A DNA stretch of 64,000 nt. It comes from Dugong dugon. Lineage: Eukaryota > Chordata > Mammalia > Sirenia > Dugongidae. Under the pieces are notes generated by a model. It was not told where the DNA came from, made no database searches, and was given only the letters and a program-made list of their open reading frames with translations. Of the stretch, positions 1 through 64,000 are shown one piece after another (position 1 is the stretch's first letter; each line of letters starts with the position of its first letter). The position numbers and the translations under genes were made by a program. The stretch lies in assembly GCA_030035585.1 (NCBI GenBank), contig CM057465.1, positions 5,369,501 through 5,433,500 of the forward strand, in the 5' to 3' direction.

Positions 1-349
1 AAGTGACGACAGTAGCTGCCATTTGCTGACCTCATTGTGTGTGCGGGCGCAGTGCTAATTGCTTTCATTCTTGGTCTGAGATTATTGCCCCTTTTCTAGG
101 GAAACGGGGGAAGCTGGAGAAGTGAAGGAGGTGCTGGGCTTACAGCTCAGACTCCAGGACGCTCTTGGTGGCGTATCATTTGCTTCTGAACGTGGTTTTG
201 AGGTTCGGGCCATTAGGAGACCTGCTGTTCTGAAGTTGCCCCTCAGGCTCTGGCCCGTCAGCCACAGCTCCCCCACTTTCTCACCTTCTGCTCGTGGGCA
301 GACCGCTTTCCATCTTTTCACCGGGGAAATGGGGTGCCACGGTTGGAAT
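1..349. other. Intron, no recognisable element
   Basis: This intronic stretch upstream of the first exon shows no coding similarity and no repeat family that I recognise. Confidence 0.5.
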
Positions 350-765
350 TGTGTCTCCCCAAAAGTTATGTTGAAGTCCTAGCCCCCTAGAACCTCAGAA
401 TGTGACCGACCTCATTTGGAAAGAGGGTCATTGCAGATGTGAAGAATGAAGATGTGGTCGTTAGGGTGGGCCCTGATCTCTTCGTGACTGGTGTCCTCTG
501 AGAACAGGAGAGACAGAGGGAATACGGGCAGGTGAAAGAGGAGCAGAGGTTGGAGTGACGGTGCCGGTAGCTAAGGAATCCTGGAGCCCCCAGAAGCTGA
601 GAGGGACAAAGAAGTGTCTGTGGAGAGAGTGCAGCGCTTGCCGACACCCTCACTTTAGACTTCTAGGTCCAGGGCTGAGAGAGAATAAATGGCTGTTGCT
701 TGAAGCCACAGATTGTGGTGCTCTGCTAGGCAGCCCTGGGACTCTAATTTATGAGCTAACCATGG
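350..765 (+). mobile_element. Old MaLR-type solo LTR
   Basis: The stretch runs from 'gaattgtgtctccccaaaag' to a polyadenylation signal 'gagaataaat', followed by 'gaagccacagattgtggtgc'. This is the layout of mammalian MaLR (MST/MLT1-like) LTRs. It is diverged and carries no internal viral gene. Confidence 0.7.
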
Positions 766-1898
766 CCCCCCAGCGGTTTACCGTGAGAGTTTGGGGAGCA
801 CAGGATGTGCCTGGCACGGTTCTGGTTGCCATTACTCTCCCCGCCCCCCTCACCTGTAAAACGAGCGGGTTCACCCTGCAACAGCGTCAAGCCCTGAGCC
901 CTAGTGGCCGGGCCTGGGTCGTTGTCCTCTGCCCACTCTCAGCACTGAGGCCCTGCTCTGTGCCCTGAGCCCTGTGCTCCAAAGGCCACCCTGTGGGCAC
1001 TAGCTCCCGGAAGCTAGGAGTGCCTCGGGATCCCCAACCACACTGTGTCTCATGCGGCTTGATGTTGAAAGCAAAGGAAACACCAGTCCTTCTAAATCGA
1101 ATGGGTCCCCAAGTCTTCTGGGCAGCACCTTGGAGCATGTGATGGGTGTTAGCTTAGGGTTTGCGATGTGGGCACATGTATAGTCATTGCCACCCACTGC
1201 GTGGTGCATCTGCAGCCCTCGGTCACGTAGGTGGTGACTGTTGGCAGCAAATCAGCTGCAGGAAGGGTCCCCGTTGGAGGCTGACCTGAGCAGGTGTCCA
1301 GAAGTCCTGGTGCCAAAGCAAGACGACCTATGTTGGAAGCTGGCAAAGGAAGCCTGTTGGCCCGAGAACACACAGAAACTAGAAAATAGTGACGTTTCAT
1401 TACATGTCTGCACAACGTAATGGTGTGTCCACCGCCACTGGTGTGTAGTACTGGTGAAATCATTTGGCAACAACTGATGGATAATTCGCTAATGCGTGAA
1501 GATGCTGAACAATCAGGTCAGCGGGAAGTCACTGAGTGGTTTGTAGGTGTGACTTCAAAAGCGAAGTAATAAAAAAATTCTCCCAAAGTCTTTACAGAAG
1601 ACCAGTTACACTTTTTGGGGCTGTGGTTGCAGGTGGGACAGGGCCCTCCGAGACACGTGGACCCTCTGTGCCCCCTGAACGGAGCAGCTGGAGCATGAGC
1701 TGGGTTGCTCTTCATTTCAGGCGGTTCCTCTCACGGTCTCTCTCTTCTCCTGTTTCAAGCTTCTGTTGGCCAAGTGCCTGGGGATCCCCAGTGGGCTCTG
1801 TTTTCCCGGCCACCTCTCATTCCTTCTCTGCTCTTCCTTGTTCTCGCCCCCTTCTTCCCCTGGACCCCTTCTTTTTACTTGCATTGTTCAGACCCCAC
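766..1898. other. Intron, no recognisable element
   Basis: I see no coding similarity, no tandem repeat and no clear interspersed repeat here. Short open frames on both strands look like chance. Confidence 0.5.
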
Positions 1899-1912
1899 TG
1901 TCTTAGTCATCT

Positions 1913-2074
1913 AAAAAAAAACCCTTGCCATCGAGTCAATGCCGACTCATAGCAACCCTACAGGACAGAGTAGAACTGCCCCACAGGGTTTGCAAGGAGC
2001 AGCTGGTGGGTTCAAACTGCTGATCTTTTGGTGAGCAGCCGAGCTTTTAACCACTGCGCCACCAGGGCTTCTTG
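1913..2074 (-). mobile_element. AfroSINE, nested in LTR
   Basis: It reads 'ccatcgagtcaatgccgact' at its left and 'ctgcgccaccagggctt' at its right. A slightly decayed target duplication flanks it: 'ttagtcatct' at 1903 and 'ttagttatct' at 2075. Confidence 0.88.
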
Positions 2075-2458
2075 TTAGTTATCTGCCGCTACTAATATAG
2101 AAGAACCACAAGTGGGGGCTTTAACAAACAGAAGTTTGTTTTCTCACGGTTTAGAGGCCAGAAGTCCAAATTCAGGATGTCAGCTCTAGGGGAAGGCTTT
2201 CTCTATTCTGTTGGCTCTGGAAGAAGGTCCTTGTCTCTTTGAGCTTCTGCTCCTGGGCGATCTTCATGTGACTTGGCATCTCTCTTCCCCATTTCTGCCT
2301 ATACTTGTTTAATCTCTTTTATATCTCAAAAGAGATTGACTCAAGATACACCCTGCACTAATCCTGCCTCATTAACATAACAAAGACAACCCATTCCCAA
2401 ATGAGATTATAACCACAGGCATAGAGGTGAAGAATTACAACACATATTTTTGGGGGGA

Positions 2459-2626
2459 CCCCTGGTGGTGCAGTGGTTAAGAGCTATGGTGAGCTGCAGC
2501 TGCTAACCAAAAGGTTGGCAGTTCGAATCCACCAGCCTATCCTTGGAAACTCTATGGGGCAGTTCTACTCTGTCCTATAGGGTCACTATGAGTCGGAATC
2601 TACTTGACGGCAATGAGTTTTTTTTA
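2459..2626 (+). mobile_element. AfroSINE, nested in LTR
   Basis: It reads 'cctggtggtgcagtggttaa' at its head and 'tatgagtcggaatctacttg' near its tail, followed by a T-rich end. It lies in the opposite orientation to the other SINE in the same LTR. Confidence 0.88.
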
Positions 2627-2662
2627 GGGGGGAGGGTGGGACACAATTCAATCCATAAAACT

Positions 2663-3389
2663 CCCCTCCTGGTCTTGCTTGGGTTCCTTCTCTAGTTCTC
2701 TGCCTCTAGCAGTGGGCAGGTTCTTGCTGGGAGGGCACAGTGCAGGACGTGTAACACTGACAGCTACCTGCTCTCACCAGCTCTTCTCCTGCCTTGGTCA
2801 AAAGAGAAACTCGCCAAAGAGAAACCTACCAAAGAGGATTAGGAGGGAAGCAAGTATGGCACTGAGCTGATCCCAGGGTTAATTAAGCTCTTCTGCCTGC
2901 CCACTCCACCCCTAAAGCATGCAGCTTGTTGTACGGGTATTTTGTTGTTCGTGTTTGTCATCAGTTCTTGCTGGCATTCTAAGGAGAGGGGATTTGAGGT
3001 GCAGATGTGAACTACTGATTTTACGTAAGTCAACGATAAGGCTGAGGTAGGTGTTTGAGGCTGGTTCAGGCAGACTCCTGCTGCCTGAAAACAGATAAAC
3101 TAGCCTTGAGTCAAAGGAAGGAATTTCTCTCACTTAATCTCTGCTGACAGAGACATCCAGCTAACTCAGGAAACAGCCCTCACTTCATTCAGCAGCTTTC
3201 CAGGGTTCTCTGTAACCGGAGACGCCAGGGAGACATGGTACAACTCAACAGCCCAGAGCCCTCAAGGCAAATGGGGTAGTTTTCCTCAGGACCACTGGGG
3301 CAGGAGGCAGATTTCTGAGAAAGTGTTTCTCTCTTGTCAGAATAATCAGCTTTTTACTCTTTGCATGCTTAAAGTTCTGACAGGTATAT
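2663..3389. other. Intron, no recognisable element
   Basis: No coding similarity or repeat was recognised in this stretch. Confidence 0.5.
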
Positions 3390-3830
3390 TCATTTTCATG
3401 CATTTATTCATTCTTTGATCCTTTCATCCATTCATTTATTATTAAGCACTCACATGGGTGGGACTTTGTTATAGGCTCTAGGATGTAGCAGTGGACAAGA
3501 GTCATAATCCCTCCCCCCAAAGATAGTACATTCTTATAAACAAATACATAAATCTGGATAATTTCCAAAATAAACTTGTGTGCTGTAATAGACAGATGGA
3601 TTAGGGGGTGCATATTAGATAAAATGAGTCAGGAAGGTCCCTGAGAAGGTGATATTGGTGTGAGATTTGAAGAGCCACGGAAGATTGTTTCAGACAGAGG
3701 GAATGGCAGATGCAAAGGCCCTGTGGCAGGAGAGAGCTTGGTGTTTGGGAGCAAAAGGATGCCAGTGTGGCTGGAGTGTGGTGGTAGAGACTGAAGGCCA
3801 TAGGCCTTGAGATGGTCTCTCAACACTAGC
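3390..3830 (+). mobile_element. L2 LINE 3' relic
   Basis: The order of 'catttattcattc', 'tataggctctaggatgtagc', 'gcaaaggccctgtggcagga' and 'gccagtgtggctggagtgtg' follows the 3' end of ancient L2 elements. It is much diverged. Confidence 0.7.
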
Positions 3831-4254
3831 ATCCCTGTGGGAGCAGAGGCCGCGTCTGTCTGCCCAGGTGTTCATGTGGGGGATCTCTTTCCAATACCAG
3901 GAGATTCGCTGCATGTGCTTTCTGTCCAAACATCTCTAGTTGGTCTACTGGCTGTGTGTCATACTTCGAGAACATTGTGCAAATGTAATCTTTGCAAGTT
4001 ATACAGAACGTAGAACCAGATTCACCCATGGAATTGGGTTGGCTACTTCCAGCAGAGAACGTCATTGGTCAGGTTTTTTATGGCTTGTCAAATCTTGATG
4101 TAACCGGAGTCTTTCTGGAAGCACGGACCCATGTTCTTCCTTCCTTTGGCTGGGCTTGTCATTTCTGGCTTGCCTCTTGTATCCACGTCTGCCACTGGTA
4201 AACCCTCCATTCTGAGTCACTCACCATGTGACATGCTTCTGCTTGGTCCCTCAG

Positions 4255-4370
4255 GTTTGCCACCCAAGAAAGGAATGCCTTACTGCTCTACAATGGTCGC
4301 TTCAATGAGAAGCACGATTTCATCGCCCTGGAGATTGTGGGCGAGCAAGTGCAGCTCACCTTCTCTGCAG
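4255..4370 (+). CDS. CELSR1: CELSR1 exon: laminin-G 1, middle part
   Basis: This 116-bp exon lies between a 'ccctcag' acceptor and a 'gtaagg' donor. Its first base completes a codon from an upstream exon outside the window. It then reads FATQERNALLLYNGR followed by HDFIALEIV and ends FSAG with one base carried over (phase 1). The LLLYNG and ALEI segments are typical beta-strands of a laminin-G sandwich, here the first laminin-G domain of CELSR1. The human protein differs at only a few of these residues as far as I recall. I see no other coding exon between position 1 and this one. Confidence 0.95.
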
Positions 4371-4489
4371 GTAAGGCCTCTTCCACATGAAGGAACAGCT
4401 CTCTGAACGCTTCAAGCGCTTTGTCCCTTAAAACTGCTCCAGTCCTGGGCAGCCCCTTCAAGCATGCTCACCCTTTGGCCCCCTAAAGA

Positions 4490-4870
4490 AAGAAAGCCAA
4501 AGTGTACGAAGATGTTCACTGCATTATTGTTTATAATGCCAAAACATAGAAGATACAGCTCGAATTTCCAAAAATCAGGCAATCATTCAGTAAAATGTGG
4601 TACATTTGTAGCTTTAGCATATTTACAAAGCCTTTAACAGTGTTTTTTACAGGGAGATTTTAACAGTATAGGGAGATGCTTCACTACATAAACATAAAGA
4701 CGGTGTGCACATAGGAAAAGGACTGGAGGAAAGTGTACCAAGACGTCAACCATGATTGTCTCTGCGTGGAGGGATTATGCAACTTTTCACTTTTGTTTTT
4801 GGGGATCTGTATTTTCTAATTTTGGTAAAATGTACTGTTTTAGTTTTTAATATATATCCAGATCATGTGA
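4490..4870 (+). mobile_element. Old LINE-1 3' fragment
   Basis: Phrases such as 'ttcactgcattattgtttat', 'gtggtacatttgtagc' and 'ggtgtgcacataggaaaagg' match the 3' untranslated part of old mammalian L1 elements. The rest of this intron up to about 5859 shows nothing I recognise. Confidence 0.65.
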
Positions 4871-5859
4871 TCCACTAGTTAAAAAAAAAATCTGGGTAGC
4901 TCTGATGTTGAAAATATTTCACACCTTTTGAAAGCTTTAAGGAGAAAGACAGAGTGCAGGTGTTTATGTTTTTGGAGGCTTGGTGGAGACTATATCTGAT
5001 TGTGCTCAGTTTTGATAATACAAACCTGAGAATAACTTAGAGCTACCACTGAGATTCACCCAGGGTGATCCCCCGTTAGGAATTTTCTGGATTAAATTGG
5101 GATGCATGTTTCAGTGTGTTAATGGTGCCCAGACAGGGACCCTTCAGCTGTGAGTAGCTTTTCTTCGTGCCTTCCTGCATCGGGCCCAGTGCTCATGATT
5201 TTCTGGGTGGACTCCCTCTGGCCATCAGATGCCTTGCTGGGTGTGGGTGACGTGCCCACCCACCCTTGCTCTTTGGGCTGGCATAGACGCTGCCGGGAGA
5301 ACCATGAGGCTCATGGGCTTGGTCCTTTAGAATGTCCAGGCTTTCTCAGATCAGAGTTGGAACGAGGTTTCCGGGTGCAGGCTGGGGTTTTCAGCCAAAT
5401 GCCAGGCACTTTGAATGAAGCATTCAAATAGAAGAGGAAGTAGGCCATTTTTAAACTATGTCCTTAATTTTTTAGTCAAGGAATAAAATGAGTGGTCTGT
5501 AATACAAACTGTCTCGAGCCCTTGCTCGGTGGTCATGTTATTTAGCAAAAGCCCCTCAGCAGCACAGGACCCTCGGATGGTTCCACAGCCACACAGTCTC
5601 CAGGTGCCCATTGTGACTCCCAGGCTCAGTGGGGTGGGATGCTCCTCCTCTCCCTGGATTCCTATCTGCAGACCCATGCCCCTCGTTTCTGGAATGTCCA
5701 GCTGGTTTCCTGGGGACTGCATCTCCTGTCCCAGGCTTGGTGATGGCTGACCCTGCCCTTTTGTGCATGCGAAGCTGCTTCCTCCCAGCCGCCTGCTTAA
5801 CCTGGAGTGCACACCAGCACCCCCGAGGGCGTTGAAAAATTACACCTGCGTATAATACC

Positions 5860-6003
5860 AGTCCTGGTGGTGCAGTGGTTAAGAGCTACGGCTGCTAACC
5901 AACAGGTCGGCAGTTTGAATCCACCAGCCACTTGGAAACCCTACAGGGCAGATCTGTCCTATCAGGCTGCTGAGTCAGAATCAACCCCACGGCAATGGAT
6001 TAG
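5860..6003 (+). mobile_element. AfroSINE
   Basis: It starts 'gtcctggtggtgcagtggtt' and ends 'cccacggcaatggat'. The middle is short of the usual 'cagttctac' segment. Confidence 0.85.
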
Positions 6004-6860
6004 ATACTTCTTTGTCACAACGCCAGCCCCGCTGAGGCAGGAGCTCCAGGACCAGAAGTGACATCGATGCCTCCCCCACAAAGAGACATAGCCGTATTCT
6101 GTGACCTCACGGTGACATGCTGTGTGACATTGTAGTATGTCGTTCAGAACACGGGAAAGTACTTGTTACCTACAAAGTGAACAGTGTAAGGGACAGAACT
6201 GCCTCAGTTGGGATTTTGCCTGTGTCAATGCAGTGCAGAAAGGAGGGACCCCGCTAAGGTGTAACCCTGATTGCTCCCGGAAATTACAGCACAAAGACGT
6301 GGTGTGGCTGGAGGGTGGTGGAGGGCCAGGGCGGCAGGTGGCTGGGGTGGGGGAGGAGGGGCTGGTGCGGGGCATGGAGCTGCTGAGCTTGTCGTGGTTG
6401 GGTTCCCCTTCTCTACACGTTTTAACATTTTTCCTGTTTGAAACAGTGCATGTGAGTGACTTTCCTCATCAGAAAAGGGAAGCTTAGGGGCAGGCCCTGA
6501 GTAACTGGGAAGGGGTGGTGATGTGCCCTGTGACCTTGCGTGGACGGGGACATGTGGCCTGTGGCTGTGGAGCACTCGGGGAAAGGCCATGTGGGTGGTT
6601 GGCAGGTAACCTTCCAAGGCCCTGAGCTGGAGGGGAGCCCCTGTTTTCCTTGACAGCCCCCCAGCAGCCTTCATGGTTGGGGTCAAGTCCTCAGATGTGG
6701 GTGGAGCAGTGGGTGCCTGGGGTTGGGTGCTGCAGGAGGGGCAGGAGCGCGGCCACGTTTCTGAACGGGGTGCCCCCACCCTGCGCACAGCCTCACGGCC
6801 AGACCCCGGGTCGCCGACTGGCAGTGACCTTTGTTTCTGTCTCTTCCTTCCTCCTTGCAG
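6004..6860. other. Intron, GC-rich, no recognisable element
   Basis: This GC-rich stretch leads to the acceptor at 6860. A long open frame on the opposite strand is best explained by base composition. Confidence 0.5.
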
Positions 6861-6949
6861 GTGAGACCACCACGACAGTGGCACCGCAGGTGCCCGGGGG
6901 TGTGAGTGACGGGCGGTGGCACTCTGTACAGGTGCAGTACCACAACAAG
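6861..6949 (+). CDS. CELSR1: CELSR1 exon: laminin-G 1, continued
   Basis: This 89-bp exon starts after 'ctccttgcag' and ends before 'gtagga'. It completes the split Gly codon, then reads ETTTTVAPQVPGGVSDGRWH and SVQVQYHNK, ending in phase 0. 'DGRWHSVQV' is the hallmark laminin-G motif in which the Trp-His pair packs into the sandwich core. The following intron is 22.4 kb, the longest fully contained here, and holds most of the SINE and LINE content of the window. Confidence 0.96.
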
Positions 6950-7033
6950 GTAGGACCGGGCGCCCGCGTCCTGCCCGCGGAGCCTGGGGCAGCCGGCCGT
7001 GGTCTCCCAGCAGGTGTTCTGTCCTAAGATGTT

Positions 7034-7230
7034 TAACCCATTGCCGTCGAGTCCATTCCGACTCACAGCAACCCTACAGGATGAGTGGAACTGCCCCACA
7101 AGGTTTCCAAGGCTGTGATCTTTACGGAAGCAGACTGCCACACCTTTCTCCCGAGGAGTGGCTGGTGGGTTCAAACTGCCCACCTTTCGGTAGCAGCTGA
7201 GCACTTAACCACTGTGCCACCAGGGCTCCT
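7034..7230 (-). mobile_element. AfroSINE, long form
   Basis: It reads 'cattgccgtcgagtccattc' to 'actgtgccaccagggctcct' and includes the internal 'gatctttacggaagcagact' segment that defines the long form. Confidence 0.88.
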
Positions 7231-7523
7231 TCTTTAAGACATTTACACTCTGAAATTTAAAAAAAAAAGACTCTGGCAGAGAAAGTGATTTCAGAAGTAA
7301 GCGTTTGTCGAGGGTCTGGTGTGACTGCCTCAGCCCTGTGCTAGGGCAGGGGCATTCTCGGGCCAGGGAGAGGGACAAGACCCCAGAGGTCACCCTACAG
7401 TGTGGCAAGGATGCAGAAAGAATGCATTCATTTGCAGGGACTCTGGCTGGGGTCTTTACTGATGGCTAAAATTCCAGGCCACTCAGACATCACTCCAAAG
7501 TCAAAATTGTTCATTGTACCAGG

Positions 7524-7892
7524 TGTTAGGGATTGAATTGTGTCCCCTGAAAATTTGTGTTGTAAATCCTAACCTCTGTGCCTGTGTTTATAATCCCATT
7601 TGGGAATGGGTTGTCTTTGTTATGTTAATGAGGCAGGATTAGTGTAGGGTGTATCTTAAGTCCATCTCTTTTGAGATATGAAAGAGATTAAACACACAGA
7701 GGCAGAGATGGGGGAAGAGAGATGCCACATCACATGAAGATCACCCAGGAGCAGAAGCTGCACAGCTGACAGAGAGAAAGCTTTCCCTTAGAGCCAGCGC
7801 TAGCCTCCTAAACTGTAAGAAAATAAATTTCTGTTTGTCAAAGCCACCCCCTTATGGTATTTCTGTTTTAGCAGCACTAGGTAAGTAAGACA
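7524..7892 (+). mobile_element. MaLR-type solo LTR
   Basis: It starts 'tgttagggattgaattgtgt' and ends 'gcactaggtaagtaagaca', with a polyadenylation signal in 'gaaaataaatttctgtttgt'. It has the TG...CA termini expected of an LTR; I could not find a clear target duplication. Confidence 0.78.
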
Positions 7893-8931
7893 GTGGGTAT
7901 AACTCGAGCATCACAGTGCGGTCCCGGGAAATGCCAGGGCACTGGGGGTGTTCTGAGTTCTGCCTCATTTGACTGTTACTTGGTTTGTCTGGAAACACAT
8001 TGTTGGTTTTTGCATCAAGATGCCCCGCTTGGCTTTGCTGTGGTTTTGCAGACACTTCCCTCCTTGCTCAGACCGTCCAGGCCACCTCCCCTTGAACTGC
8101 TCTGTGTTGGGGCTTGCCCACCCGTACTGGCTCAGCCCTGTCTCACCCAAAGGCCTCCCAGAGGGGCTTCGCTGAACCTGGCTGGCAAACCAGGGTTCTC
8201 TCCCCTCTGTCAGAATTAGGCTGTGGAGGAAAGTGGCTTCTGGTTTTCGTATCCACCAGGTTCCAGTTTTTCAGAAGCACCAGTGAATGGCACTTGCCCC
8301 CCAGCACTTGGGCCTGAGGTCACTGTGTCATCAGCGACCCCCCTACACAGGTATAGCAGTGATCACCTGCACGGTGGCCCCTAAACAGGCCGCTAGCAGT
8401 GAACACCCCCAGGGGACCCCCAAACAGGCCCCAGCAGTGACCACCACCCCCCAAACAGGCCCCAGCAGTGGCCTCGGATTTTTTCCTAAGTCTCGTACCC
8501 GTGGTGGGAGCTGCCTGCTGCCCATTGGTGCTGCCCAGGGAAGCCCCTGATGTGTGTGCAAAGTGCCTCGCTCCATTTGTGATGGGGGCAAAGGAGATGT
8601 TGGGGGGGGGGGGTCTGGAGTGCACATCTGAGGCGACTGGGGACAAAGTGTCATTCTTGGAATTTTAAGCAATAGGGAGGGGGTGCCCATATGTGCCAGG
8701 GGCAGGGTCTGGGCCAGTGGCGAGTGGCTGCTACTGTCACTTCTGTCACTTCTCTGGAAATGGCAGTGAGCAGCCCATGGGCAGCTGGTTGGAAGCATGG
8801 GCGAATAAGTAGAGGAGGTGGGGTGGGGGCTTGGTGGTCTGGCAAAAGAAAGAGGATGGGCTTCTGCTAATACAGAGAGATACATTTACCACAATGGCCT
8901 TGTTTCGAAGACTCTCACTTTTGCGTGGAGT
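7893..8931. other. Intron with a three-unit tandem repeat
   Basis: Within 8362-8470 a unit of about 34 bp recurs, marked by 'aaacaggcc' and 'agcagtg'. A run of G follows at about 8600. The rest shows no recognised element. Confidence 0.6.
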
Positions 8932-9060
8932 GGTGTAAACGGTTAACGTGCTTGGCTGTTACCTGAAGGGTTGGCAGTTCGAGTCCACTCAGAGGTACCT
9001 CGGAAGAAAGGCCTGGTGGTCTACTTCTGAAAAATCAGCTACTGAAAACCCTGTGGAGAA
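8932..9060 (+). mobile_element. Diverged AfroSINE-like element
   Basis: The core 'gggttggcagttcgagtcca' and the following 'ggcctggtggtctacttctg' match other AfroSINEs here, but the head is 'gtggtgtaaacggttaacgt'. It may be another subfamily. Confidence 0.7.
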
Positions 9061-10175
9061 AAAAATCAATCACAAAAGGGTAAATATTGTATGACCTCAC
9101 GTATACAAAAATACAAGAAAAGGCAAATGTATAGAGACCAAAGTTTATTAGTGGTTAGCAGGGGCAGGAGGGAGGGGGAGGGAGAGACTAACGGGGATGG
9201 AAAAATCCCATTGATTTAAGGGTAGGGTGCGCAGCCGATTAATGTAAGTGCCGTCAATAAGTTGTACCTGTAAAAAGTTGAACTGGCAAAAGTTGTGTGA
9301 TAGACATATTTACAATCACGGGAAAAAAAAAAAAAGAGTAGCTGCAGAAGCTGCTTATACACAGCCAAATGCCTCATGGGATTTGGGTCCTTGGCTTGGC
9401 GCTTTAGGGTCATGGTTTCATGGGACATCCTAGTTAATTGGCCTAATTATGTGTTTAGTGCTTCTGTTCTACCTCCTAGTTTGTTGCGTAGTGCCTGGGG
9501 TCTTAAAAGCTTGCAAGCAGCCTTCCGGGTATAGCAACTGGTCTCCGTTCGCCTGGAGCAACAAAGGAAGAAGTAGAGTCAGGAATAGGAGGAGGAAATC
9601 GAATGTATGGTTGACTGCCTCCATGAACAACTGCCTCCTTTGTCATGAGACCAGAAGAACTGGATGGTGCCCGGCTACCATTGCTGAACGTTTTGATCAA
9701 AGATTCCATAGAAGAATCCGGATCAGAGAGGGAAAAGACAGAACAGGACTTCTAATTCTCATGGACTCCAGACTTCCTGGAGCCACGGAGGCTGGATGAA
9801 CCCCTGAAACTATTGCCCTGAGATCATCTTTAAACCTTAAACCAAAAATAACCCCTGAAGTCTTCTTAAAACCAAACAACAGTTTAGCTTAACTAGCGGA
9901 AACTGCCTGCCTTGAGCATCGTGCTCTTTTATGAACTATTTATGTAGGATTGCACTGACAACAATAACCTGAAAGTCTAGACAGGAACCTTAGGGGGCAG
10001 TGAGTTTACGTCAGTGGGGGAGAAACAACTCGGAGAAGGGGGGTGAGAATGGTCGTACGACTCGGAGAATGCAGTCAGTGTCACTGAATTGTACATGTAG
10101 AGACTGCTGAACTGTTGCACGTTTTGCTGTGTGTATTCTCAGCAACAACAACAAAATAAATAAAATTTAAAGAAA
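9061..10175 (+). mobile_element. LINE-1 3' end
   Basis: A long 3' untranslated type sequence ends in 'cagcaacaacaacaaaataa' and A-rich bases. Its 'ggtcttaaaagcttgcaagc' and 'gagcaacaaaggaagaagta' have relatives, in reverse orientation, at 43900-44010, which shows a shared repeat family. The polyA end suits an L1; I infer the family. Confidence 0.6.
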
Positions 10176-10182
10176 AGAAAAC

Positions 10183-10255
10183 CGTACAGAGCACAGTTCT
10201 ACTCTGACACACGGGGGTCTTCATGAGTCAGAGCTGACTTAACAGCAGCAGGTAC
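10183..10255 (+). mobile_element. AfroSINE 3' part
   Basis: Only the tail half is seen: 'cacagttctactctgacaca', then 'catgagtcagagctgactta'. Confidence 0.65.
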
Positions 10256-10332
10256 TGGTACTACTTTTTGCATGAAATGGTGGCCACCTGTGGCTGTTGG
10301 GACAATTAGTAGCCACTGTGAACACACCTGAA

Positions 10333-10542
10333 GGAGCTCTGGTGGCACAGTGGTTAAGTGCTCGGCTGTGAATTGAAAGGTTGGCGGTTCGAACCCTGCA
10401 GCCGCTCCTCGGGAAAAAAGACGTGGCAGTCTGCTTCCATCGAGATCACAGCCTTGGAAACTCTGGGGAGCAGTTCTGTTCTGTCCTGTAGGGGCGCTGT
10501 GAGTCGGAATCGACTGGACGGCAATGGGTTTGTTTCTGGTTT
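10333..10542 (+). mobile_element. AfroSINE, long form
   Basis: It reads 'gagctctggtggcacagtgg' to 'cgactggacggcaatgggtt', with the internal 'ggcagtctgcttccatcgag'. Confidence 0.88.
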
Positions 10543-12680
10543 GGTGAGCAGCCTCAATTTGTCCGGTGTGAAGCAGCGGGTTCAGGTCAGAGACTGAGCC
10601 TCCCCCTCTGGGGTTGTCGCCTGGGGGCTGCAGCGGGTCTACGGTGTGGTTTTACCCACGCACCTCCATCCGGAAGACGTGTCTTCCCCAGTGAACACCC
10701 CATGGGGCTCTCACCCCCACTTCAGCTGCTCTGTCCTACCTTTTTGGGGTGCCCCCTGGGGCTCCCCAAAAGGAATTTTCTACCCCTTATAATGAATACT
10801 TTCAGTCAGACTGTTCCTTCCCCTTCGCCCCCACCATGGCAGACATCCCCCTGCAGACTGCCCTCACACCACGTGGTAGCTGAGGGGCAGAACATTCTTC
10901 CAGAGCCCGCGGGTAAGAAGGCAGCTTCCATGTCACAGAGGACATGAGCCGTGAGGGCCGCTGGGCCTGCGCCTCTGTGTCCCCCTCTCGTGGGGCGTAG
11001 TCTCTGTCGCATCGCGGACACCTCCAGGTACTCCCTGGCGTGGCAGGCCCGGGGCTGTCCTGCCTAACATTAGGCCTGAGGCGGCTCCAAGGTGCAGGAC
11101 AGACAGATGGCACTACACTCTGGTCTCCTGTTCCCGGTGTCTTCACCCACCAAGTCCCCGTGTTGGCTGCAGGGCTCCTGTGGGGCCTCACCCTCCTGGC
11201 CCAAGGAGTGGTCGAGGATCAGCGGTTTTCTGACCCAGACACATCTGGGCTTCTGCCATGATTTTCCACATGCTTGTGAACGGAAAGATGTGGGTGCCCC
11301 AAGGTGGACACTCTTGCCTACCCGCTGCTCCCGGGCGAGTAGCTGCCTCGACCACAGAACATCCTGTGCTCCGACGGGGCGCTCGCCCCCCGCTCCTCCT
11401 TCTGCACTTTTCATGCCAATGAGCCTGGACACCAGAGAGCGATGTGCCCGAGGGCTGTTTGCGTTGGCGGACTCAGGGTGACAGGCCCACCAGATGGGTC
11501 TGGGGCGGTGGTGGGGATCCCTCTCTGGGCCCCCTGTCACAGAGCAAAGAAAATGCACTTACGGCCGTGTTTGCCTTCCGGGCTGTGTCCGATCTGCATT
11601 TCCCGGGGTTGGGCTCCAAGTGGTCTGCGGTGGGGAGGGGGATGGCCTTGGTTTCTCCATTAGAGTGCACCAACATGTAGCATGTTCTGGAGCCTTCTGC
11701 CAATGGTCAAAGGAGCGGTGTGTCCACAGTCGAGTGGGGACGGGATCCCCGGTTTCGCCGTCCCTGCCCGGGCCTTGATTCCGTCTCCTTGGGCATCGCA
11801 CTGTGCACCTGGAGAGACAGGCAGGAGCGAGGGGCTGCCCTCCGCCCGCCCACCCACAGACCACAGGAGCAAGCAGTGAGGAGCACCACCCGGCTGTCAC
11901 CGGGGACGAGGGGCCCTACGGAAGAGGATAAGCGGGTGGGGAATTACGGGAATGTGTTGCTTCCACTCACCGCTGTGCCTTTCAGCACCTGCCCTCTGCG
12001 GGATTAGGCCTCTCCTGTCTCTCTCTCCTGCCTGAGGCTGTTCCATGGAGGAAACCACCGTTTGCACTCCTAGCTCCAGGCCTCCATTGTGTGCACAATG
12101 GGCAGACAAGCATGGATTATGTGCATCTGTCTTGGGGTGAAGGTATACGGAGAAGGGGGGCAGGGCTGTTTCTCCGGGACTTCCTGTCTCTGTTGGAGGG
12201 TCTTATTTACCCAAGTGCTAAGACATTCCTCAGAGGACAGCTCAGGCAGGGCCTGTAAGGTTGCCAGACAAGTTAGAGTGGGGTAGGAGAGTGGCCGGTT
12301 TGCCAGACATGGCCTTCGTGACCCCAGGCTCTGGGGTCTCCGCAGCCAGTCCCTTGAGGCCCTCCATGATGTGGCCTCCTCTGTCCCCACCCTGCGCCTT
12401 AGCTCTGTGACACAGGCTCTTTCCCACTTCCCGTGCCTTTGCCTACGGGCCTCCTCAGCCTGGAGGGCCCTCTGCTCCCCGCTTTACTTGCTGAGCCCGC
12501 CCCTCCTGGATGGCTCGGCGCTGGGCTGGCCTCCTGGGCTCCTCCCCAGCCCACTGGGTCCTCCTGACGCTGCCCTGTGCTCTGTGAACGTCACTGTGTG
12601 GCTGCACTCCACGCTGGAGCTCAGCCCATCTCTGCACTCTTCCCGAGAAGTCACATCCAGCCCCCAGCTTACACGCCATC
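10543..12680. other. Intron, GC-rich, no recognisable element
   Basis: More than 2 kb of GC-rich sequence without a repeat family that I recognise. Open frames occur on both strands, but none resembles a protein that I know and none has splice-site or coding support. Confidence 0.5.
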
Positions 12681-13108
12681 TGTATCAGTCTTCTTGGGCT
12701 ACCGTAACGAAGTACCACAGACTGGGTGACTTACAACAACAGAAATGTGTTCTCTCTCAGTTCTGGAGGCGAGAAGTCCAGGATCAAGGTGTCGTCAGGG
12801 CCACGCTCTCTCTGAAGTCTCTAGAGGAGGATCCTTCCTCGTCTAGCCCAGCTGTTGGTGGTTGCCAGCAATCCTCGGCTTGTAGACACGTCACTCCAGT
12901 CTGCTTCCATCATCACACGGCCTTCTCCGTGTGTCTAAATTTCCTTCCTGTTGTAAGGACGCCAGTCATTGCATTTAGGGCCCACCTTACTCCAGTATGG
13001 CCTCATCTCGCCTTGATGACATCTGCAAAGACCTTGTTTCCAATTGAGGTCACATTCAGAGGTTCCAGGTGAGCAGGAATTTAGGGGAACACTATTCAAG
13101 CCAGCCCA
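12681..13108 (-). mobile_element. Old MaLR-type solo LTR
   Basis: It reads 'cttcttgggctaccgtaacg', 'cacagactgggtgacttaca' and 'gaccttgtttccaattgagg' in order, the reverse complement of a MaLR (MST/MLT1-like) LTR. It is well diverged from the afrotherian-looking LTRs at 7524 and 17889. Confidence 0.75.
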
Positions 13109-13979
13109 CCACCTAAGCACTAGCTACTCCCAAGTGTACATCTGCTGCCTTGGCCTCACCCTTGAGCTCGTACATCCGACTTCTGACTCAGTTTCTCTAC
13201 CTAGATGCCTGGCAACCCTCTCAACCAAGCTTCTGCCTCCCACCTGCCTCTCCCTCTCTGCCAGGGAGGCCAGTCCTTGTGGCTGCTCAGGCCAGGACTT
13301 TTGGGGCCTCCTTGACCCCCATCCTTCCCACACAGCCCCCATGGAGCCCCTTGGCTCAACCCCCTGAGTCCGCTTCACCATAGAACTAGAATCCAACCAC
13401 TCCATTTCATCTTAGAAGCCTCTTTTCTCCTGCTCCTGTCGCTCCAGGACCGTGCCCATCCCCCATGCTAGGATCTTCCCTTAGCCTGGGACTCCCTTCC
13501 ACTCTTGCTAACATCGGATCCTTGTCCTGGATCCCGCTCTTCATTCTTCCTTGATTTACTCCTTGATCTGGTGGCGTGCATCCTTCATTAGCTTCCTGAG
13601 AAAGTGGGAGGAAAGTTCGTGAGACATTGCGAGCTTAAAAATATATCTTTAGTTCCCTACTTAATAAATGGAATGGCTGGATGTTGAACTGTAAGTTAGA
13701 AATCAAGTCTCCCTTGGACTTTGAAGGTACTGTTCCATTGTCTCCCACCTTCTGTTGTTCTTATTGAGAAGTCTGATGTTATTCTGACTTCTCATCTTTT
13801 GCACGTGACCAGCGTTGTTCTTTTGTTTTCTTTCTCTTCCTGGAGCTTTGAGGATCATTCCTTTGTCCCATGTTCTGGATAGTCACCCACAGTGCTGAGT
13901 CTCCACATGGTTTTTAATCCATTGTGGAGAGTCTTTGGTGGCTCCTTCCGATCTGGACACTCATGTCCTTTAAAAAGAA
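13109..13979. other. Intron, unclassified, LINE-like in part
   Basis: From about 13600 the base use becomes T-rich on the + strand and resumes after the SINE at 14134, so one older element seems to have been split. I cannot name its family. Confidence 0.4.
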
Positions 13980-14134
13980 CAAACTTGTTGCCGTCAAGTT
14001 GATTCCAACTCATGCGACCCTATAGGACAAAATAGAACTGCCTCCATAGGGTTTCCAAGGAGCAGCTGGTGGATTCGAACTGCTAGCCTTTAGGTTAGCC
14101 ACCAAACGCTTAACCGTTGCGCCACCAAGGCCTC
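13980..14134 (-). mobile_element. AfroSINE
   Basis: It reads 'gttgccgtcaagttgattcc' to 'ccgttgcgccaccaagg'. The bases 'gtcctttaa' before it and 'gtcctttag' after it look like a target duplication. Confidence 0.87.
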
Positions 14135-14203
14135 GAGTCCTTTAGTGATGGGAAATTTTCTGAATTATTTCTTCAATATTTTATTTCTGCTGTCACTCTT
14201 TCT

Positions 14204-14410
14204 AGGAGTCCTTGGGTGGCACAAATGGTTAAGCGCTTGACTACTAACCAAAAGGTTGACAGTTCAAAACCACGCATAGGCTCCTCTGAAGACAGACTTG
14301 GTGATCTGCTTCTGAACCATCACAGCCTTGAAAACCCTATGGAGCAGTTCTACTCTGTACACACGGGGTCACCCTCAGTTGGAATAGACTCGATGGCGAC
14401 TGGTCAACTG
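14204..14410 (+). mobile_element. AfroSINE, long form
   Basis: It reads 'ggagtccttgggtggcacaa' to 'ggaatagactcgatggcgac', with the internal segment 'tgatctgcttctgaaccatc'. Confidence 0.86.
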
Positions 14411-14679
14411 GTCATCACTGTTTTAGTTCCTCAGAGCTGTTCTCTACACGTTCTGCTTTTAAAGGCTCGTATATGTGTTTCCTGGAGGCAGCATCATCTC
14501 TCTGAGGACATTAATTATGAGTTCTCTATCAATCAGGGTCCCAACAGGAAAGAGATGGAACACTGAAAACACAATGACCCTAGAAGGGTGGGCAGGGTGT
14601 GAGGCACCCATGAGGGGTAGTGCGGGTCCCAGGGGCAGTGCCACAGAGTTGTGGCCGTGCTTAGGCTTAGAGGAAACGG

Positions 14680-14703
14680 CGGGGGGGGGGGGGGGGCGGG
14701 GGA
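14680..14703. repeat. G run
   Basis: An almost pure run of about 22 G with one C. It is a likely polymorphic tract and sequencing-error spot. Confidence 0.9.
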
Positions 14704-14959
14704 GGCCATAGCGAGTCATGGAGAGGAGCTGTGGTCATCAGTGGAGGGACAGCTGAGGGGCCCCTCTAACTTCTCCCCCACTCCTCTGATCACCTGTTGG
14801 GCTCCCCATTGGCTGAACCCAGCCAGAAATGAGCGGGCAGAGAACCCTTTAATATGGTTATGCATTGGCCTCCCTAGGCAGAGAGCAGGGCAAAGTCAGT
14901 TTGTTTTTTCTTAGTGCTTAATGACATTTTAAATGAGAAGATCCATTAGATTAGAGGTT

Positions 14960-15165
14960 ACTGTGGACTGGGGGCAGTGGGGAGGAGAGCTGTTTGAGCT
15001 TCTGTTTGGGGTGATGAAAATTTTTGGAAATAGGTGTTATGATGGTTGCACAACATGGTGGATGTAATCAATGCCACTGAGTTGTACACTTACAGATGAT
15101 TGAAATGGCTGATTTTATGTTATATGTACATATATATATATTCTATCACAGTAAAAAAAAAAAGA
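14960..15165 (+). mobile_element. LINE-1 3' terminus
   Basis: 'gatggttgcacaacatggtg', then 'cactgagttgtacacttaca' and a terminal A run are the end of mammalian L1 3' untranslated regions. Confidence 0.8.
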
Positions 15166-15649
15166 ACACGTGAGCTCTAGTTGAAGTAAACCTCTCCCGT
15201 CAAGCTTCAGCTTCTCGCCTTCTAGTTGAACAGGGTGGTCAGATGCCTTGAGTTGTCCGTGACTTTGGAGGAAAACGCCCACACGCACGGAACGGCATCA
15301 GGAGTGACTCTGTCCTGGCTGCGGCGTCTCAGACCCTTTGCTTGTTCAAGTGTGTCAAGGCATCTTAGGTTCTGGGTTTCACATTAAGCCCCACAGTTTC
15401 AAGGAAGGTAGGTTAGGAGTGGGTGGTGCAACTCCCTGCCCCTGTAGCAGCCCGTGGGTGCAGGAGGGGCCCCCTCTGCTTTGGCTAGTGTTCCAGAAAA
15501 TAGCAGACACTTGTGGAGACTGGTTTCTTGGCAGCCTCCCTGGGAGCCTGTAGACCTGCTGTGGTTAGGTGATTATGTGACCCTGTGGGTGAGCTGGGGG
15601 GGTGTGAGGACCTCCCTGGTCACTCCGTGCTGCCCTCCTCCCATTCCTT

Positions 15650-15940
15650 TGTTCATCTACTCAGCAAACATTTATTGAATGCCTACTGTGTGCCAGGCAC
15701 TGTTCTGGGGATGGGATACAGCAGAAGACAAAAGAGATAAAGGTCGATTGTCCTTTTGGAGCCCGTGTTCTATAGAGTCAGGGAGATGACAACAAAGTAA
15801 GTGAGTAAAGGATGAGTAAAGTGTTACGCGCCCAAAAGAAAATAAAGCCGAGGTGGAGGCCGAAAAGGTGCTGAGAGTGGGTGGGGCTGTCAGTTTGAAG
15901 GAGACAGGCAGGGAAGGAACACTGAGCACCTCCTTCTAGC
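15650..15940 (+). mobile_element. L2 LINE 3' relic
   Basis: 'aacatttattgaatgcctac' and 'gtgtgccaggcactgttctg' followed by 'ggatacagcagaagacaaa' are classic L2 3' phrases. Confidence 0.82.
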
Positions 15941-16259
15941 AGACTCCCCTGGATGAATAACAGGCTTGTCCTGCTGTTTCTTAGGTTTTATTTTTTTTAT
16001 TTTGGACCTTCTCTATTGGCTCCTACCACGGAGATGAGGGTTTAGCTGTACCTCACCCGTCCCCACCCCCTCCACCAAACCTCTCCCAGTTCAGGAAAGA
16101 GCCTGTCTGTGCTGCTTTTTTGTATATAAAAGAGCCCCTGCTTTTGAGATGCGTCCAGAAAGATGGACAGAGGCTATTATTAGAGAGTGAGAAGTACGTC
16201 CTGTTTTCCCAAACTGGGAGACTGGAAGCATTTGTCATGTTCATTTTTTATAAAAGTGG

Positions 16260-16470
16260 GCGTGTAGTTCTTTCATAGAATCCAACTTAGAAAAGCCAAC
16301 TCAGAAACTATTTAATAACATACAAGGTCATCCATACGGTGGAATGGCCTACAGCCATTACAAATAATGGGTTGGAGCTCTATGTGCCGGAGTGGAAAAG
16401 TTTCCAGGAACATCGTTACCAGGTTAAAAACAACAACAGCATGGTGCAGAACAAGTCGTAGGGTGAAGAG
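16260..16470 (+). mobile_element. Old LINE-1 3' fragment
   Basis: 'cggtggaatggcctacagcc' and 'gggttggagctctatgtgcc' match old L1 3' untranslated sequence. Confidence 0.65.
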
Positions 16471-16629
16471 TTTTAAAAAATTTTGTTTCACATTGCTAAC
16501 TTTCAGAAAAGTTGCAGAAATAAAACAAGAACTCTTACATACCCTTCACCTACTTCTCCCAGTTGCTGATATTTTGCCACATTTTCTTTATCACTCTCTC
16601 CCCACCTGCTCTCTCCTTCCTTCCTTAAT

Positions 16630-16845
16630 AATCAGTTGCCATTGAGTGGATTCCAACTCATGGTGAGCTCATGTGTATCAGAGTAGAACTGTGCTTCATA
16701 GGGTTTTCAGTGGCTGACTTTTCAGAAATAGATTGCAAGGCCTTTTTTCCAAGGTGCCTCTGGATGGCCTGGAACCTCCAAACTTTTGTTTAGCCCCCGA
16801 GCACAGTAACTGTTTGCACCATCCAGACACTTCCTCCTCGATATC
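16630..16845 (-). mobile_element. AfroSINE-related element
   Basis: It reads 'gttgccattgagtggattcc', 'cagtggctgacttttcagaa' and 'gcaccatccagacact'. The form with 'tgtgtatcagagtagaact' and this ending recurs at 20671, 27615, 34569 and 58161 and seems to be a separate subfamily. Confidence 0.8.
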
Positions 16846-17576
16846 GTCATGATATCTTGCCCACTAATTTTACCATCTGTAGACAGTGCGTACCCGGCAT
16901 GCAAGGCTGGTTCAGTATTAGAAAATCAATCAATCCACCACATTTAACAGGCTAAGGAAGAAAAATTCCATGATTGAAACGAAGTAAAAACCACATTTGA
17001 TAAACTTCAAAACTCATTCATGATAAAAACTCTCAGAGAAATAGGGATAGAGGGGAACTTCCTCAGCTTGATGAAGAACATCTACAAAAAGCCAACAGCT
17101 GACATTATACTTGATGGTAGGAGACTGGATGCTTTCACCCTGAGATCAGGACCAAGGCACAGATGTCCACTCTCGCTCTCGTTCACCACGGTGCTGGAAG
17201 TTCTAGCCAATGCAGTGGGCAAGAAAAGGGAATGAAAGGCATGCAGATCAGACAGGAAGAAGTAAAACTGTCCCTATTTGCAAGTGAAATGATTGTCTAC
17301 GTAGAAAATCCTAAGGAATCTCCAGAAAACTCCTGGAACTAACAAGTGAGTTCGGCAGGGTCAGAAGATACGAGGTGAACATACAAACAAGTTATATTTC
17401 TATAGACTAGCAATGAAGATATGAACATTGACATTAAAAATCAATACCAAAAACAATAATTAAGTATGAATTTGACAAAAACATGGACAGGATTTGCATG
17501 CTGAAAACTAGACACTGCTGAGAATCAAAGAAGATTCAAATAAATGAACACACATACTATGCTCATAGATTAGAAA

Positions 17577-17782
17577 AACCAAATCCATTGCTGTCAAGTC
17601 AGTCCTGATTCATAGCAACCCTATGGGACAGAGTAGAACCGCCCCATAGAGTTTCCAAGGCTGAAATCTTCATGGAAGCAGACTGCCATATATTTCTCCC
17701 CAGGAGCGGCTGGTGAGTTCGAACTGCCGACTTGTTGGTGAGCAGATGAGAGCTTAGCCACTGTGCCACCAGGGCTCCTTAT
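17577..17782 (-). mobile_element. AfroSINE, long form, in L1
   Basis: It reads 'ccattgctgtcaagtcagtc' to 'ctgtgccaccagggctcctt'. L1 sequence resumes on both sides. Confidence 0.88.
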
Positions 17783-17888
17783 GTTCATGGATTAGAGGAC
17801 CCAAATTAGTGAAGATGTCAGTTCTCCCCAGATTGATAGATAGATTTAATGCAGTTCCTATCGAAATCACAAAAAGATTTTTGGGTAG

Positions 17889-18394
17889 CATAACGGATTG
17901 AATTGTGTCCCCCAAAATGTCTGTCAACTTGGCTGGGTCATAATTCCCAGTATTGTATGATTGTGTACCATTTTGTAATCTGATGTGATTTCCTTATGTG
18001 TTGTAAACTCTATCACTATGATGTAATAAGATGAATTGGCAGCAGTTATACGGATGAGGTGTACAAGATTGGATAGTGTCTTAAGCCAATCTCTTTTGAG
18101 ATATAAAAGAGAGAAGTGAGCAGAGACACATGGGAACCTCATACCACCAAGAAAGCAGTGCCGGGAGCAGAGTGCATCCTTTGGACCTGAGGTTCCTGTG
18201 CAGAGAAGCTCCCAGACCAAGGGAAGATTGATGACATGGACCTTCCTCCAGAACCGACAGATAAAGTGTTCCCCTGGAGCTGACGCCCTGAATTTGGACT
18301 TGTAGCCTACTGGACTGTGAGAGAATAAACTTCTCTTTGTTAAAGCCATCCACGTGTGGTATTTCTGTTAGAGCAGCACTAGATGACTAAGACA
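17889..18394 (+). mobile_element. MaLR-type solo LTR with 5-bp target duplication
   Basis: The LTR contains 'ggattgaattgtgtccccca' and ends 'gcactagatgactaagaca', with a polyadenylation signal in 'gagaataaacttctctttgt'. 'ggtag' lies on both sides (17884-17888 and 18395-18399). L1 sequence continues across the junction, so it is a recombined solo LTR without viral genes. Confidence 0.83.
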
Positions 18395-19097
18395 GGTAGA
18401 TAAGATTCTTCCAAAATTTATATGGAAAGGCAAAGGATCTCAAATAGCTCAGACAAGTTTGGAAAAGAAGAATAAAGTGGGCAGAATCGGTCTACCTGAT
18501 TTCAAGACATTTTGCAGTAATCAGGACTGTGTGGTCTACTTGGCAGAGGGATGACCACATAGGTCGACGAAACAGAATAAAAGACCCAGAAATAGACACA
18601 CACAAATATGCCCAGTTGGTCTGTGACGAAGATGCAAAAGCGATTCAGTGGAAGTAGCCCCGCAGCAATTGCACATCTGTAGGCAAAAACCTGAACACCT
18701 CATCCTAAGTCCCACACCTAGTACAAAAATTCACTCCGAATGGACTGAATTGTAAAACTATAAAATTTTGGAAAAATACAAAGAGGGAAACCTTCAAGAC
18801 TTAGGACCAGGGAAAGAGGTCTTAAACTTGAAACCAAAAAGGAAAACATTGACAAATTGGACGTCCCCAGTCAAAAGACCCTGCTGAGAGAATGAAAAGA
18901 CAAGCGACAGACTGGGAGAAGAGATATTTGCAAACCACATCTCCAACAAGGACTGGTATTCTGAAAACTCAACGGTTTAGAAGCAAACAATCCAATTAGA
19001 AAATGTTCAGAAGACATGAAGAGACATTTCACTGGAGAAGATACGCAGATGGCAGATAAACCATTGAAAAGATGTTCAGCATCATTAGCCATTAACC

Positions 19098-19256
19098 AAA
19101 CCAAACCCGTTGCCTGGAGTCCATTCTGACTCATAGAGATTCTACAGGACAGAGGAGAACTGCCCCACAGAGTTTCCAAGGAGCGGCTGGTGGATTCGAA
19201 CTGCCGGCCTTTTGGTTAATAGCTAAGCTCTTAACCATGGCACCAGCAGGGTTCCA
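19098..19256 (-). mobile_element. AfroSINE in L1
   Basis: It reads 'cgttgcctggagtccattct' to 'aaccatggcaccagcagggt', short form. Confidence 0.87.
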
Positions 19257-19390
19257 AAGTAATGATAATATCACTACACACCTATCGAAATGGCTAAAAC
19301 AAGATAGCAACACCGGTGCTGGCCTGGATGGGGATAAACCACATCACTCGTGCATGACTAGTGGAAAAGTACAATGGTACAACTGCTCTA

Positions 19391-19590
19391 AGGAGCCTGG
19401 TGTTGAAATAACCGGTTAAGAGCCGGGCTGCTAACCGAGTTGGTGCTTCAGACCTACCCAGCCACTCTGTGGGAGAAGGACCTGGTGATCTGCTCCTGTA
19501 AAGATTAGTCTAGGAAACACTACGCGGCAGTTCTCTGTCACATGGGGTCGCCATGAATCAGACTCGACTCGACAGCACCTAACAACACAG
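19391..19590 (+). mobile_element. Diverged AfroSINE in L1
   Basis: It reads 'ggagcctggtgttgaaataa' to 'actcgacagcacctaacaac'. The 'cagcacctaacaac' end matches the RTE LINE tail at 20490-20512. Confidence 0.8.
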
Positions 19591-20139
19591 CCACTCAAAA
19601 CAGTTGGGCAGTTTCTTTTAAAAAACCACACAGGTAACTAGAATAGAGCCCAGCCATTACAGGCGTAGACATTTATCCCCGAAAAACGAAGACTCATATT
19701 CACCCAAAAACCTGTACGTGAACGTTTATAGAAGGCTTTTTCATGGTGGACAAAAACTGGAACTAACCCAGATGTCCTTCAGCAAATGAATGACGAAACA
19801 GACTGTGGTACATCTGTGCCATGGAATACCGCTTAGCATTAAAAAGGAGCGAGCTACTGATAAAACAACCCGGATGAATCTCTAGGGAATTACGCTGAGT
19901 GAAAAAATCCAATCCCAAAGGTTACGCATGAATGACTCCACTTATATAACATTCTTGAAATGATAAAATTGTAGAGTCGGAGAGTAGATTAGTGGTTGCC
20001 AGGGATTGGGATGGGGGCGAGAGGGAAGTGTGTGTGGCTATAGAGGACAACAGAGGGGTCCTTGTGGGAATGGAAACGTTCTGTAATCTGACTGTATCCG
20101 TGTCGGTATCCTGGTTGTGATATTGTACTGTAGTTTTGC

Positions 20140-20525
20140 AAGATGTTACCATGGGGGAAGGTGTTGGCGAAGAATATCGAGTATACCGTGGACTGCCAGA
20201 AGAACAAACAAATCTGTCTTGGAAGTACAGCCAGAATGCTCCTTAGAAGTGAGGATGGCAAGACTTTGTCTCACATACTTTGGACATGTTACCAGGAGGG
20301 ATTAGTCCCTGGAGAAGGACATCATGCTTGGTAAAGTAGAGGGTCAGCGAAAAAGAGGAAAACACTTGACTAGACGGATTGACAAGTGTGGCTGCAGTGG
20401 TGCGCTCAAACATAGCAACGATTGTGAGGATGGCACAGGACTGGGCAGTGTTTTGTTCTGTTGTACACAGGGTCGCTATGAGTCAGAACCCACTCAACAG
20501 CACCTAACAGCAACAATGAAAAATG
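20140..20525 (+). mobile_element. RTE-class LINE 3' end
   Basis: The frame fragments LGSTARMLLRSEDGKT, HILWTC and LGKVEGQRKRGKH correspond to the C-terminal end of an RTE/BovB-like endonuclease-reverse transcriptase protein. A 3' end 'gtcgctatgagtcagaaccc' plus 'cagcacctaacagcaaca' follows. The frame is interrupted, so the copy is dead. A second copy, reversed, lies at 22370-22720. Confidence 0.8.
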
Positions 20526-20670
20526 GGTAAAGGGTATATGGAATCTGTCTGTATTACTTCTTTATAATTGCATGTGAAGCTAAAGTTATCTCGAAATGAA
20601 AAGTTTAATTAAAACAATTTTTAAGGATATACCAGTATATGCTGGTATATGCTTTTTATTTTCTTAAGAG

Positions 20671-20856
20671 TAAACCAGTTGCTGTCGAATGGATTCTGAC
20701 TCATGATAACTTCGTGTGTGTCAGAGTAGAACTGTGCTTCTAGACTGAAGTAGATTGTCAGGCCTTTCTTCTGAGGCACCTCTGGGTGGACTGGAACCAC
20801 CAACTTTATGGCTAAGAGCTGAGCACATTCACCGTTTGCACGACCCAGGAACTCCC
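20671..20856 (-). mobile_element. AfroSINE-related element
   Basis: It reads 'gttgctgtcgaatggattct', 'tgtgtgtcagagtagaactg' and ends 'gcacgacccaggaactccc'. It belongs with the copies at 16630 and 34569. Confidence 0.8.
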
Positions 20857-20871
20857 AGAAAACCCTGTTAA

Positions 20872-21335
20872 CAGTGTTTATTAGATAACTTTTGCTAGGT
20901 AGTAAGCCATCCCAAAATGCTGTGTGTTAAACCATCCAGTATTTATTATTCCTCACGATTCTGTGGCTTAGTTGGTGGTTCTTCTGGTCTGCACAGCTCA
21001 GCCAGGACTCTTAGTCTAGGATGGCCCCACTCACACATCTAGGCCCTTAGCTGTGGTGGCTGGTCCTCTCGTCCTCCAGCAGCCCAGCTCGGTAGGATAG
21101 GAGTTCTCAGCAAGAAGAAAGGGCAAGCCCCAACCCACAACTGCTTTTTAAGCTTTCCCTTGTGTCACATTTGCTAATGTCTCATTGGCCAAAGCAAGCC
21201 GCGTGGCCAGCCTCAGATTCGGGAGTAGAGAAATGGACCCCTCTTGATGAGAGTCACATTGCAAAGGGTGGGAGTGATGGGAGACATTATCACGGCCCTT
21301 TCTGCAAACAGCCTACCACACAGTGGGTACCTTTG
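20872..21335 (-). mobile_element. Old interspersed repeat, family not named
   Basis: Phrases such as 'tgctaggtagtaagccatcc', 'cctcacgattctgtggctta' and 'tctcattggccaaagcaagc' look like a common old mammalian repeat. I cannot give its family with confidence. Confidence 0.5.
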
Positions 21336-21380
21336 GGAGAAGGATGAGAAGTGAAGTGGCATTTGTGTTCATTTTATACC

Positions 21381-21900
21381 TGTCTTAGTCATCTAGCGCT
21401 GCTGTAACAGAAATACCACAAGTGGATGGCTTTAACAAACAGAAATTGATTCTCTCACAGTCTAGGAGGCTAGAAGTCCAAATTCAGGGTGCCAGCTCCA
21501 GGGGAAGGCTTTCTCTCTGTCAGCTCTGCGGGGAAGGTCCTTGTCATCAATCTTCCCCTGGTCTAGGAGTTTTTCAGCACAGGGACCCCAGGTCCAAAGG
21601 ATGTGTTCCACTCCTGGTTCTTCTTTCTTGCTGGTAATGAAGTCCCTCTCCTCTCTGCTCGCTTCGCTCTTTGGTATCTCCAAAGAGATTGACTCAGGAT
21701 ACAGCCTAATCCTGTAGGTTGTGTCCTGCCTCATTAACATAACCACCTCTGATCCTGCCTCATTAACATCATAGAAGTTAGGATTTACAACACTTTGGAA
21801 AATCATGTCAGATCAGAAGATGGTGGACCACACAATACCTGGAACCATGGCCTACCCAAGTTGGCACACATTTTGGGGGGACACAATACAATCCATAACA
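21381..21900 (-). mobile_element. MaLR-type solo LTR
   Basis: It starts 'tgtcttagtcatctagcgct' and ends 'acaatacaatccataaca', with TG...CA termini. It is the reverse of the LTR type at 17889. Confidence 0.82.
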
Positions 21901-22369
21901 GTGCTCTTCTGTAGAGTCTCCCATGTACTTGAGTTACTTTTAAGAATCAAAACAGTAAAAGCAGGAGGTATCTGGGTGATGGGATTATGAACCGTTTTTT
22001 CTTTCTTCTTTCAAATTTCCTGCTCTAAAAATCATTTGATGTAGAGAATGTGCAAGATAAAGAAGCTAGCCTTTTTTAACGTCATGAAATCATAGGTAAG
22101 CCTTGCGAAGTACGTAATACCCTCATGTTCGAGGAGACGGCCAGTGGGGCTCTAGGTTTGCCCCCTTCTCTGTGCCAAGGCCTTATTAGCTCTACATCTC
22201 TCACTGACCAAGGGGAGCAGTGTCAATACGTTGAGGAGGGGAGCACGGACCGCCCCCATCCCACGTGTTTATTTACGACTGAAAAAGTCGACCGTGTTCA
22301 CAAGGCCAAGCGTGACTCGTTCTGTGTCCCTTCGGCTGTGTTTGCTGCTTAAGAAGCAGGTTTCTCAGG

Positions 22370-22720
22370 GATGTTATTGTTAGTTACCATTGAGTTACCG
22401 CCTACTCATGGCGACCTTGGGTACAACAGACAGAAATGTTGCCTGGTCCTGCGCCATCCTCACAATCGTTGGCATGTTTGAGCCCATTGTTGCAGGTACT
22501 GTGTCAGTCCATCTCCTGGAAGGTGTCCCTCTTCTTCGCTGACCCTCCACTTTACCAAGTATGACATCCCCTGCCAGGGACTGGTCCCTCCTGATAACAC
22601 GTCCAAAGTACATGAGACGAGGTCTCACCCTCCTGGCTTCTAAGGAGCATACTGGCTGTACTTCCTCCAAGACTGATTTGTTTGTCCTTCTGGCAGTGCA
22701 CAGTATTCAATATTCTGAGG
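22370..22720 (-). mobile_element. RTE-class LINE 3' end
   Basis: On the - strand a frame of about 90 codons reads SLEARRVRPRLMYFGRVIRR, then LGKVEGQRRRGTPSRRWTDT. The last part is the Gly-Arg-rich end and Trp-Asp/Thr segment typical of RTE/BovB proteins. It shares its order and 3' tail with the copy at 20140. Confidence 0.82.
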
Positions 22721-23989
22721 GGTAGGAATCACCTGCTGTTACATCCAGCCCAGGGGGATTTTTGATGAATACTGAATACCCATGCGCCCGTAACAGGGGT
22801 AGCATTCCATTTTCCCCGCTCAGCTGGAGGGTCATATCTGTGACCGCTGTTATCCTTCATCTCTGGCTTGGGACTTCATGGAGTGGAGTGAGGCGGGTAA
22901 TAGAAGCTGGGGGAAGGGGCTAGTAGGAGTGGCCTTTCTTCCCCCTGAGCCAGTGAGCCCCGTGAGAGAGGTGACAGGCCCGCCCTCTGTGAGCCTGCTG
23001 GTGGCCACCCCGCAGGTGGCTGTGGCCGGTGGGAAAACGCAGTGTGCATGGTGCGCACCCCGCCATGCTGGTGCAATGGAGCTGGCAGATAAGGCACCTC
23101 GTTTCCTTTCCAAAACACGCCGGCAGATGCTAGCACATCACCTGCAGTGGAAATGTAATTATCCCTGGAAGCACGGGCAGCCCCGCCCTGGGCCTTTGTA
23201 TTCTATAATCCTGTTATGGAAAGTCACCCCAGGGAGGGGAGGCTTGTTGCATTCAGTCCCGGTGGCTGGCTGGCTGTGCCCTGACCCCCCGTCCTCATCT
23301 GCTGTCTATCTATCCCCCTCCATCCTGCCCCATCGCTTCATGCCCGCAGTGTGGATGGAGGTTCACTCAGTCACTCGGCCGCTGCCCCCGTCCCTGGCTC
23401 AGCCCTCCTTCGCTCGCATCTGCCCCCACCCCAGTTCCGGGAGCAGAGGGCTGAGGGGTAATGGCTGATGTGAGGGGCCGGCAAACTGGCGTCAACCCGC
23501 CCGATCCTGCCATCGTCCCTGAAAGGTGAAAGTGTTGCTCTCTGTTGTGCAGATGTGGAAACTGAGGCCCAGAGCGGGCACTAGGACACGAGGGCTGGGC
23601 CGAGTGTTGGGGCCTCAGAGTCTCTCACCCTCTGGAGTCTCCTGACCCTGGGAAGAAGGCTGTCAGACGCCCTCCTGTTATGACTGATCCTGTCCCCACC
23701 CCACCCCCGCTGCCTTTTCTAGTTACTTCCATGCTGTTTCCCAAGCATTCAGCAAACCCCCCTACTGTTATCACCCAGATTCTGAGCCCAGTACCCCTCA
23801 GTGCCTGTGGAGGTGGGGATGTCAGCCTGGCCAGAGGCTAGTGGAGGCGAAAACAGGCAGAGGGCTGACTGGGGAGGCCGGGGGTCTGGGGAGGGGTCTC
23901 TCTGTTGCTGTCCAGATGGCCAACTCTGGGGACAGAGAGAGGCCTGTGAGGGTCCCATAGGAGCGGGCCAGGGCTTTGCAAGTGTGTGC
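22721..23989. other. Intron, no recognisable element
   Basis: GC-rich unique sequence. Open frames occur on both strands without similarity to a known protein. Confidence 0.5.
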
Positions 23990-24380
23990 GTGCCCAAGTG
24001 AGTGTATGTGAGCGTGACCGTATGTGAATGTGAGTGTATGAGACTGCATGGGTGTAAGTGTGAGCATGAGTGAGTGACCATGTATGTGTGTGTGAGTGCA
24101 TAGGTGTGAGTGTGTGTGCGTGTGCATGAGTGTGACCATGTACGAGTGTGTGTGTGAGTGCATAGGTGTGAGTGTGTGTGTGTGAGTGACCATGTACGTG
24201 TGCATGTGAGCATGTGAGAGTATAAGTGTGTATGAGTGTGCATGCATCGGCATGAGTGTGTGCATAAATGTGTGTGTGAGTGGACATGTACGAGTGTAAG
24301 TGTGAGTTGTGCATGTGTGTGTGAGTGTGTGAGTGCGTGTGTGTGCGTATGTGAGTGTGTGTGTGAGTGTGAGGCAACAC
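23990..24380. repeat. TG-rich minisatellite
   Basis: About 390 bases of degenerate TGTGAG units. A longer unit of 50-60 bp is marked by 'gtgaccatgta' and 'gagtgcataggtgtgagtgt'. The lack of stop codons creates long but meaningless open frames on the other strand (His-Thr repeats). Confidence 0.9.
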
Positions 24381-25611
24381 CTGGGCCTGACATCTGAGTT
24401 CCAGCAGTCAGGCCGAAGTCTCCTGGGGAATCCGGCTTGAGCTCCTACAAGCGAGTGTGCACCTGGGTGTGTTTTCTCCTTGTGACCCTGTCCACCGATT
24501 TCCCAAGGAGCATCAGAGAAATTCCATGCCTGCTTCCCAGCAAGCTGACAGCCTTCTGCAGAGGAGCTATTGGTGCCAGGCCCGGCAGGGGTCTGGGAAC
24601 CTGGGCGGTGCCATGGTTGGGCCACGTTCGGAGCCTCACTCGCCGCCACCTCTGACCCGCGTGCGCCCTAGAAGGTCGGCACTAACTGCTCAGCTCTGCC
24701 GTCGACTCTGAACATTCCTCAAGCGCGGCCACTGTGAATTCTCTGATACGAATGTCGGTTAATCATTTACCGAGCGTGAATCCAGTTTTTCCCAAGACTC
24801 TCCCCTCCTGGGTGTCCGATTTCGTAGGCACCCCCTCCCCGCGGCCTCCCCCGCATCCAGCATTTGAAAATTGTCCCTCTTCTGCCTCCCCTGTGGGGAA
24901 TTGTTCGCAGCAGGTTAAAAGGCTGCAGAAACATGAGAGCGGGTAAGAACCCAATGCTTTTGTGTACACACGAAAAATCCCCAGCACTGCCCCAAAGTGG
25001 CTCAGCCGAGGCTGGCGGGGGGTCCTAGCCCACGGCAGAGTGTGTGGGGTGGTAGCCCCATGATGGCTACCACCGAGGTGCGGGAACCAGAGACCCCAAG
25101 CTGCAGATGTGCAAAGCTGAGTGCCTTCAGGGGGCCCCCGTTTAGGCCCAGTGGCCTTAAAGGGTTTTTTCAGATGGTGCCAGGAGTGAGCATGGCAGTG
25201 TCTGTCCTGCCGGCCCATGTCCCCCTGTCTGTGCTGTCCAGGGCAGCACACTGAGGGGCAGGCTGGCACCATCCGTGGGCTCTGCCCGCACTGTCCATGG
25301 GCTCTGCCCGCACCGTCTGTGGGCTCTGCTGGCTAGGTGTGCCTCTCGTTTGCCTGTCTTGTGCCTGCTTTGCTTGGTGCCCTGGGTGTCCAGGCCTGGC
25401 TGTTTATGACCTCAGTGTCTCCTGAAGTGTGGGCCAGGATGTATGGCTTATCTTCAGGGTGGGGGCCTCATGGTGATGGGGGTACTGTGGGCTCAGCCAG
25501 GCTCCAGGGGGGCAGAAGCCAGGGACTCTGGGGCCCACATCCCGCTGGCTTCCACCTGTGCCCCTCACCTTCGATCACAGAAATTGAGGAAAAAAATCAC
25601 AGATTGCCACT
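24381..25611. other. Intron, mostly unique, with a 25-bp triplication
   Basis: At about 25258-25335 'gtgggctctgcccgcac' recurs three times with a 25-26 bp period. Otherwise no element was recognised. Confidence 0.55.
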
Positions 25612-25812
25612 TGGGCCCGATGGTGCAGTGGTTGAGTGCTCGGATGCTAACTGAAAGGTCAGCAGTTCGAACCCACCAGCGGCTCCACAGGAGAAAGACC
25701 TGACAGTCTGCTCCCAGAAAGATTACAGCCTTGGAAACTCCATGGGGCAGTTCTCTTGTCTTGTAGGATCTGGATGAGTCAGAATCGACTTGGCAGCTAT
25801 GGGTTGGTAATG
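25612..25812 (+). mobile_element. AfroSINE, long form
   Basis: It reads 'gcccgatggtgcagtggttg' to 'cagaatcgacttggcagcta', including 'gacagtctgctcccagaaag'. Confidence 0.87.
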
Positions 25813-26084
25813 CCCACGCTCTCTTTAGCTTTTGTAAAAATGTATGGGAAACATTAAGAATCAATCTTAAAAAAATTGGGGAGCCGTTTGTTTTGTTCTT
25901 CACCCTTTGTTCCTCTGTACCCAGCTGCCCAGCAGAACCACGGGGCACCTCCTCATTGGCGCATGAGTCTCCACCTGGGCGCTCTCGCTAACACCCGGAG
26001 GGGGTGGACCTGCTGAGTTAGCCCTACCACCGCTGCTTTGGGTTGTTCCTACTGCCTTTTTGTGCTCCGTGCTCACCAGGTGGC

Positions 26085-26310
26085 AGAAGACGAGCCCTCT
26101 GCCCTGGAGTCAGACAAACAGGACCTGAGCCCAGATCTGCTACACTGGGGGGAGCTTGGTGTCCACGCTGCGTCTCAGCTGCAGCCGCCTGGGAAACTCT
26201 GTGCACGCCCTCTGCGCCTCTTTGAGAATGGGGACCTTCCAAGCAAGTTTTATCAGCCTAGGCAGGGAGGCCGGGTCATGCGGTTTGTCTCCATTTTACA
26301 GGTGAAGTGG
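26085..26310 (+). mobile_element. MIR relic
   Basis: 'ccctggagtcagacaaacag', 'gggaaactctgtgcacgccc' and 'tttgagaatgggga' follow the MIR order at high divergence. Confidence 0.6.
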
Positions 26311-26404
26311 GGAAGGATCTTCCCGAAGGTTAGCCAGGTAGAGAGTGGACAGGTGGGTCGGAAGGTGCAGGCTTCCAACACCTTTCTAGGTGTCTTGTAT
26401 TTTT

Positions 26405-27350
26405 TTGTTGTTAAATTAAGGTGGAATTTACATAACATAAAATTAACCATTTTAGAATGAGTGATTCCAAGGCATTTAGTACATTTACGATGTGCAGCCA
26501 TCGCTGCCTCTCTAGTTTCAAAACATTTTCATCACCTCAAATAACACCGTGTATCCATTAAGCAGTCACTCCCTACCCCCACCCTCAGCCCCTGATAGCC
26601 GCCAGTTTGCGTTGTCTCTGTGGATTTGCCCGTTCTGGATTTCATATAAATGGAGTCGTTCGGTATGTGACCTTTTATGTCCAGCTGCTTTCACCCAGAG
26701 TCATGTTTTCAGGATCCATCCATGTTGTGGCGTGATTCAGGACTGCATTCCTTGTTATGGCTGAAGAGCATTTCATTGTATGGATGGACCACAGCTTGTC
26801 CGTTGTTATGGCTGAAGAGCATTTCATTGTACGGATGGACCACAGCTTGTCGTTGTTACGGCTGAAGAGCATTTCATTGTACGGATGGACCACAGCTTGT
26901 CGTTGTTATGGCTGAAGAGCATTTCATTGTACGGATGGACCACAGCTTGTCCGTTGTTACGGCTGAAGAGCATTTCATTGTACGGATAGACCACAGCTTG
27001 TCCGTTATTATGGCTGAAGAGCATTTCATTGTACGGATGGACCACAGCTTGTCTGTTCATCTATTGCTGGGCATCTGGGCTGTTCCCACTTTTGGTGACG
27101 GCAGGCAGTGCTGTTGTGGATGTGTGTGGGCATGTACTGGTTTAAGCACCCATCTTGAGTTCTTTTGGCTGTGTACTTAGGAGTCAAGTCGAGTTGCAAG
27201 GTCATATGTACCTCTGTGTAACCCCATCGGGGCATCTAGCATCACCTGTAACACCATGTCTGTATCATCCACTGCATCCCTGGCACGACCTTCCGTCGGC
27301 TCAGCTTGGTGATGTGACCACCCAGTTGATCGTTTGGACGCCGTGAGGTG
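26405..27350 (-). mobile_element. Old LINE-1 3' region, reversed
   Basis: 'gtggaatttacataacataa', 'cccgttctggatttcatata' and 'ggatccatccatgttgtggc' are reverse-strand phrases of old L1 3' untranslated regions. A 50-51 bp segment of it has been amplified (26759-27062). Confidence 0.75.
26759..27062. repeat. Minisatellite, six units of 50-51 bp, derived from L1
   Basis: Six units begin with 'ggctgaagagcatttcattg' at 26759, 26810, 26860, 26910, 26961 and 27012. They differ by one or two bases. The unit is an internal piece of the surrounding L1 relic, so the array arose after the insertion. Confidence 0.95.
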
Positions 27351-27614
27351 GGGAGTTTTAAATTGCTGGTCCCACGCACTGCCTGTTTGGGGCGATGTGA
27401 GAAGGGGTGGGCGGTGGGTGCTGTGACTGCCCCTCTGGGGAGCAGGGGCCAGGCCGTTGGATGTTGAAGGTCCTCCCAGTACTGCGTGGTCGGCCTCCTT
27501 CTGCCCGTCCTTCCAGCTCTTAACCCTAGAACGCAGTTTCTGTGGCCAGAGGGCCATCGCTTTTGACCGAATGGCAGTGAAACAGGGCTTAGGAGTCAAG
27601 CAGTGTGTGTTAAA

Positions 27615-27820
27615 CCAAACCATGTGCCGTGGAGTCGACTCTGACTCACCGCAACCCCACATGTGTCAGAGCAGAAGTGTGCTGTGTGGGGTTTTCAGCG
27701 GCTGGTTTTTCAGACAGAGATCACCAGGCTTTTCTTCCGAGGTGCATCTGGGTGGACTTGGACCTCCATCCTCTTGGTCAGCAGCCTAGCGTGTTCACGG
27801 TTCGCGCCCCAGGGCTCCAA
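27615..27820 (-). mobile_element. AfroSINE-related element
   Basis: It reads 'atgtgccgtggagtcgactc' to 'gttcgcgccccagggctcc' with 'tgtgtcagagcagaagtgtg' inside. Confidence 0.82.
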
Positions 27821-28558
27821 GCATGCCTGGGTGAAGTCTGTCACAGCCTGCCCCGTCTGCGGCTTTGGTTGAGTCATGCCCAGACTCTCACGCCGGGTGT
27901 CTTCACAGGAGGTTGGCTCCCCTCAGCAAGCACCGCTGCAAACAATGACTCGTTCTTTTTCCCCAGCTGCTGATTACAGGCAGGGCTTTGCAGTAGCTCT
28001 AATTCTGTCAGCGGCAGCCCCTCTTCATTCAAGCTCCCCGAGAGTAAATGCTGTTTACGTCCTTCCTCCCAAAGCCCCCACCCATCCCCAAGAATGTAAA
28101 TTATAAGTTGTACGGCTCACACTGGCTGGCCGGGCTCGGGAGTGACCGTTCTTTCCCCAGGAGTGTGCCTGACACTTAGGCATACCGTAATGAGCACTGG
28201 CTCAAGTTCCCAGTCACACAGCTGGAAGAGTGAGGACGCAGGCTTGTTCGCGCTCAGCTGTCAATCAACCGGCAGCAACGTCTTTAAGAAAATAGCTTAT
28301 CCCACCTCGTGAGGGCTGGGCAGGCCCCTGGCCTGGTTGGAGTGACAGGGATGCCTTGCTGTGTGGGGTCAGGAGTGAGGCGGGTCTTGGGGGCAGGGAA
28401 CAGCCCCCTTTGTCCTTTAGGAACGTGGAGCGCGTGGTGAGCAGAGGCCAGGTCTGGAGTCAGTCAGATGGTGGCGGACACAGGTGGCTGACGCTTGCAC
28501 TTGAGGGAGGGCAGAAGCAGGTACTCAGAGGCGGTCTCAGGGCTTTGCTGTTGGCTGG
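27821..28558. other. Intron, unique, possibly conserved
   Basis: No repeat was recognised. About 27920-28110 has mixed composition with short TF-like words ('aaacaatgac', 'cagctgctgattaca'), but nothing decisive. Confidence 0.45.
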
Positions 28559-29199
28559 TGTCTGAGTTCCCTGCTGCTGCCATAACAGAGCTATCACACG
28601 GGGGCGGCTTTAAAGATGAGAAATTTATTCTCGTGGTTCTGGAGGCTGTCAGTCTGAATCCAGGCCTGGGCCGTGTCAATTCCTTCTGTGAGCCTCTCTC
28701 CTAGTTTCTGGAGTCTGCCGGGAATCCTTGACGTTCCTTGGCACCTGTCTTCCCCTGTCCGTGTCTGAGTTTGTTCTGCTCTTTTTTTTTTTTTTTTTTT
28801 CACCATTTCAAAACTTTTTACTTACACATTTAAGTGACATTGACTATGCTCTTCCAATTGTGCTGCCATTCTCGCCCAAGATGAAGGCTTACAGGACAAA
28901 ACAGCCTCCCATTTAACAGTTACTACAAATGTTGCCCTTTAACAGTGGTTAACAATCTCACAACACATCAACAGTATCCTTACTCAACTTGTGTTCCTTA
29001 TCATCAGCTTCCTACTCCCCCTCTGCCTTCTGGCTGTTCTGCTCTTTTTATAGCTCAGAAAGAATTAGGTCTAGGACCCACCCTACACTAGTGTGGCATC
29101 ATTAACATCATAAGAGAAAACCCCATTTCCAAACAGGTCATATTTACAGGGGCCAAGACTTTAATGTATATTTTCAGGGGACACAACTCTTGCCAAGCA
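28559..29199 (-). mobile_element. Old MaLR-type LTR, interrupted by a retrocopy
   Basis: It runs from 'tgtctgagttccctgctgct' to 'ggacacaactcttgccaag' in the reverse orientation of the LTR family; the polyA-bearing insertion 28787-29034 divides it. Confidence 0.7.
28787..29034 (-). pseudogene. Processed retrocopy fragment, parent unknown
   Basis: A poly-T run followed by about 234 bases of non-repeat sequence is flanked by a perfect 15-bp duplication 'tgttctgctcttttt' (28772-28786 and 29035-29049). This is the mark of L1-driven retrotransposition of a polyadenylated RNA, inserted on the - strand. I could not identify the parent; it looks like 3' untranslated sequence, and I see no coding frame in it. 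It could also be an unknown SINE. Confidence 0.75.
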
Positions 29200-29359
29200 C
29201 CCAGTTACGGGGATGATGTCTCCAGGAGTCTGGGCAGGGTCCCTGCCCCTTCCCCACGTTGTGCCCTTGACTGGGGACCCTGGGGGATGGCAGCAGTAGG
29301 TGTCTCTGCCAGGAGCATGGGGGGACGCCCTGACGCCTTCTCTGCTTTCTCTCCGACAG

Positions 29360-29517
29360 CCCCGCATTGGCCGCCTGGGCCTGCCCCACGGGCCGTCGGG
29401 AGAGAAGGTGGCCGTGGTGGCCGTGGATGACTGTGACACGGCCATGGCTGTGCGCTTCGGGAGCTCCGTCGGGAACTACAGCTGTGCGGCCCAGGGTACT
29501 CAGAGCGGCTCCAAGAA
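29360..29517 (+). CDS. CELSR1: CELSR1 exon: laminin-G 1, continued
   Basis: This 158-bp exon lies between a 'ctccgacag' acceptor and a 'gtgagc' donor. It opens PRIGRLGLPHGPSGEK in phase 0, continues through VAVVAVDDCDTAMAVRFG and GNYSCAAQGTQSGSK, and leaves two bases of a Lys codon. It contributes two cysteines of laminin-G 1 (DDCDT and YSCAA) and an N-glycosylation sequon, Asn-Tyr-Ser. It follows directly on the exon 22 kb upstream, with no residue missing compared with the remembered human protein, so no exon appears to be hidden in the long intron. Confidence 0.96.
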
Positions 29518-30562
29518 GTGAGCACCCAGGGCAGGGTCTAGGTTTCCAGAACCTTCCACAGCCATGCTCCAAAGAGCAGGCCTCCTGGACACAGGGGCTC
29601 TCTGATCTGGGCTGTGGTCAGATTCCCTCCCCTTGGTTGGGGCGCCTTCCCTCTGACACAGAGAACCTTCTAGAATAAATCCCTTAGAAGCATCTGTCCA
29701 AGGGTGCCAAAGCCAGCCCCAGGGTTGTGACGGCCGCCCCCAGCCCTCTCTTCATCGCCGTGGGATTGCTGGCTTCGTCCCAGCACTGGCCCGTGGGGCT
29801 CAACACTCAGCCAACAGTCCTCACCCTTCAAGTTGACACGGCCATTTCACCTTCCTGGGACCAGAGCTTCCTCAGGGCTCATCCTAACTCCAGAGCAAAG
29901 TCTGACCTCAACATATGTAGCCCTCGAAAGCCAGAGCCTTCACTTCTTTGTCCTAGTTGGCCTGGTTTCCACTTGTGTCTTGGTGGATATGTAATTACCT
30001 TTTAGAAGACTGCGTTTAAAATTAACCTGATATGTATGGGGCTTCTGACGTGGGCCCCTGACGGTCACACACCGTTTGATCCAATCCCTCATCCACCTGT
30101 GATGCAGATGGGATTGTGGCCAGTAAGGTTAGAGCCCTGCCCAGGGCCTGCAGCTGCTCACGGTGGAGCCAGGGTTCTAGAGGTTGTTGACCTCCCTGCA
30201 GGCTCATCTACTTCCTGTGGGGTTCCCAAGCCGAGGATGCGTGCATCCCTGAGTCCAGCATGCACTCTGGCTCTGTGCATACCACACCCTGGGTGGTGGG
30301 CTGGGTGGACCATAACTGGCCAACCCAGAACGTGCAGTTTGTCAGGATGTACTGTACATGTGGGTAAACCGAGGCACAGAGAGGTTTGAAGAGCTGGGGT
30401 CCCCAGAAGTAGGACCCAGCTGTATGTTCTAAGCCAGCCATCGCCTCCCTCCTGCTGCCTGCCTGTTCTATCCTGCATGCACAATGAACAGTGTCTCTGG
30501 CAGCAGGGCTAGTGTGCCGTTCCCACCACATGGACCTCACAGGGGTGGCCTTGCTTCCCCAG

Positions 30563-30726
30563 GTCCCTGGATCTGACGGGGCCCCTTCTCCTGGGGGGTG
30601 TCCCCAACCTGCCCGAGGACTTCCCCGTGCACAACCGGCAGTTTGTGGGCTGCATGCGGAACCTCTCCGTCGACAGCAAGAGCGTGGACATGGCCAGCTT
30701 CATCGCCAACAACGGCACCAGGGCAG
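30563..30726 (+). CDS. CELSR1: CELSR1 exon: end of laminin-G 1
   Basis: This 164-bp exon has a 'cttccccag' acceptor and a 'gtaggc' donor. It encodes SLDLTGPLLLGGVPNLPED, then HNRQFVGCMRNLSVDSKS and MASFIANNGTRA, ending with one base of a Gly codon. 'LLLGGVP' and 'F-GCMRNL' are the conserved C-terminal strands of a laminin-G domain, the Cys closing its disulfide. Two glycosylation sequons are visible (Asn-Leu-Ser and Asn-Gly-Thr). It closes laminin-G 1 just before an EGF module. Confidence 0.96.
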
Positions 30727-31128
30727 GTAGGCGTGAGCTCCTGTCTGCATCCCTGGGTTCCGTCTGGAACTGACCCATGGTGCCCAGACATGGGTGCCTG
30801 CTGGGAGTGGACCACAGCCTGGGCTGGCCAGAGACGTGCTCTCGGGGTCCACTCTGAGAGTGGGGTGTACGGTTTTGGGTTGCAGTGATGCTGCCACCCC
30901 AGCTGCCAGGCTAGGATGGCCAAACAGCCAGGGTGCACACAGACACCCAGGCTGTTCAGCCAGCTGTGTGGTGGCCTAGAGACCCCGAGGCTCCGGGCGT
31001 CTGCAGAGTTTTCAAGGCCTCTGTTCTTAGGCCCGGCCGCTTCGCTCTGGCTCAGGGGTGGCGTTAGTCCCCACCACAGTGCCCTGCCCCACTCCCCCAA
31101 GACCACGCCTTACCTTTTGTCCTTCCAG

Positions 31129-31254
31129 GCTGCACGGCCCAGAGGAACTTCTGTGACGGAGTCCGGTGTCAGAATGGGGGCACATGTGTCAACAGGTGGA
31201 ACACGTACCTATGCACCTGCCCGCTCCGGTTTGGCGGGAAGAACTGTGAGCAAG
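31129..31254 (+). CDS. CELSR1: CELSR1 exon: EGF-like module between the laminin-G domains
   Basis: One 126-bp exon encodes one complete EGF-like domain. Six cysteines are spaced as in FCDGVRCQNGGTCVN, YLCTCPLRFGGKNC. The segment CVNRWNTYLCTC fits the Cys-x-Asp/Asn-x4-Tyr/Phe-x-Cys-x-Cys consensus for hydroxylation of Asp/Asn in EGF modules. The acceptor is 'ccttccag' and the donor 'gtgagt'; both ends are phase 1, the usual arrangement of a shuffled EGF exon. It links laminin-G 1 to laminin-G 2. Confidence 0.96.
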
Positions 31255-32932
31255 GTGAGTCCTGGCCCTCGGATGGGGTGGTGCCTGGGACCTCTTGTAA
31301 AGGACCTCACAGGGAGAACTTTGTGGGCCTGACATTGGGGCTGACCTTCTGGCAGCTTGTGTGTCTCCCTGTCCCCACCACCGTGGCCCCAGTGGGGAGC
31401 AAGGCCTGCTCCAGGGGGTGTTGAGAGGGTCATGGGGTCACCACAGTGGGGTGAACCTGCATCTTAGATCCAGGGGTCAGGGATGGTTCTGCAGGACACA
31501 GCATCGTGTCTCAGCAAGGCCACACGCAGTCAAGCAGCCGTGAGTCAGTTCCCAGGGGGGACGCTGTGCCTCCTGGCAGCTGCGTCTCTCCTTGGCCCCC
31601 ACTGGCCTGAAAGCTGCAGTTCCCGGGCCCAGCACCTCCAGCCCCGTGTCCCCTCGCACGATCTCAGAGGGCATGCCTCCAATTGGCTGGGACGGTGCTG
31701 TGCCCATAGAGGACAAGGGCCATTGGTCCCCGGCCCCAGCCCTGCTCCAGCAGCAGCCTGGACTTCTCTTCCATCCTAGCTCATGGTTACAGCCGTACAC
31801 GGGTAAATAAGTGCCACCATTTTTTTTAAATCATCAACTCTACGTTTAAGATAAACAGAAGCGGCGGGTTGAGGCCAGGCCAATTGGGGCAAGCTCACCC
31901 TCCACCTTTGGAGGTTCCCAATGCTCGTCAGCAAGGTAAAGGCTGCAGCCCGACCCGACCTTCAGAATTTAGGCAGCACCTGCTCTGTCCGGAGGGCACT
32001 GGGACCCGGCAGGCAGGGCTGGTCTGTGGAGCACCCAGAGCCCTGTAGAAGTCAGATGTCCTCTCCTGCACCCCACGTGTCACGTCCGGGTCTGCACGTG
32101 ACTATTTTAGGGGGCTGGGTGCACGGCTTTCTTCCAATTCTCCGACGAGCTGATGGGCCAAGAAAAGGTGGGGGAACTGCGGCCACATGTGTCAGGAGAG
32201 CAGAGTTAACCAGTCACTGCAGGCCAGCGGAGGTGGAGCTTGCCCATCCGCCGTCTCCACCCTACCCAGGAGGTGGTCACTTACTGGTCTGAGCCCACGT
32301 GACCAAGATTGATGTTGGTCTGTAGTGTTTGTTTGGGACAGAGTTTAAAAGTCAGTGTGCTTCCACGCATGTTGAACACGTGGGGAGACATAGCAGTGAA
32401 TGGAGCCCCTGAGCCCCGCCGTCTGTGTGCCTGGCGGGCTCTCTGGGACCCTCCAGACAGGACCCGGTGTGAGCAGGGAGCCCAGCACTGCAGGGCGGGG
32501 CCCAGGTGCCAGGTGGGGCTGTCACAGCGGGATTTCCTGTTATGGAAGCCAGCACACTCTGACGAGTCGCGCCAAGGAAAACGTAACCACATGTTCGGGT
32601 TCGTGTGGGCAGGAAGCAAACCCACAGGTCAGCAGGCTCAGCGTTCCCCGAAGGCGGCCCTTGTGCGGCGTGCCCTCTGCCGCTGGCCTTGGAGTCTGTG
32701 CTGATGACTTTAATCCTGCTTGGGCGAGATCAAGGGAGCGGCCACTTGCCATGGGTTGTCAGGAGTTCGTGATGCAGGTCTAGGAAGGCAGTTTGCCTCA
32801 GCATCATGCCTCATTCCCAGATTTTTCTAAGTGTTGCAGACTTGAGGAGCCTGTGTACCCTCACCTCCCTGGTTACCCCAAATCATCTGGGAGTCCTAGG
32901 CCAGCCAGCGAGCCAAGGGGCATATGGGGCAT
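31255..32932. other. Intron, GC-rich, no recognisable element
   Basis: Unique GC-rich sequence; no repeat was recognised before the minisatellite at 32933. Confidence 0.5.
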
Positions 32933-33117
32933 GGAGGCCTGGTGCCTGTCCCCAGGAGTGGAGGCCCGGTGCCTGTCCCCAGGAGTGGAGGCCCGGTGCC
33001 CGTCCCAGGAGTGGAGGCCCGGTGCCCGTCCCAGGAGTGGAGGCCCGGTGCCTGTCCCCACAGTGGAGGCCTGGTGCCCATCTGCAGGAGTAGAGGCCCA
33101 TGTGCCGGGGCAGAGGG
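32933..33117. repeat. Minisatellite, seven units of 26-27 bp
   Basis: Units start with 'ggaggcccggtgcc' (small changes) at 32933, 32960, 32987, 33013, 33039 and 33065, with a decayed seventh at about 33092. Units alternate 'cctgtccccaggagt' and 'cccgtcccaggagt'. Confidence 0.95.
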
Positions 33118-33526
33118 ATTGGAAACTCCCTAGACACCAGCTGAGGGTAGCGCAGGCTTTGGAGCCTGAGGGGGGTGGGTATGTGTGTGGATGCACATGT
33201 ACTCACGAAGACTCAGACTGTGCTAATCAAGAAATTGCCCCCCACCCCCCATGACAGACGCCTGCCTGTGCCCAGCCCTGACAGCCACCAGGCAGGTGTG
33301 GGTGTGACACGTGGGCTGGGCTGACTAGGACTCCTGCCCCCAGCACCCCTGTCCACTGAGCCCAGGATCCTGGGTTACCCTGCTCTGCCTCCCACCCTGC
33401 CCGAGAGCACTTGGTCCGGTGGTTGAGGTTGGGAAGCCACAGGCCTTTGCCTGTCCTCCCTGGAATGTGGCCGTGTCCCAGGAGTGGGTCCCTGCAGGGC
33501 CAAGGTGGTGGGTTCAGAGCTCTAAA

Positions 33527-33737
33527 CCAAAAAAATCCAAGCCTACTGCCATTGAGTGGATTCTGACTCATGGCGACCCCATGTGTTACAGAATACAACT
33601 GCCTCATAGGGTTTTCTTGCCTGTGTGATCTTTACCGAAGCAGAGGGCCAGGGCTTTCTTCCTTGGCACCACAGGGTGGGTTCAAACCGCCAACCTTCTG
33701 GTTAGTAGTTGAACCATTTGTGCCACCCAGGACCTCT
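33527..33737 (-). mobile_element. AfroSINE-related element
   Basis: It reads 'ctgccattgagtggattctg' to 'catttgtgccacccaggacc', with 'gatctttaccgaagcagagg' inside. Confidence 0.85.
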
Positions 33738-33910
33738 CAGGGTTCTAGGTCGGTGCAAATGGGCGTAGTCACAGAAATGGGCCTTCGGCATGAAAATGAA
33801 ACAGGCCCAGGACTCCCCTCACCCCCCTCCTGAGAGCCAGCTCCCTCCCCGGCGTGATGTCGGCCCGCGCCCTGCCTGGGGGCATCTGAGGCCTGTGTCT
33901 GTGTCCACAG

Positions 33911-34077
33911 CCATGCCGCACCCCCAGCGCTTCAGCGGAGAGAGCCTTGTGTCCTGGGATGACCTGGCCGTCACCATCTCTGTGCCGTGGTACCTGGGGC
34001 TCATGTTCAGGACCAGGAAGGCAGACAGTGTGCTGATGGAGGCCACTGCCGGCGTGTCCTCCCAGCTCCTTCTGCAG
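33911..34077 (+). CDS. CELSR1: CELSR1 exon: start of laminin-G 2
   Basis: This 167-bp exon follows 'gtgtccacag' and precedes 'gtgagc'. It reads AMPHPQRFSGESLVSWDDLA, VTISVPWYLGLMFRTRKADS and VLMEATAGVSSQLLLQ, ending in phase 0. 'LGLMFRTRKADSVLME' is the typical early laminin-G segment in which an extended strand is followed by a turn and a hydrophobic strand. It begins the second laminin-G domain. Confidence 0.96.
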
Positions 34078-34568
34078 GTGAGCAAACCGCGTCCCACTCC
34101 CACACCTGGGGGGCAGGCACCCACCTGCGCACTTTAACCAGGTGCTCAGGGAGCTTGCAGGAAGGACCTTGCCTCATCACCGCCCTCTCACGCCATATGG
34201 GCCCCGCGGCTTCTCCAGAGTGAACAAAGGAAAGAAATGTCAGTGTGCCTTCCCGAGAGGCAGGACCACTGAGCCATTCATGAAGAGCACGGGGAAGGCA
34301 GAGCCAGTGAAGTGGTCCCGCGGGGCGCTCGTTTGCAGCCCTTTCTCTCCTCCCGTCCAGTTGAGGAGACGGAGCGGGCGGCCACGGGCGCGGCACTCAG
34401 TGGCCATGCTGCATTTAAACAGCATGTCTGGTCTCTGTCTCACTGTGGATGTGGCCTCCTCTCTGGCTGACGGGCATCCCAGAACCAAAGGAGCAGTGAG
34501 CACCTCCCGTGACAACGAGAAGTCTCCCCGCTGAAACTGTCACCCAGCAGTGGCTGACCTTGCCGCCC

Positions 34569-34777
34569 GTAAACCAGTTTGCCAACAGGCTGACCCTGAC
34601 TCATGGCGATCCCGTGTATGTCAGAGTAGATCTGTGCTCCACAGGGTTTTCAGTGGCTGGTTTTTTGGAAGTAGATTGCCAGGCCCTTCTTCCGAGGAGC
34701 CTCTGAGTGGGCTCACACTCCCAGCCTTTCAGTCAGCAGCCGAGTGCGTTCCCTGTTTGCACCACCCAGGGACTCCT
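34569..34777 (-). mobile_element. AfroSINE-related element
   Basis: It reads 'accagtttgccaacaggctg' to 'ttgcaccacccagggactcc', with 'tgtatgtcagagtagatctg' inside. Confidence 0.83.
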
Positions 34778-35409
34778 GCTGCGTGTATGCTGTTACTCCC
34801 ATCAGGTGGCTCTCAGTGAGAACTTTCCGGAAAACCCCCTTGTATCACCTTCTGTAGTACGTTCTCTTTTTATCTCTTTGGCCTTTACTGTTTTGTTTAT
34901 TCTTAAAAGTTAGATAAGTACTAAAATTCCTAAAAACTTAAAAATATTTTAATGCACTCTACCCTCTAGTGTCATGAACCGTTTCCCCCTGCATCTCCCC
35001 AGCTCCGTAGGTACTTCACTGAGGGAAATGATTATTTGTTACTTTAATTTGTGGAGAAAATACCACGGTCTTCTTTCCTCGGAGGCCCTCTGCCTCCAGC
35101 TGTCCGTACTCAGGAGGGTGGAGGAACCCTCACCCTTGCTGTCTGCCTGGGGTTTGGGGGGATTTAAAATGCTCCCCCACTCCGGAGGTTTCTGCTCTGT
35201 GAGCAGGGGTGGGGATCTCGGGTGGTGGCGCGGTGGGCCTGCCCAGCCAGGCTCTGGGCTGTGAGCTCGCCCCCTGCCCGCACATCTTCAGGTTTCTGTC
35301 TGCGGTGACACTGGGGACAGGACACCACCGTGTAGGCACCACCACCTGTGACCACACCCCGTCAGGGCTGAGGCTGCAAAACACTTAAGGCAATTCTTCA
35401 GCTGCCACT

Positions 35410-35535
35410 GCTTTGCCCTCCCAGAAGGCCCCCTGCTCTGTCCTCCCAGAGAGCCCCCTGCTGTGTTCCCCCGAAGGCCCACTCCTCTGTCCCCCCAGAG
35501 AACCCCCTGCTCTGTCCCCCCAGAAAGCCCACTTT
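35410..35535. repeat. Minisatellite of about 30 bp, four units
   Basis: Units read 'ctctgtcctcccagagagcc' with small changes, spaced about 30-34 bp. Confidence 0.8.
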
Positions 35536-35659
35536 GATGCCTGTTTTCAGACTTAATGCGCCTTGTCTGATGAGGTGGCGCTTGTGGGAACTGCCCCACC
35601 AAGGGGCTCTGTCTGACTTGGAGGGACCCACAGACTGTTTTCTCTCTTTCCTCCGGGCT

Positions 35660-35789
35660 TTGCTTCAGGGTGTGTGTGTCTGTGTGTGGGCACGTGCCTG
35701 TGTTTCTCTGTATGTGTGTCCCTCTGCAAGTGCGTGCGTGCACGTATGTGTCTACGCGTTTGTGTGTGCGTGACGTGTGTGAGCGTGCA

Positions 35790-35831
<42 letters not shown>

Positions 35832-35832
35832 G
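35660..35832. repeat. TG-rich microsatellite
   Basis: Degenerate TGTGTC units pass into a pure TG run of about 19 repeats at 35792-35829. Confidence 0.95.
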
Positions 35833-35914
35833 GATGGTATCCGGACACTCTTGGTCTTGATCTTAGGAAGGGGAATTGCCTGTTCACATGGGTTGTCGTG
35901 ATCTTCAGCCACAG

Positions 35915-36152
35915 AGCCCCCTCCCTCCTCCCCTCCCTCTCTCCCCCTCCCTCCCCCTCCCTCCTTCTTCTCTCTCCCTCCCTCCCCCCTTACCTCTCCC
36001 TCTCTCACTCCCCTCCCTCCTGCCTCTGCTCCCTCCCTTCTCCTTCCCCCCCTCCCTCCTCCCACCCTGGCTCCCTCTCTCCCCTCTCTCTTCTTTTCCC
36101 TCTGTCCCTCCACACGTTCCTCCCTCCCTCCCTTCCTCCCTCCTTCTCTGAC
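35915..36152. repeat. Polypyrimidine CT-rich tract
   Basis: About 235 bases are almost only C and T on the + strand, in 'ccctccctccc' and 'ctctctcc' units. It can form H-DNA in principle. Confidence 0.93.
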
Positions 36153-37780
36153 ACAGGAAGTTGCTGCCTTTTCCACTAGCCTCCTCTTCTGCCCTGGGGC
36201 CAGGTCCCACCAACCAAGGCATCAGGATAAGCCACTCCAGGAGTGACAGCCCCCACAGTGAGGAAGTCCTTCCAAGAGCTGGCTGCAGTGCCCTCTGCTG
36301 CAGCCCTGTGTCCTTGTACACCATCATTTCTTCCTACTTCCTTGGCCCCGTGATATTGTGTCTGCCCAGTGGAGAGTGGACTGAATTCCAAGGTTGGGCA
36401 GGTGTTGGCGTCAGAGACTGTTGCTTGGCATGGGGAGAAAGCAGAGCTGGGAGATGACGGGCTTGGGTTCCTGGTTCACCCCTGGCCCATTTTCCAGTGA
36501 TGCCCACTGGCCCCTCTGCCCTCATCCTGTAGTTAGCAGGTCTAGAAACATTCCCTGTGGCGGGCATGGCATCAGGGGCAGAGGGAGGGGCAGAGGGCTG
36601 CCCGGCCGCCCCTGTGAGACCCCTGACTGGTGGTCTGCGATGGCGGGACCCTGAGGGCTCCCGGAGGGTCAGCAGAGCAGTTAGGACAAGGCCGCGGAGG
36701 CGGTGAGTACCCGGCCTGGGGCTGGGGCCCAGACAGCTGTCCTCCACCCGCCCACCTGCCCCGCTCATCCACGTCAGCGCTCAGGAGCGCTTTCAGCCAA
36801 ACCCTTGCAAACAGCTCTGAGGTGCGGTGTGTGCAGCAAGCCTAATTACAGTGGTCATTGTTTTTCCTTATTAACTTGTAATTTCACCAGTTTGCCAGCA
36901 GTCACAGAAGCTAGCTCTCAGCCAACACTTGGCAGGCACATCTCCGCCCGGGGTAGCATTTTTCTCTGTGGTTGTTTCACCGTTGGAACAGATTAAATTG
37001 GCTGTTTTTGACTCAGGTGATGAATTGGAGCTTGCATGTTGTCATTTGGCACCGAGGTCACTATAGGAAAAAAGTACGCTTCCCATAGAACAGCACCAAA
37101 AGCCAGAAACTCCGTGTTGTTTGAGTAATTACATTACGTGTAGCTAACCCCAAGGAATATGGCCAGCCTCTCCCTTTGGAAGGCTAGGTGGAAAGAGAGG
37201 CATCCTCTGGGGTATCCTTCAGACCCCAGTAACCACCTAGAAGGCTGTCCCAGGGATGTTCCCAAAGGCTGGTCAGCTAGGCATTACCAGAATGTTCTAG
37301 CTTATTCCCACTTGATGTGTTTGGCACGCAGGCCTCCTTTGGGCTTTGATGGGGAGCAGTTGCGGTGTTTCTAAAAGGTCCTCTCAGTGGCGGGCTGAAT
37401 AAGGCCACGTCACCATCCTAGCAGCCTTGACAATTTGGGTAATTGCTGTCAGGTGCCCCGAGTCTGCCTGCATTGTCAAGTGGGATAACCTTGCTATTGC
37501 TGAATGCCTCTGTTAACTCGGCAACAGCACTAAGGTGGCAAGCAGGGACTGCCGTTCTACAGCGATCGCTTTTGTTTGTGGACATAATGCCATTTTTATC
37601 GTGGACCTGTTAGCTTTGGAGTTTTGTTAGCGAGGACAGTGAAAGAGAATGGCATGAGAAAGGGAAGCGCTGACTTCCATGTCTATAAAGTAAAAGGAAG
37701 CAAAATTTTAAAAAGTGAAAAGTTATCTTCTTAAACTGGCTGTCCTCTGAGGCCAGAAATTAAAATACATGATTGCATTA
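36153..37780. other. Intron, unique, no element recognised
   Basis: No repeat family was recognised. Two parts (about 36835-37060 and 37380-37625) have balanced base composition with TAATTA-type words and resemble conserved non-coding sequence, which cannot be shown from one genome. Confidence 0.45.
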
Positions 37781-39365
37781 CTTTTGGAAATCGGTTAAAA
37801 ATCGTTTCTGTTTTCCATCTTAATTGCTTCTTTGAGCCATGGGATATTTAGAAGTATATTTCTGAATCTCCAGACTTGTGGCATTTTCTAGTAAACCATT
37901 TCGTGTTTTTTTCCAGCTTAATTACTGGTAGAGAACATACTCTGTGTGATTTCAGACCTTTGAAATGTGTTGAGACTTGTTTCACAGCCCAGCACGTAAT
38001 CAGGTCTTGTGACGGTTGCATGTGTACTTGAAAAGACTGTGTGCTCTGCAGGTGTTGCCTATCATGTTCTCTATGAATATGTCAAGCGTGCTCATCATGG
38101 TGTTAAAATCTTCAACAGCATCGCTGACTTTTTTGTTCTGCTTGTCTTCTCAATTCTTGAGAAAGTTGAGTTAAAAATCTCCAAACAAATTGTGGATTAA
38201 TCTATTAACTCTTCTTTCTGTTTACTTTTGCTTTATAGATTTTGATGCTCTGTTATTTGTTGCATACAAGCTTAGAATTGTTCTTCTCTTTCTGGCAGAT
38301 TGACGGTTATTGTTATGAAAATACTCTTTACCTCAAGTAATGATTTTTGTCCTAATGTTTACTTTGTCTGAAGCGGTACCAGTTTTCTCTTGGTTGTTTA
38401 CATGATGCATCTTTATCCATCCTTTTACTTCCCATATTTTTGTATCCTTAGTTTAGATGCGTCTCTTTTAAGCAGTGCATTAATAGTTGTTTTTTCTGTC
38501 TTTAATCTATCCTGAACATTTTTGCCTTTTGCTTAAAAAAACCCACTGCTGTCAAGTTAATTCCAACTCACAGTGACCCTCTAAGACAGAGTAGAACTGC
38601 CCCATAGGTTTTCTAAGGCTGTAAATCTTTACGGAAGCAGACTGCCAAAAGTTTCTCCTGAAGTGTGGGTTAGAACTGGTGACCTTTCAGTTAGCAGCCA
38701 AGTACTTTAACCACTGTGCCACCAGGCCTCCTTGCCTTTTAATTGAGGTGATCTTAAAATGTGAGTACATAGGTTAGTTACAGTGCTCTTTTTAAATTAT
38801 TATTCCATACATGCATTTAAACATGGTCAAATTGCCACCTGAATCTTTTCTTTAATGTTCTGTGGTTCCCATTGTTATGTCCAAGTCTGTCTCTGACGAT
38901 TGTATTAACTGGATTCCCTGTGGGTCTGTTTCTACTGCCTTTTGTTTCTCTTGGTTTTCATTCATATAGTCTTGTCTCCTTATGTACTTGGTTATTTCTG
39001 ATTGAGTGCTGGACATTGCATTGAAGAACTGTAGAGAGAATTTGAAGCTACAATGGCTGTGTCATCCTGCAGATAACACAAAGGTGTTTCCTTCTGGCAG
39101 GCAGCCAGGGGAACTAGCCATTCCAGACCACTTTAATCCAGTCATGGTCTGAGCTGACTGACAACTGGGCTTTCATTCCCGCAAGGGCTGGTCTGGTTCC
39201 TGTTTACTTCTAGTGTGTAGACTTCCAGGGTCTCAGACCAAAGAAGGTATCTTGCCCCTATCCTTGGAAGGCCCTGAACTACCATTTTTATCACCCCTAC
39301 CCCTGATCCTAGAAAGCTTTTTCAACTTTTCAGCCTTGCCTGCATCTTGTAGAACAGGTGACTAC
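37781..39365 (-). mobile_element. Old LINE-1, reversed, split by an AfroSINE
   Basis: 'gcgtctcttttaagcagtgc', 'ctgtctttaatctatcctga' and T-rich flanks read as the antisense of old L1 sequence; the AfroSINE at 38536 divides it. The boundaries are uncertain. Confidence 0.55.
38536..38732 (-). mobile_element. AfroSINE, long form
   Basis: It reads 'ccactgctgtcaagttaatt' to 'accactgtgccaccaggcct'. Confidence 0.88.
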
Positions 39366-39375
39366 CTTAAAAGCA

Positions 39376-39576
39376 AAAAACCAGTTGCCATCGAGTCAGT
39401 TCCAACTCATGGAACCCATGTGTGCAGAGTAGAACTGTTCTCCATAGAGTTTTCACGGCTATAACCTTTCAGAAGCAGATTGCCAGTCCTTTCTTCCAAG
39501 GCACCTCTGAGCAGGTTCGAACTGCCAACCTTTCAGTTACTGGTTGAATGCTTAACCTTTGCGCCACCCAGAGATG
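39376..39576 (-). mobile_element. AfroSINE, long form
   Basis: It reads 'accagttgccatcgagtcag' to 'aacctttgcgccacccagag'. Confidence 0.87.
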
Positions 39577-39777
39577 CCTATCTGACAGCCACAGGGGAAA
39601 ACAAACACCTGTCACCTCTGTGGATTTCCTTCTTCTCCAAGTCATTTCCCTGTAACTCCGCAGTGCCTTTTGTCTCTCCGACACCTTCAAACAGATGTTC
39701 TTTAATGTTTCATCTCATTTTTCTAGGTATCCTCAGGAGGAGGACTGAGCCAGTTACCCATTCCTTCATTGGCATTG

Positions 39778-39936
39778 GAGCCCTGGTGGTGCAGTAGTTA
39801 AGAGCTCAGCTGCTAACCAAAAGGTCGGCAGTTCGAATCCACCAGCTGCTGCTTGGAAACCCCTATGGGGCAGTTCTACTCTGTCCTATAGGGTCACTAT
39901 GAGTTGAAACTGACTCGATGACAGTGGGTTTGGTTT
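39778..39936 (+). mobile_element. AfroSINE
   Basis: It reads 'agccctggtggtgcagtagt' to 'actgactcgatgacagtggg'. It lies about 200 bp from the opposite copy at 39376, so the two could pair in RNA. Confidence 0.9.
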
Positions 39937-40390
39937 GTCTTTTTGGTTTCATTGGCGTTGCCTCTGGCCACGTCATCTTCAAACACGAGCATCTTAGGCC
40001 AGTTACGATGCTGGTTTCAAGTTTTTTCTTACAGGTACTTAAAAATCTTGTCTCATAAAGTATAGCATTTACATCCAAACATAAGTGCTCAATAGTCACC
40101 TAAATCTGTGATGGATCCTGATCTTTAAGTTTAATGGGCTTGTTCTCCATCCTCATCTTACTTAACGTCTGTCAAATATTTGACATTTTTTACCGTAGAA
40201 AAAGACATACAGTTCTGAAGCATGTTAAAGGTAACAACAAATTAAAACTTTGTTTAATGTTTAAGTCCCATTTTTGTACCAGGGCCATAGCAAGTCTGTT
40301 TGTGTTTCTTCGTGTTTTAAGCAACTGCAAAGCATCGTCTATTTTGCCATCACTGGCTCAGTCGGTAGGTGTGGTTCTCCTTTCCTACAG

Positions 40391-40576
40391 ATCCTGGATA
40401 ATTACATCCAGTTTGAGGTGTCCCACGGCCCCTCTGAGGTGGCATCCATGATGCTGTCGAGATCACGTGTGACTGACGGGGAGTGGCATCACCTGTTGAT
40501 AGAACTGAAGAGCGCCAAGGAGGGCAAGGACATCAAGTACCTGGCGATCATGACTTTGGACTACGGGATGGACCAG
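40391..40576 (+). CDS. CELSR1: CELSR1 exon: laminin-G 2, core
   Basis: This 186-bp exon (62 codons, phase 0 at both ends) lies between 'tttcctacag' and 'gtgagt'. It reads ILDNYIQFEVSHGPSEVASM, followed by VTDGEWHHLLIELKSAKEG and YLAIMTLDYGMDQ. 'DGEWHHLLIEL' is the laminin-G signature. The segment AKEGKDIKYLAI differs clearly from the human sequence I remember, so this loop seems to evolve fast. Because it is in-frame symmetrical, its skipping would keep the reading frame, although the domain would be lost. Confidence 0.96.
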
Positions 40577-40641
40577 GTGAGTGGTCACCTGCACCCACTT
40601 CAGGACAGACCTCTTTGTCATGTGAAAACAGACTGGCCCCT

Positions 40642-41022
40642 TGTATTCATTTCCTAGGGCTGCCGTGCCAAGGCACCTCAGAATGGGGGGCTTAGAAGAA
40701 CAGAAAGTTACTCTCTCACAGTTCTGGAGTCTAGGAGTCCAGATTCAGGGTGTTGGCAGGGCCATGCTCTCTTCGAAGGCTCTGGAGGAGAGTGCTTCCT
40801 CATCTCTCCCAGCTTCTCATAGCCCCAGGCACCCTTGAAGCATCTTCACATGGCCATCTTCCCTCTGTCTCCCACTCAGATGAGATCAGGACCCTACTCC
40901 AGTATGACCTCATGTGAACTGATATCTTCAAAGACCTCATTTCCAAACAAGGTCACGTTCACAAATACTGTGGGTTAGGAGTTGAACCTGCGTTTTTGGG
41001 GGACACAATTCAATTCATAACA
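40642..41022 (-). mobile_element. Old MaLR-type solo LTR
   Basis: It starts 'tgtattcatttcctagggct' and ends 'ggggacacaattcaattcat' plus 'aaca', the reverse of a MaLR LTR. It lies 65 bp after a coding exon. Confidence 0.75.
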
Positions 41023-41224
41023 CTCTTAATGCGCTAAGATCTGCCAGAGGCCTTGTGGATTTGGGGGAACACTTTTGGGCCCCCTGAGCTTGGATCCTGT
41101 GTTCCGCCTCATGCTGGTGTCCCCAGTGCTTGCGTCTTACACCCCATCCTCCTGCAGTCAGGACTGGACCTTGTCCATCTGTGTCCTCACTCATGCCTGG
41201 CACACTCCATTAGCGCCTTCAGCA

Positions 41225-41420
41225 GCCGTACCATTTAGGGACGCTGCACTGAACAACGTATACTCGGCCCTGTGCCTCTGGGGGTACAAAGATTGACAAG
41301 GTCAGGGTCCCTGCCCTCAGAGTGGACAGTGAGTGAAGGCAGGTGAGCAATGAGGCCCAGGTATCAGAGAGGTGCACCTGCCCAGGTGGACAAAGTGGCA
41401 TTCCAAGCAGAGCACTCACG
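41225..41420 (+). mobile_element. L2 LINE relic
   Basis: 'ctctgggggtacaaagattg' and 'cagggtccctgccctcagag' are L2-like phrases; the copy is short and diverged. Confidence 0.55.
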
Positions 41421-41899
41421 GGACATTTGCCAAACCAAACTGGATCCCATAGCTCGCAGCTGGCAACACGAGGCATTTTGTATGAGATACTCAGACACTT
41501 AGGGGGCTACTCGTGATTCTGAAGTGCTCCTGCATTCTAGGCCCACCTTACCCCACAGTTCTGAAGGTAAACACCTGCAGTATTCCAGGTGCAGGAGCTG
41601 GTGGAGACTTCCTGAAATTGTTGCAATAGCAGACGTAGTTTCTGTTCTCTGTGGTCTTCATAGTTTGCTGAGCCCTGCGTCACAAGTGACTCTGTAGTGC
41701 TCAGCTGGCTACGGCGTGGGGAGCGTCACCCACACTCCCCACGCTGGCCAGCTGGGCTGGGTGCTGACGCGTGTCCTGAGCCTGGCCTCATGCCCTGGCG
41801 TCACGTGGCAGCCACGTTCTCACCACAAGGCTGTGCATGGCCTGGCCTGGCTTCCCCGGGGGGTTTGCCGCAGGGAAGTGACATTTCCTCTCTGCACAG

Positions 41900-42013
41900 A
41901 GCGCAGTGCAGATCGGGAACCAGCTCCCCGGCCTAAAGATGAGAAGCATTGTCGTCGGGGGTATGTCTGCAGACAAGGTGTCTGTGCGCCAAGGTTTCCG
42001 GGGCTGCATGCAG
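41900..42013 (+). CDS. CELSR1: CELSR1 exon: laminin-G 2, late strands
   Basis: This 114-bp exon (38 codons, phase 0 at both ends) has a 'tctgcacag' acceptor and a 'gtatga' donor. It encodes SAVQIGNQLPGLKMRSIVVG followed by GMSADKVSVRQGFRGCMQ. 'SIVVGG' and 'GFRGCMQ' are the closing strands and cysteine of a laminin-G domain. The first eight residues diverge from human CELSR1 as I recall it, while the rest is well kept. Confidence 0.95.
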
Positions 42014-42926
42014 GTATGAAGAGGGCAGAGACCCCCCCCCGCCACCGCTGCTGGGCTGGGAGGGGGCCGCCAGCGCCGCACTGGTGCCATTGGTCAACCT
42101 GCTAGTTTTCAGAATTCGTTTTTAATAAATAACTTCCCTAATAGGCACTGCAAACTTAACACGCTGAAAACAGACATCGTGATTTCAAACTCAGACATGT
42201 TTTGCCCCAGGATCCCCTCTGGGTCAGGGCTCCCCTACTTCCTCCCCTCGTACCCCCATCATCCGGCCCCCTCTGCTGTCATGGTTTGTCCTGAACCCAG
42301 CCCCTCACTGCCTCCACCCCCCACCCTGTCCAGCCAGAAGTTGTCCCCAGTGTTCTGGCAGCAGTGAGTGAGCTGCTTAAAAAGGGCTCATCTCCTGTGC
42401 CCTGCTCTGGCCTCGCGCAGCTTCTGTTCCTCACTCCACCCACCACACCCAGCTGACCTGGTCCTGTGAGAGCCCGCTGTCGCCCCTTCCGCGATGCTTC
42501 AGTCACGCGGGCCGCCTGTCCTTGAACTCCCTGTGCAGCCCCTACATGTGCCATGCCTGGAATCCCCCTGCCTGGGACCCCCTCCGCCCAGCCGCCCTGA
42601 AGCCCATGGAGCTGCCCACCCGCTACCCCTCATCACCACCCTCTCTTTCGGGCTCCCTCATTCATGTGTTTCTTCATACGGAATCACTATGGCTTTGTGT
42701 CCCCGCGGTCGGCCTCCATTGCTGCCTGGAACATATACCTGACAAGGACAGGGTGACCGTCCTGCTGTGTCCCCAGCTCTCAGCTCGTCCCGCCCCAGCA
42801 GCTCTGCCATCCCCACTTTGTAGATAAGATACTCCACAGAAGTCTGGGGAGAAGTTGGGGTGCCCTACCCTCCACTGACCTCCCGAGCCTCCTCCGGGTT
42901 CCTCTGACCATCTCTCTCTGACCCAG

Positions 42927-43101
42927 GGAGTGAGGATGGGGGAGACATCCACGAACATTGCCACCCTGAACATGGACGATGCCCTCAAGGTCAGGGTGAA
43001 GGATGGCTGTGAGCTGGAGAACCCCTGTGCCTCAAGTCCCTGTCCCCCACACAGCCGCTGCCGTGACACCTGGGACAGCTACTCCTGTGTCTGTGACAGA
43101 G
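42927..43101 (+). CDS. CELSR1: CELSR1 exon: end of laminin-G 2 and first half of an EGF module
   Basis: This 175-bp exon follows 'ctgacccag' and precedes 'gtgggc'. It starts GVRMGETSTNIATLNMDDAL, which ends laminin-G 2, and continues KVRVKDGCELENPCASSPC and PPHSRCRDTWDSYSCVCDR, the first five cysteines of an EGF-like module. CRDTWDSYSCVC fits the EGF Asp/Asn hydroxylation consensus. It ends one base into a Gly codon that the next exon completes. Confidence 0.96.
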
Positions 43102-43314
43102 GTGGGCGCCACATGGCGGACACTGCTAGCCCCCACCTCATACCTGTCTGTGGGGAGTGCGCCTTAGGTTTTAGAAACCAAGAGGGGACTGAGTCTGGGC
43201 ATCTGTGGGTGGCCGGAGCCCAGAGCTTGGCAACAAAGAAGCTACCCTCTCTACACTTTCAAACGTGTTTCTTTGTCTCTTTATTGGCGTCCAGCACACA
43301 CTTCAGACTTTATT

Positions 43315-44110
43315 CTTTAAAAAAAATAATAGTATTTTATTGTATTTTCGGTGGAAGTATACACAGCGAAACAGGTTCTTGTTTAACAGTTTCCACACGG
43401 TGTTCAGTGAGGTTGGTTACATTCTTTACATTGTATCAACATGCTCCTCGTTTCCCTTCCAGTAGTTTCACTCCCATTAACCTCTTCTTACTGCCCCCCC
43501 ACCTTCTCATCTTTGCTTTAAAGTAATTGTTGACCATTTGGTCTCATACAGATGATGTTTTAAAAGAGTGCAGTACTCAAGGTTAATATTCTTTACTTTA
43601 TGAGCTAACCTGCTATTTAGCTAAAAGGTGACTTCAGGGGATAGTTTCCGTTCAGAGTTTAAGGAGCATCTCAGGGCAGGGGTCTTAGGGATTCCTCCAG
43701 TCTCAATGGGCCGAGTAAACCTGGATTTCTGGAGAATTTGAAATTCTGTTCCACATATGTCTCTCTTTCCATCAAGATCCATCTAATGTGTCCCTGATCA
43801 GAATGTTCAGTAGTGCTAGCCCGGCACCATTTAGTTCTTCTTGTCTCAAGATAGATGAGGGTTGTGGTTCATGAAGGCAGCTGGTCCTGTAGACCAGTTC
43901 CTTCTCTGAATCTTGGGTTTCCTTCCTTCTCTTTTGCTCCAGACAAGCTGTGTCTTAGATGGCAGCTCAAAAGCTTTTAAGACCTCAGAAGCTACTCACC
44001 AGACTAGAACATAAAACAAACTCTGTGAACTATATTATGTCAGTTGACCAAGTTGTCCCGTGAGACTGTGACCCTAAGTCTTCAAGAAAACTAATCCTGT
44101 GAGGTGATCA
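43315..44110 (-). mobile_element. LINE-1 3' end, reversed
   Basis: It begins with an A/T-rich end 'tattttattgtattttcggt' and shares 'tcaaaagcttttaagacctc' and the following order with the reverse of the element at 9061. It therefore belongs to the same lineage. Confidence 0.65.
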
Positions 44111-44641
44111 GCACACAGTGAGATCAGGGTTAGAAGGAGTGGAAAGTACACGCACAAAAATCATACCTTCGGTGGTCACCCTGAATTTTTGAGGTGCTGA
44201 AATCATAGTCAGCAGGTACCCATCAGCCTTGTGTCCTGGGCTGGCCAGCCCCCTTCTCCCTCAGCTCCCACACTGCCTCGGGCGGCGGCAGCAGACCGGC
44301 CCTGAGCCCCAGGATGGTTGGGTCCCCACCTCCCTGGGCCCCCCACTTCCTGGGGCAGCAAAAGCAGACGAGCCCTGAGCCCCAAGATGGCGTGTCCCTT
44401 TCCCCCAGCCCTCGCCCTCCCCAGGCGGCCTTGGGGGCCTTCGTCCCTATGTTTCCAGGTGCAGCCGCCTGCTGTTTGTGCTCTCCATGACTTCGGGGTG
44501 GCCCTGCCCCTTTCCTCCACTAAGTAGCTGGACAGTCGAGGCCCAGGGAAGCCCTGGGGTGATCACAGCATCCTAACACGAGGATCTCGCTCCGTGACCT
44601 GGACCCACAGTGCTGAAGTAACGCGGCCCTTGTCTCCTCAG

Positions 44642-44783
44642 GGTACTTTGGACAGAAGTGTGTGGATGTGTGCCACCTGAACCCCTGTGAGCACGTGGCG
44701 GCCTGCGTGCATGCGCCTAGCTCCCCCCGGGGCTACGCGTGCGAGTGTGGCCCCAGCCACTACGGGCAGTACTGCGAGAACAG
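44642..44783 (+). CDS. CELSR1: CELSR1 exon: end of one EGF module and a second EGF module
   Basis: This 142-bp exon lies between 'gtctcctcag' and 'gtgagc'. It starts GYFGQKCVDVCHLNPCEHVA, closing one EGF module with the first Cys, then gives a complete second module ending YACECGPSHYGQYCENR. The aromatic-Gly-x-x-Cys endings (YFGQKC and HYGQYC) are the normal last turn of EGF domains. It ends two bases into an Arg codon. Confidence 0.95.
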
Positions 44784-45439
44784 GTGAGCGCGCGGTTCCG
44801 GCACCTTCCTCCGGGTGCCTGGTTAACTTCTGCTCCTCCGGAGGGGCCCTGTGCTACCTTTGCCCCAAAGAACGTGTCATTCTGAGTAACAAGAACAGTT
44901 TTTATTTGTTTTCCAATTTGACGTGCGGTAATGAGAATCAAACTGGGCGTCACACCAAGCCCGTTTGATCACGTATCACCCCAGCAGCATACGACATAGC
45001 GGGGGGCAGCGGGGCTACAGGGAGGTGAAGGTCATGTGTAGGAAGTACTCGGTCAGTAGGGTGGATGTGAGCCCTGGCGGGTCAGTGATCCTGCTGGAGT
45101 CCTGGTGGGGCAGCCGTGTGTGCCTGGGATCCGAGTGTGCCCGGGATCCGAGTGTGCCCTCTGAGAGCACTGCCCGCAGAGTTCAGGTGTGTGGTTCTCC
45201 CAGGTGGGGCCTCTCGGGTCTTCACGAGCCCAGACTAGGGCCTTCAGAGGTGACATTATGGATTGCACATCTCCCGTAGCTTCTTATGGCCACCATGGTG
45301 CCTGACACTGGGGAAGGTGGAGCACGTAGAGCCAGCCCTGCCCCGTGTGGAGAGAAGCCTTGCCCTGCTTCTCCTCTGCTCATTCTAGACCAGGACGGGG
45401 CCACCATCCCTGCCCCCATGCCCTCAGGGTGTGGTGCAG

Positions 45440-45990
45440 TCCCATCCCAGGTCAGGGAGGGATGCATCCAGGGACAGCTTGGAGGAAGCACCCTGGGAGT
45501 GCAGGGGGAGGTGGGAGCCAGGGAGGTTGTAGAGGGAGGGCATTCCGCATGGAAAGCTGGTGGGGGCTGAGCCAGCAAGGAGCAATGGCACAGGGTGGTT
45601 TAGAGAACTCTGTGGGCTCAGTCCCGCTGGGCAGGGCCAGTGCTGCTCCTGTGGTGTGTCCTGAGCTGGGAGACAGGGAGGCAGAGCTTAGCCTTGTAGA
45701 GGCTGTGAGGGCCAGCAGGAAAGTGGTGAAATTGGATCTGGTCTTTGAGGGCCCACTGGCCGCTGTGGGGAGCACAGTTTGGAGCAGGCAGAAGCCGGAG
45801 GCTGGGGGACCAGCTGGGAGGTGTTCCAGATGCACACCAAGGCTGTGGAGGGACAAGGGGAGGGGGACGCGCAAAGCCTCTGGGGTCCCTGCTCTGGTGG
45901 TTTGTATGCTTGAGGAGTGTACACAGTCAGCACTTAATAATGGCTTTTCATGGGAGCGAGTTGAGTAGGAGAGGTGACCGCTGCATTCCC
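45440..45990 (+). mobile_element. L2 LINE relic
   Basis: 'aagtggtgaaattggatctg', 'tggccgctgtggggagcaca' and 'gggaccagctgggaggtgtt' follow L2 order. A 332-codon open frame on the opposite strand across here and beyond is not supported as a gene. Confidence 0.55.
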
Positions 45991-46920
45991 TGGCAAATGG
46001 GAAGGCCATTGGCAGGACAGTAAGCGCAGGGCGTGGTTTTGTTTGGGGGGCATTGGCGGGAAGGTGGGCCTGCAGTGATGGCTCAGGTGAGCGAGGGGGG
46101 CCAGGGACAGAGAGAGAACACAGCACCTGGGAGGGGTGGATCAGCCTCCTCGCCGCCTCATATCCTGGTATCTGCCTGCCGGGCTTCAGGACAGGACTGG
46201 ACCTGACATCCTCTGAGTCCACTGTGTCGTGCAGGACGCTGGGCTCACGGTTAGACCTTCCCCACGCAACTCTTGAGTTTGCTGATTTGAGGTCAATCAG
46301 GTCCGCGGAAAGGCTGCTCAGACCGTCTGTGGGGACGGAAGGCAGCGATAGAGCGGGAATACTGGGGGCAAGAAAGACGGTGCAGAAACCACCTTGTTTG
46401 GGAATTGGAGGGAACGTCCCAGCAGGCTCCCCGACGTGGGCAGGCGGCATCCCCCCAGGCGGGCATCCAACACCTGTGAGAAGGTCACCCCGAGCAGCTG
46501 GGCTCAGTCATCTCTGGGGAGCCGGCCTGGTCACTGGGGCCCGGTCGTCACTGAGCCCTCGTGAGTCTGGCGTCGGGCGGGCGCTGCACACAGTTGTGAA
46601 CACAGATGCCACCCTGCGTGCCGCACGTGCAGTGTGGTACGACCCGAGGCTCTGTGTGGTTCTGTGTGTGTCTTTGAGGTAGAAGAAAAAGACGCGAGAA
46701 AACACATTATTTTAAAACAGCACTTTTGTAGGGGTCTCCCTAGAGGGCTGGGAGGGGTCGCTAACTTCTCGGGGGCCCTAGGGGAGCTTGGGACAGTCAG
46801 TGGGCCCAGTCACGGGTCGCGGCAGATGCTTCTGTGCTGCCCAGGGCCCATGAGGCTCCCTTCTGTTCTGAAAAAGACATCAGCATAACCTTGCCAATGG
46901 CCGCTTCGTTTCCCCAACAG

Positions 46921-47041
46921 AGTGGACCTCCCGTGCCCCAGAGGCTGGTGGGGGAGCCCTGTCTGTGGCCCGTGCTACTGCGCCGTCAGCCAAGGCTTCG
47001 ACCCCGACTGCAACAAGACCAGCGGGCAGTGCCAGTGCAAG
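46921..47041 (+). CDS. CELSR1: CELSR1 exon: start of laminin-type EGF region (donor is repeated downstream)
   Basis: This 121-bp exon follows 'tccccaacag'. One base completes the Arg codon, then it reads VDLPCPRGWWGSPVCGPCY and CAVSQGFDPDCNKTSGQCQ, ending CK in phase 0. The spacing of cysteines around GPCYC and GFDPDCNKTSGQCQC is that of a laminin-type EGF (LE) module; Asn-Lys-Thr is a glycosylation sequon. The donor 'aag|gtgggg' is the first of eight near-identical donors, because a 31-32 bp minisatellite starts within the last bases of this exon. The frame stays open through that whole array, so longer exon forms are possible. Confidence 0.95.
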
Positions 47042-47280
47042 GTGGGGGCACGGGCAGGCGTGCCAGTGCAAGGTGGGGGCGCGGGCGGGCGGGGCTGGTG
47101 CAAGGTGGGGGCGTGGGCGGGTGGGGCCGGTGCAAGGTGGGGGCGCGGGCGGGCGTGCCAGTGCAAGGTGGGGGCATGGGCGGGTGGGGCCGGTGCAAGG
47201 TGGGGGCGCGGGTGGGCGGGGCTGGTGCAAGGTGGGGGCGTGGGCGGGCGTGCCGGTGCAAGGTGGGGACACAGGCAGGA
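47030..47280. repeat. Minisatellite, eight units of 31-32 bp, starting in a coding exon
   Basis: Units carry 'gtgcaaggtggggg' and a GC-rich spacer. The first 'tgcaag|gtgggg' is the true exon end at 47041. GT dinucleotides equal to the donor fall at 47042, 47073, 47105, 47137, 47168, 47200, 47232 and 47263. Confidence 0.97.
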
Positions 47281-47339
47281 GGGAGGGCAGGGCTGTGCCC
47301 GGCACCCACCTCAGGTCCTGAGCCCGGCGAGCTCACAGG

Positions 47340-47475
47340 CATGCATGCGCGTGCACCACACTCACATGCAGCTACCTGTACACGCTCACACTCCTACATG
47401 TACACATGTGCACCCACACCACACAAATCTCCCTGTACACACACACACACACACAACCTACCTGTAGACACTTGT
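47340..47475. repeat. CA-rich array, left part
   Basis: Degenerate 'cacacacac' and 'cctgtacac' units. The right part continues at 48022 after the inserted LTR. Confidence 0.92.
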
Positions 47476-47509
47476 ATGTGCACACGCCACGCAGGTCTAC
47501 CGGTACATG

Positions 47510-48021
47510 TGTGTCCTGGTCATCTGGTGCTGCTCTAACAGAAATACCACAAGTGGATGTTTTCAACAAAGAGAAGTCTATTCTCTCACAGTCCGGTAGG
47601 CTGCAAGTCCAAATTCAGGGCGTCAGCTCCAGAGGAAGGCTTTCTCTGTCGGCTCTGGAGGAAAGTGCTTGTCATCAGTCTTCCCTTGGTCTGGGAGCAT
47701 CTCAGCGCAGGAACCTCAGGTCCAAAGGACACGCTCTGCTCCCGGCACTGCCTTCTTGGTGGTATGAGGTCCCCAACTCTCTGCCCGCTTCCCTTTCCTT
47801 TTATCTCTTGTAAGATAACAGGCGGTGCGGGCCACACCCCAGGGAAACTCCCTTTACATCGGATCAGGGATGTGACCTGGGTAAGGGTGTTACAACCCCA
47901 CCCTAATCCTCTTGAACATAAAATTACAATCACAAAATGGAGGACAACCACACAATACTGGGAATCATGGCCCAGGCAAATCGATACACACATTTTTGGG
48001 GGCATAATTCAGTCCATGACA
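47510..48021 (-). mobile_element. MaLR-type solo LTR inside the CA-rich array
   Basis: It starts 'tgtgtcctggtcatctggtg' and ends 'cataattcagtccatgaca', flanked by the 5-bp duplication 'acatg' (47505-47509 and 48022-48026). The array on both sides shows that the LTR landed within it. There are no viral genes. Confidence 0.86.
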
Positions 48022-48420
48022 ACATGCATGCACGTACATGTACTTGTACACATGTGCACACACACCACACGAATGTACCTGTATACACACACACACTCTA
48101 CCTGTATACTTTTGTACGTGCACACACAAGTCTACCTGTACACATGTGCACACACACCACATGTATCTACCTGTAGACATATGTACATGCACACACCACA
48201 CAAGTCTACCCGTACACATACACACTCAGCTGCACACATACCTGCCTGTACACACACACACACACATCTCCCTGTACACACATTCACACACACAGGTCCT
48301 GAGCCCAGAGACATCAGTGTGTACACACACACACACAGACACCCCCAAGTCGGCCTGTACCCATGCACACTCAGAGGCACTTGCACACACACATCTGTAC
48401 ACACACACACGTGTTTATGC
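48022..48420. repeat. CA-rich array, right part
   Basis: Units such as 'ctgtacacatgtgcacacac' and 'cacaccacac' repeat with a period of about 40-45 bp. Confidence 0.92.
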
Positions 48421-49175
48421 TCAGCTGTGTTTTAGGCTCTGCTGCCCACCCGTGTGCTCTGTGATGCCTGTACACACCGGGCTGGTTTTTGTGTAAACTG
48501 GTTCAGACCCTGGGACGTAGACTCCCGCCCCCTCATCAGCCCGACACCCGATCTGTAACAGAGACGCGGTCACTGCTGTGAAGGCTGGCTCTTCCCGGGT
48601 GTCAGTCGCAGTGCTCCCTGTGGGCCATTTCCTGGTCTGTTATCTGCCTGGCTTGATGACGGCTGCAGTTGAAAACCATGAAAAGCGTTCCCCGACTCCC
48701 ACCCTGCCAGTTCGGCCGCTACACAGCTGTGCAGCACGGAAGACTGCTTCTCACCATCTCTGAATGTGCTTGCGTGTTCTCTTCCAAATTGCACAGCAGC
48801 CACCCCCTCGACCTCATGCACTGTCACTCACCCTGAGCATCACTGTATCCGCGTCTGCCGTCGAGCGGCAGTCACTTGAAGCCGCACAGATGGTCTCACG
48901 GTAGCTACAGCACTTGGCTGGGGACACCGCTGCCCCACAGACGTGGGGCTGACCCAGGAAAGGCGGTGGTCTTTGGGGCAACTCGGACACTTCCGAGGTG
49001 TCTGTTTAAATCAGAAATGTCCCAGGTGCCGCAAGGCAGGTACAGATCGAGATGTGACTTGTCTCCTGACGTGCTGAAATGAAACATTAAAACGGTGGAG
49101 GAGGGCCAGGCTCCGGCGGGCCACACAGAGCGGGGTTACAGCGTCACTGGGCAGCAGGCAGGAGAGACCAGAACC

Positions 49176-49336
49176 CAACCCAAACCTGTTGCCTCGAGTT
49201 GATTCCGACTCACAGCAACCCTACAGGACAGAGCAGAACTGCCCCATAGGGTTTCCAGGGAGCAGCTGGTGGATTCCAACTGCCGACCTTTTGGTTAGCA
49301 GCCGAGCTCTTAACCACTGCGCCACCAGGGCTCTGG
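49176..49336 (-). mobile_element. AfroSINE
   Basis: It reads 'ctgttgcctcgagttgattc' to 'cactgcgccaccagggctct', short form and little diverged. Confidence 0.9.
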
Positions 49337-49489
49337 AGGGAAATGTTCCCATGCCTTTTTTTTCATCAAAAATGACAGAAAATGCAGAAAATAAAATTCA
49401 CCACAGTCTGACCTCCTGGGGTATTGCTAACATTTTACTCTCCTTCCCATCTTCCAAACGTCACAACGTCCCACGAAGGTGGTGTCACA

Positions 49490-49605
49490 GCATCACACAC
49501 AGGTGACATCATAATGTCATGCACAGATGGCATCACAATGTCACACGCAGGTGACGTCACCCCACAACACAGGTGACATCACAGCATCACATGCAGTTGA
49601 CGTCC
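49490..49605. repeat. Small tandem array of about 34 bp with CRE-like sites
   Basis: Units read 'ggtgacatcacagcatcaca' with changes; one carries the full palindrome TGACGTCA (49552-49559) and the last 'ttgacgtcctg'. Confidence 0.8.
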
Positions 49606-50142
49606 TGCTATGGATAGAGTCTGGATCCCTGTAGACCATGGGAACCTGGACGTGGGCCCTCGAATCTGCCCAAACCACCGCTTGCTGGTTTTGGGGAGAA
49701 GGGCCCGGCCAAGGGCAGGGTGGCTGGTAAATGCCGAGCCGGGCGTAAACCGGGCCTCTCTGAGCCAGAGCACATTCTCTGGACCGTCCCCTGGCCTGCC
49801 AGTGATGGACATTGAGGTTGTTCCTTGTTTTTGACAATTTCAAAGAGAAAAACGCCACAAGGGCCATCCTCATCCTTAAGTCTCCGTTTGAGTCTCGGAT
49901 CCTTTCTGGGATAGACAGGAAGGTGGCCCAAGGGGAGCATTTGCTACCAAATGAGAGAGGTCTGGCTCCAGGCCGGGCTCGGGGCATGTGGGCAAGGGAG
50001 CTGAGAGGCCCCGGGGTCAGGCTGGTCGCTGCCAAGGGAGACCGTGCACGGGGACGAGTGCTGAGGTCGCCTGGGGACGTCCTTCCAGGAGTGAGCGTGG
50101 GGGTACGGGGGGTCACGTGCTCCTCTTTTCTCCCCTCTGCAG

Positions 50143-50326
50143 GAGAACCACTACAAGCCCCCTGGCCAGGACGCCTGCCTGCCGTGCGACTGCTTCCCGC
50201 ACGGCGCCCACAGCCGCGCCTGCGATGCGGACACCGGGCAGTGCGCCTGCAAGCCGGGCGTCGTCGGGCGCCAGTGCAACCGCTGTGACAACCCCTTTGC
50301 CGAGGTCACCGCGCTGGGCTGCGAAG
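50143..50326 (+). CDS. CELSR1: CELSR1 exon: laminin-type EGF module
   Basis: This 184-bp exon lies between 'cccctctgcag' and a 'gtcggc' donor. It reads ENHYKPPGQDACLPCDCFPH, then CDADTGQCACKPGVVGRQCN and RCDNPFAEVTALGCE, leaving one base. The CxCx-GxxCxxC pattern is a full laminin EGF module. The donor is weak: positions +3 to +6 are c-g-g-c instead of a/g-a-g-t. A TG-rich array begins about 60 bases further on. The length is not a multiple of three, so skipping would shift the frame. Confidence 0.95.
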
Positions 50327-50389
50327 GTCGGCGTGGCTCCTGGGCCCCTCAGGCCACGTCACGGGGGCAGGCTGCTGGGGCGGCGTGTC

Positions 50390-51665
50390 CACGTGTGCAT
50401 GTGGGTGTCTGTGTGTGTCTGTGTCCCTGCGTGCTTGTGTCTGTGTGCATGTGTCTGTGCATGTCTGCATGTCTACATGTGTGCATATGGGTGTCTGTGT
50501 GTGTCGGTGGGTCTGCATGTGCATCTGCGTGTATGTGGGTGTCTGCGTGCATTTGCGCGTGTGTGTTGTGTGTCTGCGTGTGTGTTGTGTGTCTGCGTGT
50601 ATGTATGTGTCTGCGTGCATGTGTGTGTATGTGTGTTGTGTGTCTGTGTGTGCCCGTGTGTCTGCGTGTGTGTATGTGTGTGTCTGCGTGCATGTGCGTG
50701 TATGTGTGTTGTGTGTCTGTGTGTGCCCGTGTGTCTGCGTGTGTGTATGTCTGTGCATGTATGTGTGTTGTGTGTCTGCGTGTATGCCTGCGTGTGTGTA
50801 TGTGTCTGCGTGCATGTGTGTATGTGTGTGTTGTGTGTCTGTGTGTGCCCGTGTGTCTGCGTGTGTATGTCTGTGTCTGCGTGTATGTGTGTTGTGTGTC
50901 TGCATGTATGCCTGCGTGTGTGTATGTGTCTGCGTGCATGTGTGTGTATGTGTGTTGTGTGTCTGTGTGTGCCCGTGTGTCTGCGTGTGTGTATGTCTGT
51001 GTCTGCGTGTATGTGTGTTGTGTGTCTGCGTGTATGCCTGCGTGTGTGTATGTGTCTGCGTGCATGTGTGTGTGTGTGTGTTGTGTGTCTGTGTGTGCCC
51101 GTGTGTCTGCGTGTGTGTATGTCTGTGTCTGCGTGTATGTGTGTTGTGTGTCTGCATGTATGCCTGCGTGTATGTGTCTGCGTGCATGTGTGTGTGTGTG
51201 TTGTGTGTCTGTGTGTGCCCGTGTGTCTGCGTGTGTGTGTCTGCGTGTATGCCTGCATGTGTGTATGTGTCTGCATGCATGTGTGTGTATGTGTGTTGTG
51301 TGTCTGCATGTATGCCTGCGTGTGTGTATGTGTGTGTCTGTGTGCATGTGTATGTGTTGTGTGTGTGTGTCTGCGTTTGTGTATGTGTGTGTCTGCATGC
51401 ATGTGCGTGTGTGTTGTGTGTCTGCGTGTATGCCTGTGTGTGTATGTGTCTGTGTGCATGTGTGTGTGTGTTGTGTGTCTGCATGTATGCCTGCGTGTGT
51501 GTATGTGTGTGTCTGCGTGCATGTATGTGTGTTGTGTGTCTGCGTGTGTCTGCATGCATGCGCATGTGTGTCGCGTGTCTGTGTGTGCCCATTTCTGCGT
51601 GTGCGTGCTGTGTGTGTGTGTCTGCGTGCTGTACACGTGTGTGTGCTGCATCTGTCTGCACGTGC
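50390..51665. repeat. TG-rich minisatellite with 120-126 bp higher-order unit
   Basis: About 1.27 kb of TGTGTCTGCGTG-type units. The marker 'tgcccgtgtgtctgcg' lies at 50651, 50724, 50846, 50970, 51096 and 51216, which gives a higher-order period of 120-126 bp in the centre. Stop codons are rare in several frames, so open frames of 400-590 codons (Cys-Val or His-Thr repeats) arise and are not genes. Confidence 0.96.
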
Positions 51666-51862
51666 CCTGCACACGCCTGAGGAACGCTCAGTGGCCGGCT
51701 GGTCAGACGGCTTCCCCGGCCTCTGGAAGCCTGGCCCTGCTGGAGAGACGTGGTTAGAGCCTGGTGTGGGGAGGGCCCGGAGCGTCCCCTGGGGGGGTGT
51801 GTAGTGCAGGCGGTGTCCCGGGCTGGCCGTGGGGCTGAGCCGCCCTCTCCCACCATCTGTAG

Positions 51863-51964
51863 TGATCTACAGTGGCTGTCCCAGGGCGTTCGAGGCTGGC
51901 ATCTGGTGGCCACAGACCAAGTTTGGGCAGCCGGCGGCAGTGCCATGCCCCAAGTTCTCCGTGG
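51863..51964 (+). CDS. CELSR1: CELSR1 exon: first half of the HormR domain
   Basis: This 102-bp exon follows 'caccatctgtag' and precedes 'gtgagt'. It completes a Val codon and reads IYSGCPRAFEAGIWWPQTKF and GQPAAVPCPKFSV, with one base of the next Gly. SGCP-FEAGIWWP-T and the second Cys-Pro are the conserved N-terminal half of the hormone receptor domain that precedes GAIN in many adhesion GPCRs. In CELSR proteins this domain is not known to bind a peptide hormone. Confidence 0.96.
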
Positions 51965-52142
51965 GTGAGTACCCGTGGCCTGTGGCCTTCCCCGGGTAAG
52001 GAATTGGGCTGAGGCCACCCTTTGGCAGCAGAGCTGGCTGGGCGTCAGCACTCGCAAAATAATCAGTGTTGACAGACTGTTTGAAAAGCTCTTCAGCCCA
52101 CGTGTCGGGGGTGGAATAAGACAACGTCTTCCTTAATGCTGT

Positions 52143-52349
52143 TGATGGGTGTTGTCAAGTTGATTCCGACTGATAGCAACCACATGTGACAGAGTAGAAC
52201 TGCTCCATAGTGTTTCCTAGGCTGTGATTTTTACGGGAGCAGAGCACCGAGTCTTTCTCCCTTCTCCCTCGGAGCTGCTGGGTGGGTTTGAACCACCAAC
52301 CTCTCGGTTAGCAGCTGAGCACTTAACCACTACACCACCAGGGCTGCTT
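52143..52349 (-). mobile_element. AfroSINE, long form
   Basis: It reads 'gggtgttgtcaagttgattc' to 'aaccactacaccaccagggc'. Confidence 0.88.
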
Positions 52350-52956
52350 TCTTTATAGCAGACAAAGCACATGTGGCATGATGCAAAAACAAGGTGTGGC
52401 TCTAGTGTGGCCCGGGCCCGTGTCCTGGTGCTGCCACCCCCAATCGGGGACAAGGAGCTGTGGTGGTCACAGCACTGGCTTCTCTTGTAAGATGGGGTGA
52501 CTGCATCTGTTCCAGGAAGGGGGCGGATGGGACAGTGAGATGATGCACAGAGAGCTCGCCACCCAGGCTGGGTCCAAGACACATAGGCAAGGCATGTGGA
52601 TGTCATTCGCTCTGCACACAATGTAGCTGGCTTCTTTGTCATGGGCTAGCACAAACGTTTGCTCTTACTTACCAGGAGGTTCAGGCAGACATTGCAGCCT
52701 GGGCGTTGATGGTCTGGGCAGCTGTGGACGTGCCCCCACAGGGCAGAGCAGAGGGCATGGTGGCTGCACAGTGTCCTCTGACCTGTGTCACCCATGTCTT
52801 GGTCCCTCAGTCCAGTGCACTGGGCCTCAGTATGCTCAGGCTGGGACGTTAACACCAGGCCTCAGTAAGCACAGGCTGGGATGTTAGCGCGGATACAGAC
52901 ACGTGCTGGCTCCCGCTCCGGATGCCGGGTCTACTTAACGGTTCTTGGCTCTCTAG

Positions 52957-53051
52957 GAAACGCTGTGCGGCACTGCAGCGGGGAGAAGGGCTGGTTGCCC
53001 CCCGAGCTCTTCAACTGCACCTCCTCCTCCTTCCTGGACCTCAAAGTCATG
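52957..53051 (+). CDS. CELSR1: CELSR1 exon: second half of the HormR domain
   Basis: This 95-bp exon lies between 'tggctctctag' and 'gtaggc'. It completes a Gly codon, then reads NAVRHCSGEKGWLPPELFNC and TSSSFLDLKVM in phase 0. The RHCS-GW-FNCTS pattern is the C-terminal half of the HormR fold, with the conserved Trp and two disulfide cysteines; Asn-Cys-Thr is a sequon. It leads straight into the helical GAIN subdomain. Confidence 0.96.
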
Positions 53052-53389
53052 GTAGGCAGGCCGCGGGGATGGCGTGCAGGGGCCCTGCGTGTTGTGGGGG
53101 ACCGGTGAGGGCAGGCGGCATTGCACAGGGGTCACACAGCTGGGCAGAGGTGGGTTGGGGCTCACTCCGTGACTCGGGAATATTCGGACTCACCATCTGT
53201 TCCGGGGCTCCACAACTGAGTGCCTCCCCTTTTGTACCCCCAGGAGCAGCCCTGGTGTCTTTGGTTTTGCAGACTCAGTCCCCACGTTCAAGTGTGTTTG
53301 TTCTCGGATTCTGACCCGTTTTCATCTTGTTATGTTCTTGTTCTTCTTCATTTAGTCTTTTTTCAAGCATTTTTGGCCCAGTGAAAAGA

Positions 53390-53602
53390 AAACAAACCAA
53401 ACTGGGTGCTGTTGAGTAGCTTCCAACTCATAGCGACCCCGTGTGTTACAGAATAGAACTGCTTCATTGGATTTTCTCAGCTGTAATCTCTATGGAAGCA
53501 GATGGCCAGGCCTTTCTTCTGCAGCACCACTGGTTGGGTTTAAACCACCCACCTTTTGGTTAATAGCTAATCGCAAACCATGTGTACCACCCAGGGGCCT
53601 CA
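53390..53602 (-). mobile_element. AfroSINE-related element
   Basis: It reads 'gggtgctgttgagtagcttc' to 'accatgtgtaccacccaggg'. It ends about 170 bp before the acceptor of the next exon. Confidence 0.84.
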
Positions 53603-53769
53603 CAGGCCCTACTTTTTCAAATTATCCACCAAAGTTCATTTTTTGGATTTCAGAACTTTTTAAAGTTCCCTTCTGATAGATAAGCTTCCACCAGAAAGGA
53701 GTGAGCTCCTGATGGCAGCCGGAGTAGCTCTGAAAACCTCCTGTCTTGTTTGCTCCCCACTCCTTCCAG

Positions 53770-53979
53770 AACGAGAAGCTGAGCCGCAATGAGACGCAAC
53801 TGGACAGTGACAGGTCTGTGCGGCTGGCCAAGGCATTGCGCAATGCCACGCGGCACACCAGCGCCCTGTTCGGCAATGACGTGCGCACAGCCTACCAGCT
53901 GCTGGCCCGCCTCCTGAGACACGAGAGCGGGCAGGAGGGCTTCGACCTGGCGGCCACGCGGGACGCCGGCTTCCACGAG
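53770..53979 (+). CDS. CELSR1: CELSR1 exon: GAIN domain, helical subdomain A
   Basis: This 210-bp exon (70 codons, phase 0 at both ends) follows 'tccttccag' and ends before 'gtggga'. It reads NEKLSRNETQLDSDRSVRLA, with ALRNATRHTSALFGNDVRT, AYQLLARLLRHESGQEGFDL and AATRDAGFHE after it. The alternating hydrophobic and charged residues predict the amphipathic helices of GAIN subdomain A. Two sequons are present (Asn-Glu-Thr and Asn-Ala-Thr). FGNDVRTAYQLL is highly kept in CELSR proteins. Confidence 0.96.
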
Positions 53980-54499
53980 GTGGGACGGGCAGCCGCTCTG
54001 GCAAGAGTGGAGCACCAAATGGCCCCTTATTTGCACCGACTTCCCAGTAGAAATCCGCGCATACGATGTAGTTTCCCTACAAAGGAGACATTGCAGATGA
54101 ACATCCTATCTGTAAGAGCGTCTCCATCCATAAAAGCGTCCCCGTCCGTAAGGACCCCGCCTACAGTGGACACTCGTCAGCTCCGTCCCCCAGCATCATA
54201 GGGGATGCAGGCCACTTTAAAAGAGATTGAACGCACACTTACTTTAATGGTATTTTTACCCAGTTTTGAAGGAAGCCATACTGTTACCATGCGGTCCACT
54301 ACAGTAGTTGAACAGTGACACAGACGTGATATAAGGCAGCTGACGACAGCAGGCAGGGCGGCCTCCCAGGACTCTGTCCCAGCGCAACGTCTCCTTGGGG
54401 AGCAGAGCCCACACAGTCGGTCCCCGGCTTGCTCCCATTCCGAGCGGCCTGGCGGGCAGCCACAGTGGCAGCCCGTGTCCTAAGTGGTTTATGGTAATT

Positions 54500-54640
54500 C
54501 ACCCGCTTGTTCCTCACACATCTTATGACACAGTGCTGTTATCACCCCGTTTTACAAATAAGGACACTGAGGCCCAGAGAGCTAAAGGGCTTGCCCAAGG
54601 TCACACAGCTCATAGGAGTGGCACCCCCACTTCACTCCAA
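54500..54640 (-). mobile_element. MIR relic
   Basis: 'cccgttttacaaataaggac', 'actgaggcccagagagctaa' and 'cttgcccaaggtcacacagc' are the reversed MIR core. Confidence 0.8.
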
Positions 54641-55420
54641 GGGTCTGCTGCAAATGCCTTGCCTTCTCCCAGACATCCTCCAGTTGCATTTGTTTAGCTT
54701 CCCCGGGGGCCAAGAGTACCCGGTGAGCAGGCATTCCTTTTGTCCCAATGTCTGTGACCTGCTTCGGGAAGCCTGGCCTCATGCTTCCTCATTCACGCCT
54801 CTCCATGACCCGCCACTATGTCCATGGAGACCCCTCAGGGCCCGAGCAGGTCGCCGGCCTCTGCTGGAACCCAGGCCTGAGGGTCTGGGCCAACGGATTG
54901 GCTGTCCACTTAGATAATTCACAAGTGGGGGGCCCCTAACTGGCTTCTGTACCAGAAGTGGCCCTGGAACCCCGAGGAGAGCCCCACCTGCCCCAGCCAC
55001 CGGGCCCCCACCCTTCACATAAGCCACGGGGTGCACAGAGGGCTGGGACGTCTGCAAGACTCACCCGTGGAATCACTGCCCCCACAGCCATGGGGCTCCC
55101 TCTTCAGAGGAGGGGTGAGCCTTCCCACCCACTCGGTTTACCTGGAGGGGGTGTCCCCACACACACTGTGGGGCACAAACAGTGAAACCTGCACAGAGCT
55201 CTGCTCCGTAAAAAGCTTCCTGTCTTTAAAATGTCACCATCAGACTCTCCCACTCTGGTCCCACTGCCTTGCTCTTGGCGATCTGGCAGCTTTCTAGAAA
55301 CTGCTTTGCTCCCGCCGAGGATGTGAGCATGCACAGCTGGACCCATGATCACCGGGTGTGTGGCGGCTTGGCCCGCACTGCACCGAGGCTGAGTGCCGTG
55401 CCTGTCTGTCTGCCCGACAG

Positions 55421-55604
55421 GACGTGGTGAGCACCAGCAGCGCCCTCCTGGCCCCAGCCACCAGGCCTGCCTGGGAGCAGATCCAGAGGAGCGAGGGCGG
55501 CACAGCACAGCTGCTGCGGCGCTTCGAGGCCTACTTCAGCACCGTGGCGCGGAATGTGAAGAAGACCTACCTGCGGCCCTTCATCATCGTCACCCCCAAC
55601 ATGA
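55421..55604 (+). CDS. CELSR1: CELSR1 exon: GAIN domain, helices to first strands
   Basis: This 184-bp exon lies between 'tgcccgacag' and 'gtaagg'. It encodes DVVSTSSALLAPATRPAWEQ, IQRSEGGTAQLLRRFEAYFS and TVARNVKKTYLRPFIIVTPN, then Met and one base of the next codon. The segment around TAQLLRRFEAYFSTVARN is predicted to be a long helix; YLRPFIIVTPN starts the beta-rich subdomain B. The next exon opens ILAVDIF, matching the remembered human order. Confidence 0.96.
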
Positions 55605-56529
55605 GTAAGGGCGGGGCCCGTGGGGGGCCCAAGCTTCACAGATTCACCACATCTGTGCTGCAGCCTCCAAAGGCTGAGCCCCTGGGGGGCCTGGGGCGTA
55701 TAGCCCCAACTCGGCCACTTGCTTAGAAAAGTGACATCACGACTGTGCACCTCCGTGTTCCTGGCTGTGACATGGGGAGAACACGGCCTTCCTGGGGGGC
55801 TGTTGGGAAGGCAAAAGTGATCCATGATAACACACCTCGCCCCCTGGCCAAGTGGACGGTGTGGTCCTAGGCAGAGGAGGCAATGAGCTGTGGCTGCACA
55901 CAATCCTGCACCCCAGCAGGCCCCGGGCACTCAGGCACAGGCACTTTCTAGTGACTGGACATGAGGATGTAGCTTTCGTCTGGCTCCCCTCCTAGGGGCA
56001 CACCCACAGTGGGACACTGGGGGAGCAGGCAGGCATCACTCCCTCGTCGGGACCCAGGGGAGTTGGGGAGAGTGGAGCGTCCAGCAGAGCAGACACCAAG
56101 CATGCAGGATGTGCTGTTCAGGACGGGGAGGGAAAGGCAGGTTCCTTCATGCCGACCAGCACCCCCATGGTAGAACCAGCCCCGCCCACTCCACCCAGAC
56201 AGAGCTGACAAAGTCCACGGGGGATGGGCCCCGTGTGGTGGGCGCTTGGTCAGTACAAGGAGTTTTCCTTTCAGAGAGATTAGCCCACTGATTATCCCAG
56301 CAGGCTCCCCCACTACTGTTTTTGACAGGCAGGGCCAGGGCCTGGTCCCGAACATGCACCCCTAGATGGGAGCCTTTGGAGACTGACATGGGAGGGGCCC
56401 TCCGTTCCTGCCCAGAAGACCGTCAGGATGCTCTGGACATCCAGGGTTATGCATAGAAGTCTCATTGTCATCTGTCCTGAAGGGACATCAGTTACCCAAG
56501 CCCAGCTGCAGGGCAGTGCCACACACGAG

Positions 56530-57235
56530 TGCCACACTCATGCACTGAAAACCTAGGGGCATGCACCACGCTCACAGTAATGCCATGCACATGTGTAACA
56601 CCCTGCAAATGTGTAACACTGCACACGTAGTGACATGCGTATGTAACACCATGCACACGTGTGATGGCATGCACACCTGTAACACCATGCATATATATAA
56701 CACCATGCATATATATAACACCGCACATGTGTGTGATGGCATGTACACCTGTAACACCATGCATATATGTAACACCATGCATACGTGTGTTGGCATGCAC
56801 ACCTGTAACACCATGCTTATATGTAACACCATGCACACATATGATGTGCACATGTGTAACACCATGCATATGTGTAACACAATGCACATGTGTGATACCG
56901 TGCGTATCTGTAACACCATGAACATGTGTAACACCATGCACACGTGTAATGGCATGCACACATGTAACACCATGCACATGTGTAACACCGTACACACTTG
57001 TAATATGCACGTGTAACACCATGCATATATGTAACACTGTGCACATGTGTAATGATGGGCACACGTAACACCATGCACATGTATAATACTGTGCATACTT
57101 GTAACACCATGAACATGTGTAACACCGTGCATATGTGTAGCACTGTGCAGATGTGTAATGCCATTTCTACATGTAACACCATGCATATGTGTAATGCCAT
57201 GCAAACATGTCATGGCATGCTCACATGTAATGTAT
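56530..57235. repeat. 18-bp minisatellite, about 700 bp
   Basis: The unit is 'gtaacaccatgcacatgt' with variants ('tgatggcatgcacac', 'atatataacaccatgc'). Being a multiple of three, it gives periodic open frames (Cys-Asn-Thr-Met-His) that are not genes. Confidence 0.95.
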
Positions 57236-57526
57236 GCACCACACTGGCCTCCCAGGATCTTACCCATCACAGACCCCAGCCCAGTGGTCCCTGGACGCCA
57301 CATTAAACACCTGAGTTTGCTCCTGCTTACTCATGTCACACTTGGATATTCTCCTGTATAACTCTGAGCAGGCATAAAGAACACAGAAAGGTCGAACTGG
57401 ATTCTGTGTTTAAGATTGTTGGTAAGTGACGGCAGCTGTGATCAGATTAAAAGCGGTAACGGTTCCAGAAGGCTCCCGTGAGTGGAGGTGGGGCTTGTGT
57501 GTGATTGAAATGAACTGTCCCCACAG

Positions 57527-57673
57527 TCCTTGCCGTCGACATCTTCAACAAGTCTAACTTCACTGGAGCCCGGGTGCCACGGTTCGAGGACATTGGCGAA
57601 GAGTACCCGAAGGAGCTGGAGTCCTCGGTCTTCTTCCCCGCAGACTTCTTCAAACCACCTGAGAAGAAGAAAG
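57527..57673 (+). CDS. CELSR1: CELSR1 exon: GAIN domain, subdomain B strands
   Basis: This 147-bp exon follows 'gtccccacag' and precedes 'gtaaaa'. It reads LAVDIFNKSNFTGARVPRFE, DIGEEYPKELESSVFFPADF and FKPPEKKK, ending one base into a Glu codon. Asn-Phe-Thr is a sequon. ESSVFFPADFF is the strand-rich part of GAIN subdomain B. The 18-bp minisatellite at about 56530-57235 ends less than 300 bases before the acceptor. Confidence 0.96.
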
Positions 57674-57892
57674 GTAAAACCGCCTGAAACCTGACTGCCG
57701 CTGTCTAGGGCAGGGGCGCGGCGCTCTGCAGGAACCCTAGAGAACAAGCCATGCTGTCCCCACCAGCAGCTCTCTCAAGGGGAAGCCGGGGTGTGTGCTG
57801 GTGTCAGAGCTTATTGGCAAGTGTCTCAGTAATTTACATGCTAGTGCTTGGGACTGCATGTGAGGGAGACCCCTTGGTGTGCGCGGTGAGGG

Positions 57893-57962
57893 GCTGCCCA
57901 CGTAGGGTCACTGTGAGCAGGAATAGACTCGATGGCAATGGGTTCAGTTTTTTTGGTTTTAG
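57893..57962 (+). mobile_element. AfroSINE tail fragment
   Basis: Only 'gggtcactgtgagcaggaat' and 'agactcgatggcaatgggtt' remain. Confidence 0.75.
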
Positions 57963-58160
57963 GTTGACACACTTAAAACAAGTGGAAAGCAGGAGGGCCA
58001 CACTCCTTGACCCCCAAAAAAACAAGCCGGAATAGTGCCTGCTTGTCCTTCTTTAAGCCAGGAGTGTGATTATACTACAAAATGGCTTAAATGTGTTTTA
58101 GTGCCTTAAGGCATTTTTCATAGATGCATCCCAGCTACTAAAATTTCTTCTCAGAATAAT

Positions 58161-58361
58161 ACCAGTTGCCATGGAGTCAACCCCGACTCATAGCAACCCA
58201 ACATGTGTCAGAGTAAACTGTGCTCCACAGGGTTTTCAATGGCTGAGTTTTCAGAAGGAGATCACCAGGCCTTTCTTCCAGGGTCCCTCTGGGTGGACTC
58301 AAACTTCCAGCCTTTGGTTAGCAGCCCAGTATGTTCACCATTTCAGCATCCAGGGACTCCT
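58161..58361 (-). mobile_element. AfroSINE-related element
   Basis: It reads 'gttgccatggagtcaacccc' to 'cagcatccagggactcct' with 'tgtgtcagagtaaactgtgc' inside. Confidence 0.84.
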
Positions 58362-58566
58362 AAACATTACATAAAGGATCATTTAAAATTTGAAATTTAT
58401 TCAGCAAATTTGTGTTTTCCCGTTCATTAGCAAATGTATTAATAACTTTTTTCTAAAGATACTCAAATTACAGTTTATAAAATCATTTTAAAACACACAA
58501 GGTGAATCTGGGAAAAGAGATGCAATAGGTTGACACAATAGGTTGACAGTGGCCCAAATGGTTTGC

Positions 58567-58727
58567 ACTCTCCTGGTGGTGCAGTGGTTAAGAGCTTGGC
58601 TGCTGACCGAAAGGTCAGCAGTTCAAATCCACCAGCTGCTCCTTGGAAACCCTGTGGGGCAGTTCTACTGTGTCCTTTACGGTCGCTATGAGTCAGAATC
58701 GACCTGACGGCAATGGGTTTTGTTTTC
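58567..58727 (+). mobile_element. AfroSINE
   Basis: It reads 'tcctggtggtgcagtggtta' to 'atcgacctgacggcaatggg', close to consensus. Confidence 0.92.
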
Positions 58728-58903
58728 ACTAACCTGAAAGTCAGTGGTTCGAACCCACCCAGCAGCACTGTGGAGTAAAGGCCTGGAGATCTGCTTCCAT
58801 TAGAATTACAGTCAAGAAAACCCCATGGAGCACAGTTGTACTGTGTACCACGTGGGGTCGCCATGAGTCATAACCAACTTGACGATGATGGTTTGCGTTT
58901 CTT
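58728..58903 (+). mobile_element. Second AfroSINE, truncated, in tandem
   Basis: It starts in the core 'aacctgaaagtcagtggttc' and ends 'accaacttgacgatgatggt', directly after the previous copy. The two are different subtypes, so this is insertion beside or into an older copy rather than simple duplication. Confidence 0.82.
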
Positions 58904-59243
58904 GGGTTTAGGCTGACACATTTAGAACAGGTGACCAGCAGGCGGGCCCCACTCCCTGGCCCTCACGCGGAGTCCCCATGCCCTGTGTCTCTCTGTTGAA
59001 TCAGTCGCTTAGTTTTGCCGGTTATCTGAGTGCATTTCTCAGGCTTTAAATGAAATCTTTCAAAGCGGGCCTTACTGGGATGTTGGGTCGTGCCTGGCAC
59101 TGACGCATCTTACAAGCCATGTGTCAGTTTGGGCTCGATCACCCGGGCCACCTGCTGATTGCTGAGAAGCACCCGCCCGGGGAGCTCAGCTTGGTGAGAT
59201 ACAGCTGGGTGCCCAGGCCTCACCATCTGCACCTGCATTGCAG

Positions 59244-59445
59244 AAGGCCCCACGGCCAGGCCGCCCAGCCGGAAGGCCGCACCACCGCCGTCACGCCTGG
59301 GGTTCAGTGCTGAGAGGGAGGCCCCGTCCAGATGGCGGAGACACCCGGACCAGCCCGGCCAGTTTGCCGTCGCCCTGGTCATCATCTACCGGACCCTGGG
59401 GCAGCTGCTGCCCGAGCACTATGACCCCGACCGCCGCAGCCTCCG
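59244..59445 (+). CDS. CELSR1: CELSR1 exon: variable basic linker and GAIN strand
   Basis: This 202-bp exon starts after 'cctgcattgcag' and ends before 'gtaagg'. The first half encodes a Pro/Arg-rich, probably disordered linker (EGPTARPPSRKAAPPPSRLG, then AEREAPSRWRRHPDQPG); the second half reads QFAVALVIIYRTLGQLLPEH and YDPDRRSLR, a conserved GAIN strand and turn. The linker is poorly conserved against the human form I remember and contains Arg-Trp-Arg-Arg, a possible furin-type site. The correct frame has no stop; the other two frames do not give this match. Confidence 0.93.
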
Positions 59446-59853
59446 GTAAGGCCAGGTGCCGGGCTCCCGAGGGCCCACCTTAAGGAGGTTACACCGGACC
59501 CTCGCCCGAGGAAAGAGATCCTCCCCGTGTTGGTCCTGGTCAGCCGTTGTCCCATCTCGTTCCCCATCGTGGTCCTCCATCCTCAGGCTTCAGCTTCCAG
59601 CACGCCACAGTGTCCCTACCGGGAAGACTCCAGGGCCCCGTGTAAATCCACCCCACACCCAGAAACACGTTCTGCGTGCAGCCCAGCACTCGAGAGGGCG
59701 GCTCCATAAAGACGGGTAAAATCAAGGATTCACCCACAGGAGCGTCATGCCATCAGAGAGGCGGTACGCACTGTCGTTTTCCAGAAGCTTCCCTGGGCTC
59801 TGCAGGCTTCACGTCCATGACCCTTAGTGACTGGACGATATTCGCCCATGATC

Positions 59854-60267
59854 TGTGTCTTAGCCTTTTAGGGCTGCCGTGACAAAGGACACCGACGAGA
59901 GTTATTGTCCCACAGTCCTGGAGGCTGAGAGTCCAAACTGGAGAGTCAGCAGGGCCCCATTGTACCCAGAGGCTCTAGGGGAAGATCCTTGCTTGTCTCT
60001 CCCGGCTTCCAGTGGCCCCGGGCATTCCTGGCAGTGACAGATAACTCCCTCATCACACGCCCTTCCTGTCTCCCTGTCTCTCTTCCCTTCTCCGCTTTTA
60101 TAAGGACACCACTCAGATGGGCTCAGGACCTCCCCTCCTCCGGTATGAGCCTGTGTTAACTGATCACATCCTCAAAGACCCTATTTCTAAACAGGGTCAC
60201 GTTCACAGGCGTCAGGCATTAGGATTTCAGCACATCTTTTTGGGGACACAATTTTCAATCCATAACA
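59854..60267 (-). mobile_element. Old MaLR-type solo LTR
   Basis: It contains 'cttttagggctgccgtgaca', 'cagtcctggaggctgagagt' and ends 'caattttcaatccataaca', the reverse of a MaLR LTR. Confidence 0.78.
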
Positions 60268-60364
60268 ACCTGTAATGTATGTGACCAGGTTCCTTTGGGT
60301 AGACTTTGAAGTTACTGCCACTGCTTTCACTGTTGTATATTATGGGGCTGTAGTACCTCTGTGT

Positions 60365-60530
60365 AAACCCTGGTGGCACAGTGGTTAAGAGTTTGGCTGC
60401 TAACCAAAAGGTCAGCAGTTCAAATCCCCCAGGTGCTCCTTGGAAACTCTATGGGGCAGTTCTACTCTGTCCTGTAGGGTCGCTATGAGTTGGAGTTGAC
60501 TTAACGGCAGTGAATTTGGTTTTGGTTTTA
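60365..60530 (+). mobile_element. AfroSINE
   Basis: It reads 'accctggtggcacagtggtt' to 'agttgacttaacggcagtga'. Confidence 0.9.
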
Positions 60531-60799
60531 ACACCTTTGTGGATATACCTTCTCTTTATTTCTAAATTTCTAAAGTCTGCCTTCGGCCTGGAGGTGGTGC
60601 GCCTCTCCCCACACACTCTCTAATGGTGATAAACCTGCTTTGGGGCTGAAGGCTGCCACCCAGGCCTGCCGCAGAGTAGGGTCTCACAGGCTTCAGTCAC
60701 GTGCTCACAGAAAGATGGTCGACCTCTGTCCTCAGGTGAGCACATGAGTTTAAAACAAACACCTTCTCAGCACACTTCATGCCCTCGTTCCCGTCGCAG

Positions 60800-60967
60800 G
60801 CTGCCCGGCCGGCCCGTCATCAACACGGCAGTGGTGAGTGTGGTGGTGTACAGCGAGGGCACTGCGCTCCCCAGCCCCGTGGAGAGGCCCATCCTGGTGG
60901 AGTCCACCCTGCTGGAGACAGAGGAACGCACCAAGCCCGTCTGCGTGTTCTGGAACCACTCGATCCC
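60800..60967 (+). CDS. CELSR1: CELSR1 exon: GAIN domain, strands before the GPS
   Basis: This 168-bp exon lies between 'cccgtcgcag' and 'gtgagt'. It completes an Arg codon and reads LPGRPVINTAVVSVVVYSEG, TALPSPVERPILVESTLLET and EERTKPVCVFWNHSIP, with the last Pro codon split. KPVCVFWNHS carries the first Cys and the Trp of the GPS motif, paired with the cysteines of the next exon; Asn-His-Ser is a sequon. Confidence 0.96.
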
Positions 60968-61169
60968 GTGAGTGTAATGCTGGAGGCGAGGACAGCCACC
61001 TCCTGCTCCAGGAGCGTGGCATCTCGGTGTGAGGCTTTGCTGAGGCTGGAGCTCCCTGCTGGTCCTGGACACCCAGGCTGGCTGAGTGTCCCAGGCACCT
61101 TCTTTCCTGGCCTGTTGCTCCCCGTCCAGCCCTCAGTGGGGCAAGAGGCTTATCCTCCAGCTCTGTTCT

Positions 61170-61295
61170 GTCTCCCTGTCCACACACACAGAGACAGGCA
61201 CACACAGGTGTGCACACTTGGTGTATATGCATGCAGAACGTGCACACACACAGACATGCACGCACATATGCACACAGACATGCACATCCGGATAC
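61170..61295. repeat. CA-rich microsatellite
   Basis: Degenerate 'cacacacacagagacaggca' and 'gtgcacacacacagacatgc' units. Confidence 0.85.
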
Positions 61296-63256
61296 CTCGA
61301 GAAGGCTGATGTTGGAAACGGGTGGCTCACCTGCAGGGCTCCTGTGAGCCAGTGGCCAACGCAGACACCCAGTCCACCGCCACACAAGTGCAGCTTGTGT
61401 CCTGAACACACACAGGCAGCCAGGCTCAGGTCCTGGGCCCAGGCGCCCCTCCACCTGACAGTGGCAACTGTCAGACGTGTGTGGGTCTCCATATCAGATG
61501 GGAGCCCCCTGACCTCGGCCTTGCCACGAGGCCAGCCGCAGCACAGCTGCTGGGGCTCTTTCTACCCCGGAGAGACCACACACCCCGTAGTTGTTCAGCT
61601 TATTTAAGACAAGGGTCAAAGGACCCTCCAGTAGACTGTCAAAGGCACGCGGTGGTGCACAGTACTGAATGCTCCAGCATCCTGAGTGTTCATTCACTCA
61701 TTCACGTGTAATGTTCTAGGAAGAGGTATCCTGTAGTTACAGAAATGAAAGCGAGTGGTTTTTCCCCACCGGCAAGGGTTTAGCGTCATTTTCTGTTGAC
61801 TCAAAGCTAGCGGGGCCCTTGTTCCTTTAGCGGCAGGGCTTTCTGTGGGAGCCGTGAACTCGTACCTGCTGGCCTGTCTGTCTCCCTTCTTCTCTGCTTG
61901 TCGCCTTTCCTGTCTCCATCTTCATTTTAGTAGAAAACAGAGAAGAGTTTTTGCCACGCTGCTTCCTGCTTTGGAGGGAGGCCAAGTACAGTCTCCAACA
62001 AGAAAGACTGCTGCTCTCCGCGCCAGTAGAGGGCACCAGCAAAGGGGTGCCACCCTCCAGGAATTCAGGGAGTGGCGCTGAGGCGCCCCCGCCCACCCCT
62101 GCCCCACCATGCCCAAATGGTGTGTGTCTGGGAATTCCTGTGCAATGCTGCATTCCCTAAAATCACGGATCCACTGGTTTAGTGAGAGGGGACTCCATCA
62201 GTGCTGGGCTGGGTGTGCTGCCCGGGGTGAGCCAGCCGATGTCCTGTCCCCGCGGTGTCACCTGGGAAAGCATGTTTGGCGGCCAGAGGGCCCAGCATCA
62301 TCTTGTCCCTGCTGCCAGACTCTCCAAAGTCTTGTTAACGAGCGGCCGGCACGGTGTGTGGGGTCTAATAGACGCTTGGTTTGAAAAAGAGAGAACAGAG
62401 GAACCATTTTTATGACGAGGGACATGCTAACGGCTATGAGGCGGGCTACCCACCTCTCTTTCTCTCTCTTCAGTCACTGCTGGAAGTTAGCTATTGCTCT
62501 GATTACCCACTCTCCGCTTTGTGTGGTACCTATTATCCACAGATCTGAAAGCTCTTGGCAAATTCGTATTAATGCTCACATCCCATTTCACAGATGAGTA
62601 AACTGAGGATCAGAGGGGTTATGTGATTTTTCCCAGAGTCAGGGAGGGCAGGGCCCTCACGAGGCTGAGACACACCACGTCACAGCTGGTTATTTGGGGC
62701 TTCCCATCAGTAAAACCGGGGTAATAATAGAGCCGGACTTCCCGGCCATTCCCATAAAAGATTGTGCAACCTGCAGATCAAGGTGTAAAACGCATGTGAG
62801 GAATTATTTCTGAAATCATTTAGACTCCAGAGGAGGCTTGAGTACAGAGTACCAGTTTTAACCACAGGCTAATGTTTCCTCCACAAGGGACATGGAGTAG
62901 CCCTAAGAATTTCCCAGTTAGGGTTTACTGCTGGGGGGCACAGAAAGCGTGAACTTCAGAAAGTGCCAGTTAGAAGCCCTCAGCAGCCCCCAAAGGGGAG
63001 GGAGACTGTCCTGAATGGCAGCGGGGGCTGTTGTTGTAGGCAAAGGTGACCAAGGTGTTTGTCATCAGGCCGTGATGCTGTCCAAGGAACGCAGGCGAAG
63101 GATATTCCACAGCATCACTAGACTTTCTGTGGGAGCGAGTCACTGCCATCTGCGTCTGTCCGTTCCTTCCACCGAGGCCAGCGGACAGGACAGCTGCCCC
63201 TCGGCCTTCTGTAATGGAGGGAACCAGCTCACCCACCCTTCTTCCTTGTTCCACAG
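61296..63256. other. Intron, mostly unique, one MIR-like piece
   Basis: At about 62570-62690 'catttcacagatgagtaaac' and 'tgaggatcagaggggttatg' resemble a reversed MIR. The rest shows no element I recognise. Confidence 0.5.
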
Positions 63257-63383
63257 CCTCGGCGGGACCGGAGGCTGGTCAGCCAAGGGCTGCGAACTTC
63301 TGTCCCGGAACCGGACGCACGTGACCTGCCAGTGCAACCACCTGACCAGCTTTGCAGTGCTCATGGACGTGTCCCGGCGTGAG
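63257..63383 (+). CDS. CELSR1: CELSR1 exon: GPS motif (autoproteolysis site)
   Basis: This 127-bp exon follows 'cttgttccacag' and precedes 'gtgggt'. It reads [39 protein letters not shown] and RRE, ending in phase 0. The [17 protein letters not shown] pattern is the GPCR proteolysis site. His-Leu-Thr places the scissile bond between Leu and Thr, and the residues from Thr onward would be the tethered agonist (Stachel). Asn-Arg-Thr is a sequon. The first transmembrane exon is not found before the window ends. Confidence 0.97.
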
Positions 63384-64000
63384 GTGGGTGTGGCAGCCTG
63401 CCTGCCTGTGTCCCGGGATCAACCCTTTTGGAAATGTATCCTACTCCCCAAGCCTGCCCTTCAACCAGCCCTACCTTTCCCTCTGAGAGCTTTGAACAAC
63501 CCGAGCAGGCCAATTAAAACCCACATTTGAGGAGCACGGGTTGGCCAGAGTTTGCTAGGATTTCCATCACAAAACCCCATTAAAAGGGCTTTCAAAGAGC
63601 TCAGGTTGTAAATTAGAAATCACAGAGGCAGACCCTAGCCTCAGACTCAAAAGAAATCCCTTGAATGTAGGCCTCACTTCAAAGCGGGTTTTCAGCGCCT
63701 TTTAGACGATGCTGTTTCCACCTCAGCTCCGAGGGAGAAAAGCTTGGGGCTGGTGTGTACAAAGGGAGTATCCCTCTCCAGTCGCCGCAGATGCTGGCTC
63801 CAAGACAAAGGGGTCTTGGTCGCCAGCCCAAGCTTGGGGCGGCTAATGTTCAACCTCTGGCATTTTAAATGGGCTGAGAACGTGACCGGCCCCTGAGGGC
63901 CTGGGGGGGGAATTGTGTGGTGGGGAGGGCCTGCCCGGAGTCCCATTGGGAGGTCAGCAGGGCCAGCGCGTGTGGGACACTGTATTAGGAACCCAGAGTA
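63384..64000. other. Intron after the GPS exon
   Basis: No repeat was recognised, and the expected first transmembrane exon does not appear before the end of the window. Confidence 0.55.

Follow-up and report, generated by a model that had tools for sequence, protein, structure and literature searches.

Which of several identical 5' splice sites is used when a tandem repeat copies the end of a coding exon together with its donor, and do the extra copies contribute anything to the protein? This question is raised by an exon of CELSR1 within a 64-kb window (the whole stretch of DNA analysed, C7:5369501-5433500, in a genome of 3.158 Gb in 196 contigs). The features of the locus are as follows, with a slash marking the splice junction in all motifs and the donors numbered D1 to D8 by their distance from 47041.

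46921..47041, + strand: CELSR1 exon, laminin-EGF-like region, ending ...SGQCQCK, native end at 47041 (blastp against CELSR2 and CELSR3 of the same genome; gap-free match to PDB 8vy2)
47022..47283, + strand: minisatellite across the exon-intron border, unit of 31/32 bases, 95-base higher-order repeat (TRF, unit listing)
47035..47047, + strand: D1, GTGCAAG/GTGGGG, cut after 47041, +0, native (paralogue exon ends, protein match)
47066..47078, + strand: D2, cut after 47072, +31, frameshift
47098..47110, + strand: D3, cut after 47104, +63, in frame, 21 added residues, one added cysteine
47130..47142, + strand: D4, cut after 47136, +95, frameshift
47161..47173, + strand: D5, cut after 47167, +126, in frame, 42 added residues, three added cysteines
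47193..47205, + strand: D6, cut after 47199, +158, frameshift
47225..47237, + strand: D7, cut after 47231, +190, frameshift
47256..47268, + strand: D8, cut after 47262, +221, frameshift, followed by the probable old intron start
50143..50325, + strand: next CELSR1 exon (ENHYK...), in a phase that fits D1, D3 and D5; 3' end at ~50325 read from the sequence

The original prediction placed eight equal donors at these offsets, in a repeat unit that includes the exon end, and both parts held: a script scan of the 64-kb window located all eight as GCAAG/GTGGG matches on the + strand, and TRF and a listing of the units agree on a minisatellite that spans the border. TRF reports the array as 47022-47268 at period 32 and as 47022-47283 at period 95, and a period of 63 fits too. 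The donor spacings of 31, 32, 32, 31, 32, 32 and 31 bases form a 95-base higher-order repeat, within which the units are one indel and several substitutions apart. Each unit covers the final ~20 exon bases and the initial intron bases; since the first copy consists of exactly this exon end and intron start, the founder was the exon-intron border itself. The eighth copy leads into what reads as the probable old intron (GTGGGGACACAGG). Positions -7 to +6 of the donor motif GTGCAAG/GTGGGG are identical in all eight copies, and D8 differs at +7. These 13 columns are thus invariant in 8/8 copies and the 12 variable columns among the 32 compared all lie outside them (naive hypergeometric P 0.0002); this falls short of proof that selection maintains the core, since most variable columns reflect CpG transitions or follow from the 31/32-base indel, and the core itself contains no CpG.

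Three lines of evidence identify D1 as the native donor. In CELSR2 and CELSR3 of this genome (L002 and L003) the homologous exons end in the same TGCAAG, followed by the donors GTAACA and GTGTGT, respectively. TRF found no array in 3.1 kb round the CELSR2 exon, and round the CELSR3 exon its sole array lies ~1.2 kb downstream of the exon end. Splicing 47041 to 50143 yields a product that matches PDB 8vy2 chain A (CELSR1) at 101/101 residues, gap-free across ...CQCK/EN.YK, so that the solved CELSR1 has no insert at the position of the array. Exon 46921-47041 ends with a whole codon and the next exon opens GAG AAC CAC; the two exons flank the array as predicted, with the 50143 start in the right phase. 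Together, the paralogue exon ends, the protein match and the codon phase indicate that D1 is ancestral.

Donor-spanning minisatellites are a kind already known, from human IFI6 and ABCA7. The CELSR1 array shares two of their defining features, in that its unit holds a genuine exon 5' splice site and its first copy is the native donor, as the paralogue ends and the protein match show. What is new here is the CELSR1 member, along with arrays in NOTCH1, TERT, MCM3AP and COL20A1 of the same genome. The IFI6 repeat unit is 12 bp, a multiple of three, so its extra donors fall in frame, whereas the 31/32 bp CELSR1 unit mostly shifts the frame. Like CELSR1, IFI6 carries an exon-end minisatellite that offers several alternative donors, and the accessible part of PMC4526556 describes two downstream repeat units that serve as donors; IFI6 is also mentioned in PMC3618361. 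For ABCA7, the accessible portion of PMC5954066 describes a 25 bp VNTR in intron 18 that opens with the exon 18 donor and has alleles of 298 to 10678 bp. Use of its second copy retains one unit, a 25-base frameshifting insertion, at 2 ± 1% independently of VNTR length, and longer VNTRs go with more skipping of the next exon and lower expression (PMC5954066, same portion). As far as that text goes, the ABCA7 array resembles that of CELSR1 in starting at the native first donor, in having one donor per unit, in being GC-rich and in having its second copy out of frame. It differs in being polymorphic, with a unit number from 12 to about 427, and in having been studied for RNA, expression and disease, whereas the CELSR1 array has 8 units of 31/32 bp and is known from one assembly; its repeat also starts at the GT, whereas the CELSR1 unit takes in about 20 exon bases. 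Among available models for CELSR1, ABCA7 is the best by analogy, and would predict a dominant D1, a minor leak to D2 and possible effects on the next exon.

Other known configurations fit less well. A mucin-like coding minisatellite is ruled out by units of 31/32 bases, which are not a multiple of three, and by the solved CELSR1 without insert. GYNGYN short tandem donors pair two GTs only a few bases from each other, and the CELSR1 spacing of 31-32 bases excludes that class as well. Zhuo et al. (2007) are said to have described introns born from tandem arrays, a process that likewise multiplies splice signals by tandem duplication but reportedly needs acceptors in the units too; by simple patterns, 47022-47283 holds eight donor-like sites and no acceptor-like ones. 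Two further arrays in the window, at 32932-33116 and 35408-35533, were considered as acceptor-multiplying arrays and rejected: their distances to the closest exon, among 20 taken, are 785 and 1328 bases, and a simple pattern finds no acceptor-like site in either. No description of the CELSR1 array was found in literature on CELSR1 with elephant, including the accessible part of PMC11039983, and minisatellite literature joined with NOTCH1 and with MCM3AP returned nothing, both searches covering largely literature outside subscription. In its accessible part, the main text of a survey of human minisatellite VNTRs (PMC8096271) lacks the word 'splice', though it has 'differential splicing'.

With ABCA7 as the model, the CELSR1 array is probably a mostly neutral donor-spanning minisatellite in which D1 dominates and a minor leak mainly shifts the frame. 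A tandem array would have been born from the final ~20 exon bases and the first ~12 intron bases, and because the founder unit spans the border, every copy bears a 5' splice site. The spliceosome would mainly take D1, whose exon is the first defined and the shortest, and a small leak, mostly to D2, would produce frameshifted RNA that is degraded. The array would thus be tolerated without selection for protein isoforms, while longer alleles could, like the ABCA7 array, reduce output or interfere with the following exon. Dominance of D1 is not automatic. D1 to D8 score equally on donor-site base frequencies, so the donor sequence alone fails to explain why D1 would win. According to the accessible part of PMC5585400, of two neighbouring donors the intron-proximal one can be preferred, and the choice depends also on SR protein sites. 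Two counterpoints come from the known relatives: downstream copies can be used productively in IFI6, and events round the ABCA7 array are not small, since exon 19 was skipped at 12 ± 6% in cell lines and, at the highest, at 45 ± 10% in one region of the brain (PMC5954066, accessible portion).

These ABCA7 figures bear on a second reading, in which array length, perhaps different from one individual to another, affects how much CELSR1 is made or how often the following exon is skipped. We consider this unlikely, although it finds a precedent in the ABCA7 VNTR, whose length tracks exon 19 skipping and reduced expression in the same accessible text, and the sense strand of the CELSR1 array does contain four G-quadruplex-type clusters of G runs. 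At 262 bp, however, the array is short compared with 298 bp for the smallest ABCA7 allele seen in that text, and predicted RNA folding of 46991-47290 is no better than that of shuffled sequences (z -0.35; 68/200 at least as stable). On this folding result, RNA structure as a means of hiding donors was also rejected.

Arrays at other exon ends in the same genome show what multiplied donors can and cannot yield. Searched against the genome as DNA, the CELSR1 exon plus array gave six matches: CELSR1 itself, CELSR2, CELSR3, NOTCH1 (L004) and two weak GC-rich matches (L005 and L006). Three more arrays were found among the donor-pattern clusters described below.

C13:1652332-1652623 (L004:1482-1773): NOTCH1 exon end TGCAA/GTGAG, eight copies
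L046:1503-1695: TERT exon end ..WLRRSP/ and eight (C)AG/GTGAG donors in a degenerate array of 18-46 base units
C1 about 228696618-228696837 and beyond (L008), minus strand: MCM3AP exon end, then an array of >600 bases with 13 AAG/GTGAGG donors and further GTAGGG ones
C2:804890-805029 (L062), minus strand: COL20A1 exon end, five donors 33 bases apart

As in CELSR1, an exon end and its donor stand in tandem 5 to 13 times in these four genes; unlike CELSR1, each array has its own unit sequence and gene-specific consequences for the frame, with the NOTCH1 unit similar enough to that of CELSR1 for detection by similarity. The NOTCH1 locus was identified by its spliced protein, which matches solved NOTCH1 at 135/135 residues. 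Its frame beyond D1 reads TGC AAG TGA, so that use of any of the seven further donors introduces a stop. The exon end encodes QGGGGRC where the PDB sequence has QRAEGQC; that the array has overwritten codons at the exon end is plausible but unproven. TERT was recognised by a PDB match that runs up to ...WLRRSP (E 6e-42) and by Pfam Telomerase_RBD. Its donors lie at 0, 28, 74, 102, 138, 156, 174 and 192; the +28 donor is open but frameshifting, and the remaining extras meet a stop. The MCM3AP exon has no PDB match and was assigned by Pfam MCM3AP_GANP (E 1.8e-15), which extends up to the final residue before the donor. Its first in-frame stop comes 24 bases beyond D1, and all of the later copies (12/12) lie past a stop.

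NOTCH1, TERT and MCM3AP are important genes. Since none of their counted downstream donors gives an open in-frame product, D1 must serve enough transcripts in all three; that D1 is so used, out of 8 to 13 near-identical donors, is inferred from constraint. With every counted extra donor leading to a stop or frameshift, these three show that arrays of this kind exist without any isoform benefit, which makes an isoform function unnecessary to account for the CELSR1 array. COL20A1 behaves differently. Its five donors are all in frame, each adding 11 residues (GEGRGPPPRGP), with the phase of the next exon read from the sequence. The array exon alone has no match in Pfam or PDB, and the gene assignment follows from its neighbours: the joined exons match VWA (E 5.8e-27), and their fn3 part matches collagen XX (PDB 5kf4, E 2.6e-19), while the top-scoring PDB entry for these exons is collagen VI alpha 3, via VWA domains. 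Judged by its reading frame, COL20A1 is a better candidate than CELSR1 for in-frame isoforms.

The original prediction had gone further for CELSR1 and proposed that the +63 and +126 donors, if used, would add 21 or 42 glycine-rich residues to the laminin EGF region. Its arithmetic is right: the two inserts are in frame and open and end WCK and CQCK, recreating the Cys-Lys end of the native exon, and the other five extras shift the frame. In-frame use of extra repeat donors also has a precedent in the IFI6 isoforms, which employ two of them (PMC4526556, accessible part), and the COL20A1 array in this genome is wholly in frame. Even so, functional isoforms of this kind are very improbable. The exon frame is indeed open past all eight donors, up to a stop at 47465-47467, and the array is free of stop triplets in every forward frame. 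When the 95-base unit was shuffled with its dinucleotides preserved, all three frames were open in 2000/2000 shuffles, so the open frame is an effect of composition, carries no information and is ruled out as a sign of coding use. Two of the seven extra donors are in frame, near the chance rate of 1/3. Each insert brings an odd number of cysteines into a disulphide-rich module, and either one lowers the Pfam EGF_laminin score, from 47.7 bits to 40.5 with 21 and 44.1 with 42 added residues. Three of the four other arrays (NOTCH1, TERT and MCM3AP) cannot yield such isoforms with their counted donors, and the copy used in ABCA7 is the second one (accessible portion of PMC5954066), which in CELSR1 (+31) is out of frame. 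What stands of the original reading is the multiplication of the donor by a border-spanning minisatellite; the longer isoforms are possible yet unsupported.

An assembly or collapse artefact in this GC-rich stretch is the least credible explanation, given that units set apart by an indel and substitutions fall into a 95-base higher-order pattern within a contiguous genome, although copy number in GC-rich arrays is error-prone and, with a single assembly, that of CELSR1 could be off by a few.

Two pattern searches of the genome, each for three close copies of a donor motif, place these arrays in a wider setting. CAGGTRAG x3 occurs at 632 places, against 103 for the reversed and 1128 for the dinucleotide-preserving control; AAGGTGRG x3 occurs at 178 places, against 342 and 115, respectively. 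The first pattern is thus below its dinucleotide-preserving control and the second below its reversed control. Counted by eye as array loci among those listed, CAGGTRAG gives 28 on C1 and C2 versus 10 in the control, and AAGGTGRG gives 24 on C1-C10 (CELSR1 included) versus 12. Genome-wide enrichment of donor arrays is therefore mixed by places and two- to threefold by loci listed, and we do not claim it as proof. Besides CELSR1, 34 distinct clusters among those listed were examined (22 AAGGTGRG, 12 CAGGTRAG), yielding 50 upstream open frames of at least 20 codons, 23 of which were compared with Pfam, some of them over part of their length. At least three of the 34 clusters start at the end of a coding exon (TERT, MCM3AP and COL20A1); the figure is a lower bound because the Pfam scan covered 23/50 frames, and the remaining frames among those 23 had no match.

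These cases lead us to suggest, tentatively and with the balance still somewhat against it, that donor-spanning minisatellites are a recurrent mutational class in mammals. G-rich 5' splice sites would seed arrays of 5-13 copies even where the extra copies are destructive, and the arrays would persist thanks to a dependable preference of the spliceosome for the first donor, their length setting a small heritable tax on output. If so, each array is a natural experiment in 5' splice site choice. The choice of one among equally good adjacent donors has long been a question, addressed for the most part through engineered duplications; here, five genes of one genome provide natural sets of 5 to 13 near-identical donors, and in three of these genes a stop or frameshift reports a wrong choice. 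Exon-end VNTRs, which in ABCA7 are linked to Alzheimer risk, merit a systematic search in other genes and species.

Several minor observations were made along the way. Elsewhere in the window, TRF finds TG-rich arrays of >1 kb in all at 50385-51660, beginning ~60 bases after exon 50143-50325, and a 51-base unit in six copies with 95% matches in mid-intron at 26752-27057. A P53 Pfam search of the genome gave 11 matches, which we read as three multi-exon p53-family genes and one retrocopy, the sole one among the 11, a broken TP53-like sequence with a stop at C23:29147664-29148022. Elephants carry some 20 TP53 copies, so the elephant origin assumed in the original prediction is doubtful unless the search overlooked copies. 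The Ifi-6-16 family has six matches in the genome, and those at C14:103544192-103567469 stand as two mirror-image pairs with equal scores, an arrangement that suggests an inverted duplication (palindrome) of interferon-induced genes.
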